DNA from: Microcaldota archaeon
GTDB taxonomy: Archaea > Micrarchaeota > Micrarchaeia > Micrarchaeales > Micrarchaeaceae
Direction: 5' to 3'
Length of the DNA stretch: 64,000 nt
Assembly (NCBI GenBank): GCA_021799635.1
Contig: JAJZAB010000003.1
Coordinates: forward strand, 1-64,000
In this document: in pieces, positions 1 to 64,000 of the stretch
Position numbering within the stretch: the stretch's first letter is position 1
Layout of the letters: the number at the start of each line of letters is the position of its first letter
Position numbers and translations under genes: made by a program
Notes under the pieces: generated by a model
The model's input: the letters and a program-made list of their open reading frames with translations, nothing else
What the model was told of the DNA's origin: nothing
The model's database searches: none

Positions 1-16
1 AATATACGGAACCGGC

Positions 17-415
17 ATGGATAAAAATATGCTATTGGGGTTTAAACAAGGCAACGGTTTGAATAATGTTGAATTTAAGGGATACCTAAAGGAAGATAGC
101 AAGCTAAAAGCTTACGATAGCTTTGATGCCTTTTCGTTTCCAAGCTTATACGAAGGCTTGGGTTCTCCGATTTTAGAAGCTCAATCTCGCGACCTTCCGG
201 TAATAATCTATAAATACGGAAAGATTCCAAAAGAAGTCAGAAAGTACTGCTTCGAGGCGGAGAGTCCGGAGCACACGGCCCAGATAATAGAAGACTTAAA
301 GGAAAACGGTTACAATGAAAAGCTTAGAAAGAAGGCAACAGAATATGCGAGAAACTTCACATGGGAAAAATGTGCAAGGGAAACGTTAATTGTTTACAAA
401 GCGGTTTTAAAATGA
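17..415 (+). CDS. Glycosyltransferase family 1/4, C-terminal part (probably continues upstream of window)
   Basis: FSFPSLYEGLGSPILEAQSRDLPVI is the typical GT-B C-terminal E-x7-E region; lacks an N-terminal domain in the window. Confidence 0.8.
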   Translation: MDKNMLLGFKQGNGLNNVEFKGYLKEDSKLKAYDSFDAFSFPSLYEGLGSPILEAQSRDLPVIIYKYGKIPKEVRKYCFEAESPEHTAQIIEDLKENGYNEKLRKKATEYARNFTWEKCARETLIVYKAVLK

Positions 416-1398
416 AAATTGGAAAAAATTCATTAGTTGTGATTATAACTTCAAATTACAATGGGGCATCATACTTTTATAAAAAGCATAATATTTTATG
501 GCACATTTTTTCAAGCCTAAAAAGAACCAAATATAAGAATTATAAAATCGTAATGGCTGATGATAAATCAACAGATAATAGCGTTGAATATATAAAGAAA
601 AAATTTCCATATGTTAGTATAGTGATAAACAATGCAAATGGTGGATTTTCAAAAAACAATAATAACGCGATAAAATACGCAATACAGAAATATAAACCAG
701 ATTATATAATGTTGCTAAATAATGATATAATAATAACTGATGATTTATGGCTTAACAAATTAATAAATACTGCTAGATTGAATTCAAAGATAGGGATTGT
801 AGGTTGCAAGTTAGTTTACCCAGATGGAAAAATACAGCATGCAGGAATGGAAATTGGTTGTTATGGTGGAAGAAATATTGGAAGGGGTCAAGAAGATTTT
901 TCCAAATTCAATTATGTTAAGGAGGTTGATGGAGTTACCTTTGCCGCAGTCCTAATAAATAAAAATGTGATCAAAAAAATAGGATTGTTTGATGAGAATT
1001 TTTTTATGGGGTTTGAAGATGTTGATTATTATTTAAGAGCAAAAAAAGCTAAATTTAAAATATATTACGCAGGTAATGTAAAATTAATACACTTAGAGGG
1101 GTTTACCAGTACTAATTCAAAATTCCAGAAAATTAAATATAATAGTTTTTACCATAATCAGGTTAATTATTGGTATTTTATGCTTAAATATAGATATATG
1201 AAACAATTTAGAGGGATAAATAGGTTAAAATCCATTTTTATTTTTTTCATTAGCTCAATAATAAGTATTGAAGGACGAGATAGAGAAAGAAAATTATCAA
1301 GTATTAGATTTAAAGATAAACCACTAACTAGATTATTACTAACTATAAAAGCGATAAGCAAAGCTAAAAAGTTATATACAAAATTAAACAAAATTTAG
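412..1398 (+). CDS. Glycosyltransferase family 2 (rhamnosyltransferase-like)
   Basis: ORF opens at 361 but ATG at 412 fits better; VVIITSNYNG, MADDKSTDNS, LLNNDIII, FDENFFMGFEDVDYYLRAK. Confidence 0.85.
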   Translation: MKIGKNSLVVIITSNYNGASYFYKKHNILWHIFSSLKRTKYKNYKIVMADDKSTDNSVEYIKKKFPYVSIVINNANGGFSKNNNNAIKYAIQKYKPDYIMLLNNDIIITDDLWLNKLINTARLNSKIGIVGCKLVYPDGKIQHAGMEIGCYGGRNIGRGQEDFSKFNYVKEVDGVTFAAVLINKNVIKKIGLFDENFFMGFEDVDYYLRAKKAKFKIYYAGNVKLIHLEGFTSTNSKFQKIKYNSFYHNQVNYWYFMLKYRYMKQFRGINRLKSIFIFFISSIISIEGRDRERKLSSIRFKDKPLTRLLLTIKAISKAKKLYTKLNKI

Positions 1399-1424
1399 AT
1401 TATTTTTAGAATCGTGCTTACAAG

Positions 1425-2672
1425 GTGAATTTTATGGTATCTCATATAAAGCGGTTCTCAACAAAACGCATTTTATCAAACGAATTTCATTCAGTGTTGC
1501 TTACAGAATTTAACAGAATAATAACTGACAATACAAATTACAAGAGTATAGATAATTTTGATTTTAATAATGATGATATTAAAGCAAACTCAAAAATACT
1601 TAAAAATTGGGTAAATTTACGATATAAAAGAGTTAGTAGTATATTATGGTTTATTCCACCCTTTCTGGCTCCATTTGCTGGTATAAATAATATTCTTAAT
1701 ATAGCTTCTTTTCTGTAGAATAAGGGTATAGAGCAGAGATTTGTATTACTTGGTGATCGTGAAGTATGTAATTTATGTGAAAAAAATTTTAGAATCGGTG
1801 CGCATGGTAATAATTTCAAGAATATAAAGATATATAAAAATCCAAAAATAGACCAGTTAGAATATGCTGACATTTCATTTGCAACAAGATGGGATACGGC
1901 ATTCAGTGTGCTCAAATTTAAAAATACTAAAGGTAAATTCTATTTTATTCAAGAAGACGAAAGATTGCTTTTTCCAGGTACGATTTTTCGTGATCTTGCA
2001 CAACTAACATATACATTTGGCTTTATTGGTATAACTAATGCTCTAGAACTTAAACGTATGTACAACAATGAATTTCACGGAAAAGCAGGGTACTATTTTC
2101 CTGTCCCTGACAAGATTTTTTTTACTAATAGAAAAAACCCAAGATCTAAAATAAAATCCATCTGGTTTTACGCTAGAACTAGATCAGAAAGAAATGGTTT
2201 CCATTTAGGAATCCTGACCCTGAGACAGATAAAGGATAGACATCCAGAACTAAAAATTTATTTGGCTGGAGAAAAATCAATAAAATCACATGCAGATTTT
2301 GATTACGTGGATGTTGGAGATATCAAAGACCCTAAGGAGTTATCTAAATTTTATTCAAAATGTGATGTGGGTATATACCTTCTGTTCTCAAAACATACTG
2401 GTGTAATCCCGTTTGAACTTATGGCTTCAGGCTGCATAACTTTAACTAACAGAAAACTATACAAAACTTATGCTCTTAAAAATGGATTTAATTGCATTAT
2501 GGGTGACCCTATTCCAAAAAGACTTGCAGAGAGCTTTGACAAAATATACTATGATATTGAACTACGTAAAAAAATATTCAAAAACGGTCTTGAAACAGTC
2601 AAAGGTACTAGCAAAGAAAAAGAACTTCAAAAAGTTTATGAATACATAGTAGGGATCCGGGAACCTGATTGA
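1425..2672 (+). pseudogene. WsaF-like/GT4 glycosyltransferase interrupted by one in-frame TAG (1716-1718)
   Basis: ORFs 1425-1718 and 1908-2672 are in the same frame; the region between reads NKGIEQRFVLLGDREVCNLCEKNFRIGAHG... with no other stop; FIQEDERLLFPGT, YARTRSERNGFHLGILTLRQIK. Confidence 0.7.
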
Positions 2673-2676
2673 ATTT

Positions 2677-3690
2677 TTATATCGGTTTTAATATAAAACA
2701 CGCTTGATCTCCTTCTTCTTTAGAATTAAGGCTATCAGAGAGTAGCTTCCAGTTTAATAACTGTTTGTCTGTAAATTTAAAATCTTTGATTAATGATAAA
2801 TTAAGCCCCATTTTATATAGTTCACTTCCAATAAATTGAGATTCGTTTGAATCATAAATAATTTTAACAATATCAAAGTTAAATTTTGAGGCCAATAGGT
2901 AAAGCGCTTTCTTACTTAATAACACTAAATGCCTTGGAGGATCTAAGTCAACCCAGTTTGAACCATATTTCTTAAATGCATAACTGTCTATTAGTGGTGT
3001 TCTAATCACAAATAATCCATTATTATTTATAATTTTTCTTGCAAATTTTATAATTTTTTGTGGATTTTGGGAATGCTCTATACTATGATTAGAGATAATA
3101 AAATCAAACTTACCTTTGACAGCCTTAATATCTCCCTTTAAAATTTTAAAGTTTCTATTATATTGGATAGTTGATTTAATAAAAGGATCGACCCCAACTC
3201 TTTTTTTAAACCCAAGAAGCGAAAGCCAAATAAGCCACTGCCCAGCACCAGAACCTATATCCAGTATACTTTTATTATTAAAGGAGGTAAATTTAGATTC
3301 TTTTAGCATATTATTGAATATCTGGAATATGTTGGGGGTACCAAATCGTTTATCTATAATTTTACGTAAAGTGGAATTCGGAGATACTATCAGGTATAGC
3401 TTAAAGAGAAACATGACTATTAAATTTTTATATTTAGGATAAATCTTTTTAGAAAGGTACGTTTCAGGATAATACTTTTCCAAATTTTCGGGTTTATTTA
3501 TTATAGCAGCAGACCCACATCTTTTACATATATGGTAATAAAACGTACCACCAAGTCCAAACATATTTTCTCTTGTTTTAATAATTTGGCCTATACTGTA
3601 ATAATTACATATAGGACATTTTCTTTTTATGGTTAAGTCATTTGGCTCTTTATTACTTTTATCTATTTGCTGCATGTAATAAGCCATCAA
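2677..3690 (-). CDS. Class I SAM-dependent methyltransferase with N-terminal Cys-rich (CxxC) region
   Basis: CPIC..CKRCG, SILDIGSGAGQWLIWLSLLGFKKRVGVDP, SNHSIEHSQNPQKI. Confidence 0.85.
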   Translation of the reverse strand: MMAYYMQQIDKSNKEPNDLTIKRKCPICNYYSIGQIIKTRENMFGLGGTFYYHICKRCGSAAIINKPENLEKYYPETYLSKKIYPKYKNLIVMFLFKLYLIVSPNSTLRKIIDKRFGTPNIFQIFNNMLKESKFTSFNNKSILDIGSGAGQWLIWLSLLGFKKRVGVDPFIKSTIQYNRNFKILKGDIKAVKGKFDFIISNHSIEHSQNPQKIIKFARKIINNNGLFVIRTPLIDSYAFKKYGSNWVDLDPPRHLVLLSKKALYLLASKFNFDIVKIIYDSNESQFIGSELYKMGLNLSLIKDFKFTDKQLLNWKLLSDSLNSKEEGDQACFILKPI

Positions 3691-3731
3691 TGGTATACAA
3701 TTTCTGTAAAATCAACATATTAAGGTATGGA

Positions 3732-5000
3732 TTAAATTTCTTTCCCATTAAGCATATTTATTAATTTACCTCCTTTATCAGTAAACCACTTTAATTTTTT
3801 TGTTGCGAAATCTAGATAATTCCATGCACCAATTAAGATATAATCCGGCATGTATTTCATATCGGGGCTAAGCAATTTTTCATCAAAAACTTTAATATTA
3901 GCTTTTGGTATGATTTTATTTATTTTATCTGGAGTAGAATCATATGCAGCAGAGATAATAGATGAGTCTATTCCACAAAAATTTAGTAATGTGGGGACTT
4001 TGGCAGGAACCGCCCATATGGCTATTCTTTTGTTTTCTGATTTTAATTTTTTAAGTAATTTTAATAATTTGACTTTGCGTATTTCAGCTCGTTTTTGGAA
4101 TTTTAGCATTTTTTGGGCCGAGTAAATCCCAGTAATAATCTCTTTCCTTTCGAGCTTTTTCAAAGATTTAGACTTCTTCCCATGTAATTTTAAAGTACAC
4201 CTTATTGAACCACCTTGTTGATCTGGAAGGTGTTCTACATTTATTAATTTTACCCCACAGCTTTTTGAAATTTTATCAATAGCTTTAATCGACCATTCAT
4301 AATAGTGTTCTGCGTATAATGTTTCTATAGAAAGTTTTTTGAACACATCACGGAACCACTGCATTTCAATTATTATTTGACCATCAGTATTTAGTAGATT
4401 CCTCATCCCGGATAACATATCTTTAGGATCAGGAATGTGTGCGAAAACATTATTAGCAATTACAACATCTGCTTTTCCATATTTTTCAATCATATTTTTA
4501 CTTAATTTTAGTGTAAAAAAATCATTTATTGTTTTAAAGCTACTTTTATTAGCAATGGCAGCAATATTTTTTGCAGGTTCAATACCAATAACTTTATTAA
4601 ATCCTGCTTGTTGCAATAAACCAATTTCTGTTCCATCATTAGATCCAATTACTACAGCAAATTGCCTATTCTTTATTTTTTTACTTATACTTACAGATAG
4701 CTCTTTAAAATGTCTAACTGCAGGTTCATTTACTCCTGTATGATAAGTATAATTATTTTTAAATAATACCGCGCTATCTACTTTATCTAATTGTTGAAGT
4801 AAACCGCATTTATTACACCAATAGTATTTGAGAGGGTAACTTTTTACATTTTTTAAGTCTTTAACAGAAACAAGCCCATTAGCATTTGGTACATTACCAA
4901 GATTAATAACTAATTTTAATTTATTATTACCGCAAGCGACACAAACTTTTTTATGAACCATCGTATTTTTATTATCATATTTATTTTTAGTTATTTGCAT
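3732..5000 (-). CDS. Sugar C-methyltransferase-like protein (zinc-binding + methyltransferase + C-terminal domain)
   Basis: CVACGN...CNKCGLLQ, VIGSNDGTEIGLLQQAGFNKVIGIEPA, NNVFAHIPDP, C-terminal IAIWAVPAKVPTLLNFCG. Confidence 0.85.
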   Translation of the reverse strand: MQITKNKYDNKNTMVHKKVCVACGNNKLKLVINLGNVPNANGLVSVKDLKNVKSYPLKYYWCNKCGLLQQLDKVDSAVLFKNNYTYHTGVNEPAVRHFKELSVSISKKIKNRQFAVVIGSNDGTEIGLLQQAGFNKVIGIEPAKNIAAIANKSSFKTINDFFTLKLSKNMIEKYGKADVVIANNVFAHIPDPKDMLSGMRNLLNTDGQIIIEMQWFRDVFKKLSIETLYAEHYYEWSIKAIDKISKSCGVKLINVEHLPDQQGGSIRCTLKLHGKKSKSLKKLERKEIITGIYSAQKMLKFQKRAEIRKVKLLKLLKKLKSENKRIAIWAVPAKVPTLLNFCGIDSSIISAAYDSTPDKINKIIPKANIKVFDEKLLSPDMKYMPDYILIGAWNYLDFATKKLKWFTDKGGKLINMLNGKEI

Positions 5001-5115
5001 AAAGGCACGCTTTATTTATTTCGATTATTACATAATTTTAGATAGCTTAATTGACATAAGGTAAAATATAAAATTATCTAAAAGCAATTTCTACTTTTCA
5101 TTATGTCTATATAAT

Positions 5116-5658
5116 TTAATGATTACTGTTAATTAACCTAGGTAAACTTTTATCCTTTTTAGTAAGCAAAGGTTTTTTTATGGGCCATTTTATAATAAGA
5201 GTTGGATCATCCCATATTATGCCACTTTCACTATCTCTTGAATATACATTGTCAATATTATAAACAACTTCTGCTTCATAACTTAATACTTCGAAACCAT
5301 GAGCAAAGCTTCTTGGAATATAAAGCATATTCTTGTTTTCTTCTGAAAGCCTTGCAGAAACATACTTGCCGAAAGTAGACGAATTTTTTCTTATATCAAC
5401 AGCCACATCAAATATCTCGCCTTTTATACATCTCACAAGCTTTGCTTGAACATATGGCTCTTTTTGATAATGCAAGCCTCTTAATACACCTTTAACAGAC
5501 TTTGAGTGGCTTTGCTGTACAAATTCACCAGTTATTCCTGCTTTTCTGAACTCATCCTTTTGATAGGTTTCCATGAAGAAGCCGCGTTCATCAGCAAAGA
5601 CTTTTGGGGTTATTAAAATGACATCCGGGATTTCTAATCTTTTAAATTCAAATGGCAT
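5116..5658 (-). CDS. rfbC: dTDP-4-dehydrorhamnose 3,5-epimerase
   Basis: DERGFFMETYQKDEFRKAGI, FVQQSHSKSVKGVLRGLHYQ, YIPRSFAHGFEVLS. Confidence 0.95.
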   Translation of the reverse strand: MPFEFKRLEIPDVILITPKVFADERGFFMETYQKDEFRKAGITGEFVQQSHSKSVKGVLRGLHYQKEPYVQAKLVRCIKGEIFDVAVDIRKNSSTFGKYVSARLSEENKNMLYIPRSFAHGFEVLSYEAEVVYNIDNVYSRDSESGIIWDDPTLIIKWPIKKPLLTKKDKSLPRLINSNH

Positions 5659-5712
5659 AATATCATTTAATATTGTAAATATTTAAATATTCAATCATTT
5701 TAAGTTTATACT

Positions 5713-6600
5713 ATGAAAAAACTGCTCTTAATTGGCGCAAGCGGGCTTCTTGGTAATAAGATTTACCAGTCTAGCAAGGATCGATATGAAACTTACAGGA
5801 CATATAATTTTCATAAGCCAAAATTTGGCAACATATCCAGACTAGATGTTACTGAAAAGAACAACGTTTCAAAGCTTTTGCGCGATGTAAAACCTGATTT
5901 GGTAATAGATACACATGCTTTGACCAATGTTGACTATTGTGAGTTGCATCATGAAGATGCATGGAAAATAAATGTGGAGGGCACAAAAAATGTTGCTGAA
6001 TCTTGCAAAGTCAACGGATGTAAGTATATATTCATCTCCACCGACTATGTATATGACGGTTACAAGACCACTACTTATTCTGAAAAAGATAAACCTCATC
6101 CAATAAATTATTATGGAAGAACTAAGCTCATCGCAGAAAAGGTAATAGAAGCACTTGATATGAACTACATAATAGCTAGAACGGCCGTACTATTCGGAGC
6201 CAGTGATTTATTTGACAAGTTGCCTTTTCCTAGCTGGGTAATGCAACAACTAAAACTCAAAAACAAAATAAGGGTTGTAATGGACCAATATAGCAATCCA
6301 ACATTAGTAGACAACCTCGGAGAATTTCTTCTGTCTTTATATGAAAAAGATCGCTCTGGTGTATTCAATGTCTCAGGAAAAGATAATATAAGCAGGTTTG
6401 AATTCAGTAAGATGCTTGCGAAAGAATTTGGCCTTGACGAAAAGCTCATAGAACCAATAACAACAGCAGAACTTAATCAGCCAGCAAAAAGGCCTCAGAA
6501 AGTAGCTTTGAATGTATCAAAAGCTGAAAAAGCTTCTGGAGTAAAGGCATTGAAATTAGAAGAAGCAATTAAAATATTTAAAAATCAGCTACAAAAGTGA
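5713..6600 (+). CDS. rfbD: dTDP-4-dehydrorhamnose reductase
   Basis: GASGLLGNKIY, FISTDYVYDG, YYGRTKLIAEK. Confidence 0.9.
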   Translation: MKKLLLIGASGLLGNKIYQSSKDRYETYRTYNFHKPKFGNISRLDVTEKNNVSKLLRDVKPDLVIDTHALTNVDYCELHHEDAWKINVEGTKNVAESCKVNGCKYIFISTDYVYDGYKTTTYSEKDKPHPINYYGRTKLIAEKVIEALDMNYIIARTAVLFGASDLFDKLPFPSWVMQQLKLKNKIRVVMDQYSNPTLVDNLGEFLLSLYEKDRSGVFNVSGKDNISRFEFSKMLAKEFGLDEKLIEPITTAELNQPAKRPQKVALNVSKAEKASGVKALKLEEAIKIFKNQLQK

Positions 6601-6606
6601 TTACAA

Positions 6607-7572
6607 ATGAAATTACTTGTTACTGGCGGATTGGGTTTTATAGGTTCAAATTTTATAAAATACTGGTTCAAGAAACACGGTAAAGATACAATAATAAATC
6701 TAGATAAAGTAACTTATGCTGCAGATCAGCAAAATCTTATTGGAATAGAAAAATATGATTATACTTTTGTTAAAGGTGATATTTCAAATTCTAAAACAGC
6801 ATTTATGCTTTCAAAGAATGTTGACGCTATAATAAATTTTGCTGCAGAATCCCATGTAGATAATTCCATACTTAATTCATCGAATTTTGTGAAATCAAAC
6901 ATAATTGGTGTACACAATTTACTTGAAGCAGTAAGAAAATATGGAACCAGATTTCACCAGGTATCTACTGATGAGGTGTATGGTTCATTACCCCTTAATT
7001 CTAAACTGAAATTTAACGAAAAAAGCAGGTATAACCCAAGAAATCCATATTCGGCTACAAAAGCCGCAGCAGACCATTTAGTAAATGCCTATTTTAATAC
7101 GTACAAATTGCCTGTAACCATATCAAATTGCAGCAATAATTATGGTCCAAACCAGCATCCTGAAAAACTTATACCTAAAACCATAATAAATACAGTTAAA
7201 GAAATGCCAATATCTGTATACGGCAATGGCCTTCAGATAAGGGATTGGATATATGTAGAAGACCATTGCTCTGCACTGGAGCAAATAATAAAAAGAGGTG
7301 TATATGGGGAGACATATCTTGTTTCTGCAAATAACGAGAAGCGCAACATAGATGTAATAAAAAGTATACTGAAAGAGCTTAATAAAAGCGATAAACTTAT
7401 TCATTTCGTAAATGATAGACCAGGTCACGATGTAAGATATGCCATAGATGCAAGAAAAATAACTAAAGAGTTAGGTTGGAAGCCTAAAATAAAGTTCGAT
7501 TATGGCTTAAAGCTTACTATAAGTCATTATCTCAAAAATCTAGACTATTATAGCAAAAAGGCAGTCGTATGA
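6607..7572 (+). CDS. rfbB: dTDP-glucose 4,6-dehydratase
   Basis: VTGGLGFIGSNFIKYW, FAAESHVDNSI, QVSTDEVYGSL, YSATKAAADHL, NCSNNYGPNQHPEKLIP. Confidence 0.95.
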   Translation: MKLLVTGGLGFIGSNFIKYWFKKHGKDTIINLDKVTYAADQQNLIGIEKYDYTFVKGDISNSKTAFMLSKNVDAIINFAAESHVDNSILNSSNFVKSNIIGVHNLLEAVRKYGTRFHQVSTDEVYGSLPLNSKLKFNEKSRYNPRNPYSATKAAADHLVNAYFNTYKLPVTISNCSNNYGPNQHPEKLIPKTIINTVKEMPISVYGNGLQIRDWIYVEDHCSALEQIIKRGVYGETYLVSANNEKRNIDVIKSILKELNKSDKLIHFVNDRPGHDVRYAIDARKITKELGWKPKIKFDYGLKLTISHYLKNLDYYSKKAVV

Positions 7573-8306
7573 ACGAGAAAATAAAAGGGATTATACTAGC
7601 TGGAGGTACAGGTTCAAGGCTTTATCCACTTACAAATGTTACTAATAAGCACCTTTTGCCAGTGTACAATAAGCCAATGGTGTTTTATCCTTTAGAAACA
7701 CTGAAAAGCCTAGGTATAAAAGACATCTGTATAGTCAGCGGTGGAGAACATATTGCTGATTTTATTCGATTGCTTGGTAGCGGATCAGAATTCGAATTAA
7801 AATTGACTTACAAAGTTCAAGATGGACCAAAAGGTATAGCTCATGCGCTTCTGCAAGCAGAAGAATTCGTAAAGAAAGGAGAAAAGGCTGCTGTTATATT
7901 GGGTGATAATATATTCGAAAAAGTGGAGACACAGCCAAATATATTCTCAGATGACAATGCATATATTTATCTAAAAGAGGTTGAAGATCCAGAACGTTTT
8001 GGTGTACCGAAATTAAGCGATGAAGAAAATGTCGTGGAAATTCTAGAAAAGCCAAAAAACCCACCATCAAAATTCGCAGTTACTGGGTTGTATATTTATC
8101 CTAACGATGTTTTTGATTTTATTAAAACCTTAAAGCCTAGTCAAAGAGGAGAGTTAGAGATAACAGATGTTAATAATTGGTATATAAAACAAGGAAGACT
8201 TAAAGCTGTTTTTTTGGATGGATTCTGGTCAGATGCCGGTACGTTTGAATCATTGCTAAAAGCAGCAATTTTTATAAGCGGTAATATTAAAAAGTCTATC
8301 AAATAA
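7569..8306 (+). CDS. rfbA: Glucose-1-phosphate thymidylyltransferase
   Basis: GIILAGGTGSRLYPLTNVTNKHLLPVYNKPMVFYPLETL; overlaps rfbB by 4 nt. Confidence 0.93.
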   Translation: MNEKIKGIILAGGTGSRLYPLTNVTNKHLLPVYNKPMVFYPLETLKSLGIKDICIVSGGEHIADFIRLLGSGSEFELKLTYKVQDGPKGIAHALLQAEEFVKKGEKAAVILGDNIFEKVETQPNIFSDDNAYIYLKEVEDPERFGVPKLSDEENVVEILEKPKNPPSKFAVTGLYIYPNDVFDFIKTLKPSQRGELEITDVNNWYIKQGRLKAVFLDGFWSDAGTFESLLKAAIFISGNIKKSIK

Positions 8307-8492
8307 AAAATATTAAGTTCTTTTAGCGTATAGTAATCAAATAAACATCTTTTTATTTTCTGCTTCAGAATTTATAATTAGGGCTTTATTCAGCCAAATA
8401 TATATGATAGCGCCAAGCAAAAGCATAATAACCCCGATAATAGGCACGAGGCGTGCCGGAAGACCTATCTCATCTATTCGTTCATAAAGTAA

Positions 8493-8687
8493 AGCGCGCT
8501 GCCAGTATTCATACGTTATGTCACTTACGTGAACCCGCTCACCTGCGGGGTTGACGGGATGAGGGGAGCGCTTCTGGGTGCTTCAGTATTTCCGGTTTGG
8601 ATGGATGCTGCCATACTTGGCACTATAGCGCTCGCCATACTTGCCCTTGGGGCTTATTCATTCTCCAAGGCAAAGGCGGTTGCCTAA
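8493..8687 (+). pseudogene. C-terminal relic of an ABC-2 type transporter permease
   Basis: Open frame (no start) reads SALPVFIRYVTYVNPLTCGVDGMRGALLGASVFPVWMDAAILGTIALAILALGAYSFSKAKAVA*; resembles the conserved NPLTyGVDGlRg...D end of ABC-2 permeases; upstream frame is closed. Confidence 0.65.
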
Positions 8688-9059
8688 AGCAGCTTAAGCA
8701 TTGCGCTGCGAATTTAGGCCACGCACAAAACAACGCAAGACTACGCTCTCAAAGGCGTTGGGGAATGCGCTGCCCGAAGAGTATGGGATAAGCGCTCTCG
8801 ATGCAAAATCTTATGCCCTGGAAAAAGGGACTTTCTCCTCGCTTCTAAGGAAGTTTACAGAAAACGAGGTTGACACCTTACAAGGCACTAACGTACTCTG
8901 CAGCATCTTTGATATATCAATAGTATTCTAAATCCATGTAAAGGAGCAGCCCTTTTCCATAGCAGCATCAGAACCGGAAGGGCGTAAACATGGCTTATTG
9001 CTGCTATTCCAATTGTATGAGAGAGTGTTGCTATTACTGCTTTATTCCTGCTTAGCTTT

Positions 9060-9497
9060 CTATGGGGTTAGATCAAGTTTTAGGTGCTTGGCTGCCTTTT
9101 GCAGCGCTTCCGGGAATCCGTGGTAGTCTAGCCTTTTTGCAGCTTCTTCGCAGCTCAGCCATGCATATTCCTTGTGCTCGCTGCTAAGGCGTATTGGCCC
9201 GTCATATCTTGCAATGTACATAACTATCAGCCTGTTGGAACCTTTTGAATTGGCAAACCTTACCTCATCAACGAAGTCACTGTCAAGACTAAAGTTGCCG
9301 ATTCCACACTCTTCCATAAGTTCGCGCTTCAGCGTATCAATGTCTGCCTCTTCTTTTTCCTGGTGGCCCTTAGGAGGCTCCCATGGTGACTTCACATTAT
9401 CGGCTCTGCACATGACCAGAAACCTTCCATTCTTATCAACTACGAAAGCGCCTACTGACTTTTCTTCTTGCTGCTCTAACTTATCCATCTTACCCAA
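9060..9497 (-). CDS. NUDIX hydrolase
   Basis: Nudix box GHQEKEEADIDTLKRELMEECGI. Confidence 0.93.
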   Translation of the reverse strand: MGKMDKLEQQEEKSVGAFVVDKNGRFLVMCRADNVKSPWEPPKGHQEKEEADIDTLKRELMEECGIGNFSLDSDFVDEVRFANSKGSNRLIVMYIARYDGPIRLSSEHKEYAWLSCEEAAKRLDYHGFPEALQKAAKHLKLDLTP

Positions 9498-9637
9498 TCC
9501 TCTTTTCTTGTTTTAGAAAGCCTAACTTCCCAATTACTCATGAATATTCCAGCAATCCTTCTTATTTCCTCTGCTATTGCATCTTCGCTGATTCTTTCTT
9601 TCGAAGAGCTTCTATATTCCACTTCTATCTGGTACAT
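9476..9637 (-). CDS. Small 53-aa protein upstream of and overlapping the Nudix gene
   Basis: ATG-initiated frame MYQIEVEYRSSSKERISEDAIAEEIRRIAGIFMSNWEVRLSKTRKEDWVRWIS*, below the supplied ORF-track cutoff; same strand as Nudix. Confidence 0.4.
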   Translation of the reverse strand: MYQIEVEYRSSSKERISEDAIAEEIRRIAGIFMSNWEVRLSKTRKEDWVRWIS

Positions 9638-9715
9638 TAGAACTTTTGTTTGCTGTTTCCATTTTAACTAATTAGTATTTTAATATTTGCTGGGCATAAT
9701 CTGCATAATGGTTCT

Positions 9716-10600
9716 ATGGAAAAAGGGACAATTCTTGTAACTGGTAGTTCTGGCTTCATAGGTAACCATGTAGTCCGTGAGGCTTTGAATAATGGCTATG
9801 CAGTAAAAGGGCTTGACCTGAAGGATAACAATGAATCTGCAATAGAATTTGTAAAGGGCGACATCCGCGACAAGTCTGCAGTGTCCAAGGCGATGGAAGG
9901 CGCTGACTTCGTCATACACCTTGCTGCAATAACCTCTATTGTGCAGTTCGAGAAGGATCCAGTGGAATGCTTTGATATCAATGTAAACGGTTTTATGAAC
10001 GTGCTTTGGGCAGCACATGAGCAAAAGGCGAAAAAGGTCCTTTATGCATCAAGTGCTGCAGTATATACTGGGGAACATTTTTCCGATTCTATGCCACTAG
10101 ATTACAGCAAGCAGCACAATACCTACGCACAATCCAAGATTATGAATGAAATGCATGCCGATTATTTTCATTTTTCAAAAGGCATCCACACGATTGGCAT
10201 GAGGCTTTTCAGTGTGTTTGGCGAAGGCGAAAACGAAAAAGGCCAGTATGCAAGCATCGCCACGCAGTTCCTGAAAAACAAGGAAAGAGGCGAGCCGTTG
10301 GTAGTATACGGCGATGGTTCGCAGGCAAGGGATTTCATACATGTAAGCGATGCGGCAAAGATAACCTTAATGATGCTTGAGAAAGGCAGCCCTGGAGTTT
10401 ACAACGTCGGCACAGGGAGGGCAGTTTCCTACAGGCACATCGCGGAAATGATAGACAAAGAGCACATTATACATACAGACAATCCAATCAAAACTTACCA
10501 ATACCTCACAAAGGCCGACACCACAAAGCTTCATTCAGCAATTGGACCGTACCGTTTCAGGGCAGTCCAAGAGTGGCTTGAAGAGATGGTTCACCAATAA
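9716..10600 (+). CDS. NAD-dependent epimerase/dehydratase (UDP-glucose 4-epimerase-like)
   Basis: VTGSSGFIGNHVV, YASSAAVYTG, YAQSKIMNE, GDGSQARDFIHVSDAA. Confidence 0.9.
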   Translation: MEKGTILVTGSSGFIGNHVVREALNNGYAVKGLDLKDNNESAIEFVKGDIRDKSAVSKAMEGADFVIHLAAITSIVQFEKDPVECFDINVNGFMNVLWAAHEQKAKKVLYASSAAVYTGEHFSDSMPLDYSKQHNTYAQSKIMNEMHADYFHFSKGIHTIGMRLFSVFGEGENEKGQYASIATQFLKNKERGEPLVVYGDGSQARDFIHVSDAAKITLMMLEKGSPGVYNVGTGRAVSYRHIAEMIDKEHIIHTDNPIKTYQYLTKADTTKLHSAIGPYRFRAVQEWLEEMVHQ

Positions 10601-10620
10601 AATGAAACGATGTTTGGCGC

Positions 10621-11790
10621 ATGATAACTATCAGCAACGGCATTGTGATAACCCAGGACGCAAGGAGGAGGGTAATCCAGGGAAACGTCATAGTTGAGGG
10701 CGACGCCATAACATCGGTGGGCAAGCAATCCGACAGGTCAGACATTGTCATAGACGCGAAAGGAGGCATCGTCATGCCTGGGCTCATTAACATGCACACC
10801 CATGTCGGGATGACAACGCTGCGCGGCGCGGTGGACTGCAGCAACCTGACGAGATTCCTTGAAGAGACGGCCAAGTTCGACAGGAGGAACACGAGGGAGA
10901 AGGTAAAGGAGTCTGCGAGCATGGCAGCTGCAGAGATGATTGCAACCGGCACTACGTCCTTCCTCGACCTGTATTATTCTGAGGATGCTATAGCAGAGGA
11001 GGCGGAGAGGGCAGGCATCCGGGCGTTCCTATCATGGGTGGTTCTGGACAAGGAGTACACCACACAGGTGGGTGATCCTATAAGGAACGCAGAGGCTTTT
11101 GTCAAGAAGTACAAGAACAAAAGGACTGTGATGCCATCGTTCGGCCTCCAGGGCGTCTACGCCTGCTCAAAGGATACGATACAAGAAACGGACAGGCTGG
11201 CTGAGGAGCACGGCACAATACTGCACATGCACCTTGCAGAGACAAAGGAGGAGGTCAGGAGCCATGTTAAGAAGTACTCGATGAGGCCTGTGGAGTGGAT
11301 GCGCAGGAACCGCTTCCTGTCTAGCAGGTTAGTGGCTGCCCATGCGGTATGGGTTGACGACAAAGAGATGTCGATGCTGGCAAGATCTGGAACCACAGTT
11401 GTCAACAATGCGGTAAGCAACGCAAGGCTTGGGAGCGGCACCGCGAGGATAAAAGAGATGCTGAAAAGGGGGATAAATGTGGCGTTGGGCACTGACAGCG
11501 CCGCATCGAACGACAGCCTTGACATGTTCCAGACAATGAAGTTCTCCGCGCTGATCAACGGACTGACAGCGCAGGAGGCGCTTGACGCGGCGACCGTAAG
11601 CGCCGCCAAGGCGCTCCGGTGCAACACCGGCAGTATTGAGGAAGGGAAGAAGGCGGACATAATAGTGATCGGGAGGCGCCAGTCAATCTGCCCTCTAAGC
11701 AAAAAGAACGCGGTGAGCAACGCGGTCTTCGCGGCGCAAGGAAGCGACGTTGCAAAAAGCATAATAAATGGAGCCGTGATAAACGGTTGA
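10621..11790 (+). CDS. Amidohydrolase, adenosine/SAH/MTA deaminase-like
   Basis: MPGLINMHTHVGMTTLRG, LHMHLAETKEE, ALGTDSAASNDSLDMFQTMK. Confidence 0.88.
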   Translation: MITISNGIVITQDARRRVIQGNVIVEGDAITSVGKQSDRSDIVIDAKGGIVMPGLINMHTHVGMTTLRGAVDCSNLTRFLEETAKFDRRNTREKVKESASMAAAEMIATGTTSFLDLYYSEDAIAEEAERAGIRAFLSWVVLDKEYTTQVGDPIRNAEAFVKKYKNKRTVMPSFGLQGVYACSKDTIQETDRLAEEHGTILHMHLAETKEEVRSHVKKYSMRPVEWMRRNRFLSSRLVAAHAVWVDDKEMSMLARSGTTVVNNAVSNARLGSGTARIKEMLKRGINVALGTDSAASNDSLDMFQTMKFSALINGLTAQEALDAATVSAAKALRCNTGSIEEGKKADIIVIGRRQSICPLSKKNAVSNAVFAAQGSDVAKSIINGAVING

Positions 11791-11839
11791 AAATAGATAG
11801 CAAGGCACTTACACATATATTTATTGGTATGGTGGCGGC

Positions 11840-12010
11840 ATGAAAAAAATTTCAGGCAAGACTGTTATTGTAACAGGCGGCGCGGGTTTCATAGGCAGCA
11901 ACCTCGTCGAGCTGCTTTCCACGGCCGAAAGGGTAATCGGATTCAGGGCGAAAATAGGCCTGGATGAGGGAATAAGGAAGTGCATTGGCGGCGGCGCATC
12001 AGGAAGGTAG
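11840..12010 (+). pseudogene. Internally deleted NAD-dependent epimerase relic (N-terminus fused to probable C-terminus)
   Basis: MKKISGKTVIVTGGAGFIGSNLVELLSTAERVIGFRAKIGLDEGIRKCIGGGASGR*: Rossmann motif followed directly by an epimerase-like C-terminal kIgLdEGIrkci. Confidence 0.6.
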
Positions 12011-12093
12011 GGGCGCCGGCATCCAGACAGCCCCTGCTTTTTTGCTGCCTTTGCAAACTTATAAAAGACTTTTCATCAAAGATAAAGCAATGG

Positions 12094-12360
12094 ATGAATT
12101 GGATGGGAAAGGGCATTGATGCTGCAATAGTCATTCTTCTTCTCATACCGCTTGTAGCGTTGCTTCTCATACCCACATACAATTCCGAGTATCCGATCAT
12201 AGGAGGGCTGCCGTTCTTCTACTTCTACCAGATGCTGTGGATGCCGCTGGGAGCGTTACTTTTCTATATAGCGGCAGTGCTGTGGAACAGGAGGGACAGG
12301 CGCGCAGGAATTTCAGGCAGAGGTATAGGAAGGAAAGCGCACAGGGGGTCTAGGAGATGA
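12094..12360 (+). CDS. DUF3311-like small membrane subunit
   Basis: Two hydrophobic helices, overlaps downstream SSF symporter by 4 nt; known DUF3311-SSF gene arrangement. Confidence 0.75.
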   Translation: MNWMGKGIDAAIVILLLIPLVALLLIPTYNSEYPIIGGLPFFYFYQMLWMPLGALLFYIAAVLWNRRDRRAGISGRGIGRKAHRGSRR

Positions 12361-13877
12361 TAAATTCGGTGTCCATAGGGGTCTTCGTCGCGCTCTTCCT
12401 TGTGTTTATATTCCTTGGATTCTACGGCAGCAGGTGGAGGAAGGGAGACCTCAGGAAGCTCAAGGAGTGGGGCATGGCAGGAGGCAGGCTCGGCACCTTC
12501 CTCGGCTGGTTCCTGCTCGGCGCTGACATATACACCGCGTACACTTTCATAGCTGTGCCTTCGTCGCTCTTCGCGAAGGGCTCGATATACTTCTTCGCAG
12601 CTCCGTACGTCATAATAACATACGCATTCGCGATGTGGGCCATGCCAAAGTTCTGGAGGATAGCGAACAAGCACGGCCACCTGACCGTAGCCGACTTCGT
12701 GAGATCTGTGTTCAACAGCAGGCTTCTTGCAATATCCATAGCTATAGTGGGCATAGTGGCTGAGCTGCCTTACATAGCATTGCAGATAGTGGGCATGCAG
12801 GCTGTGCTGATAGCGCTGCTGAGCGGGCTAGGCGCTGTGAACACCATAATAGAGGTGGCGCTGGTACTGTCGTTCATAATACTGGCGGCTTTCACCTGGA
12901 CAAGCGGCCTCAGGGGCGCCACGCTTGGAGCCCTTCTCAAGGACGCTCTCATACTTGTCACTGTGGCTGTAGTGGTGGTGTCGGTAGCGGCTGTGGGAGG
13001 CTTGCATTCAGCCATTATCAACGCATCAGCCACCAACATACACTACTTCACGCTGCCATCAAGCCTCTACAACGCATACTGGAGCCTGTTCATACTGAGC
13101 GCACTGGCGCTCTACCTGTATCCTCATGTGACCAACGCCACGCTGGCCCAGAGCAGCCCAGAGAGGGTTAGGAAGACAGCCTCGCTGCTGCCGCTTTACA
13201 GCATAGGGCTCGGCTTCCTAGCCATGTTCGGGTTCTTCATATACGGCATACCGGCAGCGCTGAAGTACGTGAAGCTGTTCCCAGCCTCTGTGCAGGGTAC
13301 CCAGATAGTCCCAGGGCTCATACTCACGGTGTTGCCGTCGTGGCTGTCAGGAGCCGCGCTTCTCGGCATATTCATAGGGGGATTGGTCCCGGCCGCGATA
13401 ATGGCCATAGCTGCGGCCAACCTGTTCACAAGGAACATAGCAAAGGAGATAAAGCCGAAGATGACCCCACACGGCGAGACAAGGACCGCGCAGGTCTTCG
13501 CTGTCATATTCAAGTTCCTGGCCCTCGGCTTCGTGTTCATAATACCGGCTACCTTCGCCATACAGCTGCAGCTCTTTGGCGGCATACTCATACTGCAGAT
13601 ACTCCCGGCGTTCGTGTTCAGCATGATAACTAGGAAGCTGAACAAGTGGGCGGTGTTCCTAGGCCTTGTGTTCGGCGTATTTCTGGGCATCTACATGATG
13701 CTGGCGGCAAACCACTACGCGACGTGGACCACCACGCTGATAGCCACTGGCATAGGGCCTGTGTTCATAGGGCTGATCGCTCTGCTGGCTAACGTTGTAA
13801 TAGTCATAGTGGGCACCTTCATAGCCAAGGCGCTGCTGGGCGAGAGGGCGTACGCTGCCGACCAGGTGTTGGATTAG
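12357..13877 (+). CDS. Sodium:solute symporter family (SSF) transporter
   Basis: Multi-helix 506 aa protein; GRLGTFLGWFLLGADIYTAYTFIAVPSSLFAKG, LYPHVTNATLAQSSPERVRKTASLLPLYS. Confidence 0.88.
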   Translation: MINSVSIGVFVALFLVFIFLGFYGSRWRKGDLRKLKEWGMAGGRLGTFLGWFLLGADIYTAYTFIAVPSSLFAKGSIYFFAAPYVIITYAFAMWAMPKFWRIANKHGHLTVADFVRSVFNSRLLAISIAIVGIVAELPYIALQIVGMQAVLIALLSGLGAVNTIIEVALVLSFIILAAFTWTSGLRGATLGALLKDALILVTVAVVVVSVAAVGGLHSAIINASATNIHYFTLPSSLYNAYWSLFILSALALYLYPHVTNATLAQSSPERVRKTASLLPLYSIGLGFLAMFGFFIYGIPAALKYVKLFPASVQGTQIVPGLILTVLPSWLSGAALLGIFIGGLVPAAIMAIAAANLFTRNIAKEIKPKMTPHGETRTAQVFAVIFKFLALGFVFIIPATFAIQLQLFGGILILQILPAFVFSMITRKLNKWAVFLGLVFGVFLGIYMMLAANHYATWTTTLIATGIGPVFIGLIALLANVVIVIVGTFIAKALLGERAYAADQVLD

Positions 13878-13997
13878 GCCAAGCCGCAGCCTGGAAGCGT
13901 TCAAGTGCATGCGCGTGGCGCTTTTGACCAAAAGCATCCCAGAACCACTGCAGATATCTATAAATATCACCTTTTTCAGAAGTGAAACTGTGATTGT

Positions 13998-15386
13998 TTG
14001 AGGAAAACCCAAGCCCCGGCATTTCCGGTGTCGCAGACCCTGCTGATAGAGAGAGAGGGGAGGCAGAGCGCTGTGCTGAACTTCGAGGCTCCGCTGCCTG
14101 AGAGGTCAAAGGCGTGGCGCTGGCTGCACGAGCAGCTGGAGAGGGAGAGCAGGGAAGGGGGGTTCAGCTATGAGGCAAGGCCTGCTAAAGATACGCAGGG
14201 CGCAGCTGTTGAAGGTACAATAGCCTCGATAGCGGTTAGGGATGCCCCGAAAGGCACAATAGACGATCTTATATGGATGGAAAAAGAGGCCTCGCAGGAA
14301 TGGCTGAAGAACAGGGCCATGATGCCGGAACCACCTATGGATAACCTGCTCAGGAAGGCAAAGCCGGCCACCTACAGGGATATGCTAAACATGTGCGACA
14401 AGTGCTCCAATTTTTTAAACACGGCAGGCGGAAACGTCCCGCCAGTGCTGTCTGCGGTGCTCAACAGGCTGGGGAACCACAGCACAAGGGTTGGATACGG
14501 CATCGGAGGATGCGTGTCTGTCAGCAAGCTGCCAGGCAAGGACGAGGATAGGAACCCCGAATTCGTAGAAGACTACCTTTACGGTAAGAAGCTCACGCAG
14601 ACCGAGGCGATGCGGAGGGGCACGATAGCCCACGAGGTGCTGGAGCTGAGAAGGAACCCGGCGTTAGATCCGGATGAATTCGTTGGCAGGCTTGCCGATG
14701 GCACGTCATCGTGGGTTCCATGGGTGCTTCCTGTATGCAGCCCAAAGGACGGCCTCAGGGCCATAACGCCTGACGTCGTCATCTCAAGGCTGGAGAGGGG
14801 CGAGAAGGGATACCACCTCACCCACGTGATAATAGAAGACAAGCAGTCCGGCAACCCCGAATACCTCAAGCAGGTGTACGGCGAGGGCATGATACTGAGG
14901 TACAGCAGCTGGCTGCTCCACTACAACCAGAAGAAGGATGAGTTCCACAAGACGCCAGGCGTGCCGTTCAACTCAATGCTGGCCCAGAAGCTTGGGCTCG
15001 CTGGCCCAGAGGACCTTGCAGTTGATGTCTACGTAGCAATAAACGTATACAAAGACCCTATGCACCCTGTTGACAACTACAGCTACATAGGCAAGGGTGG
15101 CGCACCGCAGGGGGTTGAGCCTCCCCTCCACTGGTCCAAGGACGGGATCACTCTTCCTGAGAACTTCGGCAGGGAGGAGTGGGTGAAGAGGGCGAAGAGA
15201 TCCAGGAATGACGCCCTGCTAATGGCTCTGACTGATGAGATCAAGAAGATGGGAATGCCTGAGATGGAGGTGTTCATGCTGGAAAGGGAGAAGAAGGATG
15301 GAAATGAGGATGGCTTCAAGAGCCCGACCCTGCTCGGGGCGCTGCGCATGGCAAAGAATAGGGAAGGTGCGGCAGGGCAGCAGTGA
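13998..15386 (+). CDS. Uncharacterised protein with PD-(D/E)XK (RecB/Cas4-like) signature
   Basis: RRGTIAHEVLEL ... PDVVISRLERGEKGYHLTHVIIEDKQSGNPEYLKQVYGEGMILRYS resembles GxxxH / D / ExK / Q-Y motif order. Confidence 0.5.
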   Translation: MRKTQAPAFPVSQTLLIEREGRQSAVLNFEAPLPERSKAWRWLHEQLERESREGGFSYEARPAKDTQGAAVEGTIASIAVRDAPKGTIDDLIWMEKEASQEWLKNRAMMPEPPMDNLLRKAKPATYRDMLNMCDKCSNFLNTAGGNVPPVLSAVLNRLGNHSTRVGYGIGGCVSVSKLPGKDEDRNPEFVEDYLYGKKLTQTEAMRRGTIAHEVLELRRNPALDPDEFVGRLADGTSSWVPWVLPVCSPKDGLRAITPDVVISRLERGEKGYHLTHVIIEDKQSGNPEYLKQVYGEGMILRYSSWLLHYNQKKDEFHKTPGVPFNSMLAQKLGLAGPEDLAVDVYVAINVYKDPMHPVDNYSYIGKGGAPQGVEPPLHWSKDGITLPENFGREEWVKRAKRSRNDALLMALTDEIKKMGMPEMEVFMLEREKKDGNEDGFKSPTLLGALRMAKNREGAAGQQ

Positions 15387-15629
15387 ACTCTGCAGCCAAA
15401 TGGACTGCGGCGTCCTACTACGTTAACTTCTCACCTCGGTCTTAAACCAGGTTCTGGAGCGGTATTTGACATACAAAAAAGAGGGCTGCCAGCCTGCGAC
15501 GTGGGCTGCTACAAGGAAAGGCAGATGACAAAGCCGCGTTCTATTTGATACCTTTATTACAGCAGCGGCTTCGTTTAATGACGGTTTTAATCAACGTTTT
15601 AAAGCTTTAATATCCATAAAATTAATTGT

Positions 15630-16679
15630 ATGCCAGAAACCTACGCAACCGCACCGGGCGTATTCAAGCTTTATGGAGAGCATGTTGTACTGCACGGCAA
15701 GCCATCAGCAGCAATGGCTGCAGAAATGAGAGCCAAGGTCGCCATATATGACGCGGATTCTGATGGGATAGAATTCGAGCTGAAAGACCTTGGCAAAAGC
15801 GAATATTTGCCTGCAGGTCACATTAAAACGCTATTCCTGGAATATAGGGAGGCGACATCAGGCGACGCTGACCGCGTCAGGGACTTTGTCGCACGCGCTA
15901 TAGGTGACGTATCTGCGGAAGCGCTCCCATATATTATAATAGCCGGCAGGCTCATGGATGAATCAAATACAACAATATCCGGCAAAAAGGTCATCGTAAG
16001 CTCAGACATACCCATGAGTAAGGGACTGGCCAGCAGCGCGGCGTGCTCTGTGGCGTTCACAATGGCCATGGCCAAATGCCTTGGCATAGGATTGGCTGAT
16101 GAAAAGTTGATAGATATTGCCAGGGACGGGGAGCGCATAGTCCACAAGAACAGGCTGGCAGGAAAAATAGACGTGAACGCGTCGTTCTACGGAGGCTGCG
16201 TAGTATACAGCGACCAGTCAGGGGTTGTAAGGGAGAACCTGCCAAAAAACATCCGCATTTTAATAGTTGACACAGGGCCGAAGAAGCCAACTTCAGAGAC
16301 CGTGAGAACGGTTTCAGAACGGCTGGAAATGGACAGGGCCGGGACAATGCGCATATTCGACATGATAGAGGAATGCACAACCAAGGGCATCTCAGCGCTC
16401 AGGACCGGCGATCTCATCGATGCAGGAAGATGTATGTACCGGAACCAGGAATTGCTCAAGGAACTGGGTGTCTCGAATCCAGGGTTGGATGCGGTCGTAG
16501 CCAAATCAAAAGAGCTGGGTGCCAGCGGCTCCAAGCTAAGCGGCGGCGGAGGGGGAGGGATAGCCATAGTGCTTTCCGACGATCCCGCGCGCCTTTCACG
16601 TGAGTTCACATCCACAGGCCTGAAGGTTTATAATGTCAGCATGGCTGAGTCAGGCGCAGCGGCATATATAAAAAGATAA
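15630..16679 (+). CDS. mvk: Mevalonate kinase (GHMP kinase)
   Basis: APGVFKLYGEHVVLHGKPSAAMA, MSKGLASSAACSVAFT, KLSGGGGGGIAI; followed by PMK and MVD. Confidence 0.92.
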   Translation: MPETYATAPGVFKLYGEHVVLHGKPSAAMAAEMRAKVAIYDADSDGIEFELKDLGKSEYLPAGHIKTLFLEYREATSGDADRVRDFVARAIGDVSAEALPYIIIAGRLMDESNTTISGKKVIVSSDIPMSKGLASSAACSVAFTMAMAKCLGIGLADEKLIDIARDGERIVHKNRLAGKIDVNASFYGGCVVYSDQSGVVRENLPKNIRILIVDTGPKKPTSETVRTVSERLEMDRAGTMRIFDMIEECTTKGISALRTGDLIDAGRCMYRNQELLKELGVSNPGLDAVVAKSKELGASGSKLSGGGGGGIAIVLSDDPARLSREFTSTGLKVYNVSMAESGAAAYIKR

Positions 16680-16696
16680 AAAGGGATGAATGAAAC

Positions 16697-17875
16697 ATGG
16701 CAGAAGCAAAAGCTCCGGGTAAAATCTTATGGCTAGGTGGATATTCGGTCCTTGAGAGGCCTAATATAGGATATGTAACTGCAATAGACGCATATGTGCA
16801 CACAAATGTCAATCTTTTGGAAGGCAGTAGCAAGGTACACATAAAAGTACCGGATTTCAATCTTGAAATAAACGGAACTTTAGACGCGAAAACTGGCAAG
16901 ATAAAAATAGAGCGCATCAAGGAGCTCAATTTATTAATCACGACGGCAGAGGTTTCGCTTTCTTATGTTATATCCAAAGGGATTAAACCAAGCGGTATTA
17001 GTATTGAAACAAGAAATGATAAAGCATTTGGATATGGCATTAGTGGTAATGGGAGCAATAAAAAGGTTTCAAAGAGTGGCATGGGCAGCAGCTCTGCTGT
17101 GACAGTAGCGCTTGTTGCCGCGATACTGGGATCTTATGGCTTGGATACGAAAGAGAATGAGGCTCTGCATAAGATTGCGCAGCTGAGCTATAGTGTTGCC
17201 ACGGGCAAAATCGGAAGCGGATTCGATATAGCTGCAGCCACATATGGAAGCATACTGTATTCAAGATATTCTCCCTCTATAATAACTGGATTCCCACAGA
17301 ATTTTACCATAGATGATGTAACAAGCATGGTTGATAAAAAGTGGGATTATACTATAAAGAGCGTGAGTTTCCCAGATATATTTAGGGTATCCATGGCAAA
17401 TTTCGTAAACGAAGCAACAATAACTACGTCTCTAGTAAGTGTGGTTAATGAATTCAAGAAGAGAAACCCACAGAAATACAAAGATATAATTACTGAAATA
17501 AATGATTCCACAGAAAAAGCTACCATAGCTTTATCTAAGATCAAGGATGAAAATAGCACCCACAACATAGCGGAATTTATAGATAACTTTGAAAGAGGCA
17601 GGCTGGCTACAAAAAAACTGGGTGAATTGAGTGGGGTAGATATAGAACCTGCAGATACGACTAGGCTGATTGAAGACAGTAAAAATGAGGGTGCATTAGT
17701 AGCCAAGCTGCCCGGAGCTGGGGGAAAGGATTCCATAGGTGCTATCTCAGCAGACGACAATGAAGCACAGCGCCTCAGGAGGTTTTGGTCCAGCAAGAGC
17801 AATCTAGAACTCCTAAACATATCAATGCAGAATGATGGGGTAATTTTATTAAAAAAGGAACACGGGCGCACCTAA
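16697..17875 (+). CDS. Phosphomevalonate kinase, Erg8-type GHMP kinase
   Basis: KAPGKILWLGGYSVLERPNIGYVTAIDAYVHT, SGMGSSSAVTVALVAAIL, KIGSGFDIAAATYGSILYSRY, KLPGAGGKDSIGAI. Confidence 0.9.
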   Translation: MAEAKAPGKILWLGGYSVLERPNIGYVTAIDAYVHTNVNLLEGSSKVHIKVPDFNLEINGTLDAKTGKIKIERIKELNLLITTAEVSLSYVISKGIKPSGISIETRNDKAFGYGISGNGSNKKVSKSGMGSSSAVTVALVAAILGSYGLDTKENEALHKIAQLSYSVATGKIGSGFDIAAATYGSILYSRYSPSIITGFPQNFTIDDVTSMVDKKWDYTIKSVSFPDIFRVSMANFVNEATITTSLVSVVNEFKKRNPQKYKDIITEINDSTEKATIALSKIKDENSTHNIAEFIDNFERGRLATKKLGELSGVDIEPADTTRLIEDSKNEGALVAKLPGAGGKDSIGAISADDNEAQRLRRFWSSKSNLELLNISMQNDGVILLKKEHGRT

Positions 17876-18105
17876 AAGAGGCACATTGCCGTATTGTTCA
17901 GAAACCTATAAATATCTAAAATGGCGCATACCGTAGCTATGGCATAAAATATATTAAAGAACATGCAGGCAGAGTTGCGTGGGCATTGGCCACCGCCTCA
18001 AAGCCTGAATCCATTTTTTAATATAACAAAGGATTTCTTGATAAACCATTAACGCTGAGAAAGTTATAAGGTAGATGAGAGATGGCAGCGCATGATTAAC
18101 GAAGT

Positions 18106-19188
18106 GTGATCTGTATGTATAAAGAACACCAAAGCAATGAAATAGTGCATACCGCAATCGCAACGCCCAACATAGCATTGGTGAAGTACTGGGGCAAGAG
18201 AGATGATAAGCTTATACTGCCTATGAACAGCTCTATAAGCATGACCCTAGGCGAGGAGTTCAATACAAGGACTAGCGTATTGTTCACAGACAGGATAAAG
18301 GAGGACATATTTTACATAAACGGGGAGAGGCAGGACCTTTCCAACAAGGATGTGATAGAGAGGTTTACTATAATAGATATAATGCGCAGGATGGCCGGAA
18401 GGGACGACAGGGTCATGGTGGCATCGGAAAATTCCTTCCCTACTGCTGCAGGCCTGGCATCAAGCGCAAGCGGCATCTCTGCATTGGTATTTGCGGTCAA
18501 CGCAGCTCTTGGACTCAACCTGAACGAGAAGGATATGTCAATCATAGCAAGGCAGGGCAGCGGAAGCGCCTGCAGGAGCCTTGCGGGCGGTTTCGTAAAA
18601 TGGGAAAAAGGTTCAAGGGTGGACGGCGCAGATTCCCACATACGCCAGATAGCAAAGGCAGATCACTGGCCAGACCTTATCGACATTGTTGTCATAGTGT
18701 CCAGCTCAAAGAAGAAGGTGTCGTCCAGATCTGGGATGAAGCAGACCGTAGAGACAAGCACGCTGTACAAAGCCAGGCCGCAGTACGCTGAGCACATGTG
18801 CGCAGAGGTTGAGAAGGCGATCACTGACAGGGACTTTGAAAGCCTGGGTTTGCTTACAATAAGGGACAGCAACAACATGCACGCCGTAATGCTTGACACC
18901 TACCCTCCTATACTTTACCTGAACGACGTATCCAAGGAGATAATGTTAGCAATAGATGATTTGAACAGTAGTGAGGGCAAGATCATTGCAGCTTATACTT
19001 TTGACGCAGGTCCGAACGCAAATATACTGACGCTTGAAAAACACAGGGGCAAGGTAGAGAAAGCAATCTCAGGAATTGAAGGTATAAAAAAGCTGCACGT
19101 CACTAAGGCAGGGAGCGGGCCAAGGCTAGCAGGTGAGGGCGAGTCGCTTATAGACGCCTCCATCCTCAAGATAAAAAGGACTGAATGA
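18106..19188 (+). CDS. mvaD: Diphosphomevalonate decarboxylase
   Basis: ATPNIALVKYWGKRDDKLILPMNSSISMTL, NSFPTAAGLASSASG, GSACRSLAGGFVKW, YTFDAGPNANIL. Confidence 0.93.
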   Translation: MICMYKEHQSNEIVHTAIATPNIALVKYWGKRDDKLILPMNSSISMTLGEEFNTRTSVLFTDRIKEDIFYINGERQDLSNKDVIERFTIIDIMRRMAGRDDRVMVASENSFPTAAGLASSASGISALVFAVNAALGLNLNEKDMSIIARQGSGSACRSLAGGFVKWEKGSRVDGADSHIRQIAKADHWPDLIDIVVIVSSSKKKVSSRSGMKQTVETSTLYKARPQYAEHMCAEVEKAITDRDFESLGLLTIRDSNNMHAVMLDTYPPILYLNDVSKEIMLAIDDLNSSEGKIIAAYTFDAGPNANILTLEKHRGKVEKAISGIEGIKKLHVTKAGSGPRLAGEGESLIDASILKIKRTE

Positions 19189-19297
19189 GACACGGTGGAA
19201 ACAAAGCTCCGGGATCTTGGTTAGCACAATGGGCTGCACTTAAATCGTCGAAATGTCAGTGATAAATTTAAATCCCAGAGGTTGGATGTATATCTAG

Positions 19298-19420
19298 GGT
19301 TTAACGGTGCCTACAGTGTTCACAGGCGGAACGCTAGTAATGGCAGCTGGAATATACACGTTCTTAAGAGGGGAGCTTGCCTACAACTCACTCAGCGCGC
19401 CTACAGGTTGCAGCCTCTAG
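19298..19420 (+). pseudogene. Possible C-terminal relic of an EamA/DMT-type transporter
   Basis: Open frame without start GLTVPTVFTGGTLVMAAGIYTFLRGELAYNSLSAPTGCSL*, resembling the last helix of EamA proteins. Confidence 0.35.
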
Positions 19421-19513
19421 ACATTCAACATGAGGTCGGGCCCAGCCCGTCATGCTGGGGATGGATCAACAAAGGTATTTATATCTGAATAAAGTGAGTA
19501 GTGGCGTGGGAAG

Positions 19514-19975
19514 ATGACAATGCCAGTCAAAAAAGGAATAAAGGATGCTAGGTTTAGGCTAGACAAGCTCCTATTGCGTAATGACCTAGGGGGCGCAAGG
19601 CTGGTCAACAGGGCAACGGACGCAGACATAGAATCTACAAGGGCAAAATATCAACATGCTGTGCCTGCACTGCTTAGGCCGGACGCAAAGCTGACCACGC
19701 TTAGTGCTGACGAGACATCAGTGCTAAACTACATAGACGAAGCGCGGATGGATTTCGGCCAAAGGGTCCTAGCAGTGGCGGTGCGGCTGGAACTTGGTAT
19801 GACAAGGGAACGCGTAGAAAAAGCGCTAGAATCTCTTGTCAAGGCCAAGCTTGTATCTGGTATGGCGTATACTGTAGACGAGGGCCTGCCTGATGCTACC
19901 TGCTACGAGATAACAGAGCTTGGCATGCAGCATGTTGAGGTTGCCGTGACAAAAAAGCAGAGATGCAGGAGCTAA
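19514..19975 (+). CDS. Hypothetical protein, probable winged-helix domain
   Basis: SADETSVLNYIDEA...LGMTRERVEKALESLVKAKLVSGMAYTV. Confidence 0.5.
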   Translation: MTMPVKKGIKDARFRLDKLLLRNDLGGARLVNRATDADIESTRAKYQHAVPALLRPDAKLTTLSADETSVLNYIDEARMDFGQRVLAVAVRLELGMTRERVEKALESLVKAKLVSGMAYTVDEGLPDATCYEITELGMQHVEVAVTKKQRCRS

Positions 19976-20208
19976 GGCCAAATGATACTGTAACCGATGA
20001 GGATGCGATTGTTTTTCTCAGGGGCGCCAGCGGAGCAGCGAGGCGCATTGCGGATATGCTTTCTGAAGGGAACTCAATCACCGGCCCGGGCACCGCCGGC
20101 AGGTGGGAACCGCAGTAGTCCCGACTTCCTTCAACCCTCTTGGCAAAACCAGGATCCTCTTTCTTTTGCTCTTGAGTGCTTTAAGCGAAAGGCTTAATAA
20201 TCTGTATG

Positions 20209-20225
20209 CTGTATATAGTATACAG
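20209..20225. promoter_or_regulatory. Palindrome CTGTATA-TAG-TATACAG upstream of vapB (candidate VapBC operator)
   Basis: Perfect 7-bp arms, 3-nt spacer, 18 nt upstream of the vapB ATG. Confidence 0.6.
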
Positions 20226-20243
20226 ATATATGTGAAAACAATA

Positions 20244-20453
20244 ATGATAAAAGATGAGGTGTATCAGAGGCTTTCGAAGATCAAGGGCAAGAAGAGCTTT
20301 AGCGAGCTTTTGGATGAATTGGTTTACGATAGGAAGGAAGCGAAACTGGCCGCCTTTGAGAAGATAAGGGGCATATTGTCTGATAAGGAGGCTGACGAGG
20401 TGCAGGCCAGAATAAAGAAAATGAGAGAAAGCTTCAGATTGGGACCAGTATGA
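20244..20453 (+). CDS. vapB: VapB-type (DUF217-like) antitoxin
   Basis: MIKDEVYQRLSKIKGKKSFSELLDELVYDRKEAKL...; overlaps PIN toxin by 4 nt. Confidence 0.88.
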   Translation: MIKDEVYQRLSKIKGKKSFSELLDELVYDRKEAKLAAFEKIRGILSDKEADEVQARIKKMRESFRLGPV

Positions 20454-20839
20454 GCCTATTTTTAGACACCTCCGCGATAATAGAATGGGAGCGGAACAAT
20501 CCCAAGGTAGTATCATTCATCAGAGCCGAGAAGGAAATAAACATAAGCTCTATATGCGTATATGAAACTCTGGTAGGACTAAAAAGGGAGAAAAGAAGAA
20601 AGGTGCTGGATTTCTTCTCAAGCTTCCCTCTGACTTCATTTAATTCAGATGACTCATTTCTTGCTGCGGAGATATATCAAGCCCTTACAAAGAATGGAAA
20701 GGTTGTAAACTCCAGAGACATTCTCATCGCAGCGCAAGCAAAAAGGAGGAACCTGAGAATATTGACTGGAGACGTGGATTACAGCGTAATAGACAGGGCT
20801 TTTGGATTAGATGTCATAAAGATTGAAGATTTGAAGTGA
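20450..20839 (+). CDS. vapC: VapC PIN-domain toxin
   Basis: LFLDTSAIIEWERNN, YETLVGL, NSRDILIAAQAKRRNLRILTGDVDY. Confidence 0.93.
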   Translation: MSLFLDTSAIIEWERNNPKVVSFIRAEKEINISSICVYETLVGLKREKRRKVLDFFSSFPLTSFNSDDSFLAAEIYQALTKNGKVVNSRDILIAAQAKRRNLRILTGDVDYSVIDRAFGLDVIKIEDLK

Positions 20840-20855
20840 CCGATTTCCTTACAGA

Positions 20856-20876
20856 GACACCCCCTGGGTTTCCACA
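20856..20876 (+). repeat. Direct repeat copy 1: GACACCCCCTGGGTTTCCACA
   Basis: 20/21 match to 21771-21791; flanks the 20968-21744 gene. Confidence 0.85.
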
Positions 20877-20967
20877 ATTACGTCGAAGCAAGTGCAAAAA
20901 TGTAAGAAAATGTCTACGTTCTGTAAGAATTAAAAAGCTTTAAATATCAAAAAAAAGGAATATTATC

Positions 20968-21744
20968 ATGTTAAATACCAATATGGCTAAGTACGCCCCT
21001 CCGGTGAGCGCCAATCCTGTTCATTACTTGCGCGGGCATTATCAAATGCGCCAGGCCGCAAATGAGTTGAAGGAGGTTACTGGTTATAATTTACCTGATA
21101 GGCCAAAGCTAGAAATACATAATGTTCCTGATAGTGAAACGGTCGCCCAAGTGCATTCCAGAAGACTAATTGTTTGGGATCCAAAGACAGCACTTAGGAC
21201 GCGTGGCGACGCAATACCACATGAGATTTATCATTATGGCCAGGATAGTTTCAGAAGCGGGATGGGCGACCATGAAGCAGAACTGCGTTATGTAATGAAA
21301 GCTTCATCAGACCAAAACAGTGCCAACATAGCATCCGCCCTTTGGAACGGAACAAACGAGGCAGGCGCTTATCTTTTCGGTTTTCAATCCGAATTAAAAT
21401 ATTTTTTTAATGGAGATGAGCTCGCAAAAAATATACTTTTAAAGCTCCAAAATCACGTAAATGGACCATCGTTAGAAAAGTCAAAGTACACAGCCCTGGA
21501 TTTAATATTTGCACCAGATGGGATAGACGCTGATCCTAGCAAGACTGAGACAATCAAAGCGTTTGGACGCATTACAACTTTGATAGTAGCTGCAATTGTA
21601 CTGGACCAAAATGGATTTGATGTCTCGGAAACGGCAAAAGACTTTTTGCATGCGCCAGATGTAATACTAAAGAGAATAAAGGCCCTCGGATACAATGGTG
21701 CGCTTGCAAGTATTAATAGAGCTGAAGAGTTTATAAAGAAATAG
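20968..21744 (+). CDS. Orphan protein with HExxH zinc-peptidase-like motif
   Basis: IPHEIYHYGQDSFRSGMGDHEAELRYVMKAS. Confidence 0.55.
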   Translation: MLNTNMAKYAPPVSANPVHYLRGHYQMRQAANELKEVTGYNLPDRPKLEIHNVPDSETVAQVHSRRLIVWDPKTALRTRGDAIPHEIYHYGQDSFRSGMGDHEAELRYVMKASSDQNSANIASALWNGTNEAGAYLFGFQSELKYFFNGDELAKNILLKLQNHVNGPSLEKSKYTALDLIFAPDGIDADPSKTETIKAFGRITTLIVAAIVLDQNGFDVSETAKDFLHAPDVILKRIKALGYNGALASINRAEEFIKK

Positions 21745-21770
21745 TTTTTCTCGAATTTTTTTAGATATCG

Positions 21771-21791
21771 GACACCCCCTAGGTTTCCACA
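21771..21791 (+). repeat. Direct repeat copy 2: GACACCCCCTAGGTTTCCACA
   Basis: 20/21 match to 20856-20876. Confidence 0.85.
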
Positions 21792-21940
21792 CAAGAAATG
21801 GATAAAGAAGATGATAGAATGAACAGGAAATTCATCAGAATACTCAATAAAGAGAGAAAGAGATGGGCTACTCTTGAGTCTAGGCTAAGAAATGAGGTAT
21901 ACGCCAGGGCATTGCAGGCCAAAAGCAAAATGCGCTAATT

Positions 21941-21970
21941 GTATTAGTTTTTCTTCAACTCTCTTAGCAA
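21941..21970 (+). repeat. 30-nt imperfect direct repeat GTATTAGTTTTTCTTCAACTCTCTTAGCAA
   Basis: 24/30 match to 22236-22265; a shorter related motif at 20130-20150. Confidence 0.6.
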
Positions 21971-21978
21971 GTGACGGA

Positions 21979-22233
21979 ATGGTAACAAAAACAGTACTGA
22001 CACAAACAGAAAAGCGCGTGCTAGGTTATTTATGGGACACATATCTAAATGGAGAGCTTATGATAGCTCCGGCGCAAGTGCGTGTTCAACTTAAGCTAGG
22101 TGATTTTGTAACCGGAAAAGCTATTGAAGCATTGAAACAAAAGGGCCTTATAGAAGAAAACAAAAACTCTTGGCTCGGGCTGACACCTATGGATAAGAGT
22201 ACAGCAGGGATCATAAGTGACTCCACACTATAA
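21979..22233 (+). CDS. Small winged-helix-like hypothetical protein
   Basis: ATG at 21979 within ORF 21892-22233: MVTKTVLTQTEKRVLGYLWDTYLNGELMIAPAQVRVQLKLGDFVTGKAIEALKQKGLIEENK. Confidence 0.55.
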   Translation: MVTKTVLTQTEKRVLGYLWDTYLNGELMIAPAQVRVQLKLGDFVTGKAIEALKQKGLIEENKNSWLGLTPMDKSTAGIISDSTL

Positions 22234-22235
22234 AT

Positions 22236-22265
22236 GTGTTAGTTTTTCTCTACTTATCTTAGCAA
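22236..22265 (+). repeat. 30-nt imperfect direct repeat GTGTTAGTTTTTCTCTACTTATCTTAGCAA
   Basis: 24/30 match to 21941-21970. Confidence 0.6.
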
Positions 22266-22649
22266 AACCTAATTCATCTGCCATTTGAGGCGCTTAGATA
22301 GGCTAGTTTACTGCATGTAAATAGCCAATGAGAGTTAGATCTCTTCACCTAGCGCAAATGGTGCGATATTTTGTAGTCGAAACATCATCATAGACATGTT
22401 TTCTAGGGTAAAAAAGCATGGTTTCAAAATTATGAGTCTAGTGCTTTTCTATTCCATATTACTGAGCTCAAATAACGCCTCACGAGGAAAGACATAATCT
22501 TTGGGCTAGTTTGGCCAGCAATCTGGATGGGTTAACCAAAACCTGGCCTTTTCCAAAATAGTGGAGTAAGTAGGTTTTGAAGATTGCATTTTTGTTTTGT
22601 TATGATGGAACATTGAATTTAGGATGCGTTATTAAACACAATTCCATTT

Positions 22650-23225
22650 TCATGATTTTAGTGGCTGCTTGTGGCTATTTTTTAATCTTAGGTAAAATAT
22701 CTCCGTGTCCATATACAGTTTCCCACGCTTGACAAACTTTGGGCCGAAGGCCCATCTCTTGAAGCCGAACTTCTTTAGAAGCCTTTTTGACGCAGTATTT
22801 CTAGAAAATGTTCCAGCTGTCACTATCTCGTATTTGCCCTTCGCCATCTTTAGCAGCTGCCTGACTATGGCCGTGCCTATGCCCTTGCCTCTATATTCTT
22901 TTATTATAGAGAAGCCCATATCAGCTATGTGCGGTGCCTCTGCCCAAGCATGCCCCTGCAATTCACCAATCCCCACCATTCTGCCTGCATCATTTTCCGC
23001 AACAACTACAATGGCGTTGTGCGAAGCCGCACGCTTATACAGCTTTGAGAATGCTGCTTTAATACCCTTCTTTTTAATCTTCTTGCCATAAGTCCCAATT
23101 CCAAAGGCGGGATTTTCGAGGAGTTCCTTGTAATACGATACTTCATTTTCATAGTAAGTTGTAAAATCGCTTCTTTTAAGTTTCCTAATTTTATACATAA
23201 GCGCATCTCTTCCTAACACTTTCAT
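22650..23225 (-). CDS. GNAT family N-acetyltransferase
   Basis: GFSIIKEYRGKGIGTAIVRQLLKMAKG, ASKRLLKKFGFKRW. Confidence 0.88.
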   Translation of the reverse strand: MKVLGRDALMYKIRKLKRSDFTTYYENEVSYYKELLENPAFGIGTYGKKIKKKGIKAAFSKLYKRAASHNAIVVVAENDAGRMVGIGELQGHAWAEAPHIADMGFSIIKEYRGKGIGTAIVRQLLKMAKGKYEIVTAGTFSRNTASKRLLKKFGFKRWAFGPKFVKRGKLYMDTEIFYLRLKNSHKQPLKS

Positions 23226-23346
23226 AGAACTTCTAAAAGTTTCCCTATAAAGCTCTTATTAAACTTGGCAGGAAGCCTTGCCGTATATCAAGCCATTCCA
23301 GATAACTATATATCTTTGGCCGCTGTGCCTAGGCGCACTCCCAGCC

Positions 23347-23733
23347 TCATCCTTTTTTCTTCATCACCTTCTTGGCTAGGGAGCTCTCGAACAGCCAGTA
23401 TTCGTTGCCATCAGGATCTAGGAACTTTGCGTGCTTGTAGCCATCGCTGTCTACAGGCTTCTCGCTGAACTTGACCCCGTTTGCCATCATTTCCCTGCAT
23501 GTTCCGAAGAAGTCGTCAGCCGTGAACCCTATACCTGTGTTGCCTGGCTCCAGCGGCGCGTATCCGTCTCCGCAAAGGTGTAGCACAAGGCTTGGTGTCT
23601 TCACGTTGGGGCTCACAGCAATCGCATGGCCTTTGTCAAGCACGACCTTGAAGCCCAGCTTGTCCACGTACCATTTCTTCGCCTTCTTTGCATCAGAGAC
23701 CACCACAGCCACGTCTGTGTAACCGTCTATCAT
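23347..23733 (-). CDS. VOC/glyoxalase-bleomycin-resistance family protein
   Basis: DVAVVVSDAKKAKKWYVDKLGFKVVLD ... FLDPDGNEYWLFE. Confidence 0.9.
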   Translation of the reverse strand: MIDGYTDVAVVVSDAKKAKKWYVDKLGFKVVLDKGHAIAVSPNVKTPSLVLHLCGDGYAPLEPGNTGIGFTADDFFGTCREMMANGVKFSEKPVDSDGYKHAKFLDPDGNEYWLFESSLAKKVMKKKG

Positions 23734-23737
23734 CGCA

Positions 23738-23830
23738 TCACAGCATGGCTTTTGCGGAAAAATATTTATTATGGTGGTATAGCAAGGTGCTCTTGCCTGT
23801 TCCAGGAATACCGACTATAAGAATTTTCAT
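23738..23830 (-). pseudogene. 30-codon P-loop kinase N-terminal relic
   Basis: MKILIVGIPGTGKSTLLYHHNKYFSAKAML*: complete Walker A then abrupt stop. Confidence 0.5.
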
Positions 23831-23870
23831 TATACCAATACTTTCATGGAAATTCTAAAAGCATTCTAAC

Positions 23871-24134
23871 CTATAAAGTTAAATTGTGCATGTTTGCATC
23901 AGCTTCTTGCTCAGCGTTTATTATGAGAGCCATGAACCCACCGTTGATATCACTATCACACAAAAATCTACTCCATATCCTCTCCATCGCCTTCACTTCG
24001 TTCGGATGAGTTAATTCAATTATGCTCATTATCTTAATCCAATGCCCTTTCAAACTAGGATTTCCATTAATTAACTCTCTAACCCACGCTCTGTATTTCC
24101 GCTCTAGCTCACTTATTGCCACCAAGCACATCAC
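23871..24134 (-). CDS. Hypothetical 87-aa protein
   Basis: GTG start with TATA-like element and palindrome 24143-24156 directly upstream. Confidence 0.45.
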   Translation of the reverse strand: MMCLVAISELERKYRAWVRELINGNPSLKGHWIKIMSIIELTHPNEVKAMERIWSRFLCDSDINGGFMALIINAEQEADANMHNLTL

Positions 24135-24142
24135 GCATTAAG

Positions 24143-24156
24143 TTTACTTTAGTAAA
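24143..24156. promoter_or_regulatory. Palindrome TTTACT-TT-AGTAAA, candidate operator of the 87-aa gene
   Basis: Perfect 6-bp arms between a TATA-like run and the GTG start. Confidence 0.5.
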
Positions 24157-24177
24157 AATATATATACTTTACTATAA

Positions 24178-26025
24178 TCATGCGGATCTTATCCTTGATT
24201 TGAAGAATTCCTCTGCGCTTTTATTCATAAAATAGACATAGACCCCTTTATGTGCACGTGACATTAAAACTCTATAAACATTTTTCATGTGATTGGTAAA
24301 TTTTGATTTATCTCTCTTTGCCGCTGGGTCGTGGGACTTTTCCGGTATACCAATCCAAGTTTTATTTTCTCTATCATAAATAAAATCGTCCCCGACTATT
24401 ACACCTATGTAATCAAATTCGAATCCCTGTGAAGTATAAACCGTACCCACTTGTTCTATACCTTCTGGAAATGTTGGCCACTTCCAGAAGTTCTTCTTAT
24501 TCTCCCAAGGCATTTCAAAATCGCCTATCTTAACATCATTGACCAACGTACCATCCGGCCTCGGTGGGCTCCATTTCCAGCAGAAACCAGCCACAATTCG
24601 AGCTGAATTCTGTTTTTCTTTATTTTTCTGGTAAATTGCATCCCTTAGCGCAGCCGGCGAATCAAATATCTTGAACTCAATTGGCTCATTTTTATCTAGA
24701 AGCCATATATCTGATGGTGTAATATCTAATGTGTTATCTAGCCATTGCATATACGTCTCTGAGCCTCCGCATCTAAACTGTGTCATCAATTCAAATTCAA
24801 TTATCTCAGCATTAAACTTTTTGGCTGATTCTTTTATTAATTCTACATTTCCGACTTCATTTGGTCTAACAATCTGATGTTCGTCAAGGAAAAATACGGA
24901 TAATCTGGAAGGCCTTATTATATCGTCGACCTGCGGGGCATCAGACTTCAAATTTGCTGGTACGCCATAGTCTTTGCTATTTTTCCTTAATCGATGTGCC
25001 TCGTCGCAGATTAGAACATCAATCTCATTTTCTTTATGATGTGTAAAGCTAAAAAAGTACTTGAATCTATCTTTAGCTCTGCTTCCAACTACACTTTTTA
25101 GCGTCTTAGTGAAGGTAGCCGAGCCCGTGATATAGAAAACCTGCTTTCCTAGCCTTAAAAGTTCTGCCATTGACTCCAGCGCTATGACTGATTTTCCAGT
25201 ACCCGGTCCACCCTTTACTATGATAACATATTTTTTATCACTTTGGGCTAGTCTTTTGGCATTACTTATTATTGTATTGCGTGTTGGTATCTGCTCATCA
25301 ATAAGGTTAAAAATCTGCTGCTTATTTATCATGGTTCCTACATGCTTTATTAACTCCTTAGAAGGCTTCAGTGGACTACTCAGAAATCGGTTAAATAGCT
25401 CTACGCCTGGTTTTTCAGATAACCTCTCTTTAATATAATTGCCAAGATCGCGATAGTCCTCCTTAGAGAATAAAGGGCATTTCTTAATAATCTGCTTGAA
25501 CTTCTCTTGGTATAATACCCTGTCTTTCTCCCTAGAGTAATTATGGCAATAAACTAAAGGATATAATCGTATTTCTGGCTCCTCGTCGAATATGGCCATA
25601 TTGTCTTTGAGTCCATAATAGTAACCCTCTACTTGTAGAGATGGGTGTGATACTCGTATACTGTGACCACCCATGTCTACGTAAATGTTGCCCTCCTCCT
25701 CACAATCGTGCACTCCATCATTTGACCACTGCTTTAGTTCTAAAATTACCAGCCCATCAAGGCCATTCCCCCTTCCAAATATTATCGCATCAATTCGTCT
25801 ATTTGTTAATGGCAGTTTGTATTCTAGTATTATCTTGTTAGAATAAAGTGAAGCGGAGTCAAACACATTTTTTAGGAACTGCAACGAGTTCTCCCATGAT
25901 CGGTATTCTGATTTACCAACTGGCCTATTGAAGAATTCTTGATATTTCTGTGCTAAGATATCTGCAATCTTGTTGTTACTTACATCCACTCTAAACTGAC
26001 TTAAATCACCATCGTAAAGTCTCAT
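24178..26025 (-). CDS. DUF2075-type helicase/ATPase with N-terminal PD-(D/E)XK nuclease-like domain
   Basis: N-term RRIDAIIFGRGNGLDGLVILELKQW; Walker A KGGPGTGKSVIAL; Walker B VLICDEAHRLR; YTSQGFEFDYIGVIVGDD; RVLMSRAHKGVYVYF. Confidence 0.88.
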   Translation of the reverse strand: MRLYDGDLSQFRVDVSNNKIADILAQKYQEFFNRPVGKSEYRSWENSLQFLKNVFDSASLYSNKIILEYKLPLTNRRIDAIIFGRGNGLDGLVILELKQWSNDGVHDCEEEGNIYVDMGGHSIRVSHPSLQVEGYYYGLKDNMAIFDEEPEIRLYPLVYCHNYSREKDRVLYQEKFKQIIKKCPLFSKEDYRDLGNYIKERLSEKPGVELFNRFLSSPLKPSKELIKHVGTMINKQQIFNLIDEQIPTRNTIISNAKRLAQSDKKYVIIVKGGPGTGKSVIALESMAELLRLGKQVFYITGSATFTKTLKSVVGSRAKDRFKYFFSFTHHKENEIDVLICDEAHRLRKNSKDYGVPANLKSDAPQVDDIIRPSRLSVFFLDEHQIVRPNEVGNVELIKESAKKFNAEIIEFELMTQFRCGGSETYMQWLDNTLDITPSDIWLLDKNEPIEFKIFDSPAALRDAIYQKNKEKQNSARIVAGFCWKWSPPRPDGTLVNDVKIGDFEMPWENKKNFWKWPTFPEGIEQVGTVYTSQGFEFDYIGVIVGDDFIYDRENKTWIGIPEKSHDPAAKRDKSKFTNHMKNVYRVLMSRAHKGVYVYFMNKSAEEFFKSRIRSA

Positions 26026-26027
26026 CT

Positions 26028-26393
26028 TTACATCTCATTGTACTTTTTATTGGAACCTCTCCATTTATCCGCGGGATACTTCTTTTCGTTCTTTTCAAGT
26101 TTAGATGCTAGTCCTTCGGAGAGGTCAAAACCATACATCTGCGCGAATCTCAATATGAAATAAAAGGTATCTGCTAATTCTTCGCTCATATGCTCACGTT
26201 TCTTTGGATCTTTGAGAGCCTCGCCTATTTGTTGGTCGGTTAAAAATCTGAAAATGGCTAGTAATTCAGCTGCCTCCGTAGACGCCCCTATTGCAAGCTC
26301 CTTTGGGCCATGGAATTGATCCCAGTCTCTATCATCACAGAACTTCTTAACTGCATTCTTAAGTTCTAATATTGTAACATCAGAATCCGTCAT
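26028..26393 (-). CDS. MazG-like nucleotide pyrophosphohydrolase
   Basis: GASTEAAELLAIFRF...MSEELADTFYFILRFAQ (ExxE...ExxD). Confidence 0.88.
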   Translation of the reverse strand: MTDSDVTILELKNAVKKFCDDRDWDQFHGPKELAIGASTEAAELLAIFRFLTDQQIGEALKDPKKREHMSEELADTFYFILRFAQMYGFDLSEGLASKLEKNEKKYPADKWRGSNKKYNEM

Positions 26394-26437
26394 TGTATCA
26401 CCATTTTAACTTTACAATCTAAACATTAAAAACCTTC

Positions 26438-27841
26438 TTAAATTGCTTTAGATGCTACCATTCCTAGTAGATGTGTAAGTTCTAATTCGAAATCAACTGA
26501 TGTATCTGATGCACCGCTTATTGCATGTGCAACTTCATGCAGAAGTGTACCAGCATATGTTTGAAGATTCTTAAGTTGATCTCTCTTTATTATTAATCGC
26601 CCGGTGTCAGGTTCGTATAGTCCAGATGCCTCTCCAAATCCAACTGGATCTAGTCTCATGGTTTCAGATATCAAAATCTGTTTGACATTCTTAGGCCTGC
26701 CACCTATCAAATTTAGAATATCTTTAGTTCTACTGAATATCTCCCTTTCTTGTTTAGTCAGATTTTTTCGCTTATGAACTTGAATTTAAAACTGTTATTC
26801 CATTCAAACTTATATTCACCTAAATCTCTTATCGGATTGCCTTCAAAATCCTTTAATCCGACTATTTTTGCCTTTACGCTCTCAGGTATCGTTATGATTT
26901 CTAGGCCATCATTTTCTGCTCTTTCTACCATGTCTTTTGCTGCAATTAATTCAGCTGGGGTTAAGAAAATTACATCTTCTGCGGCATTTAGGAGCTTGCA
27001 TGCATGAACTGCTACATCTACCCACTGTAACTCGTCGTGTAATTTACCATCCTCAAAATGCTTCAAATCAGCTACAAGTATTTTTGCAATTTTTTTTATT
27101 TTTACATTCTAAGAGAAGTGCCTTAACTCTTCCAACGTATGCAGTTCTCCCGACATTTGTTCTTTCGCGGTTTAGTGCCTTCTTTATAGCCTTATCCAAA
27201 GAAGTTATATTATACGAAAAAAGGAAGTTTTCTTCCTCAGCGACTTTAACTCCGCTTATGTATATTTTTGCTGGCGGTTTTTGTTTTTCTAATATTTCCC
27301 CGTATTTAGTCTTGGCTATCTCTTTATTGCCTGAAAACTTTAGAAATAACTCTTTTGCTTTGGAAATATCTTCATTCTTTATATTGCCAAATATGAACTC
27401 AGTTCCCACAAACTTTGTATCACTAGGTGGGGATATGCAGGCATGAAGGGTGATTATATCCTTAAAATCTTGTTTTTCGGAACGGTCTAGGGTTATATCT
27501 CCATATCTAGATTTTATTAGTACTTTTACTCCTTTCCGGTCAAATGTAGCCAATGCATCTTTGAGTCCTATGCCAAATTTACCTATCATATTAGGGTTTT
27601 CTAATTTTTCCTTGTTTTCTTTTTGTGTAAGATGGTTATATTTCAAACCTCTACCATAATCTCTTACATGTCATTGTCCTTTGGAATCTTTAGAAATTGT
27701 TATGTCTTTTGTATGAGAAAGCGTCTGTTCATCTATTGCGTTAGCAATAACCTCTCTCAGTCCGTGATAAACCTCCCAGTCCTCAAGAATTTTCTCTATA
27801 TTTAAATCGAATTTTTTTATTTCTTTTGGTATTGTCTCACC
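26438..27841 (-). pseudogene. GHKL/Hsp90-like ATPase with C-terminal HEVAH motif; disrupted (in-frame TGA, two frameshifts, no clear start)
   Basis: Spliced reading ETIPKEIKKFDLNIEKILEDWEVYHGLREVIANAIDEQ..GQ*HVRDYGRGLKYNHLTQKENKEKLENPNMIGKFGIGLKDALATFDR ... KKIAKILVADLKHFEDGKLHDELQW ... ISEKNLTKQEREIFSRTKDILNLIGGRPKN ... GTLLHEVAHAISG. TGA at 27671-27673; frameshifts at T8 run 27090-27097 and T6 run 26763-26768 (plus strand). Confidence 0.75.
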
Positions 27842-27848
27842 TTACAAT

Positions 27849-30176
27849 TTATGCTCTAATCTTTGCTCGAACTTCTGGTTCCAACTTTATTTCAGATGTT
27901 AATATACCATTTAATTTCAAGCTTTCAACTACTTCCTTGTATACTGGTGCTACACCAACCGGGTCTTTTAATGTGATAAGTACAACAAAAGGTATGGGTT
28001 TTGTAAAGTTAAATCCATCTCTAGTTAACGAGCTAATTTTTATTTTCCATTCGTCGGCTTCGATCCCTCTTGACATATCTCTTTCATATTTCTTAATTGG
28101 TTTCCATTTGAATGTTTCTTTCACCAAATCAGATTCAAATACTTTTTTTGCTTCTGCAGTTCCGAATACTTCTGAAATTTCATTTGAAGACCATGTCGTA
28201 ATCGCTTTACCTTTTTTATCCATTTTTGTAAACTTTCTTTGAATTTGAACGCTAAGTTCAGCTCGTATATATTCAGCTCCATATCTGCGATCTAATGGTG
28301 ATTTTGCTACCAACGTTACTTCTAGCTGCCCATAACATTTACCATCTTTAATTAACGATTCTGGCCAATAAAATGGGAACTCCACGTGATAACCTGGTGT
28401 TACCTCTTTTTCTAGTATCAAGGTTATTTCGCCCTTTTTACACTTTAACATATTTTCTGAGTGAGTAGGTAAACCAAAACCAACATATTTCAGAATTTTA
28501 TCTTCTTTTAATAGATTTTTTGGTATTTTTGAATTATGAATTAGTAATGCCCTTAATAAATTTGATGATGGATCGCCTTCAAGCCTTTCATTGAGGGTAC
28601 ATAGTATCTTAGATACCAACGGAGTTGAAAAGCTAGTTCCACTGTCAAAAATAATTTCTGATTTATGATTTGTAGATCGTATACCGTGTTTTGAGGTATC
28701 TGGTTGATCTCCTATATATGCCAGATTTCCACTATAATGAACGACATCTGGTTTAATCACATGTGACGGGCCCGGGCCAGAGCACGAATAACTTGTTGGT
28801 TCATTTTTTCTTACTATACTAGTTTTTTTATCATCTATGGCCAGCGCACCTACTGTAACTGCTCTTATACAATCCCCAGGGACGCGAAGTCTCTCGTTTG
28901 TGGTGCTACTCCCTACTGGTGGCCAAGTTCTCTGATGTTCATACTTTTTGATATTTCCACTTGGCAACACAAATACAATGTCATATCTGTCCTGTATTTT
29001 GTCCAAATATTTAGCTAGTTTAGAGAAACGCTGTTCCGAGCAAGATTCATCTTCGTAACCTAAAGACATATTGAAGACTTTCACTCCAAATTCTTTCATT
29101 ATTTTTGGTATTGCATCATCAAGACATGCAATAAGTTCATATTCTTTGAAAGAAGTGCCTATTGAAGGTAGCACATGTACGTCAACGATCATAACATCTC
29201 TTTTTTCTGGACATACCTGGTCTCCAAGGATATGATTTCCTACCGAAAGAAGACCACCTACGAATGACCCGTGCATATAATCTGAATCCTGTTGGGCTAC
29301 GTATCTAATATGTTTTTTAACCCACGGTGACAATAAAATATGATTGTCTGGAATTCCTGAATCTATCATTGCCACTATTGGATATTTAATGTTGGATTCC
29401 GGTTTTGGGAAGTCTGTTACCTTCTCATCAATACTAAAACTACTTGGAGCAAGTTGATATTGTGGGAAATAAGACATTTCCTTTATTGCCGGGTGTTTCA
29501 ATATGGTTGAAATTTTGTATTCTTCATCAATTTCAGCCTTGAATATTCCAGTATCTACAACACTAGAAAGGTTTTGTAGTTTTATTCCAAGTTTTTGACA
29601 CATAGTTGTAAGATTTTCTTTTACCAAGACGTTTAATTTATCATCTTGATAATCAAATAGATCTAAACTTATTACCCAACCATTGCCTTGTTTTGCTTTA
29701 TCCGTCAATGATTTAATGCTTAATCCACACAGTTTTTCATTGTCACTAAATTCTGTCAAGTTTTCAATTGCAGTTAGCTGAGCAAGTTCATCGCCCTCGG
29801 CAGTTTTCACTTTATTTTTTAATTTTTCTAGGCCTTCATGTGTTGCATTCAAAAGCAACTCTCCAAGATCCATAACCCCTATTATCGGACAAGTACTCTT
29901 GCTCAAAATCTTTTTAGGTCTATTGCTTTTTGATACTGCTTTCTCAATAAGTTTTGCTTTTACCACACTAGGTAAGTCTTTATTTTCGAGTTTTTTATTC
30001 AGATCTCTAATATTATCTATCTCTCCTAAAAGTGCATTTCTATGATTTTCAAGTTCTTTTGGATCTGTTATAAACCAGTTTGATTCACCCCCTCTCTTTC
30101 TTGGATTTTTTTCAAGGAAGTTCTTATCAGGATCAATTCTCCTAATTAATGGTAAATCATCTGGCATAGTTATCAC
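27849..30176 (-). CDS. S8 family (subtilisin-like) peptidase
   Basis: Catalytic Asp VAMIDSGIPDNHI, His YMHGSFVGGLLS, Asn VLPSGN, Ser FDSGTSFSTPLVSK all present; 775 aa with long N- and C-terminal extensions. Confidence 0.92.
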   Translation of the reverse strand: MITMPDDLPLIRRIDPDKNFLEKNPRKRGGESNWFITDPKELENHRNALLGEIDNIRDLNKKLENKDLPSVVKAKLIEKAVSKSNRPKKILSKSTCPIIGVMDLGELLLNATHEGLEKLKNKVKTAEGDELAQLTAIENLTEFSDNEKLCGLSIKSLTDKAKQGNGWVISLDLFDYQDDKLNVLVKENLTTMCQKLGIKLQNLSSVVDTGIFKAEIDEEYKISTILKHPAIKEMSYFPQYQLAPSSFSIDEKVTDFPKPESNIKYPIVAMIDSGIPDNHILLSPWVKKHIRYVAQQDSDYMHGSFVGGLLSVGNHILGDQVCPEKRDVMIVDVHVLPSIGTSFKEYELIACLDDAIPKIMKEFGVKVFNMSLGYEDESCSEQRFSKLAKYLDKIQDRYDIVFVLPSGNIKKYEHQRTWPPVGSSTTNERLRVPGDCIRAVTVGALAIDDKKTSIVRKNEPTSYSCSGPGPSHVIKPDVVHYSGNLAYIGDQPDTSKHGIRSTNHKSEIIFDSGTSFSTPLVSKILCTLNERLEGDPSSNLLRALLIHNSKIPKNLLKEDKILKYVGFGLPTHSENMLKCKKGEITLILEKEVTPGYHVEFPFYWPESLIKDGKCYGQLEVTLVAKSPLDRRYGAEYIRAELSVQIQRKFTKMDKKGKAITTWSSNEISEVFGTAEAKKVFESDLVKETFKWKPIKKYERDMSRGIEADEWKIKISSLTRDGFNFTKPIPFVVLITLKDPVGVAPVYKEVVESLKLNGILTSEIKLEPEVRAKIRA

Positions 30177-30178
30177 TA

Positions 30179-30613
30179 TTATTTGTTTGTTTCAGCTTTA
30201 TCACCAACTTTATCCCAAATTCTTTTCAATTCGCTTTCAATTAGATTATTTGGCACAAAATGATAGCTAAGGTTATTCTTTACTGTTTGCTTTATTTGAC
30301 CCTTATCGCGTAGGAATTTTAACCATGGCGCAAGAGATCCTTCCTTCATACCTAATTCATCTAGTAACTCTTTGTTTGGCACTTCTATTTCATTAGTATA
30401 ACCTGCTACTTTTGCATAAACTTTTCCTACGAGATAAAGAACTATTTTATCCTCTCCTCCTAACTTATTATGATGCGCCAAAATTACTTTACCTTCCGGT
30501 GTTAGCATAATCATTTTCTTGGCAAGCTCAAAATTCCTTTCTAGTGCATTTCCACTATCAACTGTCATTCCTTCTCTGACTATATCCCCGAACTCTTTTC
30601 CTTCTTTAGCCAT
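30179..30613 (-). CDS. Helix-turn-helix-like accessory protein, first gene of S8 operon
   Basis: VPNKELLDELGMKEGSLAPWLKFLRDKGQIKQTVKNNLSYHFV; 2-nt gap to S8 gene. Confidence 0.6.
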   Translation of the reverse strand: MAKEGKEFGDIVREGMTVDSGNALERNFELAKKMIMLTPEGKVILAHHNKLGGEDKIVLYLVGKVYAKVAGYTNEIEVPNKELLDELGMKEGSLAPWLKFLRDKGQIKQTVKNNLSYHFVPNNLIESELKRIWDKVGDKAETNK

Positions 30614-30640
30614 ATTATCACCATAGCTATATTAAACATT

Positions 30641-30656
30641 AACATTATTAAATGTT
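30641..30656. promoter_or_regulatory. Palindrome AACATT-ATTA-AATGTT in the divergent intergenic region; further AACATT copies and CACTA-TTT-TAGTG (30706-30718) nearby
   Basis: Read directly; upstream of S8 operon and divergent ATPase. Confidence 0.5.
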
Positions 30657-30878
30657 GTGTCTAAAAATAGAACATTTAAGTATAATAAGCTAAATATAAT
30701 AATTACACTATTTTAGTGAAAATACTACACATTCACATTCTTCAGCACTCCATTTGCCAACAGAAACAGCAAATAACCCCCTTTATCCTCATAAGAATAC
30801 GCCTTTTTTCTCAAGGCGTTGGCCTTTCCAAAACCTTTAAATAATTAATACTACGCGAACTTAGCAAGGGGGGTTCAA

Positions 30879-33020
30879 TTGGTACTTCTTGCAGCTTCAG
30901 CAACTAACCTTATCTACAACTTCTGGCTTTACTCAGCATATCTCTTCTTTCTCCTTGTAATCACTATATCGATAGAATACTATCCAAAGACTTCAAAGAA
31001 GGCTATAGACGAGTTCTTCGCCTATACTAAAAAAGGTCGCAAAGGAGTGGCTAAATTAGGAGATTTTCTTCTATACTTCTTCATAACACAGCTTCTATAC
31101 ATATTCTTCTTTCTTATCCTATCATTCTGGCTCTATTTCATCATTTCATTGCCGATATCTTACACTATAGCACTTTACTCTGAATCATTCAAGAAGCACC
31201 GTCACAACGGCATCCAGATAGGTTACGAATGCCCACACCCAATAGGCATGGAGACAACGCAAGGAGTAACACTGGAAGGAAAAGTGCAGCCTGCAACAGT
31301 AAAAATATCGACTTCTGGCTCAAAAGGTATCTATGACCTGCAAACAAAATCAGAGCCAAATCCGCATACAATGTTAATAGGAGAGTCAGGTTCAGGCAAG
31401 ACAAATCTAACATTAACGTTCCTGACAAGGAGCTACTCCAAATTCGGAATACCATTCCTGATAATGGACTGGCCTGGGTCATACAAGCATTCAGGCATAG
31501 ATGTGAACACCTGGAGAGTGCCTACAAATCTAAAGATAAACCCATTTCCATTGCGTGGTATGTCAATAGAACGCAGAGCAGGAATAGCTTCGGAGTTACT
31601 ACAAGTATCATTAGCATTAACTGATCTTCAAGCCCAGAAAGTAAGGGAAACGCTAGTTGACATGTATAATTAGGATAAAGAGCCTACAATAAGGACTCTT
31701 CATGATAGATTGCTTGCTGAGGCTGACAAGGAGCGCTACAAGGAGATGAAGTTGCAGCTCAGGTACATTACAAATAAGTTAAGGCAGGCATATGAGATAT
31801 TCGGCTACGAATCAAGCGAATTCTGGGATAACTACGACAAGACATGCAATATAGTGGACATGGAAGGATTGACTGACATAGAGAAGAAGCTTGTCACACA
31901 CACGATAATGCAGAGAATAATTGAAGAATTCAAAGTTCAGGATAGAATCAAGCTCTATATAGCGCTTGACGATGCATACCAGGCAATTGCGAATTACAAC
32001 AACAAGGAGACCAACATAACAAAAATGGTAAGGGAAGGAAGAAAGTATGGGTTTGGACTGCTTATATCTACCCAACTACTTGAGGACTTGCCTGCAGCTA
32101 TAATTGCCAATACCTCTGTCAAGTTTGTAATGTCATACCATGAACCTATAGCATTGGACAAGATACAGAAGATGCTTGTATTCACTGAAGTGGAGAAGTC
32201 TCTGCTCCATAGGATGCTAGTCGGAAGCTGCATGCTCTTCGACCAGAACGCCATACAGAATGGGATGCCGCATCCTGCCTTCATTGAGGTGGACCAGATA
32301 ACAAGGAATGAGAAGGATAAGCTGAAAGAGAGCATTAAACGCTTGAAGATAGACAAAGCCTATGATTTCCCTAAGGATACAATACCTAATAGAGAAATGC
32401 ATGCAGTGATAAGACAGCTTGATATTCCAAGTGTGAGCGTGTATAGATTCCTTGTCGCATTTGAAAGGACGAAGAACATTACTGAGGCACATGCAATGCT
32501 GAAGAGTAAGAAGTGGATTACTAGTAAAACGACTTTATATGGAAATAATAGTAAACCATCATTACAACAGAGAGCCATAGATTCAGGATATTTTGCAGAT
32601 GGAAAGTTAACTGAGAAAGCTGTGAGGTTATTGGATCCCTATTTGTTAATTCAGAAGCAAGGAGCGAACAAAGGAAGCGAGGAGCACGTAAGCCTGATGC
32701 AGAATACTATAAGGATGATACAGGATACTGGTAATTTTGCATTTGTCTTGAAGGAAAGAGAAGCCTTTGATGTAGGCGAGTTGCAAACTGATGTAAAAGT
32801 AAAAGGCTTGTGGGATTATTACAGAGTCAATGCCTATGAGATCCAGACCAATGCAATAAAGAGCGAGATAATACGATGCATGGAGAAAGCTAAGGATCAG
32901 GATACGGATTTGATCTTTGTAACAAACAGCCAGAAGACTAAGGAGGAGATTGAAAGACTAACAAACAATGAGTATAAATGTTTGAAGCTGCCAATAGCTA
33001 ATGACGTTGTGGTTATATGA
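30879..33020 (+). pseudogene. Membrane-anchored VirB4/TraC/HerA-like ATPase with one in-frame TAG (31671-31673)
   Basis: N-terminal hydrophobic helices; Walker A IGESGSGKTNLTLTFL; Walker B-like KLYIALDDAYQAI; GRKYGFGLLISTQ; ORFs 30879-31673 and 31710-33020 are in the same frame (...DMYN*DKEPTIRTLHDRLLAEADKERYKEMK...). Confidence 0.75.
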
Positions 33021-33736
33021 AGATAATCTTTATAGATGAATCCGATAAGCAAAAGGGCAAAGGCGGAAAATATTTCTTTGTCTTATGTGGGTTGATAATA
33101 GACTCTGAATGTTTGCTGGAGGTCGAGCGAAGAATAGAACTCATAAAAGAAAAATATGGATTCAAAACTCTTAAAGAGCTCCGAAAAGTGGATAAGAGCT
33201 TAAAGCTTGCGGTCACTAAGGTAATCTGTGAAGTATTAAGGAAATATGATGCAACAATCATTTCTTCTGGCATTGGTAGAGTTTCATTAAGGGATATGGA
33301 CAACCCAACAAGCAAATATAAAGATGCTTTATATTTCTTAGCTGAACGCTACTGGTGGTATTTGCGTGGGCATAAAACATCTGGGATGGTCATTTTAGAT
33401 AGCGTCGACAAGGAAACTGAAAAAAGTGCTTCAAAGTGGTTCTTCGAGTTTGTGCACAATAAGGAAATGAGCATGTACGGTGAACAGAAAGGGAATATGA
33501 TAGATAGAGTCCATCCTGCATTGCTATTTTCCAATGACGTTTATACTAACATTCTTCAAGTAACAGATCTGATTGCCCTTTCACTAAATGCTGCAATATG
33601 GAATCGTGTAAGTGCAGGCGAAAGTTGGAGTATAGAGGAATTGCCATCTCACAACGAATTTCTTGAGATATACTGGCCTCTGTTCAACAGCAATGGTAAA
33701 AGGGTGGATGGTTATGGCTTGAAATGGTGGTCATAA
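33017..33736 (+). CDS. DUF3800-like protein
   Basis: IIFIDESDKQKGKGGKYFFVLCGLIID, VILDSVDKETE, NILQVTDLIALSLNAA. Confidence 0.8.
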   Translation: MKIIFIDESDKQKGKGGKYFFVLCGLIIDSECLLEVERRIELIKEKYGFKTLKELRKVDKSLKLAVTKVICEVLRKYDATIISSGIGRVSLRDMDNPTSKYKDALYFLAERYWWYLRGHKTSGMVILDSVDKETEKSASKWFFEFVHNKEMSMYGEQKGNMIDRVHPALLFSNDVYTNILQVTDLIALSLNAAIWNRVSAGESWSIEELPSHNEFLEIYWPLFNSNGKRVDGYGLKWWS

Positions 33737-33739
33737 AAT

Positions 33740-34219
33740 TTATGCATGTAACTGTTTCTTGGGTTTTGGTTCTTCATTATTTTCTAGATAGATTTCTTCT
33801 GAATCTATGCGCCTCAATCCTTTAAGTTCGGCCCAAGCATTATTTGTTTCGACTTTAATTTTGCTACTATAATGTTTTTTGAGTTGTTCTAATATCTTTT
33901 TTTTCATATAGTGATACATTTCTGCACCAAATTCACTAAAGAAACCTTGCCCGATAGCAAGGCTAATTCCAATGCCTACGCCTAATGCAATCGTCATTAC
34001 TTCAGATTCGCCTTTTTCGACCTCTACGCGTAATGGGATATTATATTTTTGTGATGAAAATGTGAGCTTGTTAAATATCCACATTGATCTATAAACTTTG
34101 CTTCTTACTGAAGTACCGGTATAAGTTATGCGCATCATGGGGATTTTGCTACTTTTAAATTCTGAGTAATCCATATCTTCACCTAGCATTAATTTTTTAT
34201 TCGTTAAAATATATAACAC
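33740..34219 (-). CDS. Hypothetical protein with one glycine-rich hydrophobic segment
   Basis: VMTIALGVGIGISLAIGQGFF flanked by charged regions. Confidence 0.45.
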   Translation of the reverse strand: MLYILTNKKLMLGEDMDYSEFKSSKIPMMRITYTGTSVRSKVYRSMWIFNKLTFSSQKYNIPLRVEVEKGESEVMTIALGVGIGISLAIGQGFFSEFGAEMYHYMKKKILEQLKKHYSSKIKVETNNAWAELKGLRRIDSEEIYLENNEEPKPKKQLHA

Positions 34220-34480
34220 TAACCCTTTTTCCTACAGTCGCACATATCGTTAATCACAAACCTTCTTTTACCCCCATTTTCACCACGCTCAAACCCCTCA
34301 AACAATGTACACACCCCCTCCTTTTCCAGTGTACCTTCACAGAATCTTGTCAAGGGAAAGAAAGAGGTACACAGGGTTGGGAGGAGATATAGAGTGTGTA
34401 CCTTTAAGCTAAATAGAATCAAACATTACTGCGCGAATCGCTTCAACTAAAGCTTTATTCCTTCCTTACCAAGTCCTTCT

Positions 34481-35131
34481 ATGCCCTACACCCTCTCCAA
34501 CTCGTCATTATCACTAATGGAAGACTGCAACCGCTGCTTCTATCTTGACAAGCACAAGCTCTGGAAGCGTCCAAATGGCATATTCCCATCTCTTCCATCA
34601 GGCATGGACATGATACTCAAGAGGCACTTTGACAGCTACATAAACAAGGGCAGGCTTCCTCCTGAGCTTGGCAAGGAGCTTGATCCAAGGCACTACAAAC
34701 TCTATAAAGACAAAGCGAAGCTGAATGAGTGGAGGGATTGAAGAAAGGGATTGAGATGGAGCGACAGCAGGGGCAACACGCTCACAGGCGCAATAGACAA
34801 CATACTGGTAAGGAACAACAGGCTCATAGTGCTTTACTACAAGACCCGTGGCTTCGAACTCAAGGATGACACCCACACACATTATCAGAGCCAGATTGAC
34901 ATATACAACCTATTGCTTGAGAAGTCTGGATACGCTACAGAGAAGTACGGCTTCCTGCCATTCTATGTGCCTGATAAAGTGGAGAAGGATGGCTCGGTGA
35001 TATTCAAGACAACGCTAAAGAAGATGAGAGTGGATAAGAGGAATGCATTAAGGCTGTTTAATAGGGCGATAAGGCTGCTGGAGGGGAGGTGTCCTAAGAA
35101 AGGTTGTGAGTGGTGCGAGAGGGTTGGTTAA
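34481..35131 (+). pseudogene. Cas4-like PD-(D/E)XK protein with in-frame TGA (34739-34741)
   Basis: ORFs 34481-34741 and 34751-35131 share a frame (..LNEWRD*RKGLRWSDSRGN..); MEDCNRCFYLDKHKLW, GAIDNILV...RLIVLYYKTRG; homologous to 38520-39224, where the core reads IIIVDYKTA. Confidence 0.7.
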
Positions 35132-35135
35132 GGTT

Positions 35136-35357
35136 TTAATCCTTTTCTTGCTCGTACTTTCTAGTATCGATTACTGTCTGCCTATGAGCCCTCTTTTCAC
35201 CAAAGCCTTTTTTTCTATACTTTATCTCCTGAAATTCATGATAAAGGATTATGTCACGCTGTTTTTTATATTTCTTTGAAAGCCACGCTTGGTTCAACGG
35301 TATCTTCAACTTGCTAATCGCAACTTTTGGATATATTTGCGTGTCCTTGTAGATCAC
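35136..35357 (-). CDS. Small protein with HExxE motif
   Basis: DIILYHEFQEIKYRKKGFGEKRAHRQTV. Confidence 0.45.
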   Translation of the reverse strand: MIYKDTQIYPKVAISKLKIPLNQAWLSKKYKKQRDIILYHEFQEIKYRKKGFGEKRAHRQTVIDTRKYEQEKD

Positions 35358-35410
35358 ATTGTAGCACTTTTCACAATTACTTTACCATGAACCCTTCATC
35401 CACCCGCCGC

Positions 35411-35456
35411 CGCCTCTCAACACAGTACATCACCTACCTTCTCCAACGCATCATTA
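35411..35456 (+). repeat. Intergenic repeat copy A
   Basis: CGCCTCTCAACACAGTACATCACCTACCTTCTCCAACGCATCATTA; related to 36197-36240 and 37634-37680. Confidence 0.6.
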
Positions 35457-35509
35457 AGAAAGCATTAAATATTTAACTGTTTATATTAATTAACATATAA
35501 GGTTAATTT

Positions 35510-35821
35510 ATGTCAGAGGAGTCGTACACTTTGGTGAGGGATTTAGAAAGTGGCGATATCGTAAGACTGGATTTTAGATGGAATATGAGCAAAAATAAGA
35601 TAGTCGACTTTACGATAAATGTAAGCCTTATTGATGGCGAGAATATGATGGAAGTATACAGGATAGATACAAAGCATGGTTATCCGCATGAGCACAGGTT
35701 CTGGAAGGAACAGAAGCCAAAGAGATTAGACATGGACTACAGTAAGTTATTCATGGAGAAGAAAGAAGAGGTTTTAGAGAATTATCATAAATGGATAGCA
35801 TTGTTTAAACAAAATAGGTGA
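35510..35821 (+). CDS. Small basic protein, probable toxin partner (DUF6516/DUF7718-like)
   Basis: FRWNMSKNKIVDFTINVSLI...VYRIDTKHGYPHEHRFW; followed 4 nt later by an HTH gene. Confidence 0.5.
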   Translation: MSEESYTLVRDLESGDIVRLDFRWNMSKNKIVDFTINVSLIDGENMMEVYRIDTKHGYPHEHRFWKEQKPKRLDMDYSKLFMEKKEEVLENYHKWIALFKQNR

Positions 35822-35825
35822 GAGA

Positions 35826-36158
35826 ATGGACAAAATAGATAAAATGATGAGCAGGATGTTGGATTATGCAATAGCAAATCCAGGAAACGCACCAAACAGA
35901 GTATTGATAGTCAACTTTAGCACTAGCAGCATAGAGAAGATCCTCACACCGGCACGCTTGGAAATACTTAAAGTCATACTTCATGACAAACCAAAGACTG
36001 TTGGAAGGCTTACTGCTTTGCTAAAACGACCTAAGGAATCAGTGTCAAGAGATATGAGGATACTGTCAAACTATGGATTACTGTCATTTGTTCGGGTAGG
36101 CAGGGAGAAGATGCCAAAAGTTGAGAAGGACGTAATAACTATGCCATTAACGGTTTAG
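35826..36158 (+). CDS. Winged-HTH regulator, probable antitoxin
   Basis: LTPARLEILKVILHDKPKTVGRLTALLKRPKESVSRDMRILSNYGLLSF. Confidence 0.7.
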   Translation: MDKIDKMMSRMLDYAIANPGNAPNRVLIVNFSTSSIEKILTPARLEILKVILHDKPKTVGRLTALLKRPKESVSRDMRILSNYGLLSFVRVGREKMPKVEKDVITMPLTV

Positions 36159-36196
36159 AATGTAAATCAATAACCCCCTCAGTCATCCTCCACCCT

Positions 36197-36240
36197 CACC
36201 TCTCAACCCAGGACATGACTTCTCTCTCTAACCCTCTCAA
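36197..36240 (+). repeat. Intergenic repeat copy B
   Basis: CACCTCTCAACCCAGGACATGACTTCTCTCTCTAACCCTCTCAA. Confidence 0.55.
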
Positions 36241-36330
36241 GTATCACTCACATTCTATTATAAAGCGCACGTAGCCGATAGGTTTTTATATTATACCAAA
36301 CTTATATTTTAGTATAATTTAGGTAATATT

Positions 36331-36984
36331 ATGGTGGAGCCGATTGAACTGGCACTTAAGAGCGAAGAACAGGTACGGTTAGCACGGCTGCAAGATGTTG
36401 TAGTCCAAGTTCTATTTGAATTGGACCAGAAGTTAGTAATGCATGGAGGTACAGCAATATGGCGATGCTATAATGGCAATAGATTCTCAGAGGACATAGA
36501 CTTGTATGCCAGCGATAAGGCAATAGAATCATTAGTAAACCAGCTTCCATGGCAGCAGACAAAAAGAGGCCTCAGATTGGATTACCCTAAATATAGTGAT
36601 AGCAATAGAGAATTCTATCTATCCAATGAATTCTCAAAAGTCAAAGTGCAGGTGCAAAAACCGGTAAAAGGATTAAAAGCAATACAAATGCCTTACAAAA
36701 AAGCCGACGGCACCAATTTTGTGATAAATACGATCTCGGTTAATGATTTTATTTTTGAAAAGATTACGGCTTATGAAAGCAGATATTACATTAGGGATTT
36801 GTATGACATATACCACATGATTATAGGTTATCCAATTAATTCAAAATCAAAAACTGGCTTAAAAAAATTCCTAAGACGCATAAAAGAACCAAAAGAGGCA
36901 AATTCATTAAGAGAGTTTGTCTATGTGGGCAATGCACCAAGTTTTGATGAAATGATTAAAGCAATTAAATGGAGATTGGAATGA
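36331..36984 (+). CDS. AbiEii-like nucleotidyltransferase toxin
   Basis: LVMHGGTAIWRCYNGNRFSEDIDLYAS. Confidence 0.85.
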   Translation: MVEPIELALKSEEQVRLARLQDVVVQVLFELDQKLVMHGGTAIWRCYNGNRFSEDIDLYASDKAIESLVNQLPWQQTKRGLRLDYPKYSDSNREFYLSNEFSKVKVQVQKPVKGLKAIQMPYKKADGTNFVINTISVNDFIFEKITAYESRYYIRDLYDIYHMIIGYPINSKSKTGLKKFLRRIKEPKEANSLREFVYVGNAPSFDEMIKAIKWRLE

Positions 36985-37622
36985 AATACATTGGAAAATT
37001 AATTGAAACATTTAACAGCCCGTCTTTTCCCGTTTTTACAATTAATGATGTTAAATTGCTTTTTACAGGGACTTCGATGACCGATGGGTATCTACACCTG
37101 ATGATGCATAATCTCCTGAAAAAACGCAAAATTACGCGAATTACGCGTGGTGTATACACTTTCCATAATAACGAGGCGCTGGTTGCTGGTTTTGCCTTTT
37201 CTCCATTTTATTTCGGTTTGGAGCATGCGCTTAGAATTCATAAATTTTCACTACAAGTTACAAATCCATTAGTAATAACCTCTAGGAATGTAAGAAATGG
37301 AGTAAAACATTTTTCTGGCAGGAATTACGTGGTTTATAAACTGCCTGCAAAGTACTTGTTTGGATATGCTTTGAAAAATTATGCTGATATGTGGATACCA
37401 GTCTCGGACATAGAAAAGACAGTAATAGATATGATTTATTTCAAAATTGCTATAAGAGATGAAATATGGCCAAAGCTCCTGAAAGAGATTAACACGCAGA
37501 AGCTTAAGAATTATCTAAAGAACTATAATCCAAGATTTAGAAGCAAAGTTATCAATATAATCGCCATATCAAAGGCCAGGAACATTGCTAATATCCGGGA
37601 GCTCGAAAAAAGTCGAGTTTGA
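36969..37622 (+). CDS. AbiEi-like wHTH antitoxin
   Basis: KITRITRGVYTFHN...SPFYFGLEHALRIH...NPLVITSRNVRNG...VSDIEKTVIDMIYF; overlaps the AbiEii gene. Confidence 0.8.
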   Translation: MEIGMKYIGKLIETFNSPSFPVFTINDVKLLFTGTSMTDGYLHLMMHNLLKKRKITRITRGVYTFHNNEALVAGFAFSPFYFGLEHALRIHKFSLQVTNPLVITSRNVRNGVKHFSGRNYVVYKLPAKYLFGYALKNYADMWIPVSDIEKTVIDMIYFKIAIRDEIWPKLLKEINTQKLKNYLKNYNPRFRSKVINIIAISKARNIANIRELEKSRV

Positions 37623-37633
37623 CCTTTCGCCCT

Positions 37634-37680
37634 CACCCCTCAACCCAGGGCATCACCTATACTCTCCAACTCATTATTAT
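37634..37680 (+). repeat. Intergenic repeat copy C
   Basis: CACCCCTCAACCCAGGGCATCACCTATACTCTCCAACTCATTATTAT. Confidence 0.6.
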
Positions 37681-37795
37681 CTAAATATCTACCTCTCAAA
37701 GCCTCTAATAATTATGGTTCTTGAAGGAGTGCCTGAAAATAAAGCCAAGGAGTGCAAACGCTTAATAATATAGTCTCAAAATTTGTATTGCTTTT

Positions 37796-38479
37796 ATGGT
37801 TAACGTTCTGATCTCAGGGGGTGGCGTAAAGTCTGACACAAGGCTTGCCAAACTAATAGTTTCGCTTATTCCAAGGAATGGAAGATTACTCTATATACCA
37901 GTTGCAATGCCGACAAACAAATACAGTTTTGGCCAATGCTATGACTGGGTAACTGCAATATTCAGGCGCTATGAACTTGTGAGAATTGATATGATGACAG
38001 ATCTTAGTGACAGAAAGTATGAAGACATTGCAAAATATTCCGCGGTTTTCATAGGTGGTGGAAACACTTTCCATCTATTGAACTTGATAAGAAAAACCGG
38101 CTTTGATCGCTTGCTTGTAGAGTACATAAAAAGCAATAAGCCAGTCTATGGCGGCAGCGCAGGAGCCATACTACTTGGTAAGGATATAGGCACAGCCTAC
38201 TTTGGCGGTGATGCTGACAAGAACGAGGTTGGAATAAAGGATTTAAAGGGATTAAATTTTGTAAAAGGTTATTCGATAGCTTGCCATCAAAATAAGAAAA
38301 GCGATGTGAATGACGCAATGAGGTATTCGGTCAAAACTAGAATACCCACAATATCCCTTCCAGACGGAACAGGCTTGCACGTCAAGGGCAAAAGAATACT
38401 TGTAGTTGGGCCAAACTCTGCCACTGTCTTCAAAGGAAAGACGAGAAAAGTATTCAAAGCCGGTTCTCTAATAATATAA
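37796..38479 (+). CDS. Peptidase E-like (S51 family)
   Basis: AVFIGGGNTFHLLNLI, VYGGSAGAILLGKDIGT. Confidence 0.88.
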   Translation: MVNVLISGGGVKSDTRLAKLIVSLIPRNGRLLYIPVAMPTNKYSFGQCYDWVTAIFRRYELVRIDMMTDLSDRKYEDIAKYSAVFIGGGNTFHLLNLIRKTGFDRLLVEYIKSNKPVYGGSAGAILLGKDIGTAYFGGDADKNEVGIKDLKGLNFVKGYSIACHQNKKSDVNDAMRYSVKTRIPTISLPDGTGLHVKGKRILVVGPNSATVFKGKTRKVFKAGSLII

Positions 38480-38519
38480 AAAGCCTGGCGTGGCTAGAGC
38501 TGCCATTCATCTTTGAGGA

Positions 38520-39224
38520 TCATTGGTGTGCCCTTTTCGGCAGCTTCTGCAGGTCCTCAAGCCTCCTGCAATCATCGCATCCGTATAGGCCCTTCGGCGG
38601 CCCTTCCATGGAATATATTTTAAGAGCTTTCCCCATCAGTGCCTCTATTTCTCCAGTGTCCTTTCTTACCCTGCGTAGGTTGGGCTTGAACGGCATATCA
38701 AAGCCGTAGCCGTTGACGTGCTCCCTTGAAAGCTCCTCAAAGCCTCCTGATGGCGGCTCAAAATAGACGAGGTAGAGGGATTTCACACCACCGAGTAGGA
38801 GCGACTCAGCTATATAGGCGTAGCCGTTCAGCTGGATCTCATACATCGGAAAAAAGGAATCCTGCCTGTCGGTATACCTTGCCGTTTTGTAGTCTACTAT
38901 TATTATGTCGCCATCAGTTGACCTAAAAATCTCATCCGGAATCCCAGTAAGCCTAACGCCACGCCTTTCCACAAAGAAGCCCTTTGGGATGCTGATTATG
39001 CTATCTACATCGCCGATGCCCTTCAGCCATTCAGGCAGGCTGCCGGTCCTCTCAAAGTGATGCTTAACCATCCTCTTTGTATAGGTGTCTATAGAAGAGA
39101 ATATTCCTGGGAAGCCTCTCTGGTACGGAAGCTCCATGTGCCTTTCTATCCAAAAGCACCGCGGGCAGAACCCGTCCATTTTCAAATTCCCAAGGTCCTT
39201 GGCTGATATTTTAAGGGAGTACAC
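38520..39224 (-). CDS. Cas4-like PD-(D/E)XK nuclease family protein
   Basis: GFCPRCFWIERHMELP, GIPDEIFRSTDGDIIIVDYKTARYTD, CDDCRRLE. Confidence 0.75.
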   Translation of the reverse strand: MYSLKISAKDLGNLKMDGFCPRCFWIERHMELPYQRGFPGIFSSIDTYTKRMVKHHFERTGSLPEWLKGIGDVDSIISIPKGFFVERRGVRLTGIPDEIFRSTDGDIIIVDYKTARYTDRQDSFFPMYEIQLNGYAYIAESLLLGGVKSLYLVYFEPPSGGFEELSREHVNGYGFDMPFKPNLRRVRKDTGEIEALMGKALKIYSMEGPPKGLYGCDDCRRLEDLQKLPKRAHQ

Positions 39225-39467
39225 GTTTTTACACTCCTGCTTTTAGCTTTAAAGCACTTTTGGTGCACCCAAATGGACCGCCCGGGCTGTTTCGCATGAA
39301 GCTGTCAGCATTCAGGAAACAAGGCAGCGTAGGGTGGCGCATCTGTAAGTGGATTATGCATGTTGTGTGGAGTTGTACCCCGGGCTCCGTGGCGCACAGC
39401 CAATAGTTTGCATTCCTATTCTTGTGCCTTTGCGCCAACGCTGTGCAGGCTTTTGTGTGTTTGCGGC

Positions 39468-40157
39468 TCACTTTCCAAGCCTGGAAGCCACCACGCCATG
39501 GTGGTTCTCCATGTACGGGCCTGAGGCAAAATGCAGCATCATTACCCTTGCATCGTTGAAGCTGAGGCGAAAACGCTCGTATACGCCTGAGAATGAGCGC
39601 GAGAGGCTGCCTATATTCTTAACTATCGTGTAATCTTCCCTTGAATCTTGTATGTCTACGCCAGTGAAACCGGCCGACTTCTCCAATGAGTGAAAGAGCC
39701 CATGCCTTAGCAGGTGTGCTACCGGGAGGGAGCTAACCGACTCATCTACCTTTACTTCAAATATGTTTTCGTATATATGGTTATGCACATCGGCAAGCAC
39801 ATCGAAGCCCAAGGAGCCTGCCTTCTTTGTGTACTTGATGTATTCCCTTCTGCGGTAACTAAGCCCGAATTCGCGCCTTGTAACCCAATCCGGCCTTTGA
39901 TACTTGGTAAACAGGGCAGAGCCCATGTACATCTGGCCTAGGAGGAAGCCCATTTTCTCCATTTTCCCCGAGGACAGGTCCCTTACCATGTCGTGCAGCG
40001 CTGCGTTGCTGATCCTAATGGTGCTGTCCCCTGCTCTTCTGAAGGCTAGATAGCCGTTGTCCTCCACTTCAACCACAGATATGGGCTGTCGTAGTAGTCC
40101 GAGGTCCACTATGCCTTCAACGTGGTACTTGTTGTCGCTTCTTGTCGCTGCAGACAT
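39468..40157 (-). CDS. Hypothetical protein (very divergent JAB/MPN-like fold possible)
   Basis: MGFLLGQMYMG...DVLADVHNHIYEN...GFTGVDIQDS; start set to MSAATR. Confidence 0.4.
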   Translation of the reverse strand: MSAATRSDNKYHVEGIVDLGLLRQPISVVEVEDNGYLAFRRAGDSTIRISNAALHDMVRDLSSGKMEKMGFLLGQMYMGSALFTKYQRPDWVTRREFGLSYRRREYIKYTKKAGSLGFDVLADVHNHIYENIFEVKVDESVSSLPVAHLLRHGLFHSLEKSAGFTGVDIQDSREDYTIVKNIGSLSRSFSGVYERFRLSFNDARVMMLHFASGPYMENHHGVVASRLGK

Positions 40158-40248
40158 GTTATAACAATAGGGAATAAAAAATAAACTATTTAAACCTGCC
40201 CTACAATCACGATGGGAAACGAAAAGGAATTTCAAGTAGGCGGCTGAC

Positions 40249-41244
40249 CTACCCCATCTCCTTCCTACGTTTCGTGGCGCCGAAGAACTGCGCCACAATG
40301 TAGGCGCCCATTATTGATGTTACATCCTTGCTGTCGAAAGGCGGGGAAATCTCCATTATATCCACCGCCCTTGTGGTCTTCTGCCTTCCCACCTCGTACA
40401 CAATGGTAAGATAGTCGCTTGGGGTGAGTCCTCCCGGAGTAGGCGCGGCTGTGCCTGGGGCATAGCAGATGTCCAGGCCGTCTATGTCCATGCTCAGGTA
40501 TATTGCATCTGTGCCTTCCTTGACTATCTCCAGCGCCTTCTTTATGACGCTGCTTATGCCCTTCTCTTTCACCTCTGCAGCTGTAAAGCACCTTATGCCG
40601 TTGTCATCCAAGAACTTCTGGTTGGCAGCGCTGTTCTCCCAGCCGCGCATCCCTATCTCCACGAAGTTGTCAAATTCTACGTGGTTGTCTATTTCTGTGA
40701 GCAGCCTCCTGAACTGCGTGCCTGATGATATCTCGCCGTGGTGTGATTCCCTTACGTCAGGGTGGGAGTCTACGTTTATCAGGCCAACCTTTCCCTTTGT
40801 AGCCCTGCAGAGAGCCTTGACAGTTGCATATGTGTTCCCGTGGTCCCCTCCTATTATAGCCAGTGACATCCCTGACTTGAAAATCTCGTACGATACCGTT
40901 TCGGTGCGCCTGTAAGTTTCTTCTACGCTGGTATGCATGACGTCTACGTCGCCGAAGTCCACTATTCCTATACCATTTGATATATCTATCTTGAGCTGCG
41001 GCTCGTAGGAGCCCAGGTACTGGAACATGCGCCTCACAAACTCCGGCGCCATGGAGCTGCCCCTCCTCCCAGACCAAATTGAAGTGGTGTCAAATGGTAT
41101 GCCCAGTATGCCCACGTCAGGCTTGTCCACGGCGTCGAACCCCTTTATCACGCTGTTGAGCTCGGTCTGGTACCTGTCGGGGGCGAAGCTGCTGGGCAGC
41201 GACGCCTTCTTTAGATACTTCAGGGCAACTTCGCTTAGCTTCAT
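40249..41244 (-). CDS. Ureohydrolase (agmatinase/arginase family)
   Basis: AIIGGDHGNTYA, LINVDSHPDVRES, LSMDIDGLDICYAPGT. Confidence 0.88.
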   Translation of the reverse strand: MKLSEVALKYLKKASLPSSFAPDRYQTELNSVIKGFDAVDKPDVGILGIPFDTTSIWSGRRGSSMAPEFVRRMFQYLGSYEPQLKIDISNGIGIVDFGDVDVMHTSVEETYRRTETVSYEIFKSGMSLAIIGGDHGNTYATVKALCRATKGKVGLINVDSHPDVRESHHGEISSGTQFRRLLTEIDNHVEFDNFVEIGMRGWENSAANQKFLDDNGIRCFTAAEVKEKGISSVIKKALEIVKEGTDAIYLSMDIDGLDICYAPGTAAPTPGGLTPSDYLTIVYEVGRQKTTRAVDIMEISPPFDSKDVTSIMGAYIVAQFFGATKRRKEMG

Positions 41245-41259
41245 TATGACGCACCTTGC

Positions 41260-42825
41260 CTAACCTACAGTAAACTCCTTCTTCATAGCTTCGGCCTGCT
41301 TGGGCGTGAGCGCCGAAAGTATCCCCAGCGGGTAGAACAGTGCCAGGGAGACCACCAGAACTATGAATGAGGAATAGAAGAACGGGACTACAGTCAGGCC
41401 ACCTACGCTGCCGATGTAGGTCATTGCGAGAAGGAATATGATGTAGAATATGGCCCAGAGCGCGTTGACGAAGTGCTTCCTGACCTTGAATATCAATGAA
41501 AATATCACTACAGCGGCTGCCATTATCAAAACCGAGTACGGGACAGCAGGCCACCCGCTCCAGAAGACAATCAGGGAGCCTACGGCGAAGGCTGCCGCTG
41601 CGGTTATGCCGCCCAGCGGCACGCGCTTCTTCGTCAGCCCCTGCCTCCTGGCCGCAGCCATGGATACAGCTGAGAAGGAATACGCTATATAACCTCCAAC
41701 CAGTGCGTAGGATATTATGCTGAATATGGAATGCACAGGCGCAGATATGAAAGCGAGGAAGGCACCAACGGCGGCGAACGTCACGACGGCGTAGTTGGGC
41801 GTGTTGTACTTCTTGTCCAGCACAGACAGGTATTTGTTGACATACCTGGACCTTGATGATGCCAGGAGCACCCTCGACCCCCCTCCCAGGTAAACGAAGC
41901 CTGTCAGGAATGGCATTACTATGCCCATTATCACAGCTATGGCAATCAGTACATAGATGTGCGAGTTGGTGGCAAGCAGTATGAACGGATTCGAGGTAAC
42001 GGTGGAGAGGTCAGCCCAGTGCCCAGGCGCTATGCCGAGCTGGGTCCAGTTTATCCCTGTTATGAATACAAACTCGAACAGTATGTATATCAGCACCTGC
42101 CCTATGATCAGCCAGAGGAACGCCTTCTTCAATACATCGGTGGACATCACTTCCTCGGAATAGTCTGCCACTATCCTAGCTGATGCATAAGTGAACATGA
42201 CCAAGGGCAGCGCCGCAAAAATCCCTGCAAGTCCCAAAGGCGCAAAGCCGCCGAAGCCGGTTAGGTTGGCCGGGTTGTGGAAGACAGCCAGAAGGGCCAG
42301 GCCAAGGAGCGCATAGAGCAGGACTTTGAATATGCCAGCGATGAAGTTAGATTTTCCCATTATCCTTGAGCCAAAGTAATTGAGTGGTATGAACAGCAGG
42401 GTTATTATGACGCCAACTATTGCCCCTATGTACGTTGGGAACCCTGATGAGTTTATTAATACTGGTATGAACTGGTTCAGGCCCTCTATTATTGCGAAAG
42501 CTTCGAACGGAGCTATGAATATGTACCAGACCATGTTCGCGAACGAGTTTATGAGGTTTGTGAACTGGCCGTGAGTGTAGAGCGGATATCTAGCAGGCGC
42601 ACCGGCCTCTGGAAACGTCCTGGACAGTTCGAACTGGCTGACAACCAGTGGTATGAAAAGAAGGGCGCCTATCAGGAATGATATTATTCCAGCAGGGCCG
42701 GCCGAAGCGGTAACTCCTGCTACATCGAATAGTATGGCAGAACCCAGGGCGCCGTTGAGCCCCAGCAGAGTGAGCGTAGGCGCGTTGAGCACCTTGCTCA
42801 TCCTTCCAGATCCCCCCTTAGCCAT
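41260..42825 (-). CDS. APC family amino-acid permease
   Basis: LLGLNGALGSAILFDVAG, FELSRTFPEAGAPARYPLYTHGQ, ~12 helices; 15 nt upstream of the ureohydrolase gene. Confidence 0.88.
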   Translation of the reverse strand: MAKGGSGRMSKVLNAPTLTLLGLNGALGSAILFDVAGVTASAGPAGIISFLIGALLFIPLVVSQFELSRTFPEAGAPARYPLYTHGQFTNLINSFANMVWYIFIAPFEAFAIIEGLNQFIPVLINSSGFPTYIGAIVGVIITLLFIPLNYFGSRIMGKSNFIAGIFKVLLYALLGLALLAVFHNPANLTGFGGFAPLGLAGIFAALPLVMFTYASARIVADYSEEVMSTDVLKKAFLWLIIGQVLIYILFEFVFITGINWTQLGIAPGHWADLSTVTSNPFILLATNSHIYVLIAIAVIMGIVMPFLTGFVYLGGGSRVLLASSRSRYVNKYLSVLDKKYNTPNYAVVTFAAVGAFLAFISAPVHSIFSIISYALVGGYIAYSFSAVSMAAARRQGLTKKRVPLGGITAAAAFAVGSLIVFWSGWPAVPYSVLIMAAAVVIFSLIFKVRKHFVNALWAIFYIIFLLAMTYIGSVGGLTVVPFFYSSFIVLVVSLALFYPLGILSALTPKQAEAMKKEFTVG

Positions 42826-43003
42826 ATTTTATATACTGTACAGTTAATAATAAAAAGCTTCTTTATTTTAGCCATGGCAGCGCTGGCGCAAGAAGGCATA
42901 CCCGCAGCGGCAGGTTTGCTGGTAACTGACATGTGCTGGTCAATAATAAGAGGAAAAGAAAGGACAGGCTGTGGGGCTGGTTGTTTGGCGCTGCGTGGGT
43001 CGA

Positions 43004-43906
43004 CTATTCTGCCTCAAGCCTTTTGAGGTCCAAAACAAGGCTTTCCACGCTCCTGCAGTCTCCACTGAAGGCTTTGGAGCCGTCATGGCTGTTGATGTTC
43101 CTTCCGATATAACCCCTGCTGGCGTACCTAGATATGTTTTTGTTTTCCTTGGAGACGAAGCTGTTTATGCTGCCGTACTGATGCCTTATCACGGCGAAAA
43201 GGTCAGCCTTGTGGTGCGGATCTGCTTTTTCCACGTCATTCACCACGGCGTTGTACTTCATTATTATGAGCTGCCACGGGGCTACTACCCTTGCCTCTGA
43301 CGTTTCGCCCTCGACAGTTACTGCGATGTTCCTGCCAAACCTAAGGACCTCGTTCACCGGCACCCCGCTCACTGTGCCATCAGCCTTCTTGCTGTCTGCA
43401 AAGGTCTCCGGGCTTCCGGCCGGCTTGAAGAAAAGGTCAACCTTTATACCTGTTTCTCTGTCTGTAAGCTTTGTCATTATGCCGTTTGGCTTGAAGTTCA
43501 TTCTCTCTGCCATGGCCCTAAGGTCGTTCAGCCTGCTCTCGGTAAGCTCCCCTTTTATCCTTACTGCGATGTCTATATCAGGGCTGAGCCTTTCTTCGCC
43601 TCTGCACAGCGCGTTCACAGCCCTTCCGCCAAGAAGGACAGACCTCGAGAAGCCCTTATTCGTATCCAGCATAGCGTCTACCCTATTCATTATGTCTTTT
43701 ATGCTATGTGCAGGTATGCTGTAGCGCGTTCTCAGCATTGACCTGAGCTCATCATCACCGGTTCTTATGCTAAACAGCTCCGCGTGACGATAGCCGTCTT
43801 GGTGCAGACTGCTGAAAGTTGTGCTTGCCATCAAATCAATTTTTATCGCGTTTGCACGACGCATCCATACGCGCTGTGGCGCGGGATGATAAATACTGTT
43901 ATACAA
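43004..43906 (-). CDS. Nucleotidyltransferase-fold protein (AbiEii/MNT-like)
   Basis: LLGGRAVNALCRGEERLSPDIDIAVRI (GG...DxD); likely start MASTTF internal to ORF. Confidence 0.7.
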   Translation of the reverse strand: MYNSIYHPAPQRVWMRRANAIKIDLMASTTFSSLHQDGYRHAELFSIRTGDDELRSMLRTRYSIPAHSIKDIMNRVDAMLDTNKGFSRSVLLGGRAVNALCRGEERLSPDIDIAVRIKGELTESRLNDLRAMAERMNFKPNGIMTKLTDRETGIKVDLFFKPAGSPETFADSKKADGTVSGVPVNEVLRFGRNIAVTVEGETSEARVVAPWQLIIMKYNAVVNDVEKADPHHKADLFAVIRHQYGSINSFVSKENKNISRYASRGYIGRNINSHDGSKAFSGDCRSVESLVLDLKRLEAE

Positions 43907-43930
43907 ATATTTATATATTTTCTGTGTAAG

Positions 43931-44575
43931 TCACGATGGGCTCGGTGCTGCCTCTACCCTCCTTGATATGCCTGGAATTTCAAGCCTGCGCATCCAGCCG
44001 GTGAACTGCTTTGCGCCGCCTTCAACCCATCCGTTCTTGTTGTACCTGTACAGATTATCGGAATTCTTCTCTAGGAAGCTAGCTGACGAGCTGAACTGCT
44101 GGTTTATGAGCTCGGCGATGTTCTCTTCCCTGCGTCTGTTTGGCTGTGCTGCTTTCTGTATGTCGTTGTACTCCATGACTACCAGCTGCCAGAAGCCAAG
44201 CACTGCGACCTGCCTCTTTTGCCCTTCAACCATATCGTATGACCTGTTTGCTGTGTTGATTAGCTCAGATGTAGGTATCCTAAATATTCTGCCCTGCGGT
44301 ACCTCGTCTGCATACACTATCCTTGCAGATATCCTGCTGCCGGGCAGCCTCATCTGCACCGGCTCTATGCCGCTCCTTGACATTATTGGCCCCCTTTCGA
44401 CAAGAAACTCCATTTCGCCTGGGCCCACGTTGCGGTTCCTGTAGAAGTTGTCAGCCCATGCGCCAATGAGCACAGACCTGTCGCCGAACTCGGCCCTTAT
44501 GCATTCTACGAGCCTCATTCTTTCTATAAGAGGCGCCTCGATCATTTCTGTAGAGTTTCTGGTTTGCGTTGGCAT
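43931..44575 (-). CDS. Degenerate paralog of the 43004-43906 NTase-fold protein
   Basis: VLIGAWADNFYRNRNVGPGEMEFLVERG in place of GG..DID; shared WQLvvMeYNd and SFleKNsdNlyRY regions. Confidence 0.6.
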   Translation of the reverse strand: MPTQTRNSTEMIEAPLIERMRLVECIRAEFGDRSVLIGAWADNFYRNRNVGPGEMEFLVERGPIMSRSGIEPVQMRLPGSRISARIVYADEVPQGRIFRIPTSELINTANRSYDMVEGQKRQVAVLGFWQLVVMEYNDIQKAAQPNRRREENIAELINQQFSSSASFLEKNSDNLYRYNKNGWVEGGAKQFTGWMRRLEIPGISRRVEAAPSPS

Positions 44576-44717
44576 GTGTTACACTGCTGGTTTTGTTTTC
44601 TAGAGCACGTAAATTATCTTCATTTATATAGGAATTATGCCGGGGGTAATATTTATGCATTACCATTATGTACGGCTTTGCAGCCTTCATGCCGCAGGCG
44701 CTGTGCAAGCGCAGGAA

Positions 44718-44963
44718 TCAGTGCCTTTTCTTTCCTAGTTCTATTGCAACCGCGCTGTGCGCCCTGTTCAGCACAATGGTTATGCCGCCGTACTTCCTGA
44801 CAACCTGGTTTAGATGGGTTTTGTAGAACTGCAGCGCCTCGATGTCACCGTTGGATGCCTCCCTCTTGTATATCTGGCACAGATAGCAGTTGTGCGCCCT
44901 CTTTTCCCCGTTGCCCTCCTTGTATACCTTTAATACCACTTTGTCCGTCGCGTCATTTTTCAT
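44718..44963 (-). CDS. Small hypothetical protein with CxxC
   Basis: RAHNCYLCQIYKREASNGDIEALQFYKTHLNQVVRKYGGITIVLNR. Confidence 0.4.
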   Translation of the reverse strand: MKNDATDKVVLKVYKEGNGEKRAHNCYLCQIYKREASNGDIEALQFYKTHLNQVVRKYGGITIVLNRAHSAVAIELGKKRH

Positions 44964-45057
44964 AGAATTATCGCTTTTTATAGAGCAGCAATTACTCTAT
45001 GCAATATAATTATATATATAGGACTTCAAGATATTAATACCTTCGCTTTGAGTTGGC

Positions 45058-45105
45058 TTTGTAGTTTAATCCACCTTCTGTTTTTACTGGCAATTAAACT
45101 ACAAA
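45058..45105. repeat. Perfect 13-bp inverted repeat TTTGTAGTTTAAT / ATTAAACTACAAA, 22-nt loop
   Basis: Read directly; arms 45058-45070 and 45093-45105. Confidence 0.85.
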
Positions 45106-45173
45106 TCTTTTTGAGTCTAGTAGGTCTTTTCCATGCTTATTGTGGACCCGCGCCTCCGGAACCGCATGCCGAC

Positions 45174-45207
45174 GCGACATCCTCCGCCAATAAACAGTGT
45201 GGGGCTT
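45174..45207 (-). mobile_element. Orphan IS200/IS605-like end/omegaRNA-type hairpin, copy 1
   Basis: GCGACATCCTCCGCCAATAAACAGTGTGGGGCTT, aligns with 62786-62819; matches the general '(A)AGCCCC..GTTTA..GGAGGATGTCGC' form (reverse complement) found after tnpB genes. Confidence 0.45.
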
Positions 45208-45220
45208 GCAGCCCACGTTG

Positions 45221-46282
45221 CTAAGCATATTCTTTCATATCCCTAAGCAGGTACCCAAGGTAGTCAGGCCTGACATCTGTAGCTGCCCGCGTGTGCGGCC
45301 CCAGCTCGGTGTGCTTTGCATTCCTGCCAGCTATTCTGTATATTGGCGGCGCGCCCACCATACTAACATCAATTGATGTGGAGGATTCACCAATAAAGCA
45401 AAGGATAAATTCGAGGTCGCCCTTGGAAGAGAGCTTGTGGGCCACGCTGTAGCCGAGCTCTATTTCCTTCTTGTATCCTATCATCTTTATGGCATCGCCA
45501 AGCAGTCTTGTCGCGGCCAGTGACTTGTATGCATTATCGCTTTCCTGGTCAACCTTGCTCTCTATTATTCCGACTATCTCTGCCGCGTGTTCCTTTATGG
45601 ATTTGCTCGCAAATTCCCCGATCTTCTTATACGTCTCCTCAACGCCTTTTGAAGCATCTGTGCCAGAGCTCTTAAGGCTTATCTCCTTTCCAGTAAAATA
45701 CATCACCGAAGTGAGCGAGCTGCGCAGCATGTAATCGTTCACGTCATCGATACCTGCGAGCTCTATTGCGGCGGTCTTTAAAAGCTTGATGTCATCGCTG
45801 TACCTCTCTATCGAGTTGTTTATCTGGATGTCGGCCAAGCCATCATACCCAAACCATATGTGCGCAGAATGCAGCTTGTTGTAATCGTGCCTGGCTAGGC
45901 TGCTGAGGAAACCGGGAACCACAACCGTTGCTTTCTCCGATGCATCCTTTATAGAGCTCAGGAGCATTTTGCCCATCTCATGCGCAGTTTCAAACTCTCC
46001 GTTCCTTTCCAGAGCGGTGATGGCGGAGTTGGCCATGTGACCTACGATGTAAACGGTTGAAATCGACGGGCCTTCAAGTATTGGGAGGCAGATGGCCTTC
46101 TTAAACGCCGACAGCCTTTCTTCCTTGCCTGCCCCTGATATAAAATCAACAAACTCCTTTGATGCAGCCTCGATTTTTTCCATGCTCGGATTGCGCTCCA
46201 TCTCCAGCATCCGTATGCTCCTGCTTATGTGCATTACAAAATCCTGCGTGTATTTTTCTCTGGTGGTCATGTTGATTCCCAA
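45221..46282 (-). CDS. Hypothetical protein
   Basis: Long helical ORF with no recognisable motif, GC-rich coding character. Confidence 0.6.
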   Translation of the reverse strand: MGINMTTREKYTQDFVMHISRSIRMLEMERNPSMEKIEAASKEFVDFISGAGKEERLSAFKKAICLPILEGPSISTVYIVGHMANSAITALERNGEFETAHEMGKMLLSSIKDASEKATVVVPGFLSSLARHDYNKLHSAHIWFGYDGLADIQINNSIERYSDDIKLLKTAAIELAGIDDVNDYMLRSSLTSVMYFTGKEISLKSSGTDASKGVEETYKKIGEFASKSIKEHAAEIVGIIESKVDQESDNAYKSLAATRLLGDAIKMIGYKKEIELGYSVAHKLSSKGDLEFILCFIGESSTSIDVSMVGAPPIYRIAGRNAKHTELGPHTRAATDVRPDYLGYLLRDMKEYA

Positions 46283-46381
46283 AAAGATAAATTAATTAAA
46301 GTAGATGCAGATATTTATGTGTTGCCTGTGTGGGTTTGGCTGGAGCGCAGCTCCATCGGCGACCTTTGTAGATGGTATTAA

Positions 46382-47338
46382 ATGAACAATTCGAAAGCCG
46401 ACAATCCCACACCATTTGGAGGTGGGTCATTCGCCCATTTGGTTTCAGTGCCGCTGGACCCGCGGATATCTGAAAGCATTGGAAAGAAGGGCTCGCAGAA
46501 CGGCATAACCTTTTACAACAGGAGGGCGGGAGACGATGTGATTGTGTGCCTATCGCCGACCTCGATAGCTGATAAATTTTATGCGGCGGTGCAGACGATT
46601 ATGCTGGCCAGCCAAGTGGTAGTCAGCACTGAAAACCCGGATCAGCTCTTCGGCGAGGTCGTGGTCGCTTGCGCCATGCTCGGCAAGCGGATGATATTCA
46701 CCGATGACAACGACGTTGCTGGCCTGTTATCTGGGGTTGGCGCCGTAGATTATGCCGTCTCGTCAAGAGATGAGCTGATCAAAAACATAACGCAGTATAA
46801 AGGCGCCGCGGTACCACTGGCAAAAAGGGTGGACCTGGACAAGGCCTTCCCGGTGAAGGGGCTGGGCACCGTAGCGCTTGGGATAGTGACAGGAGGGACG
46901 CTTTCCAAGCACGACGAACTCTATCACAGTTCAGGGAAAAAGGTTTTGGTAAGATCAATACAGAGCCTGGATGTGGATATAGATTCGGCGGAGATCGGCA
47001 CCAGGGTGGGAATTGCCCTGAAGAATATAGAGCCTGACGAGATCGCGAGCGGCGACCTCCTTACAGAAAATGAGTGCGGCAAAGCGAGCGCCGTGACGGC
47101 AGGGGTGGTGCAGAGCGGCATTGCAAAGGAGGACATGGTGAATGGCAACAGGTATATTGCCGTTTCGAACTTTAGCTATTCGAATGCAAAGGTTGATGAG
47201 GTAGATCCCGCAGGAGGAAAGATAAAACTCACTTTTGAGAGAGGCATGACGCTTCTTGATGGGGATAGGATTGTGCTGCTGCGCCAGAAGGCGCCAAGGG
47301 CGTTTGCTGTCTGCAGTGTGCTGGATAAGAAGAGATGA
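46382..47338 (+). CDS. EF-Tu/SelB-like translation-factor homolog lacking the GTPase P-loop
   Basis: VKGLGTVALGIVTGGTLSKHDELYHSSGKKVLVRSIQSLDVDIDSAEIGTRVGIALKNIEPDEIASGDLL is EF-Tu domain-2-like; no GHVDxGK. Confidence 0.7.
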   Translation: MNNSKADNPTPFGGGSFAHLVSVPLDPRISESIGKKGSQNGITFYNRRAGDDVIVCLSPTSIADKFYAAVQTIMLASQVVVSTENPDQLFGEVVVACAMLGKRMIFTDDNDVAGLLSGVGAVDYAVSSRDELIKNITQYKGAAVPLAKRVDLDKAFPVKGLGTVALGIVTGGTLSKHDELYHSSGKKVLVRSIQSLDVDIDSAEIGTRVGIALKNIEPDEIASGDLLTENECGKASAVTAGVVQSGIAKEDMVNGNRYIAVSNFSYSNAKVDEVDPAGGKIKLTFERGMTLLDGDRIVLLRQKAPRAFAVCSVLDKKR

Positions 47339-47360
47339 TTAGCCAACCGGCTTCAGGCAT

Positions 47361-48236
47361 TCAGGCGTAGCCCTTGTTGGAATCATCGTCATAAACCCTT
47401 CTGAAGGCCGACATTATAAGCTTGTTCGCATACTTGGGCGACACCTTGAGCAGTTCCCCGAAGGTGCTGCCCTCGCCGACCAGTTCAAACCTCCAGTCTC
47501 CCTCAATGGACTTGTAGCTCCTCACAATAGCATACTCCTTGCTGCCTTCATGGTTAGTCGCGATGTACAGGCCTACAAAATCGGTGCCCTTCTTATCGCC
47601 AACACAAGTGTCGTCTTTGTATTCTATAGTATCTTTTATGCGCCACTCCACCAGGTTGCTGATGAAGCTGATGAGGTTTACTCCGCCTCCTTTATCTTCG
47701 CTCCTCGTCTTGAAATTGAAGTCGAACTTCTCTGTCCAGTGGAGAAGCTTTACGCCATCCAGGTATGTGACTACCCTTTCATCCCCAATCTTGAATTTTG
47801 GGAAATTGTTTTCGCTGTTCCGGACAGCCTCGCACATCACATCTCCGAACTTCATCACTATAGAATCCTTTGACTTCATCACTGATAGCCTTCCCTGCTC
47901 TGGCGCCGCAACGTCTATGAAAAGCGGATCCTCGCTTATCACAAATTTCTTTTCTGATAGCTGCGCTTCCGGGAGCTCATAGTCCATATCTGTGCTTTGG
48001 TCTGTCCCTGATATAATATTTACAGTGGCATAGCTGTTGCCGTCAAACATTGTAACCCCGTAGGCGTGCCTTCTCTCGCCGCCCTTTGCAGGTAGGGAGC
48101 CGAGTGACACTATGTCAACCTCCATGTTGTCCTTTATCAGCCTGATCTGCCTGTAGTCATCGCTCTGCCTTATTATGTCAACAGAGCCCTGCATTTTTGA
48201 GTTGTCCGCTACCTGAAACCTTCTTGTGCTGAACAT
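47361..48236 (-). CDS. Hypothetical protein
   Basis: 291-aa ORF, no recognised motif. Confidence 0.55.
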   Translation of the reverse strand: MFSTRRFQVADNSKMQGSVDIIRQSDDYRQIRLIKDNMEVDIVSLGSLPAKGGERRHAYGVTMFDGNSYATVNIISGTDQSTDMDYELPEAQLSEKKFVISEDPLFIDVAAPEQGRLSVMKSKDSIVMKFGDVMCEAVRNSENNFPKFKIGDERVVTYLDGVKLLHWTEKFDFNFKTRSEDKGGGVNLISFISNLVEWRIKDTIEYKDDTCVGDKKGTDFVGLYIATNHEGSKEYAIVRSYKSIEGDWRFELVGEGSTFGELLKVSPKYANKLIMSAFRRVYDDDSNKGYA

Positions 48237-48388
48237 TTAGACCAAAGAGTCTTTAGGTGCTTGCAGATATTTATAGCTTACTCTGGGTTGACTTTGTCCA
48301 ATAATCCAGTTAAACCCAACCGGCTTGCGCTTTTAACGGCCTGAAAATTGGCTTTTAAATGCAAAGCAAGGGGTTTGACTGCAAAAAA

Positions 48389-49483
48389 CTATTCCGAATG
48401 GGCTCTTCGCATACCCCCATACAGACTGTATTTTCTGCCCCTCCACGTTATGCTGTCCATCCTGGAGGCTGCGACAAGGTTGGCCAGCAGGATAAAATCT
48501 ATCATTATGTATATTAGCGGTATCAGGATGTAGTGCTTTCTGGCCCTCCTGTACGCCTTTATCATGCCAAGCAGCAAAGGCAAAAGCAGTATGATGTAAG
48601 CATAGGATACCAGCACGGACAGAAGCACCCCCATTATGATGAGCAGCACGTTGCATCCGTAAAACAGCAGCCCCATCTGCAGTATCCTCCTGTTGCCGCT
48701 CACCGAGAGCGCGGTCTGACGATTAGACCATTCTACGAATTCGCTGAAGCTGTCAGCCGTGCTCACTGTTATGGTTCCCTTGTTTACGTACTCGATGCGC
48801 AGGCCTTTGTCCCTGGCGGCGCGAACCAGCGCTATGTCATCTGATACTGACCTGCAGAACATATTGAAGTGGTCCTTGTCCAGGAGCCCCTTCCTGAAGG
48901 CTATGGAGCCGCCCCATCCAAACCTTGTTATTTCTGACTTCATCATTCCGTTTCCAACAAAGGACCATACCATCTTGACCATTGACCAGAAGCCCCCGAC
49001 AGGCTGGAAGTACGGGTAGGCTGTTGATATGCCTACGCCGCTGTCCGAGAGCGGCCTGACAAGCTCGGCCACGTGGTTGCTTTTGCACATCACGTCAGAG
49101 TCTATCACTACGTAAAAATCGTAGCCCGGTTTTCGCTCCAGGGCGGTGGCGATGGCGCGGACCTTTCCGCTGCCCTCCCTGAACTTCGGCGATGAGACTA
49201 TGCATCTCATGCCGATTCTCCTTATCACCTTGACTGCGGGGTCACGGGGGCTGTCTACCACGGCTACGACATCTAAGGCCTTGCAGCGCTGGTTCTTAAC
49301 TGAGCTCAGGTTCTGCTCCATGGCCAGGTCTATGCCCTTGCACGGGACTATTGCCAGCGTGCGCCCTTTTGGGAACCCGTACTCTTTGGGCTGCTTCCTG
49401 GCCGCGCCGGCCACGTTTATGGCCAGCAGCGATAGCCAAACAAGGAAAAGAAACGCGACGATTGTGTCAAGAGCAAGGCCCAT
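48389..49483 (-). CDS. Membrane glycosyltransferase family 2
   Basis: LAIVPCKGIDLAMEQNLSSVKNQ, VVIDSDVMCKSNHVAELV, C-terminal TM helices. Confidence 0.82.
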   Translation of the reverse strand: MGLALDTIVAFLFLVWLSLLAINVAGAARKQPKEYGFPKGRTLAIVPCKGIDLAMEQNLSSVKNQRCKALDVVAVVDSPRDPAVKVIRRIGMRCIVSSPKFREGSGKVRAIATALERKPGYDFYVVIDSDVMCKSNHVAELVRPLSDSGVGISTAYPYFQPVGGFWSMVKMVWSFVGNGMMKSEITRFGWGGSIAFRKGLLDKDHFNMFCRSVSDDIALVRAARDKGLRIEYVNKGTITVSTADSFSEFVEWSNRQTALSVSGNRRILQMGLLFYGCNVLLIIMGVLLSVLVSYAYIILLLPLLLGMIKAYRRARKHYILIPLIYIMIDFILLANLVAASRMDSITWRGRKYSLYGGMRRAHSE

Positions 49484-49490
49484 CTCAAGC

Positions 49491-52025
49491 TCACTCGTTC
49501 TTCTTTGTGAAGTTTACATTGGCCTCTATGATCTCCATGGTTCTGCCTATGTCCCTCTCTATATCCTCCCGCCTGTTCCTCCTGTCGTTGAAGAACTTCC
49601 TGACCACTTCCATTGTTTGCTCGTCGTGCACGAACTCCATGTTCCTGACGTACCTGCCGAGCATCAGCGTGCCGCTGTCGTAAGAAGACCTGATCCTTTT
49701 CCAGTTGCTCATGGTCCACGCCAGCAGAATCTGCCCGGTAGCCGGGTTTTCGGATACAACTTCTGGTATGAGATAGGAGTCCTGGAGGCGCACCTTCTTG
49801 GAAAGCGGCAGCTGGAGCGCCCTCTTCGCAAGGTCCTCCCGCCTGAACGCACCCAATGTCGAAAGCAGCTGCACCCTTTCTTCCGGTATCTCCTCCCTGA
49901 GGTATGCATTTAAGACCCAGTTGAACTCGTTTCCGCCGCCGTTCCATGCAACGCTTCCCAGCATGGCGGCCTTCATGTCAGGGTCCACCAGCTTCCTGTC
50001 CTTCCTGTACTTCTTGTACATCTCATTAAACCTTTTTATTGTAGGCTTGTGGCCAAGCATGCTCAGAATGTGGGCTGAGCTGCTCCTCAGCATTGACTCA
50101 ATGTTGCCTTCACCAGGCCTCTTGTTCCATCCAAGCTTCCCAAGCAGCCTGAGGTGAAACTCCCTGCTGACGGTAGCTACGCGCGCCGACAGCCTCATTC
50201 CGTAGCTCATGTGATAAAGCCAGGAAAGATGATGCGATATGCTCTCGCTCACAAGCGGCTCGGCGTCCATGCAGTACCTGGTTATGAAGTCAAGGTACTC
50301 GGATGCGGCCATCCTGGCCGACCTTGCCATGGCGAAGAGGTCGTTTTCAACGCCCCAGGCATCTATGTAGCCAAGCCTGCCTGAGCTGATGGCCTCGCCA
50401 AGCCTGGGCAGCAGCTCGGTCTGGTACTGGGTCCTGTAGAAGCCTGCTGCGCCGCTGTTTATCTTGATCCAGTCAACCTGGCCAGTGGCTATGTCTTGGT
50501 CAGTTTTATCAAACAGCAGGAAGCCCTCAGCCCCCCTGCTAGTTTTGTAGCGTACCGGCACAGGCCATACGTTCTCGGCGTTTGGACTGCTGCCTAGGAC
50601 AGTATACCTTCCCTGGCTGAGGTGCACTGCAAAATCGCTTTTGTACACCTTGACCAGAGGGTATCCGGGCTTGTCTATCCAAGCCTTTGCAACCCTGGAG
50701 AATGGGACCGGCTTGCCCCTGGCCCTGGCCTCCCGTTCTATGGATCCCCAAAGGTCGTACTTGGTTGCGTTGGAGTACGCGTTTTCTTTCAGATACCTGT
50801 GCAGGCCGCGCCTGAACACCTCCTGCCCGGCGTAGTCCTCGAGCATGCGCAGCACAGTACCGCCCTTCTCGTAGCTTATGCTGTCGAACATCGAGTCTAT
50901 CTGGCTGGAATCCTTGACCACCATGTTTATCGGGTGCGTGGACATAAGCTGGTCTGCAGCAAAGGCAGACGACGCCTCTATGTTGAGGTACTGGTCCATC
51001 ATCCTCCATTTTGGGAAGGTGCTATCAACAGCCTTGTATGCCATGAAGGTAGCAAAGCTTTCGTTGAGCCAGAGGTCGTCCCACCATCTCATTGTGACAA
51101 GGTCGCCGAACCACTGGTGGGTCAGCTCGTGCGCGATCACCTCTGCCACCCTCTGCTTGGCTGCCACGGATGCATTGTCCTTGTCTGAAAGCAGCAGCAC
51201 CTCCCTGAACGTTATCGCGCCCCAGTTTTCCATTGCCCCGGCAGCAAAATCCGGCACAGCTATAAAATCCGCTTTCTTAAGCGGGTAGCTCACGCCGAAG
51301 TACCGTTCGTAGAATGCTATAAACTTCTTCGCGTAGTCCATGGCGAGCGAGCCGAGCTGGGATTTGCCTGGCCTGGTGACAATCCTTATGCGCAGCTTGC
51401 CCAGCCTGCCGTTTATGTACTCGTACCTGCCAACACCCATGTACAGCAGATATGAGGACATCTTCGGCGTCCTTTCAAACGTGACCATCTTCTTCTTGCC
51501 GTCGACCTTCACCGTTGATTTTATTTCAGTATTTGATATCGCGTCGAGATCCTTGTCTATTACCAGAGATATGTCATAGGTTGCCTTGAACTCCGGCTCG
51601 TCGAAGCACGGGAAGGCCGCCCTGGCGTTTGAAGCCTCGAACTGTGTTGTAAGGCTGTACAGCGTCCTCTTCTTGAAGGTGTAGCTGCTCCTGTAGAACC
51701 CGTACATGCCATCGTTGTGCCTGCCCTCGAACTTTATCTCTATGACCGCGTTTCCTGCAATCCTTTCACCGAAGAGCAGCGATATCCTGCCGGCCTTCTC
51801 CTTCCTCTTCACCCTGGCCTTCAGGCTCCTCCCCGATGATTCCACGTGCGCGCTCCTTATCCTTAGTTCCTTGGCGTTCAGGTCTATTGCCGAGGTCTTC
51901 CTCGCTATCTTGACCTCTATTCTCTCATGGCCTAAAAATCTGAAGCTCTTCATGTTCGGCTCAAATGTTATGCTGTAGTTTAACGGAACCACATTGTTGC
52001 CTAGGGTCTCGTGAGTTTCCTTCAT
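49491..52025 (-). CDS. M1 family aminopeptidase (tricorn-interacting-factor-like)
   Basis: GAMENWGAITFRE, VIAHELTHQWFGDLVTMRWWDDLWLNESFATF. Confidence 0.96.
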   Translation of the reverse strand: MKETHETLGNNVVPLNYSITFEPNMKSFRFLGHERIEVKIARKTSAIDLNAKELRIRSAHVESSGRSLKARVKRKEKAGRISLLFGERIAGNAVIEIKFEGRHNDGMYGFYRSSYTFKKRTLYSLTTQFEASNARAAFPCFDEPEFKATYDISLVIDKDLDAISNTEIKSTVKVDGKKKMVTFERTPKMSSYLLYMGVGRYEYINGRLGKLRIRIVTRPGKSQLGSLAMDYAKKFIAFYERYFGVSYPLKKADFIAVPDFAAGAMENWGAITFREVLLLSDKDNASVAAKQRVAEVIAHELTHQWFGDLVTMRWWDDLWLNESFATFMAYKAVDSTFPKWRMMDQYLNIEASSAFAADQLMSTHPINMVVKDSSQIDSMFDSISYEKGGTVLRMLEDYAGQEVFRRGLHRYLKENAYSNATKYDLWGSIEREARARGKPVPFSRVAKAWIDKPGYPLVKVYKSDFAVHLSQGRYTVLGSSPNAENVWPVPVRYKTSRGAEGFLLFDKTDQDIATGQVDWIKINSGAAGFYRTQYQTELLPRLGEAISSGRLGYIDAWGVENDLFAMARSARMAASEYLDFITRYCMDAEPLVSESISHHLSWLYHMSYGMRLSARVATVSREFHLRLLGKLGWNKRPGEGNIESMLRSSSAHILSMLGHKPTIKRFNEMYKKYRKDRKLVDPDMKAAMLGSVAWNGGGNEFNWVLNAYLREEIPEERVQLLSTLGAFRREDLAKRALQLPLSKKVRLQDSYLIPEVVSENPATGQILLAWTMSNWKRIRSSYDSGTLMLGRYVRNMEFVHDEQTMEVVRKFFNDRRNRREDIERDIGRTMEIIEANVNFTKKNE

Positions 52026-52035
52026 GGCACCACAT

Positions 52036-52581
52036 TCAAAAATTCACTATTGCAGGTATGCCGCTGTACTCGCACAGCAGAATGCCGTACTCCTCCTCGT
52101 CGACAAAGCCGTCACGGTGCAGCCTTCCCTGCCTTTGCACCCCTTCTTTCCTAAAGCCTAATGCGTTGAGAAGGTTTATAGACCTATGGTTGAATGGGAA
52201 CACCCTCGCATGTATGCTGTTCATGCCTAGCTTGCTGAACGAGAAGTGCATGAGGAGCGCGACCGCCTCCCTTGCGTACCCCCTGTGCCAGTAATCCTTG
52301 CCGAGCCAGTAGCCTATCTCGCACTTCCTGTTCATTACGTCTATATTTGCAGCGGCCGCGGCGCCGACAAGCTCGGAGCTGCTGTCGAGGCGGATGCCGA
52401 AGTGGAACTCCCTGCCCAGGGCGGCCTGCTCCACTGCGTGGTTTATGAAGTTGTGGGCGTGCTCCTTCCTGTACGGGTATGGAAACTCACCGAAGGAAGC
52501 GGCGTTGTAGGCTATGTCGAAATCGTTGGCTCTGCTGGCCACAGCGTCAGCGTCTTCTACTGACAGGCTCTGCAGGTACAC
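52036..52581 (-). CDS. GNAT acetyltransferase, RimJ/RimL-like
   Basis: EIGYWLGKDYWHRGYAREAVALLMHFSF, RSINLLNALGFRKEG. Confidence 0.9.
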   Translation of the reverse strand: MYLQSLSVEDADAVASRANDFDIAYNAASFGEFPYPYRKEHAHNFINHAVEQAALGREFHFGIRLDSSSELVGAAAAANIDVMNRKCEIGYWLGKDYWHRGYAREAVALLMHFSFSKLGMNSIHARVFPFNHRSINLLNALGFRKEGVQRQGRLHRDGFVDEEEYGILLCEYSGIPAIVNF

Positions 52582-52678
52582 CCTGAAACCGTGGTAGGTT
52601 ATTATTATTCTGCCACCCCATCTTATATTAAGATTGCCATAGTAATATGTTTATAGCTTCTGCTAGGGGTCTGGTCAG

Positions 52679-53551
52679 ATGAAGGTGCTCAATTCGTTAC
52701 CGCCGTACAACCTTTTCGGGCTTGAGGAGCAGGACTACGCCAAGGCCAGGGTGGTGGTCCTTCCGGTGCCGTACGACTCGACGTCCACCTACAGGACCGG
52801 CTCCAGGGAGGGGCCGCACGCAATAATAGAGGCCAGCAGGAACATGGAGCTGTACAGCGAGGAGCTGGACCGCGACATAAGCGAAATAGGCGTATATACT
52901 CTTGAGGAGCTTGCGCCGGATTTCGGATCGCCGAAGGGCATGGTTGACAGGATTGCCAGGGAAGTCACGCTTATACTCGAGGACTCGAAGGTTCCCCTCC
53001 TTATAGGCGGGGAGCACACCATAGCGATTGGGTCAGTGAAGGCTGTGGCCGCATTCCACAAGGACTTCAGCGTGCTCCACTTTGATGCGCACGCGGATTC
53101 GAGGGATGAACTCAACAGCACCAAATACTGCCATGCCTGCGTGATGGCAAGGATACGGGAGATGTGCGGGAGCTGCTACAGCGTCGGGGTCAGGAGCACG
53201 GACCGCAAAAGCCACAAGGAAAACAGGGGCAGCGTGCTGTACATGGAGGAGATTGAGGATTTGGGGATTGATGATATAGCAGAAAGGATCTCCAAAAGCA
53301 CAAAGAAGAAACTTTACATAACGTTTGACCTGGATGTGCTCGACACCGGCATAATGCCGAACACCGGCACGCCGGAGCCTGGCGGCATGGGATTCAACCA
53401 GGTTTGCAGGATACTCAGGAGGGTACTTTCCGATAAGGAATTGATCGGCATGGACTTCAGCGAACTGTGCCCGATACCAGGCCTTACCGCTCCCAACTTC
53501 CTGGCAGCCAAGCTTATCTATCTCACAATAGGATACGCGTTTAGGCAATGA
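52679..53551 (+). CDS. speB: Agmatinase/ureohydrolase
   Basis: GGEHTIAIG, LHFDAHADSRDE, YITFDLDVLDTGIMPNTGTPEPGG. Confidence 0.92.
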   Translation: MKVLNSLPPYNLFGLEEQDYAKARVVVLPVPYDSTSTYRTGSREGPHAIIEASRNMELYSEELDRDISEIGVYTLEELAPDFGSPKGMVDRIAREVTLILEDSKVPLLIGGEHTIAIGSVKAVAAFHKDFSVLHFDAHADSRDELNSTKYCHACVMARIREMCGSCYSVGVRSTDRKSHKENRGSVLYMEEIEDLGIDDIAERISKSTKKKLYITFDLDVLDTGIMPNTGTPEPGGMGFNQVCRILRRVLSDKELIGMDFSELCPIPGLTAPNFLAAKLIYLTIGYAFRQ

Positions 53552-53641
53552 AACGAAAATATCCGAAAAGGATATATACCATTCAGCCCCTAAGTAGCTC
53601 TGGGACATTAGTTCATCCCAGCATTATGCTGAAGCGGTGGT

Positions 53642-54001
53642 TTGGTGGTCAACAATATAAAAAGTGACTGGGAGCAGGTGGAAAAGAACATAAAGTACTG
53701 GGAAAAAATAGCCAGGCAGAACGAGACTCCGGAGGAAAGGATGGTGGCCCATTTCAGGGATCTGCTCAGGTCTTTCCACGTTCAGTGCAACGAGATTGAT
53801 GCCTTGGAGAAGGAAAGGGATAAGGCAGCCAGCAGGATAAGGTCGTGGGTGGCTGATCCTATCAATGCAGGCATACTGCAAAGGCACGGCGGTGCTGTCT
53901 TCCATGGGGACGCTGATGATGCCGACAAGATTGAGTTTGAAAACTACGTAGTAGCGCTCGACCGCCAGCACGGGAAGCTAAGCGTCAAGAAGCATCACTG
54001 A
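53642..54001 (+). CDS. Hypothetical coiled protein
   Basis: VVNNIKSDWEQVEKNIKYWEKIARQNE..., TATA-like GGATATATACC upstream. Confidence 0.55.
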   Translation: MVVNNIKSDWEQVEKNIKYWEKIARQNETPEERMVAHFRDLLRSFHVQCNEIDALEKERDKAASRIRSWVADPINAGILQRHGGAVFHGDADDADKIEFENYVVALDRQHGKLSVKKHH

Positions 54002-54071
54002 AGGCTTGGCTGAGCTTTCACGGCTGCAACGGCAAGGTATAAAAAGGATTGAAAACAATTACTAAATAGTT

Positions 54072-54665
54072 TTGGTGGATGATAGAATGGACGCAAAGAA
54101 TATCGCAATGAGATTAGTCTTGGCATTCTCGGTCATGTCTGTGCTCGCCGGGTATGCTGGTGCATCGATCGCCGGCGGCGAGTGGACTTTGTCAGGCACT
54201 GTGTACAACGGAGGGACCTGCCAGCCGTTGGCCAACGTAACCCTGTTTTCTCCTACCTATTCAGCAGCTACAAACGTATCCACATCCAGCGGCGCTTACC
54301 TGTTAAGGCTTGGAAGGGGAAGCCAGATTGTGAATGCAACCATGGCCGGCTACAATAATTTCACCTACTCCACCCCGTACGAACCAGTAGGCTCAATCAT
54401 AGAATACAACATAATGATGCTTAAGCCTGGTGAGAAGCCTGCTGCGAACTGCAGCTTCTCTTCAAGCAGCACCCCTGGGACATCAAACTTTACCACAACT
54501 ACGGTAATGCCTTCAGCTACAAGCTCTCCGGCATCCACAAGCGCAGCAACCACGGCACCTGTGGCACCTTCGAAAAGCAGCAGCACTGGCTACCTGGCAA
54601 TAGTCGCCATAATAATTATAGTCATTATAATAGTGGTGGCGTACTTTGCGTTCAAGAAGCGCTGA
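54072..54665 (+). CDS. Secreted, membrane-anchored protein with carboxypeptidase-regulatory-like domain
   Basis: N-terminal signal-like segment, LSGTVYNGGTCQPLANVTLFSP, Ser/Thr-rich linker, C-terminal TM + FKKR. Confidence 0.75.
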   Translation: MVDDRMDAKNIAMRLVLAFSVMSVLAGYAGASIAGGEWTLSGTVYNGGTCQPLANVTLFSPTYSAATNVSTSSGAYLLRLGRGSQIVNATMAGYNNFTYSTPYEPVGSIIEYNIMMLKPGEKPAANCSFSSSSTPGTSNFTTTTVMPSATSSPASTSAATTAPVAPSKSSSTGYLAIVAIIIIVIIIVVAYFAFKKR

Positions 54666-54766
54666 GCCTGCAGCCTTGGCTTTCCCCGGCACGCGTGCCA
54701 TAAAAAGCTTTTTTGAAACGCGGCACTGGAAGCCAGAGGGCATGGGATGCCAATGATGAAGAGCAG

Positions 54767-55816
54767 TCAGCCTAGTGCTGATCCTAGCATTGACCCCCAC
54801 CTCTCATCGGCAGGCACTATGCCCAGCGACTTGCATTCCGCAAACTTCCTTTTGGCCATGTTTATGTAGTTTGAGGGGTTCCTGCTGTCATGGAACAGCG
54901 ATTCCTTCGCCGCGCCGGACTTTATGTCGAAGCTCTCCCATACCGCCCAGCACAGCCTGTCAAAAGCCCGTATCATCCTGAACGCCTTCAGCCTGCCAGG
55001 AATGGTCTCATCCTCCCTTATCTTAAAATAGCCGTTGAGAAAGAGCGATAGTTGGGAGGAGTCCATGCCCTCCCTGTCGATCATGCACGATATGCCGTAC
55101 GCTGGATCTGATATGCATACGCTTTCCCAGTCTATAAGCCTTATGCCCTGGCTGCTTACTATTATGTTAGGCGTTGCTATGTCGGTGTGGGTTATTGCGG
55201 CCGCCCCCTTTCCTATATCTATGCCGCTCACAACGGCGAAGGCGTCGCTCAGCCCATCAATGACCATCCTGCCTTCCTTGGATTTTGAAAGTAGCTGGCC
55301 TATGTGGTCCATCTTCTTATTTATCTCTGAGAGCAGGTCTTCCTTTCTTTCTATCCTGTGCAGCATAGAGTAGGCCTCCTCATTTACCCTTATGCTGTTT
55401 ATCCTGGCGATCTCGCTTGCAAGCATGCCCACCAGGCTGTCGTCTATCCTATCTATGTGCCTGCCCTCCACGTATTCGGTTATCATGAATGGCAGGCCCA
55501 GCTTGTCGTTGGACGGCTCCATGGTGTAAGCCCTTGGAGCGACGCCATACCTGTTTAGAACCTTTAGCGCCTTGTACTCGTATTCTATCCTTTTTTCCGG
55601 CTCTTCCGAGGTGCAGAACCTCATGTTGAATCTTTTCCTGTTTATTATAACTGCATAGTTGAAATGCCTGGTTCCTATACCCAAGCGCTCTATGCCCTCG
55701 AACTTCAGGGGTCTTTCCATGCCAAGCCTTGACGGATCCATCCCGCATACATACTTTGGTATCAGCTTCTCCAGCTCGGCCTGGTTCTTTATCGTTGCTT
55801 TCGGGGTCCATTCCAT
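54767..55816 (-). CDS. Aminoglycoside/choline kinase-like phosphotransferase
   Basis: ITEYVEGRHIDRI, AAITHTDIATPNIIVSSQGIRLIDWESVCISDP; start reassigned to MEWTPK. Confidence 0.82.
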   Translation of the reverse strand: MEWTPKATIKNQAELEKLIPKYVCGMDPSRLGMERPLKFEGIERLGIGTRHFNYAVIINRKRFNMRFCTSEEPEKRIEYEYKALKVLNRYGVAPRAYTMEPSNDKLGLPFMITEYVEGRHIDRIDDSLVGMLASEIARINSIRVNEEAYSMLHRIERKEDLLSEINKKMDHIGQLLSKSKEGRMVIDGLSDAFAVVSGIDIGKGAAAITHTDIATPNIIVSSQGIRLIDWESVCISDPAYGISCMIDREGMDSSQLSLFLNGYFKIREDETIPGRLKAFRMIRAFDRLCWAVWESFDIKSGAAKESLFHDSRNPSNYINMAKRKFAECKSLGIVPADERWGSMLGSALG

Positions 55817-55821
55817 TGGAT

Positions 55822-57108
55822 TCACTTCGCAGCGGCGGCCTTGCGTTCGGCAATTGGCGGAGGCGGCAGCATCTTCATCCTCTTGGTAAGTATGAATATG
55901 CCAACCGTTGATATCAGGTTTGTAATCAATATTATCAAGAACATTTCGTCCAGGAAGTTCGGTATTATTATGCCGAGCGATATGGGAACTGTTGCGATTA
56001 TGGCTGAGGAGAGGCCCCTGCTGGTGTTGAACGATGCTATCAGGCTCATCTTCCTGCTCTGCACCCCTTTTATTTTCGTGTATTTTCCAATCATGCCAAC
56101 GAACAGCATCCTTATCATCAGGATAACTAACGATAGGGCTATTGCAAGTCCGACCAGGAAAATGGTAACTGTGGTTATCTGGAATAGTATGCCTATGTAT
56201 ACGAAGAAGAAGGTCGATGTGAAGAAGACTATCTCCGACTGATAGCGCTTTATGTGATCGAAAAGGCGCCCCTGGTACCGCACATACTTCCTCCACCCCC
56301 TGCCAGAATGGATGACAGAGCCTATGTTTGAGAACGCCAGGCCGAAAACGAACACCGTTATGACGCCGCTGATGCCGAGGATCTCAGAGATGGCGTATGC
56401 GGCGACAACCATGCTTATTGTAAGCGTCCAGCTGTACCTCTCGCTGTACCGCTGGTACCTGTTAAGGAGGTATAGCCAAGCTATGGCGAGTATTATCCCG
56501 AGGAGCACAGCGCCTATTATTATGGTGAATATTGCATCTGCTATGCCGGATGCAGTCACTGATAGCGGGGTTACTATTAATCCGATCAGTATCAGCGGCA
56601 CTATAAGCTGCAGCGTGTCTGTAGCCACGCTCTCGTAAAGAAGCGTGGACTTGAGCTTGTCCGGTATTATCCCTATGACCCTGAGCAGCGTTGGTGATAT
56701 TATGGCGCTCGGCCCTGCGAGCGCGAAGCCGAATATCAGCGAAGCAAAAGCAGACCAGTGGAATACAAAGTATGCCACTAAGAAAAGCGCGAATGCGGTG
56801 ACCAGCGCAGTTGTGAATGTGAACGCGTTCGCCCTCGCAAGCACCGACCCCAGCTTCCTGATGTTCATGTTCATTCCAACGTCAAAAAGTATGAACGACA
56901 CTGCCAGGGCCGTTATGTATGGCACCAGGGCTGAAACTGTGCTTCCCTGCCCTGCCTGTATTAGGTGCAGCACTGGGCCGATCAGAAGGCCGACAAGCAT
57001 GAGCGGAAAGGCTGGGGATATCTTGAGCTTGAAAAAGAATGACTGCAGTATAAATCCAAAAAATACTATGGAGGCAAAGAGAAGAAACACTATTTCTACG
57101 CTAAGCAT
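55822..57108 (-). CDS. Monovalent cation:proton antiporter (CPA, Kef/NhaP-like)
   Basis: Multi-helix; FDVGMNMNIRKLG, FALAGPSAIISPTLLRVIG, NTSRGLSSAIIATVPISLGI. Confidence 0.88.
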   Translation of the reverse strand: MLSVEIVFLLFASIVFFGFILQSFFFKLKISPAFPLMLVGLLIGPVLHLIQAGQGSTVSALVPYITALAVSFILFDVGMNMNIRKLGSVLARANAFTFTTALVTAFALFLVAYFVFHWSAFASLIFGFALAGPSAIISPTLLRVIGIIPDKLKSTLLYESVATDTLQLIVPLILIGLIVTPLSVTASGIADAIFTIIIGAVLLGIILAIAWLYLLNRYQRYSERYSWTLTISMVVAAYAISEILGISGVITVFVFGLAFSNIGSVIHSGRGWRKYVRYQGRLFDHIKRYQSEIVFFTSTFFFVYIGILFQITTVTIFLVGLAIALSLVILMIRMLFVGMIGKYTKIKGVQSRKMSLIASFNTSRGLSSAIIATVPISLGIIIPNFLDEMFLIILITNLISTVGIFILTKRMKMLPPPPIAERKAAAAK

Positions 57109-57657
57109 TATGTCTACCTTTAGATTTTGAATCCGCTTAGATTATGTATAAAAATATACTTATATATTGTAGTATGCATTCGTTATTAAGCGTTGTTGAC
57201 GCTTAATTACATGATGGAAAACCTGCTCCTGCTGGCCCGCCACCATGCAAGTTGAAGATTATAGTAGGTGCAGAGCCTTTCGTAAGCCCGGCCAAATCTA
57301 GGCGATTGTAATCAGTGCCGCTGCCTTCTTATGGCTAGCGTGTAAATCGACAGGTTGCCTGCTCTTCCGCCTTCAGCCCTTGACAACTTCGGCTGATGCC
57401 TCGGAAAACTTCAGCTTCTGCCCAGTCGGCAAAGTGACTTCTATGGCCTCGCCCTTCTCTCTGCGCGAAGGAGCTTCAGTTGTTCTGCCGCAGCTGTAGC
57501 CTTCGGCGCGGCCTCAGAGAGGCCTGGTCCGACCTGCGCCACCCCAAACCCACCGTCCGGCCAGCCGAACGCACCGACGACCCGCCTTTTCTATGCTTCC
57601 AGAATCGGGCCCAAAATTTGGATTTGAACCCCTGTTTTGCCGTCGTATTTTTCAAAA

Positions 57658-57729
57658 TGGGCCCGCGGAGAATTGAACTCCGTATCTTCACGTTGTCAAC
57701 GTGACGTCTTGCCGATCGACCACGAGCCC
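57658..57729 (-). tRNA. tRNA-Val (GAC)
   Basis: GGGCTCG TG GTCGATCGGCAAGAC G TCACG TTGACAA CGTGA AGATA CGGAG TTCAATT CTCCG CGGGCCC A: complete cloverleaf, 7-bp acceptor, anticodon GAC; no encoded CCA. Confidence 0.92.
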
Positions 57730-58643
57730 TATATTATTATTACCATGCCGTCGTACGCAACGCTGGTGTTGCGGAACGCCCTTCTTGCATCTTTTAAAAG
57801 GTCGTCAGGTTTTTTATACCTAGCGCTCATGTGAAATATCACAAGCTTCTTCGCCTTTGCCTTGTTTGCTACCCCTGCGCTTTCGAATGCGGTGGAGTGC
57901 ATCCTTTCCTTGGCCAGCGCCTTCAGGCTGTCTGCATACGTTGCCTCGTGTATCATAATGTCTGCGCCGCTGGCTGCCGTGGCTGCACCGCTGACCGGCC
58001 GGGTATCGGTTATGTAGGCGACCTTCCTCCCCTCGGCGTAGTCCGACACGTCCTCCAGCCTTACCTTCTTTTTCCCAACCATTATAGCTCCCTTCCTCTC
58101 GAGATCAGAAAACATGCTGCCCTTTATGCCCAGCTTGATGCACCTGGCCTTGTTGAAACGGTGCCTGCCGTCCTCCTTGAACACGTAGCCGTAGGTAGGT
58201 ACGCTGTGCCTCAGCCTGAAAGCCGATACGGTGAACCCCCTGCCCGATGCTACCCTCCCGCTCTTCACGCCGACTATAACAATCCTGTATGGTATGTACG
58301 CCCTGTCAAAATCGACCAGGGGCCTCAGCTTCTCCTGCTCGCCTTCCGGCACGTATATGTGCAGCGGTTCCGTCCTCTTGTTGAGCGCGAGGGTCCTTAT
58401 CAGCCCTGCTACGCCTATCACGTGGTCGCCGTGCATGTGAGTTATGAATATGCACCTTATCCTTGACGGATTTATTGAATACAGCATCAGCTGGCGCTGC
58501 ACCCCTTCTCCGCAATCGAACAGGTATACCGAACCGTCGTACTCGATCGAAACTCCGGGCAGGCTCCTCTCCTTGGTCGGCGTTGAGCCCGACGTCCCGA
58601 GGAATGTTATCTTTATCGGAAGAGGCATCTCAATCAATCCCAA
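57729..58643 (-). CDS. rnz: Ribonuclease Z
   Basis: FLGTSGSTPTKERSLPGVSI, LFDCGEGVQRQL, FITHMHGDHVIG. Confidence 0.95.
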   Translation of the reverse strand: MGLIEMPLPIKITFLGTSGSTPTKERSLPGVSIEYDGSVYLFDCGEGVQRQLMLYSINPSRIRCIFITHMHGDHVIGVAGLIRTLALNKRTEPLHIYVPEGEQEKLRPLVDFDRAYIPYRIVIVGVKSGRVASGRGFTVSAFRLRHSVPTYGYVFKEDGRHRFNKARCIKLGIKGSMFSDLERKGAIMVGKKKVRLEDVSDYAEGRKVAYITDTRPVSGAATAASGADIMIHEATYADSLKALAKERMHSTAFESAGVANKAKAKKLVIFHMSARYKKPDDLLKDARRAFRNTSVAYDGMVIII

Positions 58644-59745
58644 TGGTGATTTTTTTACCCTTAAGGTCCAGCTCCTTTATGACGATGTCGGGGAACATTT
58701 CTTGCAGCTCCTCCTTTGTCGCCCTCCTCCTCCTTTTCAGTTCATCTATAAGCATGTTTATCCTTCCCATGTTGTTAAGTATTGCCTCACCCGCATTTTT
58801 ATAGCTGGCTATTTTTTCATCCATGCCGCGCATGAGTTCCCTCTGCTTGGCTATGCTGGACTCCAGCTCTTCCACTTGGGTGTTGTCCGCCTCCTCTTCA
58901 ACGCGGTCTGCGTAGAAATCGTCAAGCAGCGCCTGCACGCTCCCGAGCTCAGTGCGCTTTAGACCAGAGTACTTCGAAATGCTGCAGACCGAGAAATCGG
59001 CCTTCCTCCCATCGGCAGCGTACATATAGTAGCTGCCTGCCTCCGACTCGCGCACCACGCTGTCGATGCTGAGCAGTATGCGCTCAATCTGCTCCTCCTG
59101 AATGCTGGATATTTTGTCCTTTGGGTTGATTCCTGCGCGGCGCAGCGCCTCCTCAATGTAGAGCGCGCCGATGTTTATGTTCTTCGTCAGGAAGGTTATA
59201 AGGGAAGCCTCCTTCCCGGCAGCCTGGAACCTAAGCCTTATCTCTGGATCCAGCTTCCCGTAGTCTACAGAATCATTTTTTGGAGGAACGTAGGCTGCGC
59301 CTGGCCTTATGCTCCTGTCCCTGAAAACATGCACAGAGTATGCAAGGGTTATTTTCATGCTGCTGTCGGTGATTATGAGGTTGCCCCTTCCCATCATCTC
59401 CACGATGAGGCTGGCCGCTTCCTTCCCGTTTGAAAGCCTGAACTCCAACACCCTGTCGCCGGCCATCTGCCCTGCGTTTTCTATGTGGAAACCGCGAAGC
59501 CTGCTTCTAACAGCCATGGCAAAATTTGTGGGCGCGCCTCCCCCCGTTTCTATTGAGGAGGTCCTCCACGCACCAACCTTGAGCATTATCCTGAGATTCT
59601 CCCGCTTCCCGCCCTTTGACAGCCTCATCCTGAAGCTGCCTGTGCTCTCCTCGTAGAACTTGTCTATGTAGAAACCATCGAACTCCCTGAGCTCCTTAGC
59701 AAGTATTGCAAGCTCCAGGGCCGCTATCTCCCTCATATAATTCAT
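58630..59745 (-). CDS. NFACT-N/Rqc2-RqcH-like protein, short form
   Basis: MNYMREIAALELAILAKELREFDGFYIDKFYEES..FRMRL, GRGNLIITD, RPGAAYVPP; stops after coiled coil at KKITIGID. Confidence 0.8.
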   Translation of the reverse strand: MNYMREIAALELAILAKELREFDGFYIDKFYEESTGSFRMRLSKGGKRENLRIMLKVGAWRTSSIETGGGAPTNFAMAVRSRLRGFHIENAGQMAGDRVLEFRLSNGKEAASLIVEMMGRGNLIITDSSMKITLAYSVHVFRDRSIRPGAAYVPPKNDSVDYGKLDPEIRLRFQAAGKEASLITFLTKNINIGALYIEEALRRAGINPKDKISSIQEEQIERILLSIDSVVRESEAGSYYMYAADGRKADFSVCSISKYSGLKRTELGSVQALLDDFYADRVEEEADNTQVEELESSIAKQRELMRGMDEKIASYKNAGEAILNNMGRINMLIDELKRRRRATKEELQEMFPDIVIKELDLKGKKITIGID

Positions 59746-60545
59746 CGGCCCTTTTTCAACTTTTTGAGACCTTCCTCCCTGGCTATTTTTGAAAAGGAAA
59801 GCGCAGTCCTCTGCGCACCTTTGATTCCATATCCATTCTCGAAAGCCGTGCCTATCTGTATTATATCTGCGCCGCTCCTGTACGCAGACCTCAGTTCGCT
59901 GATTGTCATTATGCCGCCGCCCACTATGTATGGTACGTCGAGCACGCCCTTCACGTGCCTTATCATTTCGGGGGGTATTGGCCCCAGCCCCTGCATGCGC
60001 GGGTTCGACCCTGTGTCGGTTAGTATGAACCTGTTCCCCAGGTATTCTCCGGTTAGCGCCAGCGCTGAGGCTATCTTGGGCTTCTCCCTTGGCACCAGGT
60101 TGGCATCGCCGACCCACCCAGCCGTGCCTCCTGGTGATACCAGTATGTAGCCTACAGGCAGCGGCTCTATTCCCGCCTCCCTTATCAGCGGCGCGCCGAG
60201 CATCTGCACCTGCGCGTGCCAGTAGGAGTTCCTGGAGTTGAGCAGGGACTGGAAGTATATGGCGTCTGCGTTCTTAGTTATGGTGGCTACGTTGCCTGGG
60301 AAGAGAACCAGCGGCACGTCCACAGCCTCCCTTATCCCTTTCGCCACCCTGTCCAGCAGTGACCCCTGCGCACCTATGCTGCCTCCCAGCAGTATTATGT
60401 CTGAGCCTCCCCTGCACGCAGCGGCAGCGGTGTCGACCGCTTCCTTCTCGCTTTTGTAGTCTACAGGGTCTATTAGAGTGAATAGCATTGCACCCCTGGA
60501 TTGCAGTATCTCGTTTATATATAGTTCGACTTTTCCCATTTTCAT
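59742..60545 (-). CDS. Geranylgeranylglyceryl phosphate synthase
   Basis: LFTLIDPVDYKSE, LLGGSIGAQG, LFPGNVATITKNADAIYFQSLLNSRN, YILVSPGGTAGWVG, YIVGGGIMT. Confidence 0.95.
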   Translation of the reverse strand: MKMGKVELYINEILQSRGAMLFTLIDPVDYKSEKEAVDTAAAACRGGSDIILLGGSIGAQGSLLDRVAKGIREAVDVPLVLFPGNVATITKNADAIYFQSLLNSRNSYWHAQVQMLGAPLIREAGIEPLPVGYILVSPGGTAGWVGDANLVPREKPKIASALALTGEYLGNRFILTDTGSNPRMQGLGPIPPEMIRHVKGVLDVPYIVGGGIMTISELRSAYRSGADIIQIGTAFENGYGIKGAQRTALSFSKIAREEGLKKLKKGR

Positions 60546-61606
60546 ACATTATTCACCTGATTGCGGCTTTCAGTAGCTTTGCTGTAATTTATGAATTCCT
60601 CTACCATCAGCATGCCGTCTATAGCTATGGACCTTACCGGCCTGAATCCCAGATCCCTCTTTATTTTTGATATGTCTACTATCCTGTCGCTTGCAAGGAA
60701 CTCGTACTCGTCGTAGCTTATGTTGACCGATTTTCTCATGAGGCGCGCTATTGTCGGGTTTACGCTGCTGTGCGGTGGAGGTACGTTGAGGACTTTTGCT
60801 ACAGAGCTGAAAAGCGATAGGACGGTGTGGGGCTCGCCGTCTGTGAGGTTGTATATGTTGTTTGCTGATATTATGGGCTTCTTCCCTGCCAGGGCCAGCG
60901 CGTTGGCTGCGTCGTCAACGTGTATCAGGGTGAGGTGGTTGGTCCCCCTGCCTATGTACCTCATCTTCTGATCCCTTATCATCCTGAACGCCTTGAAGAA
61001 GGACGGCCTTTCGTAGCCTGGGCCGTACAGCGTGCCCAACCTCATTATGGTATATGTAATATTGCTGTGGATCTCGCTGAAAAGCTGTATGACGTGCTCT
61101 GCCATGAGCTTGCTCTCCGAGTAGTTGCTGCCAGGCTTTGGCTCCGAGTCCTCTTTCAGGGGCGCGCCGCCGCGCTTGTACCCGTACACCGACACGCTGC
61201 TGGTGTATATGAAGTGAATCTGAGAATCAGGAGATTTGTTCGATTCTATGCACTTGTTCAGGAGGTTCTCAGTCCCTATTACGTTGGTCTCTATGAGCTC
61301 ATCGCGGCTGAACCTGGAGTTGTACGATGCCCCCGCAATATGGTAAACCTTGTTGATGCCTTTGCACGCTTCCAGCAGGTTTTTCTCGTCCTCCCTTCTC
61401 CTCATCGTGAGGTCTGCCGCGTACGGTATCACCCCCGGCGGAAGGTTCCTCCAGTCCCAGCTGTCATCTTTCGGGTTTGATTTGAGTATCACCCTTACCT
61501 CGTCGCCGTTGGCTATGAGCTTGTCTACAAGAAGCCTTCCCAGTCCGGTTGTTGCGCCAGTCACCAGGCTTATTCCGTTCTTTTCCTTATTCCTGAGCTT
61601 TGCCAT
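60542..61606 (-). CDS. NAD-dependent epimerase/dehydratase
   Basis: LVTGATTGLGRLLVDKLI, YTSSVSVYGY, NYSESKLMAEHV; start set to MAKLRN. Confidence 0.85.
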   Translation of the reverse strand: MAKLRNKEKNGISLVTGATTGLGRLLVDKLIANGDEVRVILKSNPKDDSWDWRNLPPGVIPYAADLTMRRREDEKNLLEACKGINKVYHIAGASYNSRFSRDELIETNVIGTENLLNKCIESNKSPDSQIHFIYTSSVSVYGYKRGGAPLKEDSEPKPGSNYSESKLMAEHVIQLFSEIHSNITYTIMRLGTLYGPGYERPSFFKAFRMIRDQKMRYIGRGTNHLTLIHVDDAANALALAGKKPIISANNIYNLTDGEPHTVLSLFSSVAKVLNVPPPHSSVNPTIARLMRKSVNISYDEYEFLASDRIVDISKIKRDLGFRPVRSIAIDGMLMVEEFINYSKATESRNQVNNV

Positions 61607-62495
61607 ATGCATCATTGCCTTCCTTGCCGTTGAGTACGGCAATTGCTATATCCCTCACGCGCCCGCTTGTCAGCCTGTATATGGCATACGGCGCCCAGTC
61701 CTTACCGTACGGGACGTATACCTCAAGATTGAGTTTGCTGTTTTTAACCACAGTGCTCACCCTGTTGCTGTAACCTAATGGAACTCCAAATATTAAATCC
61801 TTTTTGTGGCTCTTGGCGCTTGCTGCAATCTTGGCAAGCATCTTCCCGTTAGGGTCATAGACGCACACCTTCGCCCTCCTGGCGAGGAGGCTGCTTATGC
61901 TGCTGGTGTACCATCTCAGCGCGCTGCCTTGCCGCGCCTTGTCTTCATGCACAGGCGCAGCGTCTGAATATGACCTTGATGTTATCCTCACCATGTCGTC
62001 AGGCCTGAGCTTGCCAAGGACGTTTCCGCCAAAGCTCATGTACGATAGGGGTATCTCAACGCCCACCTTGTCGTACGAATCCCTGGCTTCCCTGTAGGCC
62101 TTGAGGAGGTCGTAGTTGTCCACACCTGGCCCACCCTCCAGCCATATCTGCGTCCCTGCAGCCCTTGCCGTCTCTACTATGTCCTCCATGCACTTCTGTG
62201 AGACGCCGTTGTTCAGCGCAAATCCTATCTGGCCCAGCCTTACCGAGACCCCGGAATTGAGGCTTAACCTAGATATCTGCCTTATAACCTGCACGTATGC
62301 GTTGGAGTTGTACCTAGCCTTAAGCTGGTCGCTGACGTGCTCGTTGAGGAAGGTCACTGTTGTGGGGAATCCCTTTCCGTTGAGGTTCCTTACAGTGTTC
62401 AACGCCGAGTTTATTGTGGAGCCTGCTATGTGCCTCTTCACAATCCTAAATACAATGTTTTTTATGAGCTTGTGCTCCTCTGCCAATGAAATCAC
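61587..62495 (-). CDS. Proline dehydrogenase-like protein
   Basis: GFPTTVTFLNEHV, VSVRLGQIG, IWLEGG, C-terminal LEVYVPYGKDWAPYAIYRL is PRODH-like. Confidence 0.72.
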   Translation of the reverse strand: MISLAEEHKLIKNIVFRIVKRHIAGSTINSALNTVRNLNGKGFPTTVTFLNEHVSDQLKARYNSNAYVQVIRQISRLSLNSGVSVRLGQIGFALNNGVSQKCMEDIVETARAAGTQIWLEGGPGVDNYDLLKAYREARDSYDKVGVEIPLSYMSFGGNVLGKLRPDDMVRITSRSYSDAAPVHEDKARQGSALRWYTSSISSLLARRAKVCVYDPNGKMLAKIAASAKSHKKDLIFGVPLGYSNRVSTVVKNSKLNLEVYVPYGKDWAPYAIYRLTSGRVRDIAIAVLNGKEGNDAYGKAQE

Positions 62496-62785
62496 TAGCC
62501 TATCTTATTTGATGTGCGCCCCGGGAAATGTGTTGCTTTGCCATTCCGGAAAGCAGCCAGGCGTCCGGTGAACCCATCACAGATGCCTTATTTATGTAAT
62601 CTGCCCGTGTGTCGATCGGTTTGCTGCCGAAGGCGGTGCCGCAAATGCTGAAGCTGCGCACTGCAATAAATTCCATGGAATTACATCATAGTTCATACTT
62701 ATATACCTTCTTGCAGTTGGCCATATTTACTACCACATCCCTATTCATAGGCCCTCCTTGAACGCACGGGCTTGTTGACGCTATT

Positions 62786-62819
62786 GCGACATACTCCTAC
62801 CAGTAAACGGCGTGGGCTT
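62786..62819 (-). mobile_element. Orphan IS200/IS605-like end/omegaRNA-type hairpin, copy 2
   Basis: GCGACATACTCCTACCAGTAAACGGCGTGGGCTT; no intact tnpA/tnpB within the window. Confidence 0.45.
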
Positions 62820-63086
62820 CCTTTGCGTCATGCAATCACTGCATACAGCAAAGGATGTGTTTTATCGGTTCTCAGTTCCTCGAGAACTGCCTCCTTTTGA
62901 GGTCTTACCGAGAACAACATGGATGTGATTTATTTTGTCGTCTCGCAATCGTCCTTGATGAAGACGAATGCCGCCATGTAATTCTCCTTAATCTTAGCCT
63001 AAGAAGCCTGTAGTATAATGAGCCATCTTTCCGAAATAAACCGAAAGGCCGCCGATAGCCGCTGGAGAAAAGAGCGAATAGGATTT

Positions 63087-63983
63087 TCAGGTGGCTGCAG
63101 CTGCCTGGCTTTCTGGCTCGGTGCGCTGCGCTTCTGATCTAATTCCTAGCGGCAGCCCCTCTGCCTTCTGCTCCGGCTTGTTGCCGCCTAGCTTCTCCTC
63201 CTCCAGCCCTACGCTGAGCAGGGGAGGCATCTCGCTTTTTTGCTGGTTCTTTAGCTTGCCTTTGAGGAATGAGTTCCAGAAGTTATCCTCGATTTCGCTC
63301 CATATTTTCTTTTGCCTAACACCCTTAGGCAGGAAGTAGTAGTAGTCTTGGCTCTCTGGATGGACCGTAAGCATCCTCCAGTGCTCGTCCCCTATGCCAA
63401 TCTCGTTAAGGCTGTCCTTGCCAAGGTGCAGGGCAAATGCCTTCACTGCCTTCCTGTTCACAATGGTGAGGTCTGATATGGTCTCTACCATGTCTATCTC
63501 CTTGTCCGAAGGCGCACCGTTGACATAAAGCCCCTTGTTTTTACCCGCCCATTTTTTCAGCATAACCTTGCTAACCTGTATTCCTTCGCCTATGCTCAAC
63601 GTGCCCTTTGCCAGGTGTTCCTTAGTGCCGTCCTCCAGTTCGTCGTAAGCCTCCTGGACCCAGGTCTTCTCTCCACCATTCTCGGTGCCGCCCATAAGGC
63701 TGAAGTATAGGTTTATCCTGGTAACCCACTGCGCAGACGCCTTTTTGCCGCGGTTGTGCAGTTCATATACTCTAGTGCTCCTTGTAGTTACATCGGGCAC
63801 ATCCTCGTGGCCTTTTTCCAAAGTGTAGCTGCGCGCAAGCTCCACAACATCTGCTACAGACGCGCTGCTTGCCATCTTTTCTTTTATGTAGGTGCTAAAC
63901 CTCCACACCTCCCTGGTCCTGTTCGACCTTTCAGCGTCTGCCTCCAGAGCTGCGAACGCACCACTCTTCTGCATCCTCTCCAT
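63087..63983 (-). CDS. Hypothetical protein
   Basis: 298-aa ORF reaching near the window edge; may be 5' incomplete. Confidence 0.55.
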   Translation of the reverse strand: MERMQKSGAFAALEADAERSNRTREVWRFSTYIKEKMASSASVADVVELARSYTLEKGHEDVPDVTTRSTRVYELHNRGKKASAQWVTRINLYFSLMGGTENGGEKTWVQEAYDELEDGTKEHLAKGTLSIGEGIQVSKVMLKKWAGKNKGLYVNGAPSDKEIDMVETISDLTIVNRKAVKAFALHLGKDSLNEIGIGDEHWRMLTVHPESQDYYYFLPKGVRQKKIWSEIEDNFWNSFLKGKLKNQQKSEMPPLLSVGLEEEKLGGNKPEQKAEGLPLGIRSEAQRTEPESQAAAAT

Positions 63984-64000
63984 TGTGTCTATTATGTCCT

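What the first reader, a model, noticed from the sequence alone, without database searches (positions are those of the whole stretch)
43004..44575. Tandem nucleotidyltransferase-fold pair, one catalytically degenerate (DID to EME)
43004-43906 has LLGGRAVNALCRGEERLSPDIDIAVRI; the adjacent 43931-44575 protein has VLIGAWADNFYRNRNVGPGEMEFLV at the equivalent place, and both share WQL(I/V)(I/V)M(K/E)YN and SF(V/L)(S)KE/KN..(I/L)(S/Y)RY segments. An active NTase with a pseudo-NTase partner in the GC-rich core may be a new TA-like or signalling pair, possibly lineage-specific.
Basis: partly seen in the sequence, partly recalled or inferred. Interest (0 to 1): 0.6.

Follow-up and report, generated by a model that had tools for sequence, protein, structure and literature searches.

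The report
Active enzyme paired with dead twin
A tiny, poorly known archaeon carries, side by side, a gene for a nucleotide-transferring enzyme related to bacterial tRNA-modifying toxins and a related gene whose catalytic residues have been replaced; the same working-plus-dead pairing turns up in four genera, at least twice independently, which suggests the dead copy is a real partner or regulator and not a decaying remnant.

Summary
43004-43864 (-) encodes an AbiEii/MenT-like nucleotidyltransferase (NTase) with every catalytic position intact. 43931-44575 (-) encodes a paralogue in which GGR..DID..K..D has become GAW..EME..E..N. Homology is significant: BLASTP E 6e-14; a family profile built without any degenerate copy finds it at E 5.5e-10; profile-profile probability 98%. 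In AbiEii, D-to-E changes in DhD abolished toxicity (PMC3985639); the second protein has both, plus motif III and IV losses, so it is very probably catalytically dead.

The pair is not a local accident. Within the 301-genome phylum, all in one family, same-strand pairs of one intact and one degenerate NTase occur in six genomes of four genera (window, G227, G233-235, G218). All 39 single copies read are intact. G218's dead copy (DID to NIN, third D to N) is sister to its own active neighbour; one origin for all six dead copies is rejected (p 0.013). Dead copies in one genus are under purifying selection (dN/dS about 0.2).

Best reading: an AbiEii-like NTase module in which a dead paralogue binds and regulates the active one, probably restraining it. 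The toxin-antitoxin role and the direction of regulation are inferred. New variant of a known kind.

The parts
43004..43864 (-).
   Evidence: ORF; A4 profile hit E 1.1e-63; all family-invariant catalytic residues present; the A4 profile matches MenT1 8AN4 at E 6e-8
43571..43579 (-). Codons for D110-I111-D112 (motif II, DhD)
   Evidence: Invariant D110 and D112 in the A4 family alignment
43436..43438 (-). Codon for D157, third carboxylate (IKVDLFF)
   Evidence: Invariant in A4
43256..43258 (-). Codon for K217 (motif III, IIMKYN)
   Evidence: Invariant in A4
43202..43204 (-). Codon for D235 (motif IV)
   Evidence: Invariant in A4
43905..43920 (-). TATA-like element (AAATATATAAATATTT) between the two genes, suggesting the NTase can have its own promoter
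   Evidence: Read directly from the sequence; not tested by any scan
43931..44575 (-). Pseudo-nucleotidyltransferase, 214 aa, paralogue of the active NTase
   Evidence: ORF; family HMM E 5.5e-10; HHalign probability 98.2; orthologue in G227 at 30-32% identity
44456..44464 (-). G-A-W in place of the family's G-G-R (motif I)
   Evidence: Residue table; GxWA is shared by the pseudo copies of G227 and G233-235
44408..44416 (-). E54-M55-E56 in place of DID (motif II)
   Evidence: EME is also in G227 (NVGPLEMEF)
44171..44173 (-). E135 in place of the motif III lysine (VVMEYN)
   Evidence: Residue table
44120..44122 (-). N152 in place of the motif IV aspartate
   Evidence: Residue table
44622..44630 (-). 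TATA-like element upstream of the pseudo-NTase (TATATAAAT)
   Evidence: Read directly from the sequence; not tested by any scan
44718..44963 (-). Neighbour: 81-aa CxxC protein of a conserved family; adjacent to the pair here and in G227, but present without the pair in most genomes, so probably not part of the module

Best explanation
The two genes are a small module: an active AbiEii/DUF1814-like nucleotidyltransferase and a catalytically dead paralogue made from a nearby gene copy. The active protein probably transfers a nucleotide to an RNA end such as the tRNA acceptor stem, as MenT toxins do. The dead protein keeps sequence similarity to the NTase core and the C-terminal helical part but has lost the metal and nucleotide chemistry. 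It most likely acts in trans by binding its active sibling (or the sibling's substrate) and regulating it, more probably restraining it than activating it. SHOWN: homology, loss of the catalytic residues, recurrence of the intact/dead pair, at least two origins, and purifying selection on the dead copies of one genus. INFERRED: catalytic inactivity (from published AbiEii mutants), physical interaction, the RNA substrate and the direction of regulation.
For: Homology. All 45 intact members read (39 single, 6 paired) keep DxD, the motif III K and the motif IV D; the six degenerate copies do not keep this set, and each sits directly beside an intact one on the same strand (gene orders). G227 has pseudo then active, with EME conserved; G233, G234 and G235 have pseudo then active, with SIE or GIE; G218 has active then pseudo, with NIN and the third D changed to N. 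Gaps between the genes are about 30-75 bp where the starts are clear. Independent origin: G218 active and pseudo are sisters (100/98) and one clade of all six pseudo copies is rejected, p-AU 0.013. Selection: dN/dS 0.19-0.22 in the dead copies of genus g15, 0.10-0.13 in their active neighbours. The 26-residue former active-site stretch is the best conserved part between the window and G227 pseudo copies, 17/26 against 30% overall, p 0.004. Dy et al. (PMC3985639): D67E, D69E, K173A and D192A abolish AbiEii toxicity; G49A/G50A, D67A/D69A and D192A reduce GTP binding. MenT1 is the best solved relative of the family profile (E 6e-8); MenT proteins extend tRNA acceptor stems (PMC10435456).
Against: No structure of usable quality (mean pLDDT 42.6 and 52.6), so neither the pseudo protein's fold nor any interface is shown. 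G228, with a close relative of the active protein, has no detected pseudo partner, so the partner is not essential. The active family occurs in 88 of 301 genomes, mostly without a detected pseudo partner. TATA-like elements before both genes argue against strict co-transcription. MenT1 protomers do not dimerise by themselves (PMC10435456), so dimerisation is not a family trait that can be assumed.
Confidence: 0.5

Rival explanations
1. Heteromeric enzyme: the dead paralogue is a positive subunit that positions substrate or allosterically activates the active NTase, as FAM20A does for the kinase FAM20C, instead of an inhibitor.
For: The former active-site stretch stays the most conserved part of the pseudo protein, as expected of a binding surface. 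NTase-fold pseudoenzymes form heterodimers that bind dsRNA in NF45-NF90 (PMC11952958). FAM20A/FAM20C is a precedent for activation by a dead homologue (PMC10211241).
Against: The intact family usually occurs alone, as in G228, so no partner is needed for whatever the active protein does there. NF45 and NF90 are both inactive, unlike this pair.
Confidence: 0.22
2. The dead copy has a separate role (for instance as an RNA-binding protein, or a decoy for a viral or other inhibitor of the active NTase) and stays next to its paralogue because it arose by tandem duplication.
For: Two TATA-like elements; patchy distribution; the G218 dead copy keeps the whole nucleotide-site motif except three Asp to Asn changes, which would leave a substrate or inhibitor mimic.
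Against: If position were only a legacy of duplication, degenerate copies away from an active copy should also be seen; none were among the 51 members read, though very diverged single copies could be missed.
Confidence: 0.17
3. The second protein is not inactive: glutamates in place of aspartates, or other residues, support an altered chemistry or a different nucleotide reaction.
For: In the window and G227 the two acidic side chains of motif II are replaced by acidic ones and this EME is conserved.
Against: In AbiEii the same D-to-E replacements abolished toxicity (PMC3985639). Motif I, the third carboxylate and the motif III lysine are also lost in both, and the motif IV aspartate in the window copy. 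Dead copies in other genera have S/G-I-E or N-I-N, which are not chemically equivalent.
Confidence: 0.06
4. The second gene is a decaying duplicate with no function.
For: It is more diverged than the active copy, and its N-terminal part is shortened.
Against: Open reading frames in six genomes; dN/dS 0.19-0.22 where it could be measured; local conservation peak at the former active site between genera; at least two independent occurrences.
Confidence: 0.05

Closest known systems
AbiEii / MenT nucleotidyltransferase toxins (DUF1814, PF08843; AbiE and MenAT systems)
   Same: The active protein has hGG..DhD, an arginine before DhD, a third Asp, a motif III Lys and a motif IV Asp; its family profile matches MenT1 (PDB 8AN4) at E 6e-8
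   Different: P0001 itself falls below the Pfam cut-off; no AbiEi-type or MenA-type antitoxin beside it; the neighbour is instead a dead paralogue of the NTase itself
HEPN-MNT (type VII) toxin-antitoxin modules
   Same: A two-gene module with one DNA polymerase beta-type nucleotidyltransferase, common in archaea
   Different: No Pfam HEPN match in either protein; the partner is an NTase-like protein, not a HEPN
NF45-NF90 (eukaryotic NTase-fold pseudoenzymes)
   Same: NTase-fold proteins without catalytic residues working as a two-paralogue set
   Different: Both subunits are inactive there; the lineage is unrelated and binds dsRNA; here one member is intact
Active enzyme / dead paralogue pairs such as FAM20C-FAM20A or trypanosome AdoMetDC-prozyme
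   Same: A dead paralogue kept beside its intact relative, with regulation as the precedent function
   Different: Other enzyme families; regulation is not demonstrated here (the AdoMetDC case is from a reference title and general knowledge)

Membership tests
AbiEii/DUF1814 NTase (43004-43864) | Pfam PF08843 match at the curated cut-off | tested here: not met
   P0001 16.1 bits against a cut-off of 22.5, E 0.011; 11 of 18 members of its family match at E 0.01 or better, some above the cut-off, e.g. 26.8 bits
AbiEii/DUF1814 NTase (43004-43864) | Motifs I and II: hG[G/S] ... R ... DhD | tested here: met
   LLGGRAVNALCRGEERLSPDIDIAV; G93 G94 R106 D110 D112 invariant in the family
AbiEii/DUF1814 NTase (43004-43864) | Motif III lysine in a hydrophobic setting (KLxA..R in COG4849) | tested here: met
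   IIMKYN, K217 invariant; aligned with MenT1 IAMKLLA; the trailing Arg of the COG4849 form is absent
AbiEii/DUF1814 NTase (43004-43864) | Motif IV +DxxD | tested here: inconclusive
   P0001 has HHKADL: the last Asp (D235) is present and invariant, the first Asp is not; many relatives have KDxxD
AbiEii/DUF1814 NTase (43004-43864) | Transfers nucleotide to tRNA / inhibits growth | not testable with these tools
   Needs a wet experiment
Type IV AbiE or MenAT toxin-antitoxin system | Adjacent AbiEi-type regulator or other known MenA-type antitoxin | tested here: not met
   The neighbours are the pseudo-NTase (no Pfam match) and an amino acid permease; no PADLOC match for either protein of the pair
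HEPN-MNT module | HEPN partner gene | tested here: not met
   No HEPN match in P0001 or P0002; the partner is NTase-like
Catalytically dead NTase paralogue (43931-44575) | Homologous to the NTase family | tested here: met
Catalytically dead NTase paralogue (43931-44575) | Residues shown essential in AbiEii are replaced | tested here: met
   Residue table against the mutants in PMC3985639
Catalytically dead NTase paralogue (43931-44575) | NTase fold retained | tested here: inconclusive
   AlphaFold2 with a three-sequence alignment, mean pLDDT 42.6
Catalytically dead NTase paralogue (43931-44575) | Under selection, not decaying | tested here: met
   dN/dS 0.19-0.22 in the g15 counterparts, local conservation peak between window and G227; dN/dS of the window gene itself could not be measured for lack of close relatives

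The most novel reading that the evidence does not exclude
An AbiEii/MenT-like NTase whose cognate antitoxin or regulator is a dead copy of the toxin itself, evolved at least twice in one archaeal family, by D-to-N changes in one lineage and by wholesale active-site replacement in another.
Probability: 0.3. Interest if true: 0.75.

Novelty: new variant of a known kind. Interest (0 to 1): 0.56.

Why it matters
Toxin-type NTases of the AbiEii/MenT family are known with antitoxins unrelated to the toxin. A repeated pairing of an intact NTase with its own dead paralogue suggests a different way to control such enzymes, and a simple evolutionary route to a regulator (duplicate, then lose catalysis). 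It gives a concrete, testable module in Micrarchaeota, where most genes are unexplained, and a natural set of dead variants, including a triple Asp-to-Asn one. Searches of the open-access full-text library found no description of such a pair, though subscription papers are not covered.

Tried and rejected
Structure: AlphaFold2 for both proteins with the only sequences allowed for that tool (window plus L003) gave low confidence, and the Foldseek search with the P0001 model found nothing usable; no fold or dimer claim is made from them. Mobile elements: no relatives in viral contigs, plasmids or phages. Small CxxC neighbour as a third module member: it flanks the pair in both the window and G227, but 33 genomes carry it, mostly without the pair, so it was set aside. 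A shared partner gene of the single copies, as a hint of a replaced antitoxin: none general; recurrent neighbours are lineage-specific (HD-domain gene, LD-carboxypeptidase). Single origin of all dead copies: rejected. A phylum-wide repeat search covered the same 301 genomes as the class. Gene conversion between the two window genes: an 82% identical 28-nt stretch sits on the conserved WQL..M.YN motif and needs no conversion.

Full report
WHAT IS THERE. The window lies in a 749-kb Micrarchaeota-like genome (nearest named relative 'Candidatus Micrarchaeaceae archaeon'). On the minus strand, 44575-43931 encodes a 214-aa protein (P0002) and, directly downstream, an ORF ending at 43004 encodes P0001. 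A second TATA-like element (44630-44622) precedes P0002 (by eye).

HOMOLOGY. P0001 and P0002 align at 28% identity over 124 residues, E 6e-14. An HMM made only from intact relatives finds P0002 at E 5.5e-10 in two stretches, one spanning the GG-motif region and one the C-terminal part. HHalign of P0002 plus its G227 orthologue against 18 intact NTases gives probability 98.2, E 4.9e-14, aligning GGRAVN with GAWADN and DID with EME.

WHAT P0001 IS. Pfam gives only a sub-threshold AbiEii match for P0001, but 11 of 18 members of its family match AbiEii, and the family profile matches the M. tuberculosis toxin MenT1 (8AN4) at E 6e-8 with the catalytic positions aligned. The invariant residues of the 18-member alignment are G93 G94 R95 R106 D110 D112 D157 K217 D235, which correspond to AbiEii motifs I-IV as defined and mutated by Dy et al. 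2014 (PMC3985639). P0001 is therefore an intact NTase that works like, and is probably a divergent relative of, AbiEii/MenT; strict Pfam membership is not met.

WHAT P0002 IS. At the same positions P0002 has G, A, W, E, E, R, E, N; its R48 may be the counterpart of R106, since one alignment pairs them and another leaves a gap. Dy et al. report that D67E or D69E alone abolished AbiEii toxicity, as did K173A and D192A, and that the D67A/D69A and D192A variants bound GTP poorly. P0002 carries both D-to-E changes together with changes at the Lys and the motif IV Asp. Catalytic inactivity is thus well supported by analogy, but not tested.

THE PAIR RECURS. Searches of the class, which is also the whole phylum as held (301 genomes), found the active family in 88 genomes and the P0002-type family strongly in five. 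Reading the loci showed six same-strand pairs: the window (genus g1), G227 (g14; pseudo 71-781, active 814-1668), G233, G234 and G235 (g15; pseudo upstream of active), and G218 (g13; active 1462-2184, pseudo 2238-2924). The dead copies read EME, EME, GIE, SIE, SIE and NIN where DhD is expected. The window, G227 and g15 copies share GxWA in place of GGRA. The g15 copies are assigned by profile: HHalign probability 93.9, E 1.6e-7, and E 1e-7 to 5e-11 with an HMM that includes the window and G227 pseudo copies but no g15 pseudo copy. The G218 dead copy keeps GGRAVN, the Lys and the last Asp but has Asn at all three carboxylates. In the table the third-carboxylate column is misaligned for the g15 active proteins and G252, which have an Asp a few residues away (AADIN, LDIN).

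NOT CHANCE. Of 51 family members read, 39 single copies and 6 paired ones are intact, and the 6 degenerate ones are each beside an intact one. If six degenerate labels fell at random on 51 genes, exactly one per pair has probability 3.6e-6; with near relatives collapsed to four pairs it is 9e-5, and counting only two independent origins it is 0.004. Caveat: single degenerate copies too diverged for the profiles would be missed; P0002 itself was not reported.

EVOLUTION AND SELECTION. In a 39-protein tree, G218 active and dead copies are sisters (100/98) and the five GxWA dead copies group together with moderate support (86/86). One clade of all six dead copies is rejected (p-AU 0.013); separate origins for the window/G227 and g15 dead copies are not rejected. 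So there were at least two, perhaps three, origins. In g15, dN/dS is 0.19-0.22 for the dead copies, 0.10-0.13 for the active ones and 0.06 for one neighbouring gene, with dS near 0.8-1.25, so values are rough. Between the window and G227 dead copies, the best conserved 26-residue stretch is the former active site (17/26 against 30% overall; p 0.004), which decay would not give.

CONTEXT. In other members of the window's genus the neighbourhood is M1 aminopeptidase, glycosyltransferase, small CxxC gene and EF-Tu domain-2 protein, without the pair, so the pair is an accessory addition there. No relatives were found in viral contigs, phages or plasmids. G228 has a close relative of P0001 but no detected pseudo partner, so the dead copy is not obligatory.

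MECHANISM. The most economical reading is that the dead paralogue regulates the active one in trans, by binding it or its substrate. Restraint is favoured because relatives of the active protein are growth inhibitors that need an antitoxin, and because the active protein exists alone elsewhere, so it does not need an activator. Neither interaction nor toxicity is shown. The structure models were too weak to help.

NOVELTY. Searches of the open-access literature gave no such pair. Known AbiEii/MenT antitoxins are unrelated to the toxin. Pseudo-NTase partners are known in eukaryotes (NF45-NF90, PMC11952958), but with both subunits dead. I rate it a new variant of a known kind.

Noticed in passing
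window 36331-37622 (+): A second, more typical AbiEii-type NTase (36331-36984, Pfam AbiEii E 9e-17) overlapping a 217-aa gene without a Pfam match; both have homologues next to each other in G221 (L075 2965-4262), suggesting an AbiEii module with an undescribed partner.
   Followed up: partly
window 44718-44963 (-): 81-aa protein with CYLCQIYKRE motif, found in 33 of 301 genomes of the phylum and part of a conserved neighbourhood (M1 aminopeptidase, glycosyltransferase, EF-Tu domain-2 protein) in the window's genus; no assigned Pfam family.
   Followed up: partly
window 46382-47338 (+): Protein with an EF-Tu domain 2 match (E 2e-8) but no GTPase-domain match, conserved in relatives of the window genome, often near the small CxxC gene.
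   Followed up: no
L171 2891-3490, L173 2962-3561, L174 3893-4489, L177 4315-4914: In four genomes of another family in the order (G146, G144, G122, G153) a more distant NTase of this superfamily is directly followed by a gene of about 199 aa; HD-domain Pfam matches were confirmed for the L173 and L174 copies. A possible NTase plus HD-phosphohydrolase pair.
   Followed up: partly
L062 9396-10031 (G208): AbiEi-like regulator (sub-threshold AbiEi_4 match) two genes away from the single NTase of G208, on the opposite strand.
   Followed up: no
L108 4145-5512, L111 4320-5720, L113 4404-5930: The active NTases of genus g15 carry a C-terminal extension of about 200 aa that the window protein lacks; single copies in G246, G247, G166 and G252 have a shorter one.
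   Followed up: no
window 45221-46282 (-) and 47361-48236 (-): Two large open reading frames without any Pfam match flanking the EF-Tu domain-2 gene.
   Followed up: no
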